A model generated the notes under the pieces. The model had not been told where the DNA came from and ran no database searches. It saw nothing but the letters and a program-made list of their open reading frames with translations. Of a stretch of 39,112 nt of DNA, positions 1-39,112 are shown in pieces; the stretch's first letter is position 1; every line of letters starts with the position of its first letter. Origin of the DNA: a virus; the IMG/VR virus record IMGVR_UViG_3300034694_000314, positions 1 to 39,112 of that record; one strand, written 5' to 3'. The position numbers were made by a program, and so were the translations under genes.

Positions 1-92
1 TGTGCTGACTCTAAAATCATTTTAACTACGTGCTTATCGCATTGTAGTTGGGCTGCTTTTATTGGGTCATTGTCAAGTATGAATAAATTCAT
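1..92 (-). CDS. N-terminus of conserved phage protein (partial, runs off window)
   Basis: Only the first 30 codons are in the window, and the reading frame is open to the edge. The visible start reads MNLFILDNDPIKAAQLQCDK and continues with HVVKMILESA. From memory this matches a protein common in T4-like marine phages (pattern of DPxxAAxxxCDKHVVKMxLESA), sometimes annotated as a pyrimidine-dimer glycosylase-like protein. I cannot confirm an enzymatic role from 30 residues. The ATG (92-90) overlaps the TAA stop of the preceding 74-aa gene by one base (TAATG), so translation is probably coupled to that gene. Confidence 0.6.
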   Translation of the reverse strand, partial: MNLFILDNDPIKAAQLQCDKHVVKMILESA

Positions 93-316
93 TAGTGTAC
101 TACAACCGCATTTGCTGCTTCACAGAATTTATAGATACAATCCTGTAATAGATCAAACGCCTCTTCTTCTGCTTCGTGTGAGAATTCTAACGGGGAATCA
201 ATGTGAAGATCAGCAGACACGAAATTCCAGTTAATGGAATTGTCTTCGTATCTATTTTCCTCGTCTGACAAATAACCGTTATCAATAACCATTCTTGCAA
301 TATCTACAGCATCCAT
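92..316 (-). CDS. Small acidic hypothetical protein, 74 aa
   Basis: I do not recognise this protein. It is acidic and begins MDAVDIARMVIDNGYL. An in-frame ATG-less extension reaches back to 376, but a strong sigma-70 promoter with its -10 box at 353-348 lies inside that extension. The transcript should therefore start near 341, and the ATG at 316 (preceded by GTGAGAAA) is the sensible start. It ends in a TAATG overlap with the next gene, so both are probably expressed together as early genes. Confidence 0.6.
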   Translation of the reverse strand: MDAVDIARMVIDNGYLSDEENRYEDNSINWNFVSADLHIDSPLEFSHEAEEEAFDLLQDCIYKFCEAANAVVVH

Positions 317-347
317 AATATTTCTCACTTCGTTTAATTTAAGACTT

Positions 348-376
348 ATTATATAACATCTAGTACTGCTTGTCAA
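348..376 (-). promoter_or_regulatory. Sigma-70-type early promoter
   Basis: On the minus strand: TTGACA (376-371), a 17-nt spacer, TATAAT (353-348). Both boxes match consensus exactly. The predicted start is near 341, about 25 nt upstream of the 74-aa gene. Confidence 0.85.
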
Positions 377-388
377 CAGTTTTATAAA

Positions 389-1009
389 TTAATAATGACC
401 AAATCCCCAATATTTTTCACGACACCACCAGCATGTTTTACATGGCTTGGGCTCAATTAACGATTCACAACTAATGGTTATTTCTGCAAGACTTGCAAGA
501 TCGTACTGGGCGTACAGTGAGGCTACTGCTTTCTTATCAATATCATTTAGTGGTTGATACGACATAAACTCTTTTCCAAAGTATTTCGTCATATCCTTTT
601 TCCAGCCATTTTTTACATCTCTGCGTTTATCTCTGCTATCATCTGTCATCAAGTCTTCAATGCCAATTGGATTTAGTGTCATGCCCACAAATCTACCATC
701 TGCGTTGTATTCTCTCACCGTATCATCAAAATCGGATTGCTTTCTTGCTTGTGAGGCAATTCGATCTGTGTAATTTATAAATTTATGATCTACGATACGA
801 TTATCAAATCTTGCAGTAAACCATGATACAATGTCAATCACATATGGTTTGTTATAATGTGCCATATGATTATGTGTTGCTGTTACTAATACTAAATCAC
901 TATTAGGCAAATATGTACCTATTAAGAATAATACCAATGCACTATCTAATCCGCCACTTAAATATACTATATAAGTCTTATTGTCTGGTATATCTAGCAT
1001 CTTTTCCAT
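389..1009 (-). CDS. QueC-like PP-loop ATP pyrophosphatase (paralogue A)
   Basis: The 206-aa protein carries the PP-loop signature SGGLDS at residues 18-23. This motif binds ATP in N-type ATP pyrophosphatases, which adenylate a carboxyl or similar group. Its C-terminus has four cysteines spaced C181-x8-C190-x2-C193-x2-C196 within a CKTCWWC sequence, like the zinc site of QueC (7-cyano-7-deazaguanine synthase). A second protein at 27062-27676 has the same spacing. No QueD, QueE or FolE partner is visible here, so a deazaguanine role is only a possibility; asparagine-synthetase-like or thiolation chemistry would also fit the PP-loop. The start (1009 or the ATG at 1000) overlaps the end of the 374-aa gene. 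Confidence is high for the fold and low for the substrate. Confidence 0.8.
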   Translation of the reverse strand: MEKMLDIPDNKTYIVYLSGGLDSALVLFLIGTYLPNSDLVLVTATHNHMAHYNKPYVIDIVSWFTARFDNRIVDHKFINYTDRIASQARKQSDFDDTVREYNADGRFVGMTLNPIGIEDLMTDDSRDKRRDVKNGWKKDMTKYFGKEFMSYQPLNDIDKKAVASLYAQYDLASLAEITISCESLIEPKPCKTCWWCREKYWGFGHY

Positions 1010-2118
1010 AGTAAATCCCTACTGTCATATGATGCCTCTTCAATTGCTTGCTCAACAGATATACCATTAAATGGATTTGTACAATGATCACTTCCATAGA
1101 CACTAGTTTCTGGATTATGATCTGACAACGCATTCATAAAGTTAAGTGCACCCGTATGACTCTGAGCAGATGTTTTTAATATGTTCGCTGGTAAACGCTT
1201 CAATGCGCCATTCCACCAAAATGCGCCATTTCCTTTCATATCCAAATTGGCGAATGTTTTATATAACTTGTCATTATCCATTAGATTACAATGATTATAT
1301 GTGTGCTTACATGCTGTGTACTGCTCCCAATGAGCAATCCAACCATCATATCCAAACGTATCTACTACATGTTGCCAACATTTACGCGCTGCGGGATGAT
1401 GACTGTGTAACCTATATTTGCCATTGAATATCTCAAGTAATGGAAATTTAACATATACATGATCCATCCAATCATAAAAATTATGACCATCCCAATTCTC
1501 AATCGTATATCTACGTACTGCTAAACTCATAGGACTTACATCAATGTGGTGTATCGCTGTGTTAGTTGTAAATTCTGATTGTCGTAATACATAATTTATA
1601 TAAAATCCACTACTTACGGTCATTGCCCAATCTAATGATGTATGCGACTTAATCGGATTAGGTATTTCATTATGGATAATATACGAAATATTACTATTCT
1701 GTACCAATGTAGACATTGCACTATTATGTGTCATGGCAAACGAATCATCAGTTGACGCATCAACTACAGGAAGTAATCTGTCTAGAATGATATGTTCTGT
1801 ACCTGTGCCATTTGCCCGTAAGACTTTAATGTAGTCATTATCAAATGTTATTTCTTTTGCGGTACTTTTTTCCACTTGTGACCTGATTGCCGATTCCCAG
1901 TAAGAAAATTCAAATATAACGCCAGGAGTTAGTACTAGTGCATATTCATAGTTACTTAAATTGACTGTGTCAATATTATCTGTCTTGAAAAATGCATAAG
2001 CAGAGTCGCCAATTCTATCAGCCATACAATAATCAAAATTCAATTGTGTGTAATTCTTTACGACTAGATATTTCCAATCAGTGTTTTGTGGGTCATCTAG
2101 TAATATAACTGCTTTCAT
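994..2118 (-). CDS. Hypothetical protein, 374 aa, in metabolic cassette
   Basis: I do not recognise a family. The protein is soluble, aromatic-rich and has no signal peptide or membrane segment. Segments such as VLTPGVIFEFSYW and RRYTIENWDGHNFYDWMDH look like a folded enzyme or binding protein rather than a structural repeat protein. It starts by a TAATG overlap with the sulfotransferase-like gene and its end overlaps the PP-loop gene start by 16 nt, so it is embedded in the same translational unit. A role alongside those enzymes is inferred from position only. Confidence 0.8.
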   Translation of the reverse strand: MKAVILLDDPQNTDWKYLVVKNYTQLNFDYCMADRIGDSAYAFFKTDNIDTVNLSNYEYALVLTPGVIFEFSYWESAIRSQVEKSTAKEITFDNDYIKVLRANGTGTEHIILDRLLPVVDASTDDSFAMTHNSAMSTLVQNSNISYIIHNEIPNPIKSHTSLDWAMTVSSGFYINYVLRQSEFTTNTAIHHIDVSPMSLAVRRYTIENWDGHNFYDWMDHVYVKFPLLEIFNGKYRLHSHHPAARKCWQHVVDTFGYDGWIAHWEQYTACKHTYNHCNLMDNDKLYKTFANLDMKGNGAFWWNGALKRLPANILKTSAQSHTGALNFMNALSDHNPETSVYGSDHCTNPFNGISVEQAIEEASYDSRDLLWKRC

Positions 2119-2846
2119 TATAAATCCTTATTGATATCTTCAAAATTATAATATGCCACTAATGTATCATATACTAATTGGCGGTGCGGAGTCTTATGTG
2201 CGAACATATACCCCTCAATACTACGAATACATCTATGTACTTTGTCATTATCTTCAAAATTATTTATATCCCAATATTCATCCCAATGTCGCTCTGTTGC
2301 TGCATGTAATCGTAAACGCTTATTGAATACCCATTCTCTTGCATCTCTGCATTCAACATCAATTAGATCCCTAGCAGTTTCATCATTCTTATAATGATCT
2401 GCATAATTTGGATATGTGATATCAAATCCCCCACCACCAAACCATCCATTATAACAACTTTGTATGGGACGCATCACAACAATGATTTTACTCGTTGGGA
2501 AATTTTCAATAATCCAATCAAGATTGTTAACCATTTGGTGACATTTAACAATACGATATGAATCAGACTGTTCATCTGTCCAAGGCAGTGCAATTTCATC
2601 AAGTACATCTTGCTTTGTCAATGTGTGCAATTCATGCCATTTCTGACCAAATTCAAATCCAGGTCCAAAATAACTACCCAAATGCTGTGCACTGTTAAAT
2701 TTAACTGGATGCGTATGTGTGCGTGCATCTGATCTATCTGTTATATTAACTTTCATCATAGGAGTCATAGATAACATGTTACTTACTGCACTCCACTTAC
2801 TCCCAGGCGCGCCCGTGAAGAATATTAATTTACTTTCATCTATCAT
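2118..2846 (-). CDS. P-loop sulfotransferase-like protein
   Basis: The 242-aa protein begins with a phosphosulfate-binding-loop-like segment, FFTGAPGSKWSAVSNML (about residues 9-25). In the middle it has KIIVVMRPIQSCYNGWF, which resembles the second PAPS-binding strand and helix of sulfotransferases (R-x-P-x-x-S-x-x-x-W). Known family members move sulfate from PAPS to a hydroxyl or amine, but many viral members have no assigned substrate. It lies between the ANL enzyme and the 374-aa protein. The resemblance is motif-level; a kinase-like P-loop protein is the main alternative. Confidence 0.65.
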   Translation of the reverse strand: MIDESKLIFFTGAPGSKWSAVSNMLSMTPMMKVNITDRSDARTHTHPVKFNSAQHLGSYFGPGFEFGQKWHELHTLTKQDVLDEIALPWTDEQSDSYRIVKCHQMVNNLDWIIENFPTSKIIVVMRPIQSCYNGWFGGGGFDITYPNYADHYKNDETARDLIDVECRDAREWVFNKRLRLHAATERHWDEYWDINNFEDNDKVHRCIRSIEGYMFAHKTPHRQLVYDTLVAYYNFEDINKDL

Positions 2847-2870
2847 ATAATTTTCTCTTTTTAATAACGA

Positions 2871-3548
2871 TTACTTTCTTTTTATAAATGAATATGTGTC
2901 ATTCTCAAATGTCACAAGATCACCCGTAGCAAACCAACCAGAATAAATGCAAGTTGGTCCTTTGACATATAATTGACCATCAATGATTTTTGTTTCACAC
3001 TGTGTAGTATCACCTAGTATGTTTTTTGTAAAGTCAATTGTATCGTTTTTATTATATACTTTGTTAATTGCATTGGGTCCTATTTCACTCATTCCCCAAT
3101 TAGCAATGACTGTCGCTCCCTTATCAATGAATGCTTGTATTTCATTTCCATCAATTCTATCACTACCCATTGCAACAATCTTGTCAGATAAATCGCATGT
3201 AGCAAATGCCTTAGTCTGCATAACTGCTTGACACATTTTTGGTGGTAAAAATGTATGTGTGTAATCTTGAAATTCAGTTAAGAATTGATATGGATTGAAA
3301 GTTGTAATTTTAATATCACATCCCAATGTATATGCTGGCAATGTTTGTAATAACAATCCACCAGCATGATCCATCTTAGTACAAGTGTATATTCTGCTTT
3401 TAGCGGTAATCATTTGTACTTCTATTGCAACTTTGTTACATGCTTCTAGGTTGCCGGGAGATCGTAGTATATGTTTCTTTTCACCAGTGGTGCCAGACGA
3501 TAAAATCTCAACACCATAATCTAACATTTCTCTATAATTCAGTTGCAT
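2871..3548 (-). CDS. Minimal ANL-family adenylate-forming enzyme (AMP-binding core only)
   Basis: The 225-aa protein has the ANL signature motifs in order. These are the phosphate-binding loop SSGTTGEKK (17-25), an H-x-G-G segment (61-64), NWGMSEIG (150-157, equivalent of YGxTE) and ATGDLV (207-212), ending with YSFIKRK at the usual hinge. Family members (acyl-CoA synthetases, NRPS A domains, luciferase) adenylate a carboxylate and are normally about 500-600 aa. Here most of the N-terminal subdomain and the whole C-terminal lid (about 110 aa) that performs thioesterification are absent. The gene is open throughout and sits between other intact genes, so it looks like a compact enzyme rather than debris. 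It overlaps the start region of the PLP enzyme's end by 17 nt. The product may be an acyl-adenylate passed to a neighbour. Confidence 0.8.
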   Translation of the reverse strand: MQLNYREMLDYGVEILSSGTTGEKKHILRSPGNLEACNKVAIEVQMITAKSRIYTCTKMDHAGGLLLQTLPAYTLGCDIKITTFNPYQFLTEFQDYTHTFLPPKMCQAVMQTKAFATCDLSDKIVAMGSDRIDGNEIQAFIDKGATVIANWGMSEIGPNAINKVYNKNDTIDFTKNILGDTTQCETKIIDGQLYVKGPTCIYSGWFATGDLVTFENDTYSFIKRK

Positions 3549-4368
3549 ATTCTTCTTTTTTTACAATGTATTCATTCATAAGTATTTCAGTAATGGGACC
3601 AGTGTTTGTTGTTGCTGTCACTCCGCCACTTGAACTTGCGATAAAAACTTCATCTGCTGAGTTGTATTCTTCTACTGTGATGGGCTTTCTTACAAATGGT
3701 ATGTTATGTTCAGTCGCCATTGCTTCTACTACTTTCATAGTAATACCTTTAAGTACATTCTTATCTGCGGTATATATTGTGCCATCTTTTACGATACCAA
3801 CATTAAACCCAGGACCTTCGGTAACATGTCCGTCTACATCTACTAATACAGTACTGTCATATCCTTCTGGTCGTGTACGCTGACTCATGGTTAGATCAAG
3901 CCATGCCATATTTTTAAATTCCTGTCCATAGTATTCATCGCTGACTCGCTTGGTATCTTGATCTAGATATAATGACACAATAGGTTTATTGCCAATTGGA
4001 TAACTTGGTTTAATATACATAGCGAAGTTGACAGGGCAATTTTCAATATCTCTTGGATTACCGCTTGCAGGATATCCACGCCAAACAAGAAACCAAACAA
4101 ATGCATTGTCTATGTTGTTTTTTGCTTTTAGTTCTTTGACAATTGATAACATGTCAATATTTGGTAAGACAAGTCCGTATCTCGCTGCGCTATTTTGAAA
4201 TCGCTGTAAGTGACTTTCATAACAAAATGCTTTTCCGTTGTATACGGGCATAACATCGTATGTCGCATCACAATGGATAAATCCAAAATCTAATATGCTT
4301 GGTCCTACTTCTCGTAGTGGTTTGTATTCGCCATTCTTATATGCAATCGTATCTAATACGTTAATCAT
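3532..4368 (-). CDS. Fold-type IV PLP aminotransferase/lyase (BCAT/D-AAT/ADC-lyase class)
   Basis: The protein is 278 aa from the preferred ATG at 4368, which follows AAGG at good spacing and overlaps the upstream gene's stop. An ATG ten codons earlier has no ribosome site. Class IV hallmarks are present in order: DFGFIHCDATYDVM (27-40), HLQRFQNSAARYG (53-65), EFKNMAWLDL with candidate Schiff-base lysine K152, VTEGPGFNVGIV with E184 facing the PLP nitrogen, LKGIT (206-210) and ADEVFIASSSGGV. Branched-chain aminotransferase, D-amino-acid aminotransferase and aminodeoxychorismate lyase share this fold, and I cannot separate them by eye. It is next to an adenylating enzyme, which hints at an amino- or keto-acid substrate for both. 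Confidence 0.85.
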   Translation of the reverse strand: MINVLDTIAYKNGEYKPLREVGPSILDFGFIHCDATYDVMPVYNGKAFCYESHLQRFQNSAARYGLVLPNIDMLSIVKELKAKNNIDNAFVWFLVWRGYPASGNPRDIENCPVNFAMYIKPSYPIGNKPIVSLYLDQDTKRVSDEYYGQEFKNMAWLDLTMSQRTRPEGYDSTVLVDVDGHVTEGPGFNVGIVKDGTIYTADKNVLKGITMKVVEAMATEHNIPFVRKPITVEEYNSADEVFIASSSGGVTATTNTGPITEILMNEYIVKKEEYATEL

Positions 4369-4618
4369 CAAAGTGTACCTTGTTAAGTTGGGGATCATCT
4401 GGTAACTTTTGCTTGAGTTGTTTCAAACGAGCGATTCGCCATTCTAATAACTTAAAGTCAAGTACCCACGGTAAAAATGCATGTATTAAACTTCCAATAC
4501 ATACTAATAATAAAAAGAAAAATTCTGCCATTGCAATACCAAAATGCCAGAAATATCCGGCATCAGGTCTTGCTGCTTTTTTTGTTGCTTCTGCTAAATG
4601 CTTACGGTTAAACCACAT
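4361..4618 (-). CDS. Small membrane protein, DUF6356-like
   Basis: The 85-aa protein has a central hydrophobic stretch (about residues 25-53) in the pattern GYFWHFGIAMAEF...LIHAFLPWVLDF, followed by a basic amphipathic tail. The spacing of HF, IHA and LP matches my memory of DUF6356, a short membrane-associated family found in bacteria and marine phages with no known function. The start follows AAGGAACATAT. Its stop overlaps the ATG of the PLP gene. It is probably a membrane anchor or modulator; function is unknown. Confidence 0.7.
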   Translation of the reverse strand: MWFNRKHLAEATKKAARPDAGYFWHFGIAMAEFFFLLLVCIGSLIHAFLPWVLDFKLLEWRIARLKQLKQKLPDDPQLNKVHFDD

Positions 4619-5162
4619 ATATGTTCCTTAATTTGTTTCTACGCCTAGTGTATTCATTTATATTTAGTTTCCATACAGTCTGCGCAGTATAATATAATTC
4701 CATATCACAATGATTATCCAATATTCCCTGCTTTGCTAGTAATCCCATCAGTCTATGATTTCTGGCTGCTTTGCCGTTTGAATGTTCGTGTGTTATATTG
4801 GTTGTAATGTATAATTCATCTGACGGACACCATTCAATAAATTTAGGAATAAATTCGCGCTGTGTAATACTATTCCAATCACCCTTGCCTAATCCCTTAA
4901 ACGTGTCAGTGTGAGGCAATTCACATCCTCTGAATAGTATACGCCAAGCATTTTCACCTACTTCTGGCAATGGGTGACAACCAGCAACGGCTATGATGTT
5001 ATCATCTTTAATGGCACAAAAATACTTACCACCAAAATCATTGCACCATTCATATTTCATTGCTTTTAAACTTGCGTTATTAATGTATCCTAACTCTTCT
5101 GCGTGTTTGCAAAATATTTCTAACTTAGGTAATAACTCTTGTGTGATTGGTTGGATTTTCAT
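4608..5162 (-). CDS. GNAT-like N-acetyltransferase
   Basis: The 184-aa protein has the general layout of a GNAT fold: an N-terminal helix pair, then the beta-strand pair KYFCAIKDDNIIAVAGCHPL (residues about 46-65), and a later strand ELYITTNITHEHSNGKAARNHRL-type region where acetyl-CoA would bind. Phage GNAT proteins of this size usually lack a known substrate. It overlaps both neighbours (ATGA with the upstream gene), which places it in the cassette of aminotransferase, ANL and sulfotransferase genes. The acetyl-CoA loop is degenerate, so activity is not certain. Confidence 0.6.
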   Translation of the reverse strand: MKIQPITQELLPKLEIFCKHAEELGYINNASLKAMKYEWCNDFGGKYFCAIKDDNIIAVAGCHPLPEVGENAWRILFRGCELPHTDTFKGLGKGDWNSITQREFIPKFIEWCPSDELYITTNITHEHSNGKAARNHRLMGLLAKQGILDNHCDMELYYTAQTVWKLNINEYTRRRNKLRNIYVV

Positions 5163-5794
5163 TGTTTTAGAAACTCTATTACTTTATTATAATTATCTTC
5201 ATTAAATCCAAGACTGAACTGTTCACATAATAATTTAAAATTATCTATATCAAGTAAATCGTCAATCGTATCTATTACAAAATCATTTGAATTTACATTC
5301 GTTTCGTAGTTTTCTAATGTATTTATTAACATTGGTTCTATGTCTTCTGGTGAATACAAATCACTAATAAGATGGTTTGTTTTACCCACCCTAAAGAACC
5401 ATGTTGTCTTAAAAAATCTATCTACATCTTTGTTTAGTACAACCAAGTGCTTGCCTTTAAAGTAATCTCGCGTTTGATCTAAATCACTGTGTGACACATA
5501 CATTACATACTCACCATCACCGCACCTATCAAATGATAGTTCGGGTCGTTCTGGTAATCCGCTGCGTCTTGCATAATCTAATACAGGAGCAATTGTACTG
5601 TTATCGGCAAATCTCCTATCAAAATGAAATCCATTAAGTTCTGCATTTAATATTCCACTGCATGGCTCCCAAGGATGGTTGCCATTACCTTCGTGATCAA
5701 ACCATAATACATTATCACAACTTGCAAGTAGTCTACCAATTTGATGTCCTTTTGAACCCATGTTAACATTAATTACAATAACAGGATTATTCAT
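5159..5794 (-). CDS. P-loop sulfotransferase-like protein (211 aa)
   Basis: The N-terminus reads VIVINVNMGSKGHQIGRLL, a strand followed by a glycine-rich loop and helix, as in sulfotransferase-type P-loops. The C-terminus ends with FVIDTIDDLLDIDNFKLLCE, resembling the D-L/L-C segment near the end of the 266-aa protein at 28343-29143. The start codon has no clear ribosome site. It sits just after a 13-bp tandem duplication that moved it away from the stop of the upstream gene. Assignment is by pattern only. Confidence 0.5.
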   Translation of the reverse strand: MNNPVIVINVNMGSKGHQIGRLLASCDNVLWFDHEGNGNHPWEPCSGILNAELNGFHFDRRFADNSTIAPVLDYARRSGLPERPELSFDRCGDGEYVMYVSHSDLDQTRDYFKGKHLVVLNKDVDRFFKTTWFFRVGKTNHLISDLYSPEDIEPMLINTLENYETNVNSNDFVIDTIDDLLDIDNFKLLCEQFSLGFNEDNYNKVIEFLKQ

Positions 5795-5814
5795 TACAAT
5801 GATTCATTACAATG
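5789..5814. repeat. 13-bp tandem duplication across a stop/start junction
   Basis: The unit ATTCATTACAATG occurs at 5789-5801 and again at 5802-5814. Each copy carries TAATG on the minus strand. One copy supplies the stop of the glycine-zipper gene and the other the ATG of the 211-aa gene. Confidence 0.95.
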
Positions 5815-6322
5815 AGAGTGATACTTGAACAGATACACTATCGCCCACATTGAAGAATTTATTTGTTTTGAATGATAACTGCATATTGTTATATTCGGCA
5901 ATAACCATATTTCCATCATACTGACGAATAACTTCTGTAGTGTAATTAGTGTTACATTGACGTTGGTTCTGATAACCAATAATCTGCTTCTTAGAAGACT
6001 TCTTATTGGCAATATCTGCACCAGCAATAGCACCCAGTAATGTCGCTGCATCTTTGCCTTTGCCACCACCTACGCTGTTACCTATCAGCCCTCCAAAAAT
6101 CGCGCCTGCGAGGACATCGGCAGTACTTGCATTATTGGTGTCTCCATAGATCGGTACATTAACATTTGTACATACTTCTACAGGTGTTTGCACACTAATG
6201 TTACTATACACTTTCTGCACTGATTTCACCACTGCGGTCTGCATGTATGTCTCTGCTGATGCCATTCCTGTGGTTAATAGTAATACACCACCTAATACGA
6301 TTGCTCGTTTATAACTTTTCAT
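5807..6322 (-). CDS. Exported glycine-zipper (17-kDa-antigen-like) protein
   Basis: The 171-aa protein has a clear signal peptide: a basic start (MKSYKR), a hydrophobic core (AIVLGGVLLLTTGM) and an ASA cleavage site near residue 23. No lipobox cysteine is present, so it should be a secreted or periplasmic protein rather than a lipoprotein. Residues about 69-105 form a glycine zipper (DVLAGAIFGGLIGNSVGGG...LLGAIAGADIAN), typical of membrane-inserting Rick_17kDa-type domains. Two cysteines beyond the signal (CTN and QCN) could form a disulfide. Such genes are known in marine phages; roles in envelope remodelling or lysis timing are possible but unproven. Its ATG overlaps the TAA of the 59-aa gene. 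Confidence 0.75.
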   Translation of the reverse strand: MKSYKRAIVLGGVLLLTTGMASAETYMQTAVVKSVQKVYSNISVQTPVEVCTNVNVPIYGDTNNASTADVLAGAIFGGLIGNSVGGGKGKDAATLLGAIAGADIANKKSSKKQIIGYQNQRQCNTNYTTEVIRQYDGNMVIAEYNNMQLSFKTNKFFNVGDSVSVQVSLSL

Positions 6323-6501
6323 TATCGTTCTCCTAGTTTATTAATTTGCTGTAATATATCAACACCAATCATACCTGATTTTATTTTCAGTTTACGTTGT
6401 TTGTGTTCATTTTGAATCTGCTTTTCGTGTTCTATTTTAATTTTCTTAACTATGTTGAGATAGTCCCAAGAATCTTTATCGTGATCGTAGTCAGTATACA
6501 T
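6322..6501 (-). CDS. Small basic hypothetical protein, 59 aa
   Basis: An open frame reads MYTDYDHDKDSWDYLNIVKK and continues with a lysine-rich helix, ending GVDILQQINKLGER. It fills the space between the 95-aa gene and the glycine-zipper gene. The ATG is 7 nt after the upstream TAG and follows AGGT. The stop forms a TAATG with the next ATG. It looks like a mostly helical small protein with an acidic head and a basic middle; no family is recognised. Confidence 0.7.
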   Translation of the reverse strand: MYTDYDHDKDSWDYLNIVKKIKIEHEKQIQNEHKQRKLKIKSGMIGVDILQQINKLGER

Positions 6502-6508
6502 ATATTAC

Positions 6509-6796
6509 CTACATCAACTCAGGGAACATATCCCCAACATAAGTTCGTACTCTTGCTTCCACGAGTGCATCAATATCAATCAGGTTCTCTTTAGGTCGAT
6601 GAATTCCATCACTCTCAACTGCATCTTTCGCTACTTGCAATAATTGTCGTTTGTTGAGACTAGTTACCGCATAAGGTCGTACTGTTCCCGATTGTACCGC
6701 ACTTAGAATATAATCTGCCACATCGGTTATATCCATTGGTACTACAATTTTCGTATTGATTCGCTTAATTCCATCTTCATATAATTCAGCCCGCAT
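6509..6796 (-). CDS. Hypothetical protein, 95 aa
   Basis: A soluble mixed-charge protein, not recognised. It begins MRAELYEDGIKRINTKIVVP and ends VRTYVGDMFPELM. The start is preceded by AGGAAG at about 10 nt. It belongs to a run of small genes (7410 to 6322) that follow one early promoter. Confidence 0.7.
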   Translation of the reverse strand: MRAELYEDGIKRINTKIVVPMDITDVADYILSAVQSGTVRPYAVTSLNKRQLLQVAKDAVESDGIHRPKENLIDIDALVEARVRTYVGDMFPELM

Positions 6797-6809
6797 AAAA
6801 TGTTACTTC

Positions 6810-6953
6810 CTATAGTTGTTGTTCAAATTTAATAATTTCAGGCATTAGTGCCTTTTTCGTTTTTGCTGTTAATACAGTTCCATCTGGCTTATATGTAGCA
6901 GTCCATGAACTGCCACTTTTGACAATAGTCCAGTCTAATCTTGAAGTCTTCAT
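6810..6953 (-). CDS. Small hypothetical protein, 47 aa
   Basis: An open frame MKTSRLDWTIVKSGSSWTAT... fills the gap between the 78-aa and 95-aa genes. The ATG overlaps the upstream stop as ATGA, and the TAG stop lies 13 nt before the next ATG. The sequence looks like a short beta-rich protein (alternating W/T/Y and K) with a helical end. No family is recognised. Its exact fit in the operon is the main evidence that it is real. Confidence 0.65.
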   Translation of the reverse strand: MKTSRLDWTIVKSGSSWTATYKPDGTVLTAKTKKALMPEIIKFEQQL

Positions 6954-7186
6954 AACAACTCTTCATTAGTTGTTTCAAGAGTGACAATATCACCAAAGTA
7001 AGATTCAAACGTTTGAACCAAATTAATGTAGTCACCACTCTTCATTTCACTTAAAATTGCATCAACATCATAACCTAATTGTTTGCCCAATGAGCCGGCT
7101 TTTCCAAGTAGAATGAATGCATTGCCGTCGGGTCCATCAAGATCAATTGTCATGTTTTGTTTTAACTGTCTTTGAATAATAGTCAT
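6950..7186 (-). CDS. Conserved small phage protein, 78 aa
   Basis: The segment ITIDLDGPDGNAF-like (here MTIDLDGPDGNAFILLG) followed by a helix KAGSLGKQLGYD and MKSGDYINLVQTFESYFGD matches, from memory, a small protein seen in many bacteriophages without a known function. The start could be residue 1 or M12. It overlaps the next gene by ATGA. Confidence 0.7.
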   Translation of the reverse strand: MTIIQRQLKQNMTIDLDGPDGNAFILLGKAGSLGKQLGYDVDAILSEMKSGDYINLVQTFESYFGDIVTLETTNEELL

Positions 7187-7194
7187 AGTATTAC

Positions 7195-7410
7195 CTAAAT
7201 TGTTGCTAGTTGAGGTTTTGCTTCTAAGATAATATCACGAACCATTTCACGATCCATTGAATCACCATCAAATGGCAGCACAGTATTACGCGCTAGACGT
7301 ATTCCTAATGCCAACAGAATATCGTCACGGGTTACACCGAAATCGTAGACTCCGCCAGGACCGTAAAAATCAAGAAGGTATGAGATAAATGTTTCAGTTT
7401 TATTAGTCAT
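7195..7410 (-). CDS. Conserved small phage protein, 71 aa, first gene of early operon
   Basis: The sequence around FISYLLDFYGPGGVYDFGVT and FDGDSMDREMVRDIIL resembles, from memory, a small conserved protein of T4-like marine phages. Two starts are possible. The ATG at 7434 lies about 2 nt from the predicted transcript start, while the ATG at 7410 has AAAGAG upstream and begins at the residue where I expect homologues to start. I prefer 7410. Confidence 0.65.
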   Translation of the reverse strand: MTNKTETFISYLLDFYGPGGVYDFGVTRDDILLALGIRLARNTVLPFDGDSMDREMVRDIILEAKPQLATI

Positions 7411-7442
7411 AATATTCTGCTCTTTAATTAACATATGTAACT

Positions 7443-7471
7443 ATTATACAACGATAAGCCTTACTTGTCAA
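7443..7471 (-). promoter_or_regulatory. Sigma-70-type early promoter
   Basis: Minus strand TTGACA (7471-7466), 17-nt spacer, TATAAT (7448-7443); both boxes are perfect. It drives the run of small genes from 7410 downwards. The predicted start is near 7436. Confidence 0.88.
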
Positions 7472-7495
7472 TGAATTTTATGAAAATAATTGAAT

Positions 7496-7798
7496 TTAAT
7501 TTGCGAACACATCAGGCGATGCTGATATGATTGTAGCAGTATATGGGCCACTGCCCACTGAATCATTGATTCTTGCTACGGGTGGTTCATCACCAATGAC
7601 ATCACTGCTTGCAGATGTAATCACGCTAGTGTGACCACAATCTGCTGTAACAGTATCGCCTAGTCTTGCACAAGGCTTGTCATTGACAACAATAGTTGGC
7701 GAACCAGAGGTAATTGTACCTCCAGTCGTTATCGGGGTTTCATGCGCAGTACAAGTTCCATACGTGCGATCTCCTACTCTTGCTACACCCCTAGACAT
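7496..7798 (-). CDS. PAAR-domain spike tip protein
   Basis: The 100-aa protein has the PAAR pattern. It begins MSRGVARVGD, then has repeated P-A-x-R-like turns (TSGSPTIVVNDKPCARLGD and DEPPVARINDSVG), a beta-rich composition, and C/H residues (HETP, CGHT) that could coordinate the metal at the tip. PAAR proteins cap the central spike of contractile tails (T4 gp5.4), so this should sit at the tip of the baseplate needle and touch the host first. The length is normal for the family. It is a structural gene placed directly after nucleotide-metabolism genes. Confidence 0.9.
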   Translation of the reverse strand: MSRGVARVGDRTYGTCTAHETPITTGGTITSGSPTIVVNDKPCARLGDTVTADCGHTSVITSASSDVIGDEPPVARINDSVGSGPYTATIISASPDVFAN

Positions 7799-7799
7799 A

Positions 7800-8096
7800 T
7801 TATGCGCCTGCCATTACGATACCAGAAGTTTTCTCGCTATACATCTTAGCAGTTTCTTCTTCTGTCTTGACGATACAAATAACACCATTAAGTCTCATTG
7901 TGTATTTTGCGTCCATTGACGAGGTAAACATGAATGGAGCCATTCCCATTCCACCATCATTTGCAATAAGCATAGTAGGCTTAGATAAAACTAATGTATC
8001 AGTAGTCTCTTTATCAAGACGTGCTACCATTTCTTCACCGCTGGCTAGTTTAATACTAATCACATCGCCGTCTCTGTAAGGTACTTCTATTAACAT
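7800..8096 (-). CDS. Conserved small phage protein, Sm-like fold possible, 98 aa
   Basis: The N-terminal half (YRDGDVISIKLASGEEMVAR then TLVLSKPTML) has the strand-turn-strand rhythm of Sm-like barrels, where G-E-E/x-A-R-L follows a lysine strand. From memory, similar short proteins sit near baseplate or nucleotide genes in marine T4-like phages. Function is unknown. Its ATG lies within the last codons of the glutaredoxin gene. Confidence 0.65.
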   Translation of the reverse strand: MLIEVPYRDGDVISIKLASGEEMVARLDKETTDTLVLSKPTMLIANDGGMGMAPFMFTSSMDAKYTMRLNGVICIVKTEEETAKMYSEKTSGIVMAGA

Positions 8097-8323
8097 GCTT
8101 CACTTCCTTTAAGGTATTGTGCCAATTGATCATATCCGCCTATTACGGTTCCATCAATTACTATTTGTGGTACTGTTCGTGCCTGTGGTGCAATTTCTAA
8201 TAATTGCTCACGAGTCACATCAACACCAATCTTTCTTTCAATAAACTCCATATGCTGAGTTTCAAGCAATATCTTCGCTTTAGTGCAATATGCACAATTA
8301 TCTTTTGAATAAACTTCTACCAT
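8090..8323 (-). CDS. grx: Glutaredoxin
   Basis: The 77-aa protein is a compact glutaredoxin with the redox site CAYC at residues 11-14, the cis-proline segment ARTVPQIVID and GGYDQL near the glutathione site. It has one extra C-terminal cysteine. It should reduce the class I ribonucleotide reductase encoded directly upstream (T4 nrdC plays the same part). The start follows a perfect AAAGGAGGG ribosome site, the strongest in the window, so high expression is likely. Confidence 0.95.
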   Translation of the reverse strand: MVEVYSKDNCAYCTKAKILLETQHMEFIERKIGVDVTREQLLEIAPQARTVPQIVIDGTVIGGYDQLAQYLKGSEAC

Positions 8324-8340
8324 ATTTTACCCTCCTTTTA

Positions 8341-9471
8341 TTATAATGACATACCCGAAAAGGTATCTTTAGTAACGTCAGATGTTACACCACCAATGAT
8401 GTATGACGATAGTTGCACTTCTTGTGGTGCGACTTGTACTTCTGCACCAGCAATCCATTTTTGTGTCCAAGGTAATGGGTTTGATTGTGATACCTTGTAC
8501 GGACAAGATAAACCAACTGCTACCATACGCTTACAACCAATCCATTCTATATATTCACACAATAGTTGAGCATTTAACCCAATCATTGAACCATCTTTAA
8601 ATAGATATTCTGCCCATTGCTTTTCTTGTTCAATTGCATCTACAAACATTTGAATACATTCTTCTTCTGTTTCTTTTGCGATTTTAATATAATCTGGGTC
8701 ATCTTTTGGCAATATCTTTAATAATGATTGTGTGAACGCCAAATGTAGATTTTCATCACGAGCAATAAACTTGATAATTTTTGCATTGCCTTCCATCTTT
8801 TTAAGTTCTGCAAACGCCCAACTACATGCAAACGAAACATAGAAGCGAACACCTTCTAGTATGTTTACACCCATTACTGCCTTGTATAACGCCTTCTTCA
8901 ACTCGTACAAGTCAACAGTGATTTCTCTGCCATTAACCATATGTACACCTTCACCTAGTAAATTGTACCAAGCGGCTTTGTCAATGAGAGCATCATAATT
9001 TACTGAAATAGCAGATGCGCAATCAACTATTTCTTTAATGTCTAAAATTTCATCAAATATAATAGAAGGATCAGAATATATATTACGAATAATATGTGTG
9101 TATGATTTACTATGAATCGTTTCGTTAAACGTCCAAGTTTGAATCCATGTTTCTAATTCTGGTAGACTAACGATAGACCCGAATGCTTCACTAGGTGCAC
9201 GACCTTGTACACTATCTAAAAGTATTTGACGCTTTAGATTAGATGTGAATATATGCTGTTCGTTTGCAGTTAATTGCTTAAAATCATTAGAATCTTTCGT
9301 AACATCGACTTCATCAGGTATCCAGAAGAAACCCAATTGCTTCTCTGTTAATTTATCAAACTGCTTGTATTTTAGTATATCGTATCTCTGTAAACTTACT
9401 CTTCCTTCGGGATCAAGAAATGCCAATGATTTCGTGTGATCCGCTTTTTTTGTTATATTAAAAATGCTCAT
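8341..9471 (-). CDS. nrdB: Ribonucleotide reductase class Ia beta subunit
   Basis: The 376-aa protein has the diiron and radical motifs of NrdB. The segment ETIHSKSYTHI contains E, H and the radical tyrosine in the E. coli E115-x2-H118-x3-Y122 arrangement. LLDSVQGR supplies the first aspartate, ILEGVRFYVSF a later glutamate, and ARDENLHL the final E-x2-H. The C-terminus TFSGMSL resembles the tail that docks in NrdA. It generates the tyrosyl radical for dNTP synthesis during phage replication. A perfect TATAAATA lies only 5 nt upstream of the ATG, while the nearest AAAGGA is unusually far away. Confidence 0.97.
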   Translation of the reverse strand: MSIFNITKKADHTKSLAFLDPEGRVSLQRYDILKYKQFDKLTEKQLGFFWIPDEVDVTKDSNDFKQLTANEQHIFTSNLKRQILLDSVQGRAPSEAFGSIVSLPELETWIQTWTFNETIHSKSYTHIIRNIYSDPSIIFDEILDIKEIVDCASAISVNYDALIDKAAWYNLLGEGVHMVNGREITVDLYELKKALYKAVMGVNILEGVRFYVSFACSWAFAELKKMEGNAKIIKFIARDENLHLAFTQSLLKILPKDDPDYIKIAKETEEECIQMFVDAIEQEKQWAEYLFKDGSMIGLNAQLLCEYIEWIGCKRMVAVGLSCPYKVSQSNPLPWTQKWIAGAEVQVAPQEVQLSSYIIGGVTSDVTKDTFSGMSL

Positions 9472-9476
9472 TTTTT

Positions 9477-9484
9477 TATTTATA
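9477..9484 (-). promoter_or_regulatory. Possible T4-type late promoter at nrdB
   Basis: Minus strand TATAAATA is an exact match to the T4 late consensus, 5 nt before the nrdB ATG. It would give a leaderless mRNA. In AT-rich DNA a chance match is possible, and nrdB is usually an early or middle gene. Confidence 0.35.
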
Positions 9485-9494
9485 TTCCTTTACT

Positions 9495-11795
9495 TTATAA
9501 GACACAACTGTCGCAGTCTTCGCCGTCTAATTCTGTCAGGTCCGTTTGTGCTAACGGCTCTCCGTTCATTTTATTAATATCAATCTCACCTTGTCCATCA
9601 TATGTATTAAAGTAGTAAAGATTTTTACCACCATACTTGTAGAACATAAGTAAGTGCTTCAACATAGTACTCATTGGAATCTTTTCATCTTCAAAGTAGA
9701 TAGGATTATAACTGGTATTTACACTAATCGCTTGATCAATATATTTCTGTAATACTGCTACAATCTTTAAATAACCTTCTGGTGACTCTTGATCCCATAA
9801 TAATTCATACTTATTCTTTAATCGGTGTATGCCCGGAACTACTTGCTTCAATACACCATCCTTTGATTGCTTGATACTTACCAAAGAACGAGGTGGTTCA
9901 ATTCCATTTGTACTATTACTTATCTGCGCTGATGTCTCTGCTGGCATCAATGCCATTAATGTACTATTGCGTACACCTGTTTCTTTTATCTGTGTTCGCA
10001 ACGCTTCCCAAGGCATACGCTCTTTATGCGCTACTAATTCATCTACATCTTTTTTACGACTATCAATTGGTAAAATACCATCACTATACTTAGTTTCATT
10101 GAATCCCGGACAATGTCCTTGTTCTACTGCTAAATCGGCAGATGCTTTGATCAAGTAGTATGACCATGCTTCTGTCCATTCATCAACTAATTCAAGATCA
10201 GGATTACTATAACTAGTATCGTTCTTTGCAAGCCAGTACGCGAAGTTAATAATACCAACACCAAGTGGGCGGCGCTTCTTTGTACCTAATTCTGCTGCTA
10301 GAACTGGATAATTCTGATAACTCAATAATGCATCAAGTCCTCTTACTGCTAATTCACAAGGCTTCTGAAAATCTTCTAATACCTTGATATTACCCCAATT
10401 CACTGCTGACAATGTACATGTAGCAACTTCACCATCACCCTTAAACAAATCTGTCATAGGAGAGGTAGGTAATGTAATCTCTGCACATAGGTTACTCATA
10501 CGCACAGGTGCTAATTCTTGCTTGAATGAACTATGCTCATTTACATTATCTACATTCATCAAATAGATGCGACCCGTATTCTTTCGCTCGTGCATGAAAG
10601 TAGAAAACAATTCAATCGCAGGCATTGACTTCTTACGGATTTTTGTATTACGCTCTGCTTTTTCATACAACTCTTTAAATTTATCTTGATCTTCAAAGTA
10701 TGCGTCATACAATCCAGGAACATCGCTAGGACTGAATAATGTAATATCACCACCAGAAATCAAACGCTCATACATAAGTTTATTGACTTGAACGCCAAAA
10801 TCCAAATGCCTTACACGATTGTCCTCAGTTCCTTTATTGTTCTTTAACACCAGCATGTCTTCTATTTCAAGATGCCATAATGGATAGTACAATGTTGCTG
10901 CACCACCTCGTACACCACCCTGTGAACAACTTTTAACTGCTGATTGAAACATCTTGTAAAAAGGAATAACACCTGTATGTGCTGCATCACCATTGCGAAT
11001 AGGAGAGTTAATTGCACGAATGCGTCCTGCACCAATTCCAATTCCTGCTTTTTGTGATACATACTTTACAATCGCATTTGATGTTGCATTAATACTATCT
11101 AGACTATCATCTGACTCAATTAAAACACATGAACTAAACTGACGCACATTTGTACGAACACCAGCCATGACAGGAGTAGGTAACGAGATATCAAAGTTAC
11201 TAATTGCATCATAATAATCTTTAACCCATTTCATACGATTAGTTGTGTAACTACCAAACAAAGTTGCAGCAATCATCATATACGCGATTTGTGGCGTTTC
11301 AAATATTTGACCAGTTACTCGGTTTTGTACCAAGTATTTTCCACGAAATTGCTCCATACCAACATATGCAATGTGGTTGTCGCGATCATGCTTGATATAA
11401 CTGTTTAGTTGATCAAGTTCATCCGATGTATACAATTCAAGAATTTCATCATCGTAATATCCACGATCAATGTTATCTTCAATAACTCTAGACAAATGAT
11501 CAGGTTCAAAGTCATTATATACTTGCTTGCGTAGATGATAGTTGATCAATCGTCCCGCTACCCATTGATAATTAGGAGTATCTTCTGTGATTAAATCTGC
11601 TGCTGCTTTTATTAGTGTTTCTTGAATTTCATCAGTAGTGATTCCATTATAAAACTGAATACTACTTTTTATTTCCACTTCTGACGGACTAACTCCTGCA
11701 ATATCATTACAAGCATAAAATACAACTTTGTGTAATTTATCTAAGTCAAGTGGTTCTCTAGCGCCATTGCGCTTTTTTACCATTATTTCCTTCAT
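9495..11795 (-). CDS. nrdA: Ribonucleotide reductase class Ia alpha subunit
   Basis: The 766-aa protein has full family length. It has an N-terminal ATP-cone-like segment (VKKRNGAREPLDLDKLHKVV), the active-site cysteine regions FSSCVLIESDDS, SNLCAEITLP and CTLSAVNWGN, the LMALMPAETSAQISNSTNG loop, NLYYFNTYDG with the radical-transfer tyrosine pair, and the C-terminal redox pair DCDSCVL. It reduces ribonucleoside diphosphates with NrdB. Two ATGs (residues 1 and 5) both have AAGG-type ribosome sites. No inserted intein or intron is seen. Confidence 0.98.
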   Translation of the reverse strand: MKEIMVKKRNGAREPLDLDKLHKVVFYACNDIAGVSPSEVEIKSSIQFYNGITTDEIQETLIKAAADLITEDTPNYQWVAGRLINYHLRKQVYNDFEPDHLSRVIEDNIDRGYYDDEILELYTSDELDQLNSYIKHDRDNHIAYVGMEQFRGKYLVQNRVTGQIFETPQIAYMMIAATLFGSYTTNRMKWVKDYYDAISNFDISLPTPVMAGVRTNVRQFSSCVLIESDDSLDSINATSNAIVKYVSQKAGIGIGAGRIRAINSPIRNGDAAHTGVIPFYKMFQSAVKSCSQGGVRGGAATLYYPLWHLEIEDMLVLKNNKGTEDNRVRHLDFGVQVNKLMYERLISGGDITLFSPSDVPGLYDAYFEDQDKFKELYEKAERNTKIRKKSMPAIELFSTFMHERKNTGRIYLMNVDNVNEHSSFKQELAPVRMSNLCAEITLPTSPMTDLFKGDGEVATCTLSAVNWGNIKVLEDFQKPCELAVRGLDALLSYQNYPVLAAELGTKKRRPLGVGIINFAYWLAKNDTSYSNPDLELVDEWTEAWSYYLIKASADLAVEQGHCPGFNETKYSDGILPIDSRKKDVDELVAHKERMPWEALRTQIKETGVRNSTLMALMPAETSAQISNSTNGIEPPRSLVSIKQSKDGVLKQVVPGIHRLKNKYELLWDQESPEGYLKIVAVLQKYIDQAISVNTSYNPIYFEDEKIPMSTMLKHLLMFYKYGGKNLYYFNTYDGQGEIDINKMNGEPLAQTDLTELDGEDCDSCVL

Positions 11796-11826
11796 TTATA
11801 TCCTTACCTGTTTGGTTTCAATATTG

Positions 11827-12270
11827 TTATTTTACTAGATCGTCTGAATACCATGTATTCAAAATTTCACATTTGTCTAATACAGACACGTTATCTACTA
11901 TACCATAATTATGATTTAATACATACTCATTATCTAATCGTATTACAAGTCCTACCTTTGATTTTCCTGCGTCTTGTACTAATAGTATATCACAAGACCA
12001 ATCGCATAATTCCAATGTATATGCCATTCCAAGTGCAATCACATTTTCATCATATAGACCATGCCATAATAGATCCCAAGGGTTGGGCCATTCTTCTGAA
12101 CTGTATGGGTCTATTACTCTATTAGAAAGTGGTGCTAAACGCCACCAATCTACTAGGGTTTGTAAAAAATCTTCATCAGATATATCATCTAACTCGTTCA
12201 ACTCGGTACGAAATGCTTTCCACTCCGTCAGTCGTTCTTTGGGCATTAATTGCCATATTGCTGAATTCAT
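11827..12270 (-). CDS. Conserved T4-like phage protein, 147 aa
   Basis: The protein contains WWRLAPLSNRVIDPYSSEEW and PWDLLWHGLYDENVIALGMAY. From memory this is a recognisable conserved signature of marine T4-like phages near structural genes. It is acidic and tryptophan-rich, with no membrane segment. Function is unknown. It follows the structural 295-aa gene and precedes nrdA. Confidence 0.75.
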   Translation of the reverse strand: MNSAIWQLMPKERLTEWKAFRTELNELDDISDEDFLQTLVDWWRLAPLSNRVIDPYSSEEWPNPWDLLWHGLYDENVIALGMAYTLELCDWSCDILLVQDAGKSKVGLVIRLDNEYVLNHNYGIVDNVSVLDKCEILNTWYSDDLVK

Positions 12271-12271
12271 A

Positions 12272-13159
12272 CTACAGTGTCGCTTTGAAGTTATCGGTTA
12301 ACCATGCGAAATCTGCGTTTGCTGTGTCAGTGGTAGCATAGTGTAATGTAAATAAACCACTTGACATTGTACCAGTAAATACATGATCTAATAAACTACC
12401 TGATGTAGTTGCATTATTTGTATAATTGTCAGAAATAGTATGTGTATTATTTGTTGCATTAACTGCAATGCTCAATGAACCTTTACGAATATGCCCTGCT
12501 ACGTTTCTTAATGAATAACGAATATCTGCGTTATCATACCTAGTTCCATCAAATGCAACAGGCAGTGCACCTGTGGTAGATGTTATTGCCACAAATCCAG
12601 GAACATCTACACCGACATCTGGCTCAAATAGAGGAATCTCAGAATTATACTCTAATGAGACATTTCCTGTTCCGACTGCCAAAGGATCTTTAACAACTAC
12701 AGTTATCGTTGAATTATCAGTAGTAAATGCTGGTGATGTAAAAGTAACATTTGTACCAGTTAATGTCCAATCAGATGGTGATACATATAATGTACCATCA
12801 ACATCTATTGAAACAATAGCATCAGTTGTTCCTATATCATATACTTGCTGTGAAGTTACAGATGAAATAGGACTGAGTGCACGAATGAACGAGACTGTGA
12901 AATTATCTACTGTATAATCGGTTGCGTCTGCTTTGACAACCGTATCTACTGTTATTTTATAGGTGCTTGACGAAATATTATCTAAATCAACACCAAAGGT
13001 GAAGTCAGTTTTTGTACCATCTCCATCTTGCAATTCAGCCGTATTACCAATGAATAATCGTTTTGCATCTAATGCATATCCTAATTCACCAGCCAGTAAT
13101 ATTGGAAGTTGGGCTAAATTACCGCTTCTTTGTTTTTGTATTTTTGTTTCAATTGCCAT
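12272..13159 (-). CDS. Virion/tail-fibre-type structural protein
   Basis: The protein is 295 aa from the ATG at 13159, which has AAGGTG upstream; an ATG at 13168 is too close to that site. The N-terminus IQKQRSGNLAQLPILLAGEL then GYALDAKRLFIGNT matches the motif found at the start of many phage fibre and receptor-binding proteins (loop R-G...A-P-xLxxGE-G...RLxIGN). The rest is threonine/valine/aspartate-rich beta structure. A late promoter lies just upstream. It is probably an adsorption-related fibre or fibre-associated protein. Confidence 0.65.
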   Translation of the reverse strand: MAIETKIQKQRSGNLAQLPILLAGELGYALDAKRLFIGNTAELQDGDGTKTDFTFGVDLDNISSSTYKITVDTVVKADATDYTVDNFTVSFIRALSPISSVTSQQVYDIGTTDAIVSIDVDGTLYVSPSDWTLTGTNVTFTSPAFTTDNSTITVVVKDPLAVGTGNVSLEYNSEIPLFEPDVGVDVPGFVAITSTTGALPVAFDGTRYDNADIRYSLRNVAGHIRKGSLSIAVNATNNTHTISDNYTNNATTSGSLLDHVFTGTMSSGLFTLHYATTDTANADFAWLTDNFKATL

Positions 13160-13181
13160 TGTAATCACCTTTTTAGTATAT

Positions 13182-13190
13182 GTATTTATT
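13182..13190 (-). promoter_or_regulatory. T4-type late promoter
   Basis: Minus strand AATAAATAC, 23 nt upstream of the preferred ATG (13159) of the fibre-type gene. It matches 7 of 8 positions of TATAAATA. Confidence 0.6.
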
Positions 13191-13207
13191 AAATTCTGGT
13201 TCCAAAA

Positions 13208-13897
13208 TCATGAAATATTGTAAAATTCTTCCAATCTTTTTGCCCATTTTAGTTCCCATTCTGCGAACTCTCCAATCTGCATTTCAAACAATTGCCACAG
13301 ACCTTCTCTGCTACACATAAAAATAGCAACGTCTTTTATATCAGTTCCATACATTTCATTGTGTGCTAATGCATACGCTGTACACTGTAGAAAGTAATCA
13401 CCAATCCATTCACGCCTCTTAGGCTTATTGGTTTGTTTGAAATCCATAACAGTGGGCTTACCTTTCCACACACCTAATAAATCTGCTGAACCAGCATATA
13501 ATTCAGGATAGCATAGACTAACTTCTGCTCCCCATACTTCATCTAGTTCAGCATCAATATTCTTTATTACCACATCAGCCATCATACGAGATTGAAGTAA
13601 TGTTTTACCAGTTTCTTCATTACCTACGTATTCTTCATTTTTAACATATGATTCTAGCATAGCGTGCATCTGCGTGCCCACCTTTGATGCTTCGGTAACT
13701 ATTTGTTGGGCGGCTTCATTACCTACACGTTTCTTCCAATCGGATAACATCTTTCGATCACGTGCTGGTTTTGTTGCAGACAGGACAGTGGTGACACTAG
13801 GTACAGGTTCACCATAGGGGTTCTTATATAAACGTTGACCGTTTACAGAAGTTCGTATTAATTCGCTATAAGCGTAAGGAGTTGTTATATTTACCAT
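13208..13897 (-). CDS. PD-(D/E)XK nuclease (Cas4/RecB-like)
   Basis: The 229-aa protein has the nuclease core in order: GTQMHAMLE with H78, AGSADLLG with D139, VMDFKQ with D152 and K154, and YFLQCTAYA with Q171 and Y175. This H...D...D-x-K...Q-x3-Y arrangement is that of RecB/Cas4-type exonucleases, which process DNA ends. Similar genes are common in T4-like marine phages. A perfect sigma-70 promoter ends exactly 6 nt before the ATG, so its early mRNA should begin at the start codon. The gene lies between virion genes but has its own early promoter. Confidence 0.85.
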   Translation of the reverse strand: MVNITTPYAYSELIRTSVNGQRLYKNPYGEPVPSVTTVLSATKPARDRKMLSDWKKRVGNEAAQQIVTEASKVGTQMHAMLESYVKNEEYVGNEETGKTLLQSRMMADVVIKNIDAELDEVWGAEVSLCYPELYAGSADLLGVWKGKPTVMDFKQTNKPKRREWIGDYFLQCTAYALAHNEMYGTDIKDVAIFMCSREGLWQLFEMQIGEFAEWELKWAKRLEEFYNIS

Positions 13898-13903
13898 TTA
13901 GAT

Positions 13904-13932
13904 ATTATACTATAATAACATCTAAATGTCAA
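13904..13932 (-). promoter_or_regulatory. Sigma-70-type early promoter, predicted leaderless
   Basis: Minus strand TTGACA (13932-13927), 17-nt spacer, TATAAT (13909-13904). Six bases separate the -10 box from the ATG at 13897, so the usual start position coincides with the A of ATG. Confidence 0.9.
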
Positions 13933-13946
13933 GTGTTATTTACTAA

Positions 13947-14564
13947 TTACCAGTAAATGTACCATGAAAATGTTTTACCAGTTACAGTATTGGTGATGCG
14001 CTCAATCTTAAAACCAAGATTGCTGAAATGTTGAATTACTGATACCATATCTGATGATTTTGCACGATCTGTTTCAGTTCCTTGCCATACATTAAAATAA
14101 CTAACACTTGTTGGGTTAGTTGCAGTAGATGTGCCAGGCGTTAATCCTAAACTAGCATTCGCTGTACCAGTACCTATGACATATGACCATGTAGCAGAAC
14201 CAGCAACCGTTATCTTTAAACGAAGTTGGTTGTTTTCTTTGTATGCAAGTACATTTGGAATTGGTGCATCATTTATATCAGCGATTACCGCATTGAGACT
14301 CAAGCCAGTTGTACCTAATACAACAGTTACACCCTCAATAATTACAGTAGTAGCAGCAACAATTGTGGGATTTGTAACTGATCCAGACACGACTGCATCT
14401 GGCGTAGAATCTGTCATAGACGAACCATCAGAGACAGTTGTTTCATATAGACCAGTAACCGAACCTGCAATAATTGCTTTCATTATCGTTTCAGTTTCAT
14501 TAAAGATAGTTAAATCTTGATTGCTATTTGCTCTTGCTTGTGATGCATTTAATCCTACACTCAT
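13947..14564 (-). CDS. Virion-type structural protein, 205 aa
   Basis: The start MSVGLNASQARANSNQDLTI followed by a threonine/valine/glycine-rich beta domain resembles, from memory, an abundant virion protein of marine T4-like phages. The C-terminal part (SYFNVWQGTETDRAKSSDM and GFKIERITN) is more globular. AAAGGACATATAAC precedes the ATG. It belongs to the late block of 15682-13947. Position in the particle is unknown. Confidence 0.6.
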   Translation of the reverse strand: MSVGLNASQARANSNQDLTIFNETETIMKAIIAGSVTGLYETTVSDGSSMTDSTPDAVVSGSVTNPTIVAATTVIIEGVTVVLGTTGLSLNAVIADINDAPIPNVLAYKENNQLRLKITVAGSATWSYVIGTGTANASLGLTPGTSTATNPTSVSYFNVWQGTETDRAKSSDMVSVIQHFSNLGFKIERITNTVTGKTFSWYIYW

Positions 14565-14565
14565 G

Positions 14566-14880
14566 TTATATGTCCTTTTTAACTTGCTTTCTTGCCATTT
14601 TATCTATGCGATTATCTTGTTGATCACGAGTCGGTTCAGAAGAAGATGAATCATCTCTTCCAAAAAAGATAACATCATCTTTAATATTATCTACGATGGG
14701 AATAGAATCCAATAGATCAAACAATATTGAATGATCTACTTCATTTCCCATTTCAGCAAGAGATTTGTGTAATGTATCAATACTCAAACTTGTCATACCT
14801 TCTGCTGATGCAACTGAAATAATATCAATGATAATTGATTTAATGTCACTTGTGTCTTCAACAATTTCAGAAAAACGCAT
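14566..14880 (-). CDS. Hypothetical protein, 104 aa, in late block
   Basis: The protein begins MRFSEIVEDTSDIKSIIIDI and has a predicted helical, acidic body with a basic, disordered tail (DQQDNRIDKMARKQVKKDI). From memory it has counterparts beside the 266-aa protein in marine T4-like phages. Function is unknown; the neighbourhood suggests a structural or assembly role. Confidence 0.65.
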   Translation of the reverse strand: MRFSEIVEDTSDIKSIIIDIISVASAEGMTSLSIDTLHKSLAEMGNEVDHSILFDLLDSIPIVDNIKDDVIFFGRDDSSSSEPTRDQQDNRIDKMARKQVKKDI

Positions 14881-14881
14881 T

Positions 14882-15682
14882 TTAGTTTCTCAATGTAGCA
14901 AATGCTTGCTTTAGCAAATCTTTGCTGATTTTTCCGTCTTGTTGTGCTTCTTTAACCATGCGCATTGCAGAAAGATACTTATCTTCTTTCATTTCACGAC
15001 CAATTGGGTTTTCTGCACCTGATGCTGCATCAACGCCTTCAAAATCATCGCCCATTTCCAATTCATCGTCTGATTCAAAATCATCGCCCATACCTAACTC
15101 GTCACCGAAATCAGTATCAAGTGTATCAACTGAACCACCTGCTTCAACTGGCTGACCTTGTGCAACTAATAATGCATTAGTAACTTCACTGTTAGCCGAT
15201 TTAACTGCTGCTAGTGCTGCACCGATTGCTGCCTCAGATGCCATTGTGAATGCTTCTGCTTCTGCTGTACCTACTTCTTCTTTCATTGCGTTGGTGATGC
15301 TCATTAGGTCTTCAACTTGCATACTTGCTAAGTTTTCAGCCATTTTTTGTAAATCATCAGCCATTTGCTTTGCAGCGAGTAATACTTCTGCTTGATCTAA
15401 ATCTTGGTTTTCTTGAATTTTCATTTTAGTACCTTGTGTTGTTTGTGTCACGTCTACCAGTACCATATTGATACCTTCTGATATTAGAAGTAACTTTTGA
15501 AAATCTTTCGCACTAACGTCTACGCCAGATTCGCGTAATGCGGCTATACGAGAGTTAGTTGTTTCTTGAATTTTAACAAGTTTAGATTGCTCCATTCCGA
15601 AGTTGAATTTAATATCAAATACTTCGTTTAAGGCTTTAGTTAACTTGGTAAATTTGTCTTCCTGCAAATCATGTAAAATCAT
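14882..15682 (-). CDS. Conserved late protein with acidic repeats, 266 aa
   Basis: The N-terminal 150 residues are helical (LTKALNEVFDIKFNFGMEQS, many coiled-coil-like A/E/L/Q patterns). An acidic segment follows with a near repeat, FGDELGMGDDFESDDELEMGDDFEG-type, around residues 193-218. A basic helical tail ends the protein. GGAG precedes the ATG, and a strong late promoter lies 34 nt upstream. The composition fits a head-core, scaffold or tail-associated virion protein, but I cannot name it. Confidence 0.7.
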   Translation of the reverse strand: MILHDLQEDKFTKLTKALNEVFDIKFNFGMEQSKLVKIQETTNSRIAALRESGVDVSAKDFQKLLLISEGINMVLVDVTQTTQGTKMKIQENQDLDQAEVLLAAKQMADDLQKMAENLASMQVEDLMSITNAMKEEVGTAEAEAFTMASEAAIGAALAAVKSANSEVTNALLVAQGQPVEAGGSVDTLDTDFGDELGMGDDFESDDELEMGDDFEGVDAASGAENPIGREMKEDKYLSAMRMVKEAQQDGKISKDLLKQAFATLRN

Positions 15683-15714
15683 TTTAGTGCTCCATTAAAA
15701 TTATATATTATAAT

Positions 15715-15724
15715 GTATTTATAC
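15715..15724 (-). promoter_or_regulatory. T4-type late promoter
   Basis: Minus strand GTATAAATAC contains a perfect TATAAATA (15723-15716). It lies 34 nt upstream of the 266-aa gene, which has a GGAG ribosome site. Confidence 0.85.
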
Positions 15725-15744
15725 AAAAACTAAATTACTTCTTG

Positions 15745-17022
15745 TTAATTAAGTTGTAATATAGTATTAGTGTAAGTGGTAACATAATCATGCACATCAA
15801 GTCGTCTTGAGTTCTTCCAATATTTTGTCATATCTCGTAATTGTGTTAATTTAAGTTGTTTTGATTCAATATTATTGTTTAATTCATTATATTGTGACTC
15901 TAACATCGCAAATACGTCTTTGACTGTATTAATAAATTTTCCATTATATTGTTCTACCGATAATTTAAATTGTGCAAACGTATCCGCATCAATAAGTCCA
16001 GGTTCCATTCCCGATGGTGACGAAGCTAATACTACTTCTATGCCATTCGCATTTATGTGAGGTAAATGCTCTTCTGCATATTTGAATATATCTATTATTT
16101 TATGTACATTCAATACATGCATAACTGTACTAATTTCTAATGATATTGTTTGAATGTAGTTCTCGTTGTCAACTATTGCATCATGTATAGTGATATGGTT
16201 GTTCATTAGTTTAGGGAATTTAACAGGATATCTAATATATTCCGTTAATTCATCTACCGCATCAATACTCAATACCATTATAAATTTCTTAAATTGTCCC
16301 ATTAGTGGTAGAATAGGAATTGAACTTACTGTACCATTGGTAACTACTACGACTTGTATATTTTTTGAATAATCTGATTCAACTAAAAATTCCAACCAAG
16401 ACTTGAATCCTGGCAATAGCATTGGTTCACCACCTGTTGTTTTAAATCTACGAATATCTCCTGCTACTAATTTTAGTTGTTCTAATTCATGATCATCAAA
16501 ATCAATTAATACAGTTTCTGGAGTAAGCCATATATCTTTAAGTAACGCTGGGATTTCATAATCATGTCGTTCTTGGGAAATTATACTTGAAGATGATGCA
16601 GAACACATTACGCACCCCATATTACACTTATTGCCAAACTTGATGTCTAATGTCTTTAATTGAACAGTACCTTTCTGTACAATACTGTTAAATAATTCAG
16701 GATTATTTGAACGTACTTGATTAGAAGATTCTAATCTCATTGATGTACCAGTTATTGATTCAAATGATATGCATTTTGTACATGCGTTGATTGGTGCGCC
16801 ACTTAGTGCTTTTTCACGTATTTCACCAAATGTACGATGATTAAAGAAAATATCTTTATGTGATTGATTTTGTTTTTCTGCTGACGATACGACTATCTCA
16901 CTATTACAACATAACAGGACGTTGTTAGCAGTGTCATTGCAAATTTCAATAAATGGCTTAACACAAAATGATTCCCCATAGAGTACATTAAACTCTTCAA
17001 GACTTAGATTGTCTTGTTTCAT
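15745..17022 (-). CDS. Radical SAM protein, twitch/SPASM-like
   Basis: The 425-aa protein carries the [4Fe-4S]-binding motif C133-x3-C137-x2-C140 in KCNMGCVMC and the TGGEP motif that positions S-adenosylmethionine. Additional cysteines at 20, 28, 38, 39, 81 and 84 in the N-terminal part (SFCVKPFIEIC, LLCCN, CTKC) suggest a second metal site placed before the core, as in phage twitch-type radical SAM proteins I recall. Substrate is unknown; peptide or protein modification is the usual role of such domains. AAGGACTAACTA precedes the ATG. It sits inside the late block, so it may modify a virion protein. Confidence 0.88.
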   Translation of the reverse strand: MKQDNLSLEEFNVLYGESFCVKPFIEICNDTANNVLLCCNSEIVVSSAEKQNQSHKDIFFNHRTFGEIREKALSGAPINACTKCISFESITGTSMRLESSNQVRSNNPELFNSIVQKGTVQLKTLDIKFGNKCNMGCVMCSASSSSIISQERHDYEIPALLKDIWLTPETVLIDFDDHELEQLKLVAGDIRRFKTTGGEPMLLPGFKSWLEFLVESDYSKNIQVVVVTNGTVSSIPILPLMGQFKKFIMVLSIDAVDELTEYIRYPVKFPKLMNNHITIHDAIVDNENYIQTISLEISTVMHVLNVHKIIDIFKYAEEHLPHINANGIEVVLASSPSGMEPGLIDADTFAQFKLSVEQYNGKFINTVKDVFAMLESQYNELNNNIESKQLKLTQLRDMTKYWKNSRRLDVHDYVTTYTNTILQLN

Positions 17023-17039
17023 TAGTTAGTCCTTATTAA

Positions 17040-17627
17040 TTACAATAACTTTTTGATTGCAGTCTTCATTTTGTGCATTTTGTCAGATGCGACACTGTGC
17101 TTTGCTGCTGCGATATCTGATTCAACGCTTTCAGTTAATGTCTTCTGTCTTCTTTTTTGCTTTGCTGCTTCTTCTAGTGCAGATGCATATCGTGAATCAT
17201 ACTCGGTGATCGCTTTAGATTTACTTGCATCATTCTTGAATAATTCATTCTTTATGATTGCCATTGCTGACTCAAATAATGCTAAATTTTCATATCTACG
17301 GATACCATTTTCTACTACCGTATAATACGTTTTTACATAACCAGATATATTGTGTCTTTCTAATACGATATTAAACTTATCAATACCTACACTATCTGTT
17401 GCCTTGTTAACCGATTCTGACTCGGTTACAATATTAGTTGCTGCTGTATCAGTCGCATCTTGTACTTTATGTAACTTAGCCAAAATGTTATACATCTCCG
17501 TAGCATCTTTACTAATATTAGTTGGTACTGAATTACCAGATGCATCAACCACTGGTGCTGATTTATTGTTAGTTGCATTCTCTAGATTCTGCAATATTTT
17601 AAGCATGTCCTGCGATTCGTTATTCAT
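17040..17627 (-). CDS. Conserved late protein, 195 aa
   Basis: The N-terminus is a low-complexity helical/disordered region. The segment IVLERHNISGYVKTYYTVVE then LALFESAMAIIKNELF matches, from memory, a conserved protein of T4-like marine phages near the head genes. The C-terminus is helical and basic. It starts with a TAATG overlap with the 69-aa gene. Function is unknown. Confidence 0.7.
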   Translation of the reverse strand: MNNESQDMLKILQNLENATNNKSAPVVDASGNSVPTNISKDATEMYNILAKLHKVQDATDTAATNIVTESESVNKATDSVGIDKFNIVLERHNISGYVKTYYTVVENGIRRYENLALFESAMAIIKNELFKNDASKSKAITEYDSRYASALEEAAKQKRRQKTLTESVESDIAAAKHSVASDKMHKMKTAIKKLL

Positions 17628-17836
17628 TACAAACTACCTCTAAGTCTCTTATAATATACTTTGCCTTCCCTAACTACTCTTGTTAGAACACCCTTTGATA
17701 CTAATGACTTAGCAACAAATGCTTCGCGTTCAGTAAAATCTGATTTACATGTTTCTTCAACGATCTTATCATACACTGTATATTCAGTATTTGATAATAT
17801 GATTGAAATTCCACCAGGACACTCAACAAGTTTCAT
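17627..17836 (-). CDS. Small conserved protein, winged-helix-like, 69 aa
   Basis: The sequence has helix-helix-strand-strand character (IILSNTEYTVYDKIVEE, EREAFVAKSLVSKGVLTRVV, REGKVYYKRL), resembling a small winged helix. It is coupled by TAATG to both neighbours. It could bind nucleic acid or another late protein; no function is known. Confidence 0.65.
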   Translation of the reverse strand: MKLVECPGGISIILSNTEYTVYDKIVEETCKSDFTEREAFVAKSLVSKGVLTRVVREGKVYYKRLRGSL

Positions 17837-18621
17837 TACTTTATGCCCGCTAGTTTCTTCAATCTGGCAATCTCGCTTGCATTATCATCTGCTGCTTCTG
17901 AATTACTTGCTGATGCATCTGAGTTTGCGTCTTGCTGTGCATCATCTGGATCTTTTGGCATAGTACGACCAGTAGACACAGAGTTACTACCATATGATGA
18001 ATTACCACCCGGCGCGCCTGCTACTCTACGCTCTTCAAGTTCGTGTCCCCATCCTTTATCTTTTAGTTCTAAATGTAATTCTTCTGTGTCTGCATACTTT
18101 TCTTCTTTACCATCTTTGCTGTACATCATATGCGGTTCAAATGCTTCGTCGGCTGCTTCATCAACAGTATCTTCTTCTTCACCATCACGCTTATCTTTTA
18201 AATTCGCTACAACGCCAGGAGACTGCATCTCTTGCATTCTGTCATCTTTGTCATACTGCATATATTCGTCATAAGACAAATAGTAATCAGTATCTGGATC
18301 ATAATATTTACCTTCACGTGGGTCATAATATACTACTTTACCAGATCGCAATGGAAACGGACCTTCTAATCCTTCACGCTCTTGATAACGCTCTCTATCC
18401 ATTGGAGGAAGAATAGTGTATCCTTCTTCTAAATCTAGTGTGATATACTTAGCGAATAAGTCTTTGTCGTTATTCTTTAGTGCATTAGTTAACTGCAATG
18501 TACCAGAAAAATTTAAGTCTCTAAGTTCTGCACTAATCTGCTCATCAGTTAATTCTACACCAAAATTCTCAAGTGCAAAATCTCGTACTGTATGTATAAT
18601 ACTATTATTCTTGATTTCCAT
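17836..18621 (-). CDS. Conserved late protein, 261 aa
   Basis: The N-terminal 50 residues are helical (TVRDFALENFGVELTDEQIS). The middle is tyrosine/aspartate-rich (YYDPREGKYYDPDTDYYLSY) and then strongly acidic, and a serine/alanine-rich linker leads to the tail ASEIARLKKLAGIK. This short helical tail recurs in phage proteins of this block as I recall. It is not recognised as an enzyme and is likely structural or assembly-related. It is TAATG-coupled on both sides. Confidence 0.7.
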   Translation of the reverse strand: MEIKNNSIIHTVRDFALENFGVELTDEQISAELRDLNFSGTLQLTNALKNNDKDLFAKYITLDLEEGYTILPPMDRERYQEREGLEGPFPLRSGKVVYYDPREGKYYDPDTDYYLSYDEYMQYDKDDRMQEMQSPGVVANLKDKRDGEEEDTVDEAADEAFEPHMMYSKDGKEEKYADTEELHLELKDKGWGHELEERRVAGAPGGNSSYGSNSVSTGRTMPKDPDDAQQDANSDASASNSEAADDNASEIARLKKLAGIK

Positions 18622-18908
18622 TATCTTCTCGATTTATTTAATTGTTTTACGATTTTACTCGTTGGATTGACGCGCTTTGTTTTTTGCGCTTTCTTTGTCA
18701 TCCTAGTACCCTTTGACGCTTTTGTCTTTTTCATTAAGAAACGTTTTTTAATATCAATTGGAGCAGCACATTGCTGTGGACTTGCCACAACTCTGCCTTT
18801 TCGCTTTCCAACGGTACATCTAAATTTCTTAACAACTTTATTTCCCCTCTTAGCAAAGACTACCTTTGATTCGGAAATAACAGTATTATATGCTTCGTTA
18901 AGTATCAT
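18621..18908 (-). CDS. Highly basic conserved protein, 95 aa
   Basis: Lysine and arginine dominate: VKKFRCTVGKRKGRVVASPQ, then a tail of KK/KR repeats. It has two cysteines (RCT and QQC). From memory it is a well-conserved small protein of marine T4-like phages, plausibly DNA- or RNA-binding or packaged with the genome. No catalytic motif is seen. Confidence 0.75.
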   Translation of the reverse strand: MILNEAYNTVISESKVVFAKRGNKVVKKFRCTVGKRKGRVVASPQQCAAPIDIKKRFLMKKTKASKGTRMTKKAQKTKRVNPTSKIVKQLNKSRR

Positions 18909-18911
18909 CGT

Positions 18912-19265
18912 TTACCCAATCCCTACCATCGGAGTCATTGATTGTAAATTTATCATTAGCATAACAACAACTGATACCAAACCTACGATAACTGTTCCTG
19001 CTGCTGCTACAATCAATCTCATATTATTATCTTTACCTGTACGATTTCTATCAACCATGCCTGACATATCCTCGGATATTCGGTCAATTTTCTTTTCTAA
19101 TCGTTCATTATTATTATCTATTTTTTCTTCTATTCTTTTATTGGAATCATTAACTCTATCTTCCAAATTAGTAAATTTTTCTTCTAACACGCGATACCTC
19201 TCTGCACATAAATCCACATGGGCTTCGAGATTTTCACGCTCTAATCTTGACTGACGTATTGACAT
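18912..19265 (-). CDS. Coiled-coil protein with C-terminal membrane anchor
   Basis: The protein reads MSIRQSRLERENLEAHVDLC, then a long charged coiled coil (residues about 20-75), then a hydrophobic segment LIVAAAGTVIVGLVSVVVML that should span a membrane. I prefer the ATG at 19265, where I expect homologues to start. A TTG at 19295 would add ten residues, and neither has a good ribosome site. A late promoter and a hairpin lie upstream. The layout resembles a small membrane-tethered spacer; function is unknown. Confidence 0.7.
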   Translation of the reverse strand: MSIRQSRLERENLEAHVDLCAERYRVLEEKFTNLEDRVNDSNKRIEEKIDNNNERLEKKIDRISEDMSGMVDRNRTGKDNNMRLIVAAAGTVIVGLVSVVVMLMINLQSMTPMVGIG

Positions 19266-19315
19266 AAATTGATTCCATACTTTTCGCGTCTTCAAAAGAG
19301 CTGATTTTCATTCTT

Positions 19316-19332
19316 GGGGCGCTCTGCGCCTC
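19316..19332 (-). other. GC-rich hairpin at the 5' end of a late transcript
   Basis: GGCGC-TCT-GCGCC (19318-19330) forms a tight stem, with one further G-C pair outside an A/C mismatch on the minus strand. It lies just downstream of the late promoter at 19339-19348, so it should be at the very 5' end of that mRNA. It could also end readthrough from upstream, but no T-run follows. Confidence 0.6.
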
Positions 19333-19338
19333 TTAGAA

Positions 19339-19348
19339 GTATTTATGC
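19339..19348 (-). promoter_or_regulatory. T4-type late promoter
   Basis: Minus strand GCATAAATAC matches 7 of 8 positions of TATAAATA and the flanking C seen at other late sites here. It lies upstream of the coiled-coil membrane gene. Confidence 0.7.
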
Positions 19349-19359
19349 AAACAGGGTTA

Positions 19360-19767
19360 CTATATAAAATATATGTTTTTGATTTGGACATTTTTAGTGG
19401 ACATACTACTAGGATTCAATTTAATCGTTTCTTGCAATTCGGTGTGAACAGGTACATTATTACAGTCATTTATTAAATGAGTATAGTCACATTCTCCCGA
19501 TTTATATGCATCTTCTATATCGGTGACAAATGTCATTTTCCAAACAGAATGTGTATCTTTGAATGTTGAACCAAAATCATATTCACTCATTGATGCATTA
19601 TCAATTTTAGTCACAGTAACGTGTAATGGTTGAGTACGCATACTGAGAACTTGTGTCAATGAATTCAAATTTTGGGCTTGTCGGAATTCCATAGTGGAAC
19701 CCTTGGGGTTATTAACGCCAGTATCAGTGATATCAACCAGCGTGTACAATACATGCTCTATGTGCAT
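19360..19767 (-). CDS. Conserved hypothetical protein, 135 aa, late block
   Basis: A soluble beta-rich protein beginning MHIEHVLYTLVDITDTGVNN with TMEFRQAQNLNSLTQVLSMR in the middle. From memory, counterparts occur next to the 230-aa protein in marine T4-like phages. No catalytic motif is visible. It follows that gene by 1 nt. Confidence 0.7.
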   Translation of the reverse strand: MHIEHVLYTLVDITDTGVNNPKGSTMEFRQAQNLNSLTQVLSMRTQPLHVTVTKIDNASMSEYDFGSTFKDTHSVWKMTFVTDIEDAYKSGECDYTHLINDCNNVPVHTELQETIKLNPSSMSTKNVQIKNIYFI

Positions 19768-19768
19768 A

Positions 19769-20461
19769 TTAAAGTTCTAACGCTCTACCAGCCGCATAAC
19801 CTACTGCAAATGCAGCGGCGCCCTTTGCCAATGTATTACCAATGCCTGCCTTCTTCTTATCATTAATCTCAAGACCCTTTTCTTTTGCAAACTTTGCATA
19901 TAACGGCATCAAATCACTGCGCCTAGCACTCATTCTGAAATATCTCATTAATTGAGTCGTGACCAATTGCTGTTGCTGTGTTGATAATTTAGTCCAGTCT
20001 TGCGTAAGTCTACGCGCTGCACGTAACTTAGGATCTTGTATTTTTAAATCTTTTTCTAACTTAAAAAAGAACTGCTGCGCTGTTGCTGGTGTCATATTTC
20101 CAGTTTTGATCTTTTGTAAGAATTGCTTTATCTTCGGGGTATCAATTCTTACTTTGCCCATCAACATAGTATCTTTTTCATCGGTGAACATCTCACCCGG
20201 ACGCTGAATACTAAAAATTGTTTGATATAAATCAGGACTGCTGGGACTTGGTCTATTAAAACTACCCATTGCGGAAGTTCGCTGGGCATATGCCTTTGCA
20301 ACTGGTGCATAGTTGTAATCATTGCTCATTGCATATAGACTCATAAGACTAACAAACAAATGATCGGTTAGACCTCTTGCGCCTACGCTTGCAATCTGAT
20401 TTCTTGTTCTGAACATTCTTGCTTCGCCCAGTGTTTGTATAAATTCTAATTCATCTGACAT
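19769..20461 (-). CDS. Conserved late protein, 230 aa
   Basis: A mostly helical basic protein (RNQIASVGARGLTDHLFVSL, KLSTQQQQLVTTQLMRYF) with a C-terminal glycine/alanine helix (GIGNTLAKGAAAFAVGYAAG) that could insert in or lie on a membrane. It is TAATG-coupled to the nucleotidyltransferase-like gene. Unrecognised beyond likely conservation among T4-like marine phages. Confidence 0.7.
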   Translation of the reverse strand: MSDELEFIQTLGEARMFRTRNQIASVGARGLTDHLFVSLMSLYAMSNDYNYAPVAKAYAQRTSAMGSFNRPSPSSPDLYQTIFSIQRPGEMFTDEKDTMLMGKVRIDTPKIKQFLQKIKTGNMTPATAQQFFFKLEKDLKIQDPKLRAARRLTQDWTKLSTQQQQLVTTQLMRYFRMSARRSDLMPLYAKFAKEKGLEINDKKKAGIGNTLAKGAAAFAVGYAAGRALEL

Positions 20462-21693
20462 TATCTTACCGCCCCTCTGTTTGCTGCACTAAATGTTGCT
20501 CTTGGTACAAACTTCATATCACCTTCTGGATTAGCAAGTACATAACCCTCACCGCCTGGCTGACCATTAATGCTTTGCTTAACTTGTCCACCTTGACTGT
20601 CGAATTTGCTAATGATATCGTCTTTCGTAGCCATAACTGCTGCTACTACATTCCATAATGCAACGAATGCAACTTTATGTTGTCCAATATATTCTAGTAC
20701 CTTGTCTTTCATTTTATCTGACACTTGCTTTCTATTCTCTAACCAAGTTGGGAAATCTGCACCTAACTTAGTTAGACCTGTGTCTACTTTACTATTCATA
20801 TATGCGTATAGTAAATCTGGCAATGCTTTCATTTTTTGCGCGGTCAATGTGCTATCATTTAATAGTTCATCAACGCCCGATGCATTCTTTTTAATTATTT
20901 GCTCAAGTTGGTCAATAGCGCCTGTGTCAACTTCGACAGGTTGCTCAGTGGTTACACTTGGTACTACCAATACATCCTGTTGACCATTAAACATCTCAAT
21001 ACTGGTGAACGGACCTTCTTTACCATTGGCATCTTCTTCTCTATGTATTACAATACCAGATTTACTTGCGCCAATACGCTTGCCTAAGTCGCTTTCTACA
21101 TCTACTGCATAATCAACAATCTGTGGCTTAAACACGTAGTTCTTTTCAACAACGGGTGGGGTTGATTGATATAATAGATCACCTTTAAAGAATCCTCTAT
21201 AGTCTGTTGGTACTGCCTTTTCATATATAGGAAATAAATTTGCTAACCTATTCGCAAATTCTATGCGCTTTGGGTCTTCACGGAACTTACCACCACTACG
21301 ACTAAGCATGATATCTTGTAGTTGTTCTGCACTCTTTGCTTTACCATCGGTTTTAACTGCTACAAACCCTGACTTGTCGGTGAATATAAACTCACCTTCT
21401 TGATCACGACCAAATACCATTGCAGGACTTCCATCCCATTTAAGTGTTACTGCTTTATGATCATCTCCTGACATGCTACGAAGTGCTGCAACTGCTCTCA
21501 TTGCACCTGCGCTGCCTTGGTAGAATATTAAGTCTTCTACATGCTGTATGCGACTTTCTGATAGTTGAGTTTCCCCTAACTCAGATACATCAACATCATA
21601 TAAATCAGCGCCATGCTTCATTCTGCGTTTTCTTGCATCACGATCTTCGCGTTTCTTCCTACCTGTAATATTAATAATTTCTGAAATTTTCAT
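20461..21693 (-). CDS. Ligase-like nucleotidyltransferase-fold protein (DUF6267-like)
   Basis: The 410-aa protein has the order of motifs expected for the DNA/RNA ligase and capping nucleotidyltransferase fold: VTLKWDGSPAMVFG with K85-x-D-G (motif I, the AMP-accepting lysine), YRGFFKGDLLYQ (165-176, motif III-like), SGIVIHRE (212-219, motif IV-like) and SIEMFNG further on. From memory it corresponds to DUF6267, a conserved marine-phage family with no assigned role. The C-terminal half is not ligase-like by eye. It lies in a run of virion-type genes, which is odd for a repair enzyme. It overlaps the upstream gene by ATGA. Confidence 0.65.
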   Translation of the reverse strand: MKISEIINITGRKKREDRDARKRRMKHGADLYDVDVSELGETQLSESRIQHVEDLIFYQGSAGAMRAVAALRSMSGDDHKAVTLKWDGSPAMVFGRDQEGEFIFTDKSGFVAVKTDGKAKSAEQLQDIMLSRSGGKFREDPKRIEFANRLANLFPIYEKAVPTDYRGFFKGDLLYQSTPPVVEKNYVFKPQIVDYAVDVESDLGKRIGASKSGIVIHREEDANGKEGPFTSIEMFNGQQDVLVVPSVTTEQPVEVDTGAIDQLEQIIKKNASGVDELLNDSTLTAQKMKALPDLLYAYMNSKVDTGLTKLGADFPTWLENRKQVSDKMKDKVLEYIGQHKVAFVALWNVVAAVMATKDDIISKFDSQGGQVKQSINGQPGGEGYVLANPEGDMKFVPRATFSAANRGAVR

Positions 21694-21938
21694 TTTTTGT
21701 CCCGTAATTTTTTTACACCACGTACAAAACGATTTGGTTCTCTATTTTTAAGATCCAAGATCAAACGCTTTTGTAAATCTTGCGCAATCTCAGCATCATA
21801 AGTATGTTCTATCATTTCAAGAAGATTAATCATACTGCTCAGTACATTCACGCCACGAGTTTCTATTAATTCTGCGTTGTCTCGGGCTGGTGCAATATTG
21901 TTAATTTCTTCTAATAATGATCTAGTTCGTTTCTTCAC
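21690..21938 (-). CDS. Conserved small late protein, 82 aa
   Basis: A helical protein (LLEEINNIAPARDNAELIET, VLSSMINLLEMIEHTYDAE) with a basic tail. The start codon is GTG at 21938, supported by GGAGG eight nt upstream. A late promoter is 23 nt upstream. From memory it is conserved in marine T4-like phages near the 410-aa gene; function is unknown. Confidence 0.7.
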   Translation of the reverse strand: MKKRTRSLLEEINNIAPARDNAELIETRGVNVLSSMINLLEMIEHTYDAEIAQDLQKRLILDLKNREPNRFVRGVKKLRDKK

Positions 21939-21960
21939 GTCGATGCCTCCATGCTTATGT

Positions 21961-21970
21961 GTATTTATGC
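21961..21970 (-). promoter_or_regulatory. T4-type late promoter
   Basis: Minus strand GCATAAATAC, upstream of the GTG-started 82-aa gene; it likely begins the long late operon from 21938 downwards. Confidence 0.7.
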
Positions 21971-21972
21971 TT

Positions 21973-23367
21973 TTAATCTTGTTTTCTTAAAATACTACGT
22001 AGACGTGCTGCTTGATCTTCTGTACTAGTAGGCTCAGGCGCTGACTCATTAGGACTATCAACTATTGTGTTTTTCTTCTTCAATTTATCATATATTGTAC
22101 TAGATTGTGTAGTTATTGTATCTTGTTCATCGTCAGGTAAGTCAGTTATTCGCAATCCTTCAATATCAAATGCTAAATCAACTTTCTGTCCTACACCAGA
22201 TGAACTACGTGTCTTCATAAATTGAATTTGATACCTACCACGCTCTCTCATTGCTTGACTTGTAAAAATACCAATCACATTGTCTGCTGTTTGAATTTTA
22301 CTTAAACCACCAGAAATATGACTATGATCAAATTCTACTTCTTCAACTGCTGATCTATTCAACTGTGACGCTGTTGCAAACAATACATTATTCTCTACTG
22401 CAAAGTTACGCAATTCTTCTGATACATACTTGTCTTTAATGAACAAGTCACTCGCATTAATCTTTCGTCCCGCAGGAGTCATTAAATCCAAGTAGTCAAC
22501 TAACATAGCATCTATACGCACACCATTCTGAACTTCAAATTCTCGCATATAACTTGTCAAATCATTTGTAGTGATACCATTAGGTACTTGAATTATTTGT
22601 AGTTTACCAGCATTCTTTCCTTGAATTCCAACTTTCAATGCTGTACCTTCTACATCATTAAAAATTGCTTTCGTGTTCATACCAGTTAACATACCATCAA
22701 GTCGTAAACCAGATAATTGCTCACTCAATTCTAGTGATACATACAATACATTCTTACCCATCAATGACCAATTAAGTGCCAAGTTTTGTAAGAATAAACT
22801 TTTACCACCACCTGATGCTGCTGCGAAGATATTCAACTCGCCAGGATTGAATCCACCAAATAATTTGTAATCAACTGACTTCCAACCAGTACTTGTTCCT
22901 GCTCGTTCATGTCTTGCTGCGTTAATGCGTTCTTTAGGATCATCCCAATAGTTAATACCCATATGCTTTGCAAGTCCTACTTGCACTGCTTCTTTAATAA
23001 TACGCTCTACTTCACCAAATTCACCTTTTTCTACTAGATCAGCACTTTGAAGAATAGCCGCTTCCAATGCTTTGTGCTTACAAAATCCTTCAAACTCGTC
23101 AATGAACCAACTCTTATGTCTATCATCAATTGTATCACTAATGCCAGCCAACTTAATACCAGTAAGTGCGATAATCTGTTCAGGAGTGGGCAATGCACCA
23201 TATGATGCTACATGCTCTTGTAAGAACACAACTGTCTTCCTAAGTGTTCTATCAAAATAACTTGCTTCTACGATATTATTAACTCGTAAAAATAAATCTT
23301 TGTCTTGTGCTAAAAACTCAATGAAAAGTTGTTGCAATTCCACTGTGTATTCTTTTGTTTCGTTCAT
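21973..23367 (-). CDS. 41: Replicative DNA helicase (T4 gp41/DnaB family)
   Basis: The 464-aa protein has the RecA-like helicase core with Walker A AAASGGGKSLFLQ (about 182-194), preceded by the STGWKSVDYKLFGGFNPGELN segment typical of DnaB. It also has a Walker B strand DAMLVDYLDLM and ATASQLNRS and HISGGLSKIQTADNV further on. It unwinds the lagging-strand template as a hexamer and works with the gp61 primase encoded just upstream. Length matches T4 gp41 (475 aa). AAAGGAACCTAA precedes the ATG. Confidence 0.95.
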   Translation of the reverse strand: MNETKEYTVELQQLFIEFLAQDKDLFLRVNNIVEASYFDRTLRKTVVFLQEHVASYGALPTPEQIIALTGIKLAGISDTIDDRHKSWFIDEFEGFCKHKALEAAILQSADLVEKGEFGEVERIIKEAVQVGLAKHMGINYWDDPKERINAARHERAGTSTGWKSVDYKLFGGFNPGELNIFAAASGGGKSLFLQNLALNWSLMGKNVLYVSLELSEQLSGLRLDGMLTGMNTKAIFNDVEGTALKVGIQGKNAGKLQIIQVPNGITTNDLTSYMREFEVQNGVRIDAMLVDYLDLMTPAGRKINASDLFIKDKYVSEELRNFAVENNVLFATASQLNRSAVEEVEFDHSHISGGLSKIQTADNVIGIFTSQAMRERGRYQIQFMKTRSSSGVGQKVDLAFDIEGLRITDLPDDEQDTITTQSSTIYDKLKKKNTIVDSPNESAPEPTSTEDQAARLRSILRKQD

Positions 23368-23395
23368 TTAGGTTCCTTTATGATTATCGTGATGT

Positions 23396-23424
23396 ATTAT
23401 AACATATTATTGTTGTAAAGTCTA
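23396..23424 (-). promoter_or_regulatory. Probable sigma-70-type promoter for helicase
   Basis: Minus strand TAGACT (4 of 6 at -35), 17-nt spacer, TATAAT (23401-23396). The leader to the ATG is about 22 nt and contains a good ribosome site. Confidence 0.6.
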
Positions 23425-24171
23425 GTGTAATAGGTAATCTATATTACTCTTCCCTGCAACTATATACTCTTCGTATTTTTTAATGACTGTTGCATAAAAA
23501 TCAATATTCGGTGCCCAAATCCCCACAAAGTTTCCATAATGATTATTGTCACTACCATCTTTAAATTCAGATAAATCAAATATTACCATACCTTGAACAA
23601 CTAATTCTTCAAATCTAATTTGGTGGTGCATCATACTCACATCTTTCATTGAGTCACCATTGCCGTCTGGTGTTTCTGTAATGTAACATCCTGTGTCACT
23701 TATTGCACGACTCCATGATGGGAGAGAATCACGCATATCAGGCCACGAGGTTGCACCATCATCTATTACAATATCAAATTTTTCAGATGATATTGCCGAT
23801 AATGCTCTGTCTACTGTTTCTGGTATATACCCATCTTCACCTAATACCAGCGTACATTTTGTATACGCTGCGGTTTGCACTTTCGCATGTATTAAATTGT
23901 TAATATGAACTATTTCATGACGAAGTTAATAATGGTATGGGTTGTCTGGATCAAACATATCAACACCCACAATTTCACAATCATCTGTTGTAACTTCGCA
24001 CCATATGCGTATCTTAGATCCTTGTGATACTCCAATTTCACATAAACTCTTTATAGGTTGTTGTTGCTGTGATGCGTATAACATATCTGCAACAAAGTTG
24101 GAGAATCCACGCTGACTACATCGTAGAGATTCATCATCAGCCAATTTTTTCCATTTTTTTACATCTAACAT
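23422..24171 (-). pseudogene. Class I SAM methyltransferase interrupted by an in-frame TAA
   Basis: The first 81 codons encode the N-terminal part: RGFSNFVADML and the SAM-binding strand and loop SLCEIGVSQGSKIRIW, then EIVGVDMFDPDNPYHY. A TAA at 23928-23926 follows. Reading on in the same frame gives LRHEIVHINNLIHAK and then the rest of the enzyme, including FDIVIDDGATSWPDM and CYITETPDGNGD. The whole frame is 249 codons with one stop and no frameshift. The downstream part has no ATG start; the first initiator-like codon is a GTG at 23880. Family members of this type (Methyltransf_24/CmcI-like) are about 230-260 aa. It is either a fresh nonsense mutation, a readthrough product or an assembly error. 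Confidence 0.8.
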
Positions 24172-24185
24172 ATCAAATCCTCTTA

Positions 24186-25199
24186 TTATTTACAGTAAGA
24201 TTTCATCTTTACTTGTATTTTTAGTGGGTTATGTATCGCACTATCTAGTATAGTCTGTATCATGAATAGTTGACCATATTTCAATGCTGCATCTGCTGCG
24301 TCTTTACAATCAGACCATTCAGGGAATGACACATACCATCCACGGGAAACTGCTCTCTCAACAAATAACTTACTTGCACTATCTGCATCGGGCAACACTA
24401 TAATTTTTTTCTTTAAACTATCTATTATATTTCCCTGTTCAACATTTATATTATTTGAACCGATTGCTATTCCATCAGTGAAGTACGCATCCAGTTGTCC
24501 TTCGGTTACGATCACAATCTTTTTATTAGATTGCTTATCCAATCCATATACGAAATCTAGCATTGGTTGCTTAGTGAAATATTTTGGTATTTCTTTAGTA
24601 ATTGTTCCTACCCATCGCGCAGTGTATCCTACTATCACACCTTTATAAAAGAATACATGCATGAATCTATTCTTCATTCGTGCTGGTGACATAGATGGTG
24701 AATAATAGAAACGAGAATCCATAGGATCTAATCCCCTTGACACCATGTATTCCAATACTCTCTCAAGTTCAGGAGTTACCTCGGTGTACTCAGATATAGG
24801 CTTTGCACCTTCTGGTAATTCTACTGGTTTCCAATTGATCTCTACCGCATCATCGGTTGATACTTTCTTTAAAAGAATAGACTCAATATCGCGATCTTCA
24901 AGTAATCTTAATTGTAATCGTTGAATATCACTTGAATCTGCGCCAAATGCTGTATATAATGCTTTCAGACGGTCGTCTATTTTATTGTCTAGCGTGGGCC
25001 AGCCTGCTGTGAAATTACAGTTGAAGCAATTGTATTGAAAGGTATCTTGCTCTGGGAAATAGAAACCACCACGACCTTTTGTGTCGTGAGAATGACCCCT
25101 AGTAGCACATACAGGACAATTACCAGAAACCCATCCAGACGGATTCGGCTTCCAGTTAGGTGGTATATGCGCTCTTGTAAAATCTATTATTAATCTCAT
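24186..25199 (-). CDS. 61: DNA primase (T4 gp61-like)
   Basis: The protein is 337 aa from the ATG at 25199. Zinc ribbon cysteines C28-x2-C31 and C58-x2-C61 surround a GRGGFYFP segment. The Toprim core follows with VIVTEGQLDAYF and IIVLPDADSASK carrying the acidic metal ligands. It makes RNA primers for lagging-strand synthesis with gp41. An ATG at 25208 overlaps the -10 box of the promoter and cannot be on that transcript. The predicted transcript starts at about 25200, so the mRNA from this promoter should be leaderless. Confidence 0.93.
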   Translation of the reverse strand: MRLIIDFTRAHIPPNWKPNPSGWVSGNCPVCATRGHSHDTKGRGGFYFPEQDTFQYNCFNCNFTAGWPTLDNKIDDRLKALYTAFGADSSDIQRLQLRLLEDRDIESILLKKVSTDDAVEINWKPVELPEGAKPISEYTEVTPELERVLEYMVSRGLDPMDSRFYYSPSMSPARMKNRFMHVFFYKGVIVGYTARWVGTITKEIPKYFTKQPMLDFVYGLDKQSNKKIVIVTEGQLDAYFTDGIAIGSNNINVEQGNIIDSLKKKIIVLPDADSASKLFVERAVSRGWYVSFPEWSDCKDAADAALKYGQLFMIQTILDSAIHNPLKIQVKMKSYCK

Positions 25200-25206
25200 A
25201 TCATAC

Positions 25207-25235
25207 ATTCTACACGATTAATGTTATTTTGTCAA
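25207..25235 (-). promoter_or_regulatory. Sigma-70-type early promoter, predicted leaderless
   Basis: Minus strand TTGACA (25235-25230), 17-nt spacer, TAGAAT (25212-25207). The start point should be 25200 or 25199, at the primase ATG. Confidence 0.85.
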
Positions 25236-25242
25236 TAGAATT

Positions 25243-26064
25243 TTACACTCTTATTACGATTTTATCCACAGTACCACTAAATGTATTATCAACCTTTGCT
25301 CTTAAATATGATAAGTTAGACTGTATTGAAAAGGGTTCAATACCAGTAAATGTATTGAACTCATGATAATCATAGAATGGCGTTAAATCTAAATCAAACC
25401 AATCACTATCACTAGGAGAAGATGCAGTTGTTCCCTGCATATAAAAATCACCTGTATAATTAGTGCAATACACCCCAAATGTAATCAATCCATTTGGCTT
25501 ATTGTAATATGAAGGTCCAGCGATAATTGAACTATAATCAAATGTACCATTTGGTGTGAATTCTATTACAGATTGCGAAGTTAATGGAAGTGCGTGCGCA
25601 TCATCAGATATTTCTACTGTGAAATTTGGTCGCATATTCTGATCTACAAACATAGGTAATACAAGACCCAGTTCATTGGTATATGTTAAAACTAAATCAC
25701 ATAAACCAATATCTATATTAGATATATGAGATGCACGCACTATTAATTTAACACTGCCTAATTCATAATCTGTAATGATACATTTTGTACTTAATATTGT
25801 ACTATTGGATTCTCTGTATACCAATGCTGCATTAACGTCCATATTAAATAATTTAACAGGTTTTCTATCTTGATTCTTTATGAAGAAATGCAACTCATTA
25901 TCAAGTCCCTTAAATAATTTAAGACGATTGAAATTAACGGGTGCATTAACTGTTGTACCACGTGTACTGTTGTATTGTGATAGACCCGTTGCGGTTCCGT
26001 GATCTTGTACGATGTATAGATCACCAGTTTGGTTTATATTGTAACTTGTGCTGTAATTGCTCAT
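25243..26064 (-). CDS. Virion-type structural protein, 273 aa
   Basis: A beta-rich protein with many N/T/S/Y residues and no catalytic motif. It begins MSNYSTSYNINQTGDLYIVQ and ends in FSIQSNLSYLRAKVDN and VDKIVIRV, similar in style to phage fibre or sheath-associated proteins. AGGGA precedes the ATG, and a late promoter lies 25 nt upstream. Expression should be late, and the particle location is unknown. Confidence 0.65.
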   Translation of the reverse strand: MSNYSTSYNINQTGDLYIVQDHGTATGLSQYNSTRGTTVNAPVNFNRLKLFKGLDNELHFFIKNQDRKPVKLFNMDVNAALVYRESNSTILSTKCIITDYELGSVKLIVRASHISNIDIGLCDLVLTYTNELGLVLPMFVDQNMRPNFTVEISDDAHALPLTSQSVIEFTPNGTFDYSSIIAGPSYYNKPNGLITFGVYCTNYTGDFYMQGTTASSPSDSDWFDLDLTPFYDYHEFNTFTGIEPFSIQSNLSYLRAKVDNTFSGTVDKIVIRV

Positions 26065-26088
26065 TTTATAAGTCCCTGATTATATGTT

Positions 26089-26098
26089 GTATTTATGC
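26089..26098 (-). promoter_or_regulatory. T4-type late promoter (minus)
   Basis: Minus strand GCATAAATAC, upstream of the 273-aa virion-type gene. It is divergent to the plus-strand late promoter 23 bp away. Confidence 0.75.
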
Positions 26099-26120
26099 AA
26101 AAATGACCAAAATATTTTAG

Positions 26121-26128
26121 TATAAATA
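26121..26128 (+). promoter_or_regulatory. T4-type late promoter (plus)
   Basis: TATAAATA is an exact match to the late consensus on the plus strand. Only 6 nt separate it from the ATG of the plus-strand gene, so the transcript would have almost no leader. Confidence 0.7.
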
Positions 26129-26134
26129 ATAGTA

Positions 26135-26506
26135 ATGCTAAAACAATATGAAGAATTACTCAACCAATATCCGTTCTTGACTGTGTTATCTTACGCTGGC
26201 AACGAATACGTGGGTGTCATGCAAAACATAGACACACAAATCGCAAGCATGTATATGTTTGAACGATTGGAAACTGTAGGTGAAAAACAATTATTTCTTA
26301 TGTTAGGGGAAGAATGGTGGTGGGAAACTAATAGACAGTTACCGATCAACATAGCCTTGATCAATAGGTGGCATTTTCAACATTGTATACAAAGTTTCAA
26401 TGTGAAGCAAATGACTATTATTGCGGGTCCAGAAGTTAGACTAAGTAACTCCATCACAAAAAGAATAAAACGTAGAAGTATTAATCTTATGAAAAAGAAT
26501 CTTTAA
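26135..26506 (+). CDS. Conserved T4-like phage protein, only plus-strand gene
   Basis: The 123-aa protein contains YPFLTVLSYAGNEYVGVMQN, LFLMLGEEWWWETNRQLPIN and the tail SITKRIKRRSINLMKK. From memory this is a conserved protein of T4-like marine phages with no known function. The aromatic EWWWE segment and basic tail suggest a nucleic-acid- or virion-associated role. It has a perfect late promoter and no ribosome site, and its end overlaps the opposite DnaE-like gene by 20 nt. Confidence 0.8.
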   Translation: MLKQYEELLNQYPFLTVLSYAGNEYVGVMQNIDTQIASMYMFERLETVGEKQLFLMLGEEWWWETNRQLPINIALINRWHFQHCIQSFNVKQMTIIAGPEVRLSNSITKRIKRRSINLMKKNL

Positions 26507-27065
26507 CAATCTTGTTTAATTGCATCACTACTACCATCGCGTATGAGTGAGCATGACTTTTCTTAAAGTAATAAGAATCATCTTCTGGTTTTACCCATAT
26601 ATTGTTCATCACAGTATCCCAATCCTTTCCAATCAAATAACTCTTTGCTGGACGAATCATTGCCAACACTGCTGCCAATTGACCAACACTACTGGGCTTC
26701 ATTTGTTGAACAATACTAAAATGGGAATGTATATGAAAACATTTCTCAACAATTTCCCTATGTTCTAATAGATCCCACATAGGTTCCATATCAATCAATT
26801 CATCAAGTTCTGCTTTGTTACTAATATCATTATATGCCGATACATTCAACAAATCCATTTTAAAGTAACCCATCTTCTCGGCTTCTTTGTGATCTATTGT
26901 CGCTAATCCGTTATATGGATTAGTAGGAATCTCATGAAAATATACACCAGTGTTGTGCTTTTTTTCAATATGTTCACGCTTTATCATCGCAGGAGTATTT
27001 TTAATAAGAGCAAGTAATTTATCTCTATTTGCGATGTCTATATCAATATCTGTATTAACTATCAT
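26487..27065 (-). CDS. Miniature DnaE-like (C-family DNA polymerase core) protein
   Basis: The 192-aa protein lines up by eye with the palm and fingers of bacterial DNA polymerase III alpha. TDIDIDIANRDKLLALI (5-21) matches the PDxDxDF...RD motif that holds two catalytic aspartates. MGYFKMDLLNV (65-75, D71) matches the VKFDFLGL motif with the third. VLAMIRPAK (133-141) matches LVALFRPGP, and YYFKKSHAHSYAMVV (165-179) matches YGFNKSHSAAYAL. The PHP, thumb and beta-binding parts are absent (usual length about 1160 aa). From memory, marine T4-like phages carry such split DnaE-like pieces, with a GRGS-containing partner elsewhere; that partner is not in this window. It follows the PP-loop gene by an ATGA overlap. 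Activity is unproven. Confidence 0.7.
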   Translation of the reverse strand: MIVNTDIDIDIANRDKLLALIKNTPAMIKREHIEKKHNTGVYFHEIPTNPYNGLATIDHKEAEKMGYFKMDLLNVSAYNDISNKAELDELIDMEPMWDLLEHREIVEKCFHIHSHFSIVQQMKPSSVGQLAAVLAMIRPAKSYLIGKDWDTVMNNIWVKPEDDSYYFKKSHAHSYAMVVVMQLNKIVKDSFS

Positions 27066-27676
27066 ACTAATCTACCAAATGCCCATTTACGTTCCGAACA
27101 CCACCAACAATTATCGCAGTGAGTCCCATCTCTATTTTTAGTACAACTAAGAGTCAACGGGAATAATGTATCGGTAATTCCCAAGTAGTCATACATTTCT
27201 GCAACTTTACTTTTATCAATATTATAGAAGGGTATGTAGATTGCACCATCACGCCTCCATACAGGTCGCACCTCGGACGATAGACGATCTGCTTCACCGT
27301 TTAACTCACTATTGAACGTTTTTACTACTTCCTCTGACGGATTAGATGTAATTCCTAAGTAGTATAGTTTAATATTTTCATCAGCAACAAGTGATTCATT
27401 CACCGCCTTTCTACCGTCAAATTCTCGCATATATGTTATACTATGCTCTACGCTATAATTATCAGTTAATTCTACTACTTTGTTAACCACCTGTGTTGCA
27501 GGGATTGTATTGCAATTATCAATACCAATGTTACCACTAGTCACTGCAATGACTTTATGTGGTGAATACTTCATTAATATATAAAGTAATAATGCACTAT
27601 CTGCGCCACCACTAACATTGATTGCAATTTCTCCATCTGGGATGTGGATATCCACACCACATAAATTAATATCCAT
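27062..27676 (-). CDS. QueC-like PP-loop ATP pyrophosphatase (paralogue B)
   Basis: The protein is 204 aa from the ATG at 27676. That ATG overlaps the TAA of the zinc-finger gene (TAATG) and follows AGGA; a longer frame back to 27715 would run inside that gene. The PP-loop is SGGADS at 22-27. The C-terminal cysteines are C178-x8-C187-x2-C190-x2-C193 in CDNCWWC, followed by SERKWAFGR, the same arrangement as in the protein at 389-1009 (CREKYWGFG). The substrate is unknown. It is coupled to the DnaE-like gene, which suggests a nucleic-acid context. Confidence 0.82.
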   Translation of the reverse strand: MDINLCGVDIHIPDGEIAINVSGGADSALLLYILMKYSPHKVIAVTSGNIGIDNCNTIPATQVVNKVVELTDNYSVEHSITYMREFDGRKAVNESLVADENIKLYYLGITSNPSEEVVKTFNSELNGEADRLSSEVRPVWRRDGAIYIPFYNIDKSKVAEMYDYLGITDTLFPLTLSCTKNRDGTHCDNCWWCSERKWAFGRLV

Positions 27677-28368
27677 TATCCTATACTCGCTTGCTTCAAA
27701 ATAGTTTCCACCCATTGTAAATCTTTAACTTCATTCTTACGCTTCAATCGTATCTGCCAATATTGAGGATCAATATAATCCACAATCATTTCAATCTGCT
27801 TGTTATTCAACATGTCCAATAAACTCTGTGCATCATTACTTGCATAGATAACCCACGGACTAATTCTACCAGAACATATATGAAATACCGCTAGACTCGG
27901 TGCTACTGTTTTGAAATAGGTATTCCAATCATTCTCTCTATCTTCTGCCCAATCTTGCATTGACAATATTGTACGCTCAACTGCCCTGTCAACACTTTCA
28001 ACTTTCAATCTCTCTTTTACCCAACCGCTAAACTTTGCATCATGTGTCCACTGATCTAGTTTTACTTGATTCTTTAACAACCATGTAGTATAACTAGTAA
28101 CATCATCTATCTTAACTTCAATGCAATATTTACCATACTTTATGAAGGCAGCATAATACGAACTTTTTGCAAATTCCGTATAAGATTTTTCTTTCTTTGA
28201 ATTTGTGCCAATACGATAGAACAACTGATATGCACGATATCCTAATTGAACATCTTTGTCATTCTCTTGCATATGTCGCTTCTTCTGCACACACATATGC
28301 ACAATAAGCGTATTTTCACGCTTAAAGTCTTTATTACAGTATTCACACTTGTACGATATTTTCTGCAT
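27676..28368 (-). CDS. Zinc-finger phage protein, 230 aa
   Basis: The N-terminus YKCEYCNKDFKRENTLIVHM followed by C is a C2HC/C2H2-like finger. The body (KSYTEFAKSSYYAAFIKYGK, ESVDRAVERTILSMQDWAED, ISPWVIYAS, IDPQYWQIRLKR) matches, from memory, a conserved protein of marine T4-like phages. It probably binds nucleic acid. It is TAATG-coupled to the PP-loop gene and overlaps the 266-aa gene. Confidence 0.75.
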   Translation of the reverse strand: MQKISYKCEYCNKDFKRENTLIVHMCVQKKRHMQENDKDVQLGYRAYQLFYRIGTNSKKEKSYTEFAKSSYYAAFIKYGKYCIEVKIDDVTSYTTWLLKNQVKLDQWTHDAKFSGWVKERLKVESVDRAVERTILSMQDWAEDRENDWNTYFKTVAPSLAVFHICSGRISPWVIYASNDAQSLLDMLNNKQIEMIVDYIDPQYWQIRLKRKNEVKDLQWVETILKQASIG

Positions 28369-29143
28369 AATCTATAAACTTTTTATACTCGGCTGTCATT
28401 GTACTATTATACACTATATCTAAGTCTTTGCATAGCACTTCTAGGTCTAAATTGAATAAATCATCAATAACCAAAGTCGTTGGTCTAGTTAAATAGCATT
28501 CACCATCCATCATAATATCATCTTTTATTTCTGCTATAATAGTAGTTATCTCTTCTGGTGATGGTATAGCGTTACCGCCATGATGAAAACAATGCTGCAA
28601 TTGCCAAAATTCCAATTCACCTCGCTCTGCATATTTCAATGCGGTTGGGTACATATGCTTCATCATGTTAGCACGATACTCTGCATCATCTTGCTTATGA
28701 TCATGTATATGTGTGTTCATTGAATGAATCAATTCATCTGGTGTGATTGTACGCTTTTCATATGATTCATAAAATAGATTGAACAATCTGTCAGTTGGAT
28801 TAATATAAATCGTATCTATTGATTCGTTGTTCCACGGAACTGACTTTCGCCAATCACCATAACTCAAACCAAAGATTGACCTATCTGTAAATCCATCAAC
28901 AAATCCATTTAACCACGAAAAATCATCATCATTTCTTTCTATTTCTTCTATGTACAATCTAGACCAATCATCGGCATCATCTGTAAAATCAACATGGTTA
29001 TCCCATGGATCAATTTTAGTTTCAGATAGAAACCTAGTTTCGCACTTGAAATACTCACTTTTATAACTATCACTCTGTTGTAATATCCAACCTAGTGCTG
29101 ACGATAGCATTGGTACTGCACTGAATATATGAGCGTGTTTCAC
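28343..29143 (-). CDS. Hypothetical protein with sulfotransferase-like C-terminal pattern, 266 aa
   Basis: The start codon is GTG at 29143, overlapping the upstream stop (GTGA). The N-terminus HAHIFSAVPMLSSALGWILQ could be a degenerate strand-loop-helix of a P-loop protein. The C-terminal TTLVIDDLFNLDLEVLCKDL followed by KKFIDYAE resembles the end of the 211-aa protein at 5159-5794. Histidine and aspartate are frequent in the middle. I would place it loosely in the same sulfotransferase-like group, with low certainty. Confidence 0.65.
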   Translation of the reverse strand: MKHAHIFSAVPMLSSALGWILQQSDSYKSEYFKCETRFLSETKIDPWDNHVDFTDDADDWSRLYIEEIERNDDDFSWLNGFVDGFTDRSIFGLSYGDWRKSVPWNNESIDTIYINPTDRLFNLFYESYEKRTITPDELIHSMNTHIHDHKQDDAEYRANMMKHMYPTALKYAERGELEFWQLQHCFHHGGNAIPSPEEITTIIAEIKDDIMMDGECYLTRPTTLVIDDLFNLDLEVLCKDLDIVYNSTMTAEYKKFIDYAENIVQV

Positions 29144-29598
29144 TTTAAAACAGCCGTCGCTTCTTTTTTACTTAATCCAAAATCACCTAACAACTCTCTT
29201 AAATCGTCCTTGCTATGCATCCCAATAAACAATTCAACTTCATCATCGTTTAAGTTAAGATAGTTTTCTTTAATGAATCTAAATATCTTCGTATCAGTTC
29301 CTTTCTTGCCGGGAGAAATCCACTCGTGATATTGACTAGACCCTAATGACAGTGCTTGCAATAACTGAAACTGCAACTTAGGATGATGTCGCAGAGTATT
29401 AAAGTGAACATTGACTAATTCATTTGTCCATTCTAAATAATGCTCTGCGAATTGTCCCTTGCATGAACTTATGAAACGTTGCTGTGTCCACATATTCTTA
29501 TTGTATTTTACAGTCTCTTCATCAGTTAGACTATCGTACCAATTGCGATCACGTGTATCTATTGCACGCATTTCACTTTTAATATTTAACTTACTCAA
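29140..29598 (-). CDS. Candidate clamp-loader small subunit (gp62-like)
   Basis: The 152-aa protein has the general pattern I associate with T4 gp62: MWTQQRFISS, EHYLEWTNELVNVHF, HHPKLQFQLLQAL, SSQYHEWI and a C-terminal FGLSKKEATAVLK helix. gp62 joins gp44 to load the sliding clamp. No gp44 or gp45 gene is in the window, so context support is limited to the nearby replication genes. The start is TTG at 29598 overlapping the upstream TGA; an ATG at residue 10 is an alternative. Confidence 0.5.
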   Translation of the reverse strand: MSKLNIKSEMRAIDTRDRNWYDSLTDEETVKYNKNMWTQQRFISSCKGQFAEHYLEWTNELVNVHFNTLRHHPKLQFQLLQALSLGSSQYHEWISPGKKGTDTKIFRFIKENYLNLNDDEVELFIGMHSKDDLRELLGDFGLSKKEATAVLK

Positions 29599-30299
29599 AT
29601 CAAAATTCCCATTTCATGTTCTGGATCGCTGTCTTCTTTTTCAAGAAGAATTGCTTCTTTAATAGTACACGACTTAACATCAAATGTCAACCTAAACATC
29701 ATCAACGCAGTTACATCATTAGTGAATAATTGAATTTCATCCCACCACACACTTGATGAATTATCTGGCATTGCATTATTAATCCATGATTGCATTTCAC
29801 CAGCGCGTTTCATTCTGTCGGTATGACGTGATGGTGCAAAACCAGAATTTGATGGTGCAAAACCTGGACTATCCAAAATAATCTTCACACTGTATACATA
29901 CTTGCCATAGTAAATTTGTTTTCTAATTACCTGTGTAATTTCTTTATTGTTAATCATATCTAAATGAGCTTGATTTTTAGGAGTCTTTACTTCAAGCAAT
30001 TCAAAGTTATGCGTATTCTTAGAAGTGATGTTTAATAGTGCATCACATGATTCTTTATCAGATACATTGAAATATACACGCAAACTATTACCTTCATGAT
30101 AACTGTGCTGGTTAACTACTTTGACGTTTTTCATAGTTTTATTAAGTACAGATTTCAATGCTTGACATCTACCATACACCGATACCGCAGTGCTACGATC
30201 AGATGATTTAGTCGTAGAAATAAAAGCAACTGAATCAAAACCATAACATAATTTAGTCTGCATCTTCCATACACGATATTTTAAAAATTCTTTGTTCAT
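29595..30299 (-). CDS. Hypothetical protein, 234 aa
   Basis: Not recognised. It is a mixed alpha/beta soluble protein starting MNKEFLKYRVWKMQTKLCYG. Residues about 144-156 contain a short duplication, PGFAPSNSGFAPS, encoded by two copies of GATGGTGCAAAACC on the plus strand. It sits between a conserved 166-aa protein and the gp62-like gene in the replication block. Confidence 0.7.
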   Translation of the reverse strand: MNKEFLKYRVWKMQTKLCYGFDSVAFISTTKSSDRSTAVSVYGRCQALKSVLNKTMKNVKVVNQHSYHEGNSLRVYFNVSDKESCDALLNITSKNTHNFELLEVKTPKNQAHLDMINNKEITQVIRKQIYYGKYVYSVKIILDSPGFAPSNSGFAPSRHTDRMKRAGEMQSWINNAMPDNSSSVWWDEIQLFTNDVTALMMFRLTFDVKSCTIKEAILLEKEDSDPEHEMGILI

Positions 30300-30307
30300 A
30301 ACTACTC

Positions 30308-30808
30308 CTAGATCAATTCACTGATGTCCAACACTTCTGGGATCTTGTTTACTTCTTTAATCAGATAGATACACTCAGGATTATCCCCATCACACAATGG
30401 TACTGACAATATATGACCAAACTTTAGTTTTGGTGCGTGCCATTTTACATCTGTAAATACATTAACAATATTAACATCAAGATATTTTGGACTATAGCCC
30501 GTCATTGGGTTCATCGCAAGTGTAGTGAAACCCCTGTCATTTAATCCCATCAAACTAATCACTTCTGGATTACCCACTTCTGGGTCGCAGATAATAATAC
30601 TCCAATCTAACGGTACATTGATCGTATATTCACCAACTTGCAACACTGCTGCTGGACTGTAAAAACTTTCTAAAAAGATCAATGGAATGAAAAAATAATC
30701 CACGTTCTTTGGGTCACTGTAATCTAATACACCATATCGTAGATCATCTACCAATTCTGGCACATCATCCAATTCGTATGTTTTGTTCTCTACTGTTAGA
30801 ATTTTCAT
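30308..30808 (-). CDS. Conserved T4-like phage protein, 166 aa
   Basis: The sequence FFIPLIFLESFYSPAAVLQV, VPLDWSIIICDPEVGNPEVI and SLMGLNDRGFTTLAMNP match, from memory, a well-conserved protein adjacent to uvsW in marine T4-like phages. It is beta-rich and soluble. Function is unknown; position suggests a replication or recombination link. AGAGAACAAAAT precedes the ATG. Confidence 0.78.
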   Translation of the reverse strand: MKILTVENKTYELDDVPELVDDLRYGVLDYSDPKNVDYFFIPLIFLESFYSPAAVLQVGEYTINVPLDWSIIICDPEVGNPEVISLMGLNDRGFTTLAMNPMTGYSPKYLDVNIVNVFTDVKWHAPKLKFGHILSVPLCDGDNPECIYLIKEVNKIPEVLDISELI

Positions 30809-30823
30809 ATTTTGTTCTCTTTG

Positions 30824-32281
30824 TTATTTGTAGTCAACTTTCTCTATTGAGAACGGATAATTTGCTTCTTTATAAAACTTTTTGCGTTCAGTCAAATGAC
30901 GCTTACTGAACTTTGCTGTACTAGTGAAATCATATATTTCCACAAAGTCCTTATCATCTGCTCTACGAACACCACGACCAATTGATTGTATTACACGCAC
31001 GAAACTCTTCCCAGGCTCAATCAATACCATGTTAAAGATGCGTGGGATGTTTAATCCAACTGCTGCTACACCATATGTCGCAATAGTAATACTATTAGTC
31101 GCTTCATTAATTTCATCGTATGCGTCTTTACGATCTGTAGACTTCATTGCTCCCTTAACGAAAGTAGTATCACCGCCAATATGCTCAACTAACATTTCGC
31201 CTGCTTTGATGCGATCAACCAATACCAGAGTATTACCAGATTGTGATATTGTCTTTATTAAATTACCCATGTAACTGATGCGTTGTGGATTTGTTGTCAA
31301 AAATGTCAGTTCACTTTGATAATTAGTATAGTCGGTATTTTCTTTCATCTGTACAATATTAACATGACAATTACTTAGTACGCCCATATCTTGTAATTCT
31401 GATGCGGCTAACCGATTTACTACATTACCTAAACTAACTTGTAATGTCATTTGTTCATTTTCTGCTTTTGGTATTGTGCCTGTCAATCCCCATCGTAGAG
31501 GTATATTAGCAAATTCTTTAGTTAGCATGTCTTTTAGTACATCTGCTTTCGCTTGGTGAACTTCGTCAACTATGATACAAACTACATCTTCTGCAAAGTC
31601 TTGTAGACTCCAATCCTGCTCACCATTCTTGAATCGTTTACGAATGACGTTAAGACTCTGCCATGTACAAATGGTATGGGTACGACCAAATTCTTTTTTG
31701 TCACCAAAGTACACACCAACATCAAGTCCAAGATTAATATAATCTGCACATGTTTGATTCACCAAATCTTTATTTGGTACAATAACAATAGAGCGACCAT
31801 ACTTTTCTGCTTTGTAACTCAATGCTGCGGTGATTAATGTCTTACCAGCACCAGTTGCAATCTCTTGTAGACACTGGGGTGTTTCTATAAACTTGTTGAC
31901 GATATCAATCTGATAATCACGTAGTGTAACAGGATCACCAGCAAACCGATGCTTCTCGGGCCATACCTTATGCTGGAATGTAGATTCATCTACCAAGTCA
32001 AACTCAAGATCATGAAGTGTACGTCGATCTTCAAGATCAATCTTATAACCATCTTCTATGATAATAGGAATCGCTGTCTCTAATAGACTGACAAATGTAA
32101 TACCACCAATGGTAAAATATCGTTCACACCCATCCCATCTACCTAATTTATAGGAAGGAACATGTCGCGCATAAGGCAAGAAAAACTTAAACTTTGCCTC
32201 TAGTTTTTTTCTAGTGGTAAGTTCAAGTCCTTCTATCTTTGCATTGACTTCGTCTTTCAATATAATTGTTGCAGTTTTAAT
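30824..32281 (-). CDS. uvsW: UvsW-type recombination DNA helicase, probable AUU start
   Basis: The protein is 485 aa if it begins at ATT 32281. Superfamily 2 motifs are clear: LRDYQIDIV (Q-motif-like), IATGAGKTLITAAL (Walker A), IIVDEVHQAKADVL (DExH), RWGLTGTIPK (motif III) and IQSIGRGVRRADD (motif VI). The N-terminal KLGRWDGCERYF segment is typical of UvsW, which branch-migrates recombination intermediates. The frame has no ATG at its start. A TTG at 32260 has no ribosome site, while ATT at 32281 follows GGAGA by about seven bases and restores the N-terminal strand (TATIILKDEVNAKIEG) expected in homologues. Confidence 0.93.
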   Translation of the reverse strand: MKTATIILKDEVNAKIEGLELTTRKKLEAKFKFFLPYARHVPSYKLGRWDGCERYFTIGGITFVSLLETAIPIIIEDGYKIDLEDRRTLHDLEFDLVDESTFQHKVWPEKHRFAGDPVTLRDYQIDIVNKFIETPQCLQEIATGAGKTLITAALSYKAEKYGRSIVIVPNKDLVNQTCADYINLGLDVGVYFGDKKEFGRTHTICTWQSLNVIRKRFKNGEQDWSLQDFAEDVVCIIVDEVHQAKADVLKDMLTKEFANIPLRWGLTGTIPKAENEQMTLQVSLGNVVNRLAASELQDMGVLSNCHVNIVQMKENTDYTNYQSELTFLTTNPQRISYMGNLIKTISQSGNTLVLVDRIKAGEMLVEHIGGDTTFVKGAMKSTDRKDAYDEINEATNSITIATYGVAAVGLNIPRIFNMVLIEPGKSFVRVIQSIGRGVRRADDKDFVEIYDFTSTAKFSKRHLTERKKFYKEANYPFSIEKVDYK

Positions 32282-32306
32282 CGTTGTTCTCCAATTTGTT
32301 TTACTT

Positions 32307-32335
32307 ATTATAGCATCAAACTACAACAATGTCAA
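32307..32335 (-). promoter_or_regulatory. Sigma-70-type early promoter
   Basis: Minus strand TTGACA (32335-32330), 17-nt spacer, TATAAT (32312-32307). It drives uvsW with a leader of about 20 nt that carries GGAGA. Confidence 0.88.
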
Positions 32336-32982
32336 ATGATATTGTTGCTTCTCCATATATTAATAAAGAATTTCATTGTATCAATATCAATCACAGGATT
32401 AATACTGAATATATCTTCTGCCCAATCGCCAATACGATTCATTGTTTTTGTAGTGTCAGTTATGAATAATTCATATGGGTCAATCACTAATACATTTTGA
32501 TCTTCTAATACATGCATCTGCTTATCAACTCGTTCATTCATATCAGCAAATGTAGGACGTGGGGCAATGCCTAAATTTAGTTTCTTGTTTCGAATATTTT
32601 TAAAATATTCATGACTTTCTGATGTAAGTGATCGTAACACTATTAGACATGATTCATTCCATATGTCGCACTTATCATTTACAAACTTTTTAATTAATTC
32701 ATCATCCCATTTCGTATCAGGATGAAAATAAAACATGTGATCACGACTAATATTGATTTGATCAGGGTGGAAATGAAACTGTGTATGATCTATGCCCGCT
32801 TCACCATTCCATTCATCAATCACATGAAATGGTGTACTTTGACCATCTACCATTCTCCATCTATTATTTGAGTTCACAAAAACTGACGTTGGTACATACA
32901 ATTCATTTTGACCCAAGACCCAGGCAAGGAATTCACCTCCTAATCCTGGGTCATATACAACAGTCAATAACCTATTATACAT
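32332..32982 (-). CDS. P-loop sulfotransferase-like protein, 216 aa
   Basis: The N-terminus LLTVVYDPGLGGEFLAWVLG is a strand, glycine-rich loop and helix as in sulfotransferase-type P-loops. A later CLIVLRSLTSESHEYF could hold the second nucleotide-binding contact, and VLVIDPYELF resembles the C-terminal element of the other such proteins here. Substrate is unknown. It overlaps the end of the AAA gene by 8 nt and ends just where the uvsW promoter begins. Confidence 0.55.
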   Translation of the reverse strand: MYNRLLTVVYDPGLGGEFLAWVLGQNELYVPTSVFVNSNNRWRMVDGQSTPFHVIDEWNGEAGIDHTQFHFHPDQINISRDHMFYFHPDTKWDDELIKKFVNDKCDIWNESCLIVLRSLTSESHEYFKNIRNKKLNLGIAPRPTFADMNERVDKQMHVLEDQNVLVIDPYELFITDTTKTMNRIGDWAEDIFSINPVIDIDTMKFFINIWRSNNII

Positions 32983-33859
32983 TAGACTTCATACAAGTGA
33001 TTTCTGCCATACGCTGCCATTTGTCACTTTTGGTTTTACGCAAGTCTGCAATTTTACCTACCATACGTAGACTAATCTCGCGCATACGATCTTTGTTATC
33101 ATCTACAAAGTCAACAATTTCGTTTTGCTCTGCTTCTGAAAAACCATACTCTTCTAGCATACCATCCTTAACAACTTGACGACAACGCAATAGACGCTCA
33201 CGTGTACTGTTCATAGTCAAATCAAGATAGTGACAACGAGACATAATTGCATCTAAGTGATCTTTGATCTTACCACGAACTTTATCAAATTTTAGGTTAG
33301 TGATGAAAATAACAGAACCTTTAAATTCAAATGACTCAGGAATTCCTTCACGACGGAGTGCTGAACTTTCAGTGTTCCAAGAAATCCTACGCTTCTTAGA
33401 ACTATCTAACGCTGCTTTTAATAGGTTTAATGATAATTCATCATACAACACCGAATCACAATCATCTAATACAAGTACATTGTTAGCATCAGCATAACGA
33501 TATAACAACTTATATAAACCGATTGCAGAAGCAGCGCCTTTCTCAATGCCAAATCGCGATACTGCACCACGTAACTTATCAAACAATGAATTCTTTTCAA
33601 TAATATTCTCAACACCGAATGACTTGCCAACTCCCGGAGGACCTGTTACTACCATTCCGCGAATATCACCATCTACTGACATTTGTGTCATTTCATCTAA
33701 GATACCAAATCGTTCGCGTAGACGCTCAACAATCTGTTCATCAGTTTCAGTAGTCACAGTTTCAGTAGTATCAATCTCGATGATAGATGTTGCTGCATTC
33801 TTACGAGGGCGACCCGCTGTTTTGCGTTTAGTAGTTAATTTGATTGTTTGAGTAGTCAT
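32975..33859 (-). CDS. AAA-family ATPase
   Basis: The 294-aa protein has Walker A GPPGVGKS (73-80), Walker B VLVLDDCD (128-135) and a sensor-1 strand VIFITNLKFD. The N-terminal 40 residues are basic and threonine-rich, with an AT-hook-like KTAGRPRK. From memory it is a conserved ATPase of marine phages, distinct from gp44, with unknown function; DNA-associated remodelling is plausible given its neighbours. AGGA precedes the ATG and a sigma-70 promoter lies upstream. Confidence 0.88.
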   Translation of the reverse strand: MTTQTIKLTTKRKTAGRPRKNAATSIIEIDTTETVTTETDEQIVERLRERFGILDEMTQMSVDGDIRGMVVTGPPGVGKSFGVENIIEKNSLFDKLRGAVSRFGIEKGAASAIGLYKLLYRYADANNVLVLDDCDSVLYDELSLNLLKAALDSSKKRRISWNTESSALRREGIPESFEFKGSVIFITNLKFDKVRGKIKDHLDAIMSRCHYLDLTMNSTRERLLRCRQVVKDGMLEEYGFSEAEQNEIVDFVDDNKDRMREISLRMVGKIADLRKTKSDKWQRMAEITCMKSNV

Positions 33860-33895
33860 GGTTTAGATTCCTATCTAATTAATTAATGAAGTTCT

Positions 33896-33925
33896 ATTAT
33901 ACAGTAAGATGTATTGGTTTGTCAA
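33896..33925 (-). promoter_or_regulatory. Sigma-70-type early promoter
   Basis: Minus strand TTGACA (33925-33920), 18-nt spacer, TATAAT (33901-33896), about 30 nt upstream of the AAA ATPase ATG. Confidence 0.85.
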
Positions 33926-33928
33926 GGG

Positions 33929-34147
33929 TTATTTAAAATATAATGCAAATGATGTTGCGTACTTCTTAACGATGTACGACTGTGGTCGTTTATATGCTGC
34001 ATTTGAAGGACCGCGATACTTATAACGAAACTTCCCAGGATATTGACGCTGTACATCATCTACATACATCATTGGGATACCTTTTGCAAAACTGCTCTCT
34101 TTAGGTGATGTTTCAAAAATCTGCAATATTGAATCAAGTTGTGTCAT
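33929..34147 (-). CDS. Small basic hypothetical protein, 72 aa
   Basis: The protein has an amphipathic N-terminal helix (TQLDSILQIFETSP) and a basic tyrosine-rich body (GKFRYKYRGPSNAAYKRPQS). It has its own promoter and a leader with AAGAAGAGCGAG. It could be a small DNA-binding regulator; no family is recognised. Confidence 0.65.
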   Translation of the reverse strand: MTQLDSILQIFETSPKESSFAKGIPMMYVDDVQRQYPGKFRYKYRGPSNAAYKRPQSYIVKKYATSFALYFK

Positions 34148-34182
34148 AATTTTCTCGCTCTTCTTTATTAACTTACTTAACT

Positions 34183-34211
34183 ATTATAGCAAGGATCATT
34201 GCTTTTGTCAA
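34183..34211 (-). promoter_or_regulatory. Sigma-70-type early promoter
   Basis: Minus strand TTGACA (34211-34206), 17-nt spacer, TATAAT (34188-34183). It restarts transcription directly after the terminator at 34224-34249. Confidence 0.88.
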
Positions 34212-34223
34212 GTGTTTATCCAT

Positions 34224-34249
34224 AAAAAAACCCACAAATGTGGGTTTTT
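34224..34249 (-). terminator. Rho-independent terminator
   Basis: An 11-bp perfect inverted repeat, AAAAACCCACA-AA-TGTGGGTTTTT, flanked on both sides by A/T runs. On the minus strand the hairpin is followed by a run of seven Ts. It ends the gp32-uvsX-uvsY-like unit. Confidence 0.92.
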
Positions 34250-34257
34250 ATTTTTTA

Positions 34258-34716
34258 TTATAGTGTTGCGTCTTCTAATCCCGCACATCGTAACTTAATT
34301 ACGTTAGTGAGTTGCCATTGCTTTACTTCAAGTGCTTTGATAACGCCCATGAACTTATTTCTAACCATTGAAAATTCAACAATAAGATGCTGCAAATCAA
34401 CTACATCAGGCTCACCATCAACAAATGCTTTCGCGTCTGCTGACGTTAATGCGCGTTGGTAATGCTCAGTAAAGTGTCTAAACTTCTGACTGCGCAATTT
34501 GCGCATTTCAGTATTTAAAAATTCAAGTATCGCTTCTGTCTCTTGTAGTTGGTTGAAACGATGTTCAACGATGCCCGGAATATCACGACTGTGCTTTTCC
34601 AAGGAACCTTTCATACTACATTCAAACTTAGCCTCTGAAACTTGTATTTCATAATGTGAAATAGCATTTACTATCTCTGACAAATCTCCAGTGACCTTGC
34701 GATACCATTTACTCAT
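34258..34716 (-). CDS. Candidate recombination mediator (UvsY-like)
   Basis: The 152-aa protein is helical. It contains GIVEHRFNQLQETEAILEFL, FRHFTEHYQRALTSADAKAF and VKQWQLTNVIKLRCAGLEDA. From memory these are strong conserved signatures of a T4-like phage protein found beside uvsX; UvsY loads UvsX onto gp32-coated DNA. The order gp32-uvsX-small gene-this gene supports a mediator role, but sequence identity with T4 UvsY is not obvious by eye. It is the last gene before the terminator. Confidence 0.55.
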   Translation of the reverse strand: MSKWYRKVTGDLSEIVNAISHYEIQVSEAKFECSMKGSLEKHSRDIPGIVEHRFNQLQETEAILEFLNTEMRKLRSQKFRHFTEHYQRALTSADAKAFVDGEPDVVDLQHLIVEFSMVRNKFMGVIKALEVKQWQLTNVIKLRCAGLEDATL

Positions 34717-34722
34717 TTAAGT

Positions 34723-34971
34723 TTAATCCCACTCTTCTTCTTCGTCTGTATCTACATCTTCTTCGTGTTCAATGTATTCATCAACACTAGTTTGAAGATA
34801 TTTATCATGCTCACTGATCTGTTCTGCATTACCAGCAATATCAAATCCATATTGATCTAATATTTGTAGAAAATGTTCTGCGAAATTTCCGCGCTCTTTT
34901 TCTACAACACTAGACCTAGCAGCATCATATATGGCAATGATGAATTCTAAATCATTATCACTCAGACTCAT
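34723..34971 (-). CDS. Small acidic protein, 82 aa, next to uvsX
   Basis: A helical body (LEFIIAIYDAARSSVVEKER, FAEHFLQILDQYGFD) is followed by a strongly acidic tail (EHEEDVDTDEEEEWD). The tail resembles DNA-mimic or acidic interaction tails seen in T4 replication proteins. It overlaps the uvsX stop by ATGA. From memory it is conserved in marine T4-like phages; function is unknown. Confidence 0.7.
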   Translation of the reverse strand: MSLSDNDLEFIIAIYDAARSSVVEKERGNFAEHFLQILDQYGFDIAGNAEQISEHDKYLQTSVDEYIEHEEDVDTDEEEEWD

Positions 34972-36059
34972 TGATCATCCCCTTCGGTAACTAATTCATC
35001 ACCACTAGAATCTAAGATCGCTTCTGGTTGTTGTTCCCACTCACGCATCATGATATCTAGACAATCGTCTGTATTCTTTGACCATGCTTTACGGAACTTC
35101 TTAATGACTTCGCCAGTTACGGGACTAATGTACTCAAGACTGTTACCAGACTTTTTAAGTGCACCTTTCGCTTCAAAGAATTCAGTCAATCCACTGTAAG
35201 GACTCATACCAGTATCATATGGAATTTCTACTTGTACACTCTCAAATGGTTTAGCATAACGTGTCTTCATTATCTTACACGCTGCACGAATACCATTTAC
35301 AGTAGTCGTTTTGTTACCATCTTCGTCAACTTTTAACTTCAATTTACGCATTGCGATTACAATTGAACTTGCGTAGATAAATCCTTGACCACCAGAGATT
35401 TTATCATCGGGATCAAACATATCTTGTGATGCATAGGTGTGATTCGTAGCAAGTAAACCTACATTGTATTCACCTAACATATTTACAGTGTTACGAACAA
35501 GTGAGGTTAGTGCTTTAGGTTTGCGACCTAAGTCACCTTTCATGTCGCCTGCTTCAAACTGCTTAACATCGGTAGGTGTTAATAACATACCTAGACTGTC
35601 TACAACGAATAAGATTTTAGGACGATCTGCTGGCTCTTTATCACCATGCTCAGTCTTGTAATCTTTCATCAAGTCAGACATAATTTTAGCAACATCATCA
35701 ATCATTGCTACGTTCAACTTCATCAATTTTTCTTCACTCGTATCTACACCTAATGCATGTAACCATGCTTCGTCTAGTGCATTTTCTGAGTCAATTAGAA
35801 CAACATAAATATCTTGCTCTTGTGCATGACGAATAATGTTTCCCGAAGCAATATATGATTTCCCTGCTCCAGATTCGCCTGCTAGTACTGTTACTTTACC
35901 TAGTGGGATACCTTTTTCAAAGTCTCCGCTAATAAGTTTGTTTAATGTAAAATTACCTGTTGAAATCCAAGTATCGGGATCGTGAAATCCAGTGCTTAGA
36001 CCAGGAACCGCCTTAGTAATACTACGACGGAACTTAGACACATCAAATGGTCGTGCCAT
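34968..36059 (-). CDS. uvsX: RecA-like recombinase UvsX
   Basis: The protein is 363 aa from the ATG at 36059, which has AAGGAGAATAAT upstream. A longer frame to 36194 would overlap the gp32 gene and has no ribosome site. Walker A is GESGAGKS (61-68). ILFVVDSLGMLLTPTD holds Walker B, and the segment GLLATNHTYASQDMFDPDDK and KISGGQGFIYASS match the DNA-binding loop region. It forms the presynaptic filament for recombination-dependent replication. The C-terminus is acidic, as in other UvsX proteins. Confidence 0.96.
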   Translation of the reverse strand: MARPFDVSKFRRSITKAVPGLSTGFHDPDTWISTGNFTLNKLISGDFEKGIPLGKVTVLAGESGAGKSYIASGNIIRHAQEQDIYVVLIDSENALDEAWLHALGVDTSEEKLMKLNVAMIDDVAKIMSDLMKDYKTEHGDKEPADRPKILFVVDSLGMLLTPTDVKQFEAGDMKGDLGRKPKALTSLVRNTVNMLGEYNVGLLATNHTYASQDMFDPDDKISGGQGFIYASSIVIAMRKLKLKVDEDGNKTTTVNGIRAACKIMKTRYAKPFESVQVEIPYDTGMSPYSGLTEFFEAKGALKKSGNSLEYISPVTGEVIKKFRKAWSKNTDDCLDIMMREWEQQPEAILDSSGDELVTEGDDQ

Positions 36060-36108
36060 ATTATTCTCCTTGAAAATGGGAGCAAAGAACTTGCTCCCTA
36101 TTGGTTGC

Positions 36109-37113
36109 TTATGCGTTAGCACCAGACTTGCGATTGCGAATTGCTGCAAGAATATCTTGTGCATTTGCTTTAGGTTTTTCTTCTGATCCTGCATCTGCGT
36201 TTACTGCTGCTGATGGTACAGGATCTGCTTTAAAAGGGATTTCATCAGATGTAATCTCCTTCTCTACGACAGGCGCTGATTGAACAACAGATTGCGCAGG
36301 CTTAGATGTTGGTGCATCTACACCCCATGGGCGGTAGTAATTACCCCACTTCTCATTATCGTATAACTGACCATCGACAGATGCTTCAAACATCTCGACC
36401 ATTGCATCTAAATGCGCTTGATCAGGCTTCTTAGGTAGGAAATCAGATAGATTAAATAATCCATTTGTTTCAACTGCATCTAGTTCATCTTGATTTAGAC
36501 TACGCTCACGCCTTGCCCAGTTAGAAGTACTATAATCAGCCCACTTACCATTCTGACCTTTGACTACTTTAAAGTCTGTACCTTGATCATAATCAGTAGG
36601 TAATGATGTGAAATCTACGTCCATTAACGCTGCGCTGATTACCTTAAAGATTTGAGGTGAAATCATGAAACGACGGATTGGATTTTCGGGTGCTTCTTCA
36701 ACTAGATCACTTTCAGTGACAAAGCCTTGAAACAAGTATGACTTTTTCTTCCAATACTTACGCGCAACATCTTCCAAAGAAGGATCTTTGAACCATTGAC
36801 GTAATTCAGAATGAATAGGACAGGTTGTTTTTTCATCATCGTACATTTCAATACAAGGTACTTGAATTGTTACGGGTTTTGATTCATCACCACCTTTTAC
36901 GCCTGCAAATTCTAAACGAATCATTTCACGCTTCAACCAAAAGAATGGGTTGTTCGTGTCTCCGTCAGGTAAAAATCGTAGTGATGCTGATGTGTTGTCT
37001 GGAATACTCCAGTGAGGAAAGACAGTGTTGTCTTTATTGGTGTTTGACTTAGTTCCAGATGAACGTGAGTCTTGTTCAAGCAATTTTGCTCGGATTTCTG
37101 CTAATGATGCCAT
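36109..37113 (-). CDS. 32: Single-stranded DNA-binding protein gp32
   Basis: The 334-aa protein has the gp32 layout: a short basic N-terminal (LARE-like) arm, an OB-type core with PFFWLKREMIRLEFAGV and YWKKKSYLFQGFV aromatic strands, and an acidic, proline/alanine-rich C-terminal tail ending in a basic helix (NAQDILAAIRNRKSGANA). Only CPIH of the zinc region is seen, so the four-ligand zinc site of T4 may be missing. It coats single-stranded DNA in replication, repair and recombination. It has a strong promoter and a long, structured leader. Confidence 0.92.
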   Translation of the reverse strand: MASLAEIRAKLLEQDSRSSGTKSNTNKDNTVFPHWSIPDNTSASLRFLPDGDTNNPFFWLKREMIRLEFAGVKGGDESKPVTIQVPCIEMYDDEKTTCPIHSELRQWFKDPSLEDVARKYWKKKSYLFQGFVTESDLVEEAPENPIRRFMISPQIFKVISAALMDVDFTSLPTDYDQGTDFKVVKGQNGKWADYSTSNWARRERSLNQDELDAVETNGLFNLSDFLPKKPDQAHLDAMVEMFEASVDGQLYDNEKWGNYYRPWGVDAPTSKPAQSVVQSAPVVEKEITSDEIPFKADPVPSAAVNADAGSEEKPKANAQDILAAIRNRKSGANA

Positions 37114-37128
37114 TGTTACTTCTCCATG

Positions 37129-37191
37129 TGCCTTAGTTTTGTTTTAGGTATTTTGCGGACTATTCCGCTAATACAAGTTTGCCTTAGTTTT
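37129..37191 (-). promoter_or_regulatory. Structured leader of gene 32 (possible autogenous operator)
   Basis: The leader between the promoter and the ATG holds two copies of the 12-mer TGCCTTAGTTTT (plus strand, 37129-37140 and 37180-37191) on either side of a hairpin GCGGA-CTAT-TCCGC (37155-37168). T4 gp32 represses its own translation by binding a folded leader, so these elements are candidates for the same control. Confidence 0.6.
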
Positions 37192-37207
37192 ATTACTTAG
37201 CCTATAC

Positions 37208-37236
37208 AGTATACTTCTTTTAATGCCTACTGTCAA
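37208..37236 (-). promoter_or_regulatory. Sigma-70-type promoter of gene 32
   Basis: Minus strand TTGACA (37236-37231), 17-nt spacer, TATACT (37213-37208). The start is predicted near 37201, giving a leader of about 88 nt. Confidence 0.88.
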
Positions 37237-37271
37237 GCACTTTTTCGTTTTAATTTGATTTAATTTTTTAG

Positions 37272-37377
37272 TCTTTCATTGAAGATATTACGTTGTTAAT
37301 GCAGGCTCTCAACTGGCGCTGCTTCTTTCATTGAAGATATTACGTTGTTAATGCAGGCTCTCAACTGGCGCTGCTTC
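37272..37377. repeat. 52-bp perfect tandem repeat
   Basis: Two identical 52-bp units (37272-37323 and 37324-37375) lie between the small membrane gene and the gene 32 promoter. Each contains GCAGGC and GCGCTGC arms that can form a hairpin with one bulge. The repeats and the bases up to 37237 contain no convincing gene. Confidence 0.97.
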
Positions 37378-37384
37378 ATTTATA
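37377..37384 (-). promoter_or_regulatory. Possible T4-type late promoter
   Basis: Minus strand TATAAATG, 7 of 8 matches to TATAAATA, next to the stop of the 53-aa membrane gene and just upstream of the 52-bp repeat. It could supply late gene 32 transcripts. Confidence 0.4.
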
Positions 37385-37385
37385 T

Positions 37386-37547
37386 TTATTCTTCTTTGAT
37401 AATAGACCAGATGCCATATACAAGGGCAATCCATGCTGCTATCTTTGCTAACGGACCTAACAATAGAATTGCTAGTGCAGTACCAATTAATACTGCACCA
37501 TCTAATGATGTACGTTCTGTTAAGCGATCTTTCATCCAATTAATCAT
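37386..37547 (-). CDS. Small membrane protein, 53 aa
   Basis: The protein reads MINWMKDRLTERTSLDGAVL and then a hydrophobic stretch of about 30 residues (LIGTALAILLLGPLAKIAAW, then IALVYGIWSI) that may cross the membrane once or as a hairpin, ending KEE. From memory it is conserved in marine T4-like phages. The ATG at 37547 directly follows the upstream stop and has GGTGGGA as ribosome site, so the longer in-frame extension to 37589 is unlikely. Confidence 0.7.
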   Translation of the reverse strand: MINWMKDRLTERTSLDGAVLIGTALAILLLGPLAKIAAWIALVYGIWSIIKEE

Positions 37548-37548
37548 A

Positions 37549-38820
37549 TTATCCCACCATCTTACGTAAGTTAGTAACTGCTTCACCATCCATTGAAGGT
37601 GATTCTTGAGTTACTTCTGGTACTACTTCTTCTGTTACCTTATCAAGTAATTGATCAAGTGCAGTAAGAAATACCTTATTCATTTTATGAACATCAACGC
37701 TCAACATATCAAGTAAGTTAGACAATTCAAATTGCTTTACTTGAATAGCCTTCATACCAATGTATGATGCTTTGTGTCCTAGTGCAGAAACATCACCACC
37801 TTCACCTGAGAAATCAGTCATTGCGTTTTCAGGATGCTCTGGGTCAGTTGAATCAACAGGAATCTTAATACCAGATTTAACAATGTTGATCAATTTTTCT
37901 AAGTTTTCAATTGCGCTCACGGTTTTCGCCTCTTTCAATTTAGTTTCAGATACTACACGATTTACTGTAGCGAGTGCTTGTTGCATACTCTCAGTAGATA
38001 ATGCATTATACTTGAATTTCTCAGAGATGTCAAGGGTTTCTTCAATTAAATCTTCATTTACTTCAACTTTAAAATTATCATAACCACGCTTGGTAGACAA
38101 ACGCTTAACTGACTCTTTTAGTTGAGCAATCTTTGATTTAATAGTCTCTACGATTTCTTGATTGTCTTCATTGACTAATTTTTGCTGCTTTGTGTATTTT
38201 GTGAATTTGTTTAAATCTGAAATCTCTTCACACATAGCCAAAATTGCTTGTCCCTTAACATCGTAAGGATTTCCCTGTTCATTGACATGCATGGTCATTG
38301 CTCTCGCGCCTGCCATGTACTTATGTGGGAATGCAAACTTTTCGCCTGATGCATTTTCAATAAACAAACTATGAATATTTCTACTGCGAGAACCACGCAT
38401 CTCTTCATTAACACTCTTGTTGTGCTTTATGATAAGAGTCGCCTCTGGTAGTCTAATATAACTTGTTTTGGTTGAACCGCCTGCCTTAGTGAAACCTTCT
38501 GTCACTTGTGCATCTGTTTTCGGTTGGATTTTTTTATCAAATTTTCTCATTGTGAATTCACCTAATTTTGAATGTGCAATTGCTTTGATTGCATCTAAAA
38601 TATCTTTATTTCTCTGTATGTCGTAACTTTCCCCAATCTTAACAATCACTTCAAACTTGTTATCTTCTTGTTTGATTGTAACAATCAAATTTTGATCAAC
38701 AGCGTATAGTCGCGTTGCTTCTTCTACATTCAATGTCTCTACACCATCAATAGTGTATAAACGCATCTTGTAGCCTGCGCCTTTTAGTATGTTAAATAGT
38801 TCTGTTGAAATATCATTCAT
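37549..38820 (-). CDS. Conserved T4-like phage protein, 423 aa
   Basis: The segments VTEGFTKAGGSTKTSYIRLP, MRGSRSRNIHSLFIENASGE and FPHKYMAGARAMTMHVNEQG match, from memory, a well-conserved large protein of marine T4-like phages next to gene 17. The C-terminal half is helical and acidic. It has a late promoter immediately upstream, so it is probably a virion or assembly protein. No catalytic motif is recognised. Confidence 0.78.
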   Translation of the reverse strand: MNDISTELFNILKGAGYKMRLYTIDGVETLNVEEATRLYAVDQNLIVTIKQEDNKFEVIVKIGESYDIQRNKDILDAIKAIAHSKLGEFTMRKFDKKIQPKTDAQVTEGFTKAGGSTKTSYIRLPEATLIIKHNKSVNEEMRGSRSRNIHSLFIENASGEKFAFPHKYMAGARAMTMHVNEQGNPYDVKGQAILAMCEEISDLNKFTKYTKQQKLVNEDNQEIVETIKSKIAQLKESVKRLSTKRGYDNFKVEVNEDLIEETLDISEKFKYNALSTESMQQALATVNRVVSETKLKEAKTVSAIENLEKLINIVKSGIKIPVDSTDPEHPENAMTDFSGEGGDVSALGHKASYIGMKAIQVKQFELSNLLDMLSVDVHKMNKVFLTALDQLLDKVTEEVVPEVTQESPSMDGEAVTNLRKMVG

Positions 38821-38847
38821 CGGGGTAATTCCTTTTTAATTATATAT

Positions 38848-38856
38848 GTATTTATC
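38848..38856 (-). promoter_or_regulatory. T4-type late promoter
   Basis: Minus strand GATAAATAC (7 of 8 matches), 28 nt upstream of the 423-aa gene and just after the terminase stop. Confidence 0.7.
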
Positions 38857-38864
38857 TTTTTAGG

Positions 38865-39112
38865 CTATAAAAATGACATTGGCATTGGGTCGTCATAGTC
38901 GTTATCTAAGCCCTCTTCCATCAAGTATTCATATGCAGTGTCTTCGTAATTTGTTACTTCTTGTGCCATTCGTATAATCAATACTAGTGCCATAACCAAA
39001 TCATCATTTTCACCTTCTTTTGCCCCATAACTATTGCCACGAGAAATAAATACTTTCAGTTCACGTAGTAGATTCTTACTTGCTATTTCTAACTTATCAG
39101 TCTCTACCCAAT
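38865..39112 (-). CDS. 17: Terminase large subunit C-terminus (partial)
   Basis: The open frame enters from the window edge and ends in TAG at 38867-38865 (82 codons). LLRELKVFISRGNSYGAKEG and ENDDLVMALVLIIRMAQEV match the end of the nuclease domain of gp17, where the aspartates of DDLVMA contribute to the RuvC/RNase H-like metal site. The tail DDPMPMSFL is typical of marine T4-like terminases. It packages DNA by ATP-driven translocation and cuts concatemers. The ATPase domain lies outside the window. Confidence 0.88.
   Translation of the reverse strand, partial: WVETDKLEIASKNLLRELKVFISRGNSYGAKEGENDDLVMALVLIIRMAQEVTNYEDTAYEYLMEEGLDNDYDDPMPMSFL

Follow-up and report, generated by a model that had tools for sequence, protein, structure and literature searches.

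In most ANL (AMP-binding) enzymes, a lysine of the C-terminal domain drives adenylation. DNA hypermodification pathways use PLP enzymes and GNATs, and marine T4-like phages are among the most abundant viruses. The closest described relatives of the enzymes reported here are ANL enzymes (MenE o-succinylbenzoate-CoA ligase, oxalyl-CoA synthetase, FAAL, DltA and AlmE), fold-type IV PLP enzymes ((R)-selective amine, D-amino acid and branched-chain transaminases) and the QueC superfamily, including Cap9 of type IV CBASS and QatC. Canonical QueC and Cap9 carry the 7-deazaguanine motifs YxQ..E, VPxRN and YPDC (PMC13329287), and Cap9 attaches a deazaguanine to its protein targets (PMC13329287, PMC11996544). 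At the level of whole gene sets, the known cargo of marine T4-like phages includes PrnA/VirX1-type halogenases, carbamoyltransferases and LPS gene clusters (PMC3037559; Gkotsi et al. 2019 via PMC10452541). The cassette described here, found in a 39,112-nucleotide stretch of viral DNA (the window), belongs to the same kind of phage and the same kind of cargo, and is a variant of phage-borne biosynthetic cargo, an already known kind. In contrast to the known T4-like cargo, its GNAT-DUF6356-ANL core is in none of the isolate phage genomes searched.

Results

The cassette consists of eight open reading frames, each with an ATG start, at positions 389-5794 (Table 1). Consecutive genes overlap or abut, with distances of -4, -11, -38, -17, +24, -1 and -16 bp in transcription order, so that the list, order, span and close packing of the eight genes given in the first-pass annotation are borne out, and the eight genes form one real cassette. 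Purifying selection acts on its genes: against the sister contig L013, dN/dS is 0.04-0.08 for STA, GNAT and the aminotransferase and 0.38, on only 8 changes, for the DUF6356 gene; against L133, it is 0.10-0.14 for GNAT, the aminotransferase and ANL. The cassette is neighboured by nrdA/nrdB and glutaredoxin-like genes.

Table 1 The eight cassette genes of the window, in transcription order
Feature	Position	Strand	Basis
STA, sulfotransferase-like P-loop protein	5159..5794	-	homology to k30 proteins and fusions
GNAT-like protein	4608..5162	-	weak Pfam and PDB profile matches, linkage to ANL
DUF6356-like small membrane protein	4361..4618	-	sub-cut-off Pfam match, hydropathy, linkage
Class IV PLP aminotransferase, 278 aa (most likely start)	3532..4368	-	Pfam, PDB profile match, motifs
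Core-only ANL (AMP-binding) protein, 225 aa	2871..3548	-	Pfam, model, motifs
STB, sulfotransferase-like P-loop protein	2118..2846	-	Sulfotransfer_3 matches in family
374-aa two-domain protein	994..2118	-	structure model
PP-loop protein, QueC superfamily	389..1009	-	Pfam, PDB profile matches, motifs

The ANL protein matches the AMP-binding Pfam family (3.2e-11) over profile positions 169-357 only. Its AlphaFold model (pLDDT 94.6) superimposes on the ANL core of 5ie2 with a Z-score of 22.2 over 222 of 225 residues, and the family shares with the ANL enzymes the N-domain core fold and motifs A3 (40/41 members), A4, A5 (41/41) and A7 (41/41). Unlike those enzymes, however, the phage proteins have no C-terminal domain at all and an incomplete N-domain, and are free-standing and tied to a GNAT-like gene. 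All 41 members stop at the hinge (222-258 aa) without the C-terminal lid domain, and an A10-like motif, which holds the catalytic lysine, was found in 0 of 41. The label of a minimal ANL enzyme is therefore well founded, and the core-only state is a property of the whole family. As the C-terminal domain is missing from the window protein, adenylation by the ANL core is putative. A search of small ORFs near the cassettes for the acyl carrier protein motif GxDS gave no match.

The aminotransferase matches the class IV Pfam family at 1.4e-35 and, among solved structures, 6fte most closely (1.5e-40). All 21 family members keep KN(M/F)xW with the catalytic lysine, TEGPGFN and SSSGG, as fold-type IV PLP enzymes do. 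Its start is most likely at 4368 rather than 4398, because an AAGG lies upstream and most family members start there. By sequence nearness only, its nearest solved relatives are the (R)-selective amine transaminases 6fte, 8zm7 and 4chi; these have a glutamate where the phage protein has a tryptophan after AFV. It is about 35% identical to the nearest bacterial proteins (L052 onward).

The PP-loop protein matches the QueC family (2.5e-6), and its profile matches among solved chains Cap9 (9nto, 7.3e-8, the best) and QueC (3bl5, 1.1e-6). The SGGxDS ATP loop, the zinc cysteines and PxxxxxK, likenesses to the QueC superfamily including Cap9 and QatC, are each present in 14/14 members, and the exact zinc motif C(x)8CxxCxxC occurs in the window protein and 7 others. 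The ATP loop and zinc cysteines place the protein in the QueC superfamily (PF06508). The 7-deazaguanine motifs of canonical QueC or Cap9 are nearly all missing (YxQ(x)5E in 1/14, VPxRN and YPDC each in 0/14). Moreover, unlike the genes for Cap9 and QatC, this gene lies in a phage cassette rather than a host defence locus, and no CD-NTase or QatA/B/D neighbours were noticed.

The window GNAT-like protein matches the GNAT Pfam family weakly (0.057) and the PDB entry 3t9y at 0.002-0.005; Pfam matches were obtained for 9 of 43 family members (best 0.028), and the CoA loop is only partly kept, with G-L/M conserved and no Q/RxxGxG. The membrane protein, with a 19-residue hydropathy of 2.33 at residue 27, scores 20.2 bits against DUF6356 (PF19883; 6.5e-4), below the cut-off of 24.4 bits, and is treated as DUF6356-like only. 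It is the sole pointer specifically to the envelope. STA has no Pfam match but is a homolog of the k30 proteins, which follow ANL in other loci; G13, G16, H17 and R21 are invariant among them, and a sulfotransferase profile was matched by 1 of 19 STA/k30 members (0.011). The match of STB to Sulfotransfer_3 is weak and below the cut-off in the window (0.0054); 11 of 18 family members match (best 2.5e-5), and a TGAPGSKWS-type P-loop (TGAPGSKWSA in the window) is conserved. Neither the STA nor the STB profile has a match in the PDB.

No Pfam match was found for the 374-aa protein. In its model (pLDDT 85.3), it has two apparently Rossmann-like domains, residues 1-136 resembling GT-A/nucleotidyltransferases and residues 145-372 resembling class I methyltransferases, with VSSGFxIN in place of the methyltransferase glycine-rich motif. 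The model matches KdsB (2y6p, Z 8.4), 6ulo (Z 11.1) and the methyltransferase 3rod (Z 8.5), and Foldseek matches NNMT at 7e-4. PDB profile matches to BolA and caspase (E 0.34 and 0.98) were rejected as chance.

An alignment scan of viral contigs for ANL found 136. Dereplication left 35 marine viral loci with a mini-ANL gene; in every one of them, a GNAT-like gene lies within 7 kb of it on the same strand (33 separate, 2 fused to STA). A DUF6356-like gene is present in 28/35, the aminotransferase in 20/35, a TctA permease (profile match 7e-86) with its partner c31 in 13/35 and the PP-loop gene in 10/35. Rank correlations of distances are 0.59 for GNAT-ANL, 0.59 for DUF6356-ANL and 0.54 for DUF6356-GNAT, and 0.22, 0.25 and 0.06 for the pairs of ANL with the aminotransferase, ST and TctA, respectively. 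Thus, the core is formed by the GNAT-like, DUF6356-like and core-only ANL proteins, and the remaining genes behave as exchangeable building-block or tailoring modules; the aminotransferase, missing from 15/35 loci, is non-essential to the core. STA-GNAT fusions occur in different contigs (L188/L043 and L259). The first-pass annotation had proposed a search for the same gene order in other marine phages and had named scattering in relatives as the outcome that would speak against a cassette: the genes stay together in divergent viral contigs of marine origin, and the window order GNAT-DUF6356-ANL-sulfotransferase-like-374-PP-loop is repeated in the distant contigs L208, L218, L250, L261 and L002. 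Accessory genes in the relatives encode B12-type and other radical SAM enzymes, a methyltransferase, 2OG-oxygenase-like, GMP-reductase-like and Trp_halogenase proteins and the TctA permease, a kind typical of tailored small-molecule pathways. The halogenase-like protein shares only about 31% identity with cyanophage halogenases.

The cassette carriers are uncultured T4-like ocean phages. A protein search of isolate phages gave no close relatives of GNAT, 374, the PP-loop protein or divergent ANL/GNAT members; weak ANL and aminotransferase matches there are generic and were rejected as relatives. The aminotransferase has 497 bacterial relatives, and among the best 80 of these only L051 has linked genes. 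L051 comes from a bacterial bin but carries a T4 portal gene, and is therefore a phage contig in that bin, so a bacterial origin of the linked set was rejected. A search at 1e-8 for the GNAT core in the taxonomic class to which a SAR116 genome belongs (385 genomes) gave nothing, a weak result as it had no positive control. No description of the cassette was found in the open-access literature.

Discussion

Our tentative proposal, which we hold at somewhat under even chances, is that the cassette enzymes adenylate a carboxylate to activate it, join it to an amine close to the membrane and modify the resulting conjugate by tailoring steps. Starting from a carbonyl precursor, the aminotransferase would yield an amine or a D-/(R)-amino acid; the ANL core would bind ATP and activate the carboxylate as an acyl-adenylate; and the GNAT-like protein may take the activated acyl group to form an amide, a step that the DUF6356-like protein could hold at the inner membrane. 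The QueC-type PP-loop enzyme may perform a second ATP-dependent carboxylate-to-amine ligation, and the sulfotransferase-like and 374 proteins may attach sulfate and, perhaps, methyl groups or sugars. Decoration by the product would most likely be of the virion or the envelope of the host, and not of DNA. The activation, amination and group-transfer chemistry suggested in the first-pass annotation is thus upheld in part: the aminotransferase and the ANL core are strong assignments and the QueC-type PP-loop a well supported one, whereas the sulfotransferase and GNAT labels are weak.

A product released from the cell, such as a signalling molecule, an antibacterial or a compound resembling a siderophore, would account for the TctA-c31 pair and for the halogenase-like and radical SAM tailoring enzymes, and the varying modules suggest varying products. 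We nevertheless consider a diffusible metabolite unlikely: TctA is absent from loci with the GMP-reductase module, the window cassette has no transporter, and the lack of a carrier motif is matched by the lack of any NRPS, PKS or NIS synthetase among the identified families. Another possibility is that the targets are phage or host proteins, such as an adjacent receptor-binding protein, with a Cap9/QatC-like PP-loop enzyme and the ANL protein linking a small carboxylate to a lysine or the N-terminus. The best solved PP-loop relative is indeed a protein-conjugating enzyme (PMC13329287, PMC11996544), and in 14/35 loci a gene that encodes an Mtd_N receptor-binding domain, or a relative of such a gene, is no more than 9.5 kb away. 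However, the PP-loop gene is confined to less than a third of the loci, the Cap9 substrate motifs are absent and no Mtd_N-type fibre gene was seen beside the window cassette, so we find this reading quite improbable.

We think it very doubtful that the cassette builds or attaches a group on a phage DNA base, as in phages with amino-/acetylaminomethyl-uracil or 7-deazaguanine, even though a QueC-type PP-loop, a PLP enzyme, a GNAT-like protein, the nrdA/nrdB and glutaredoxin-like neighbours and the GMP-reductase-like and radical SAM genes of relatives would all suit it. The thymidylate-synthase family (PF00303), normally needed for the thymine type, is absent from 16/24 records (possibly fragments), including G002-G005, four records of 145-169 kb that may be incomplete, and one of the 8/24 occurrences comes from the bacterial bin of L051 but from a different contig. 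Moreover, the near-complete absence of the 7-deazaguanine motifs from the PP-loop family, QueD-family PTPS in only 3/18 records and a membrane protein in the core argue against it. Finally, marine T4-like phages do carry hypervariable cargo regions (PMC3037559) and the accessory modules vary among loci, but a loose set of unrelated auxiliary genes is highly improbable in view of the invariable same-strand GNAT-ANL linkage, the conserved order, co-inheritance and the gene fusions.

Conjugation near the membrane can be taken a step further, to a more speculative and rather unlikely form: a hitherto undescribed viral conjugation system in which, at the membrane, a lid-less ANL protein hands its acyl-adenylate straight on to a partner with a GNAT fold, with neither CoA nor a carrier protein, and in which phages change the group that is attached by exchanging building-block modules around the core, for example to alter the surface of the infected cell or the virion. 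The phage group is abundant, yet a search of the phage isolate collection did not turn up the cassette. If the proposed chemistry is right, these phages would possess a modular apparatus for synthesis and attachment, with variable modules reminiscent of natural-product pathways, and the family would allow a direct test of adenylation by lid-less ANL proteins and be a source of new tailoring enzymes.

Organization and linkage of the cassette

In the 39,112-base virus record, a fragment with T4-like phage genes, eight genes lie nose to tail (see table). The core-only AMP-binding gene (mini-ANL) and the sulfotransferase-like STB are separated by 24 bp, and every other neighbouring pair overlaps by 1 to 38 bp. 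For AT4, a class IV PLP aminotransferase, position 4368 should be preferred as the corrected start. When codons of the cassette are compared with those of L013, the sister contig, and of L133, synonymous changes predominate.

Features of the window and of related loci
Feature	Location	Strand	Remarks
Cassette	389-5794	-	STA, GNAT-like, DUF6356-like, AT4, ANL, STB, 374-aa, PP-loop
Glycine-zipper outer-membrane-like protein	5807-6322	-	Directly upstream of cassette; Rick_17kDa_Anti 1.3e-6; also in L013
425-aa protein	15745-17022	-	Amid apparent virion genes; CNMGCVMC radical-SAM-like cysteine motif; relatives recur near cassettes in other loci
Second QueC-type PP-loop protein	27062-27715	-	Pfam QueC 3.4e-9; SGGADS and zinc cysteines; 23% identity to cassette copy; among unknown genes flanked by primase-like and helicase-like genes
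Further P-loop protein	32332-32982	-	Outside cassette; sulfotransferase-like by eye; no Pfam match
Trp_halogenase-family proteins	L207:7765-8838; L022:9348-10715		Within the cassette of some viruses; L022 copy about 31% identical to cyanophage halogenases
TctA-family permease with c31	L028:13720-16295; L207:11204-13676		Phage-borne; 7e-86; c31 unannotated, ~350 aa; pair in 13 of 35 mini-ANL loci

Relatives of AT4 were gathered from 38 viral loci, of the two-domain 374-aa protein from 11 and of GNAT from 55. The mini-ANL scan (relatives from 136 viral loci, 80 kept) is the fairest test of the unit because it is blind to the other cassette genes. Dereplication at 90% identity and a requirement of at least 7 kb upstream gave a 35-locus set, counting the window, L176 and L051, which came from other scans. 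GNAT is near mini-ANL in 35/35 loci, 33 times as a separate gene, always on the same strand and within about 7 kb, and twice fused behind an STA domain (L188, 413 aa; L259, 425 aa). The DUF6356-like gene occurs in 28/35 loci, AT4 in 20, a 2OG-oxygenase-like gene in 18, STA or its homolog k30 in 17, TctA in 13, STB in 12, PP-loop in 10 and the 374-aa gene in 8. The order ANL, k30, STB, 374, PP-loop recurs in L208, L218, L250, L261 and L002, with few extra genes between at most. The eight-gene unit proposed by the first-pass annotation is real, and the case for it is stronger than could be seen from the sequence alone.

Stable and exchangeable parts

In the 35-locus set, GNAT, DUF6356 and ANL intercorrelate in their pairwise protein distances (rho 0.54 to 0.59), and those of ANL correlate less with AT4 (0.22), ST (0.25), STB (0.26), PP-loop (0.17) and TctA (0.06); the coefficients are computed by rank on sequences that are related and do not amount to significance tests, and the locus sets differ. 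In many loci a block is inserted between AT4 and ANL, comprising two small proteins (2OG/Fe oxygenase-like by eye, HxD...H motifs), a methyltransferase, a B12-type and another radical SAM protein, and a protein resembling GMP reductase (4.5e-60 to the IMPDH profile), which is also how its best isolate matches are annotated, or alternatively a Trp_halogenase-family protein. Because of these correlations and variable blocks, GNAT, DUF6356 and ANL are taken as the stable part, and the other genes as exchangeable suppliers and tailors.

A T4-type portal scored over the cut-off in 12 of 27 records searched. Linked genes were seen at a single locus from a bacterial genome, L051 (PBDY01000027.1), which is binned as a Gammaproteobacteria MAG; this contig, which holds a T4 portal gene and a cassette with an IscA-like gene, is probably a misbinned phage contig. 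Among 50,697 isolate phage records, GNAT, 374 and PP-loop genes were found in none, and ANL matches were generic only.

Potential function

Most ANL enzymes use a lysine of the C-terminal lid for adenylation, and its absence is therefore the main difficulty for adenylation here. The cassette's ANL protein consists of the ATP-site region only, retaining the P-loop SSGTTGxxK, the A4 histidine, NWGM(S/T)E and T-x-D of A7; its AlphaFold model (mean pLDDT 94.6) matches 5ie2 over 222/225 residues (VIA-align Z 22.2). All 41 aligned members end at the hinge, so the shortening is old and shared rather than damage specific to the window. The nearest solved proteins to AT4, whose catalytic motifs are invariant, are (R)-selective amine transaminases. 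The 374-aa model (pLDDT 85.3) has a GT-A/nucleotidyltransferase-like N-terminal domain (KdsB, Z 8.4) and a methyltransferase-like C-terminal domain (6ulo, Z 11.1; 3rod, Z 8.5), all modest matches, and no catalytic motif was confirmed in it. STB matches sulfotransferases weakly and STA more weakly still; the GNAT match is weak, and the DUF6356-like protein has a single strong hydrophobic stretch.

Linkage, co-inheritance, folds and motifs are shown by the analysis. In the inferred mechanism, ANL would form an acyl-adenylate that the GNAT-like protein takes to make an amide, a step that the DUF6356-like protein would place at the membrane; AT4, where present, would supply an amine, and the PP-loop, ST and 374 proteins would tailor or attach the product. 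The cassette could instead serve DNA modification. Its PP-loop protein belongs to the QueC superfamily, closest to Cap9 of type IV CBASS; the 7-deazaguanine signature motifs of QueC/Cap9 (listed in PMC13329287) are absent from it, and cassette-type PP-loop proteins generally lack QueC signature motifs. ThyA-family enzymes are also absent from four records of 145-169 kb, which may be incomplete. DNA modification is disfavoured because of these two absences. The first-pass annotation had taken the gene content to suggest that a small amino-acid-like molecule is built and attached; this is plausible but unproven.

The cassette is a form of phage-borne biosynthetic cargo, and no description of its core of GNAT, DUF6356 and ANL was found in the open-access literature searched.
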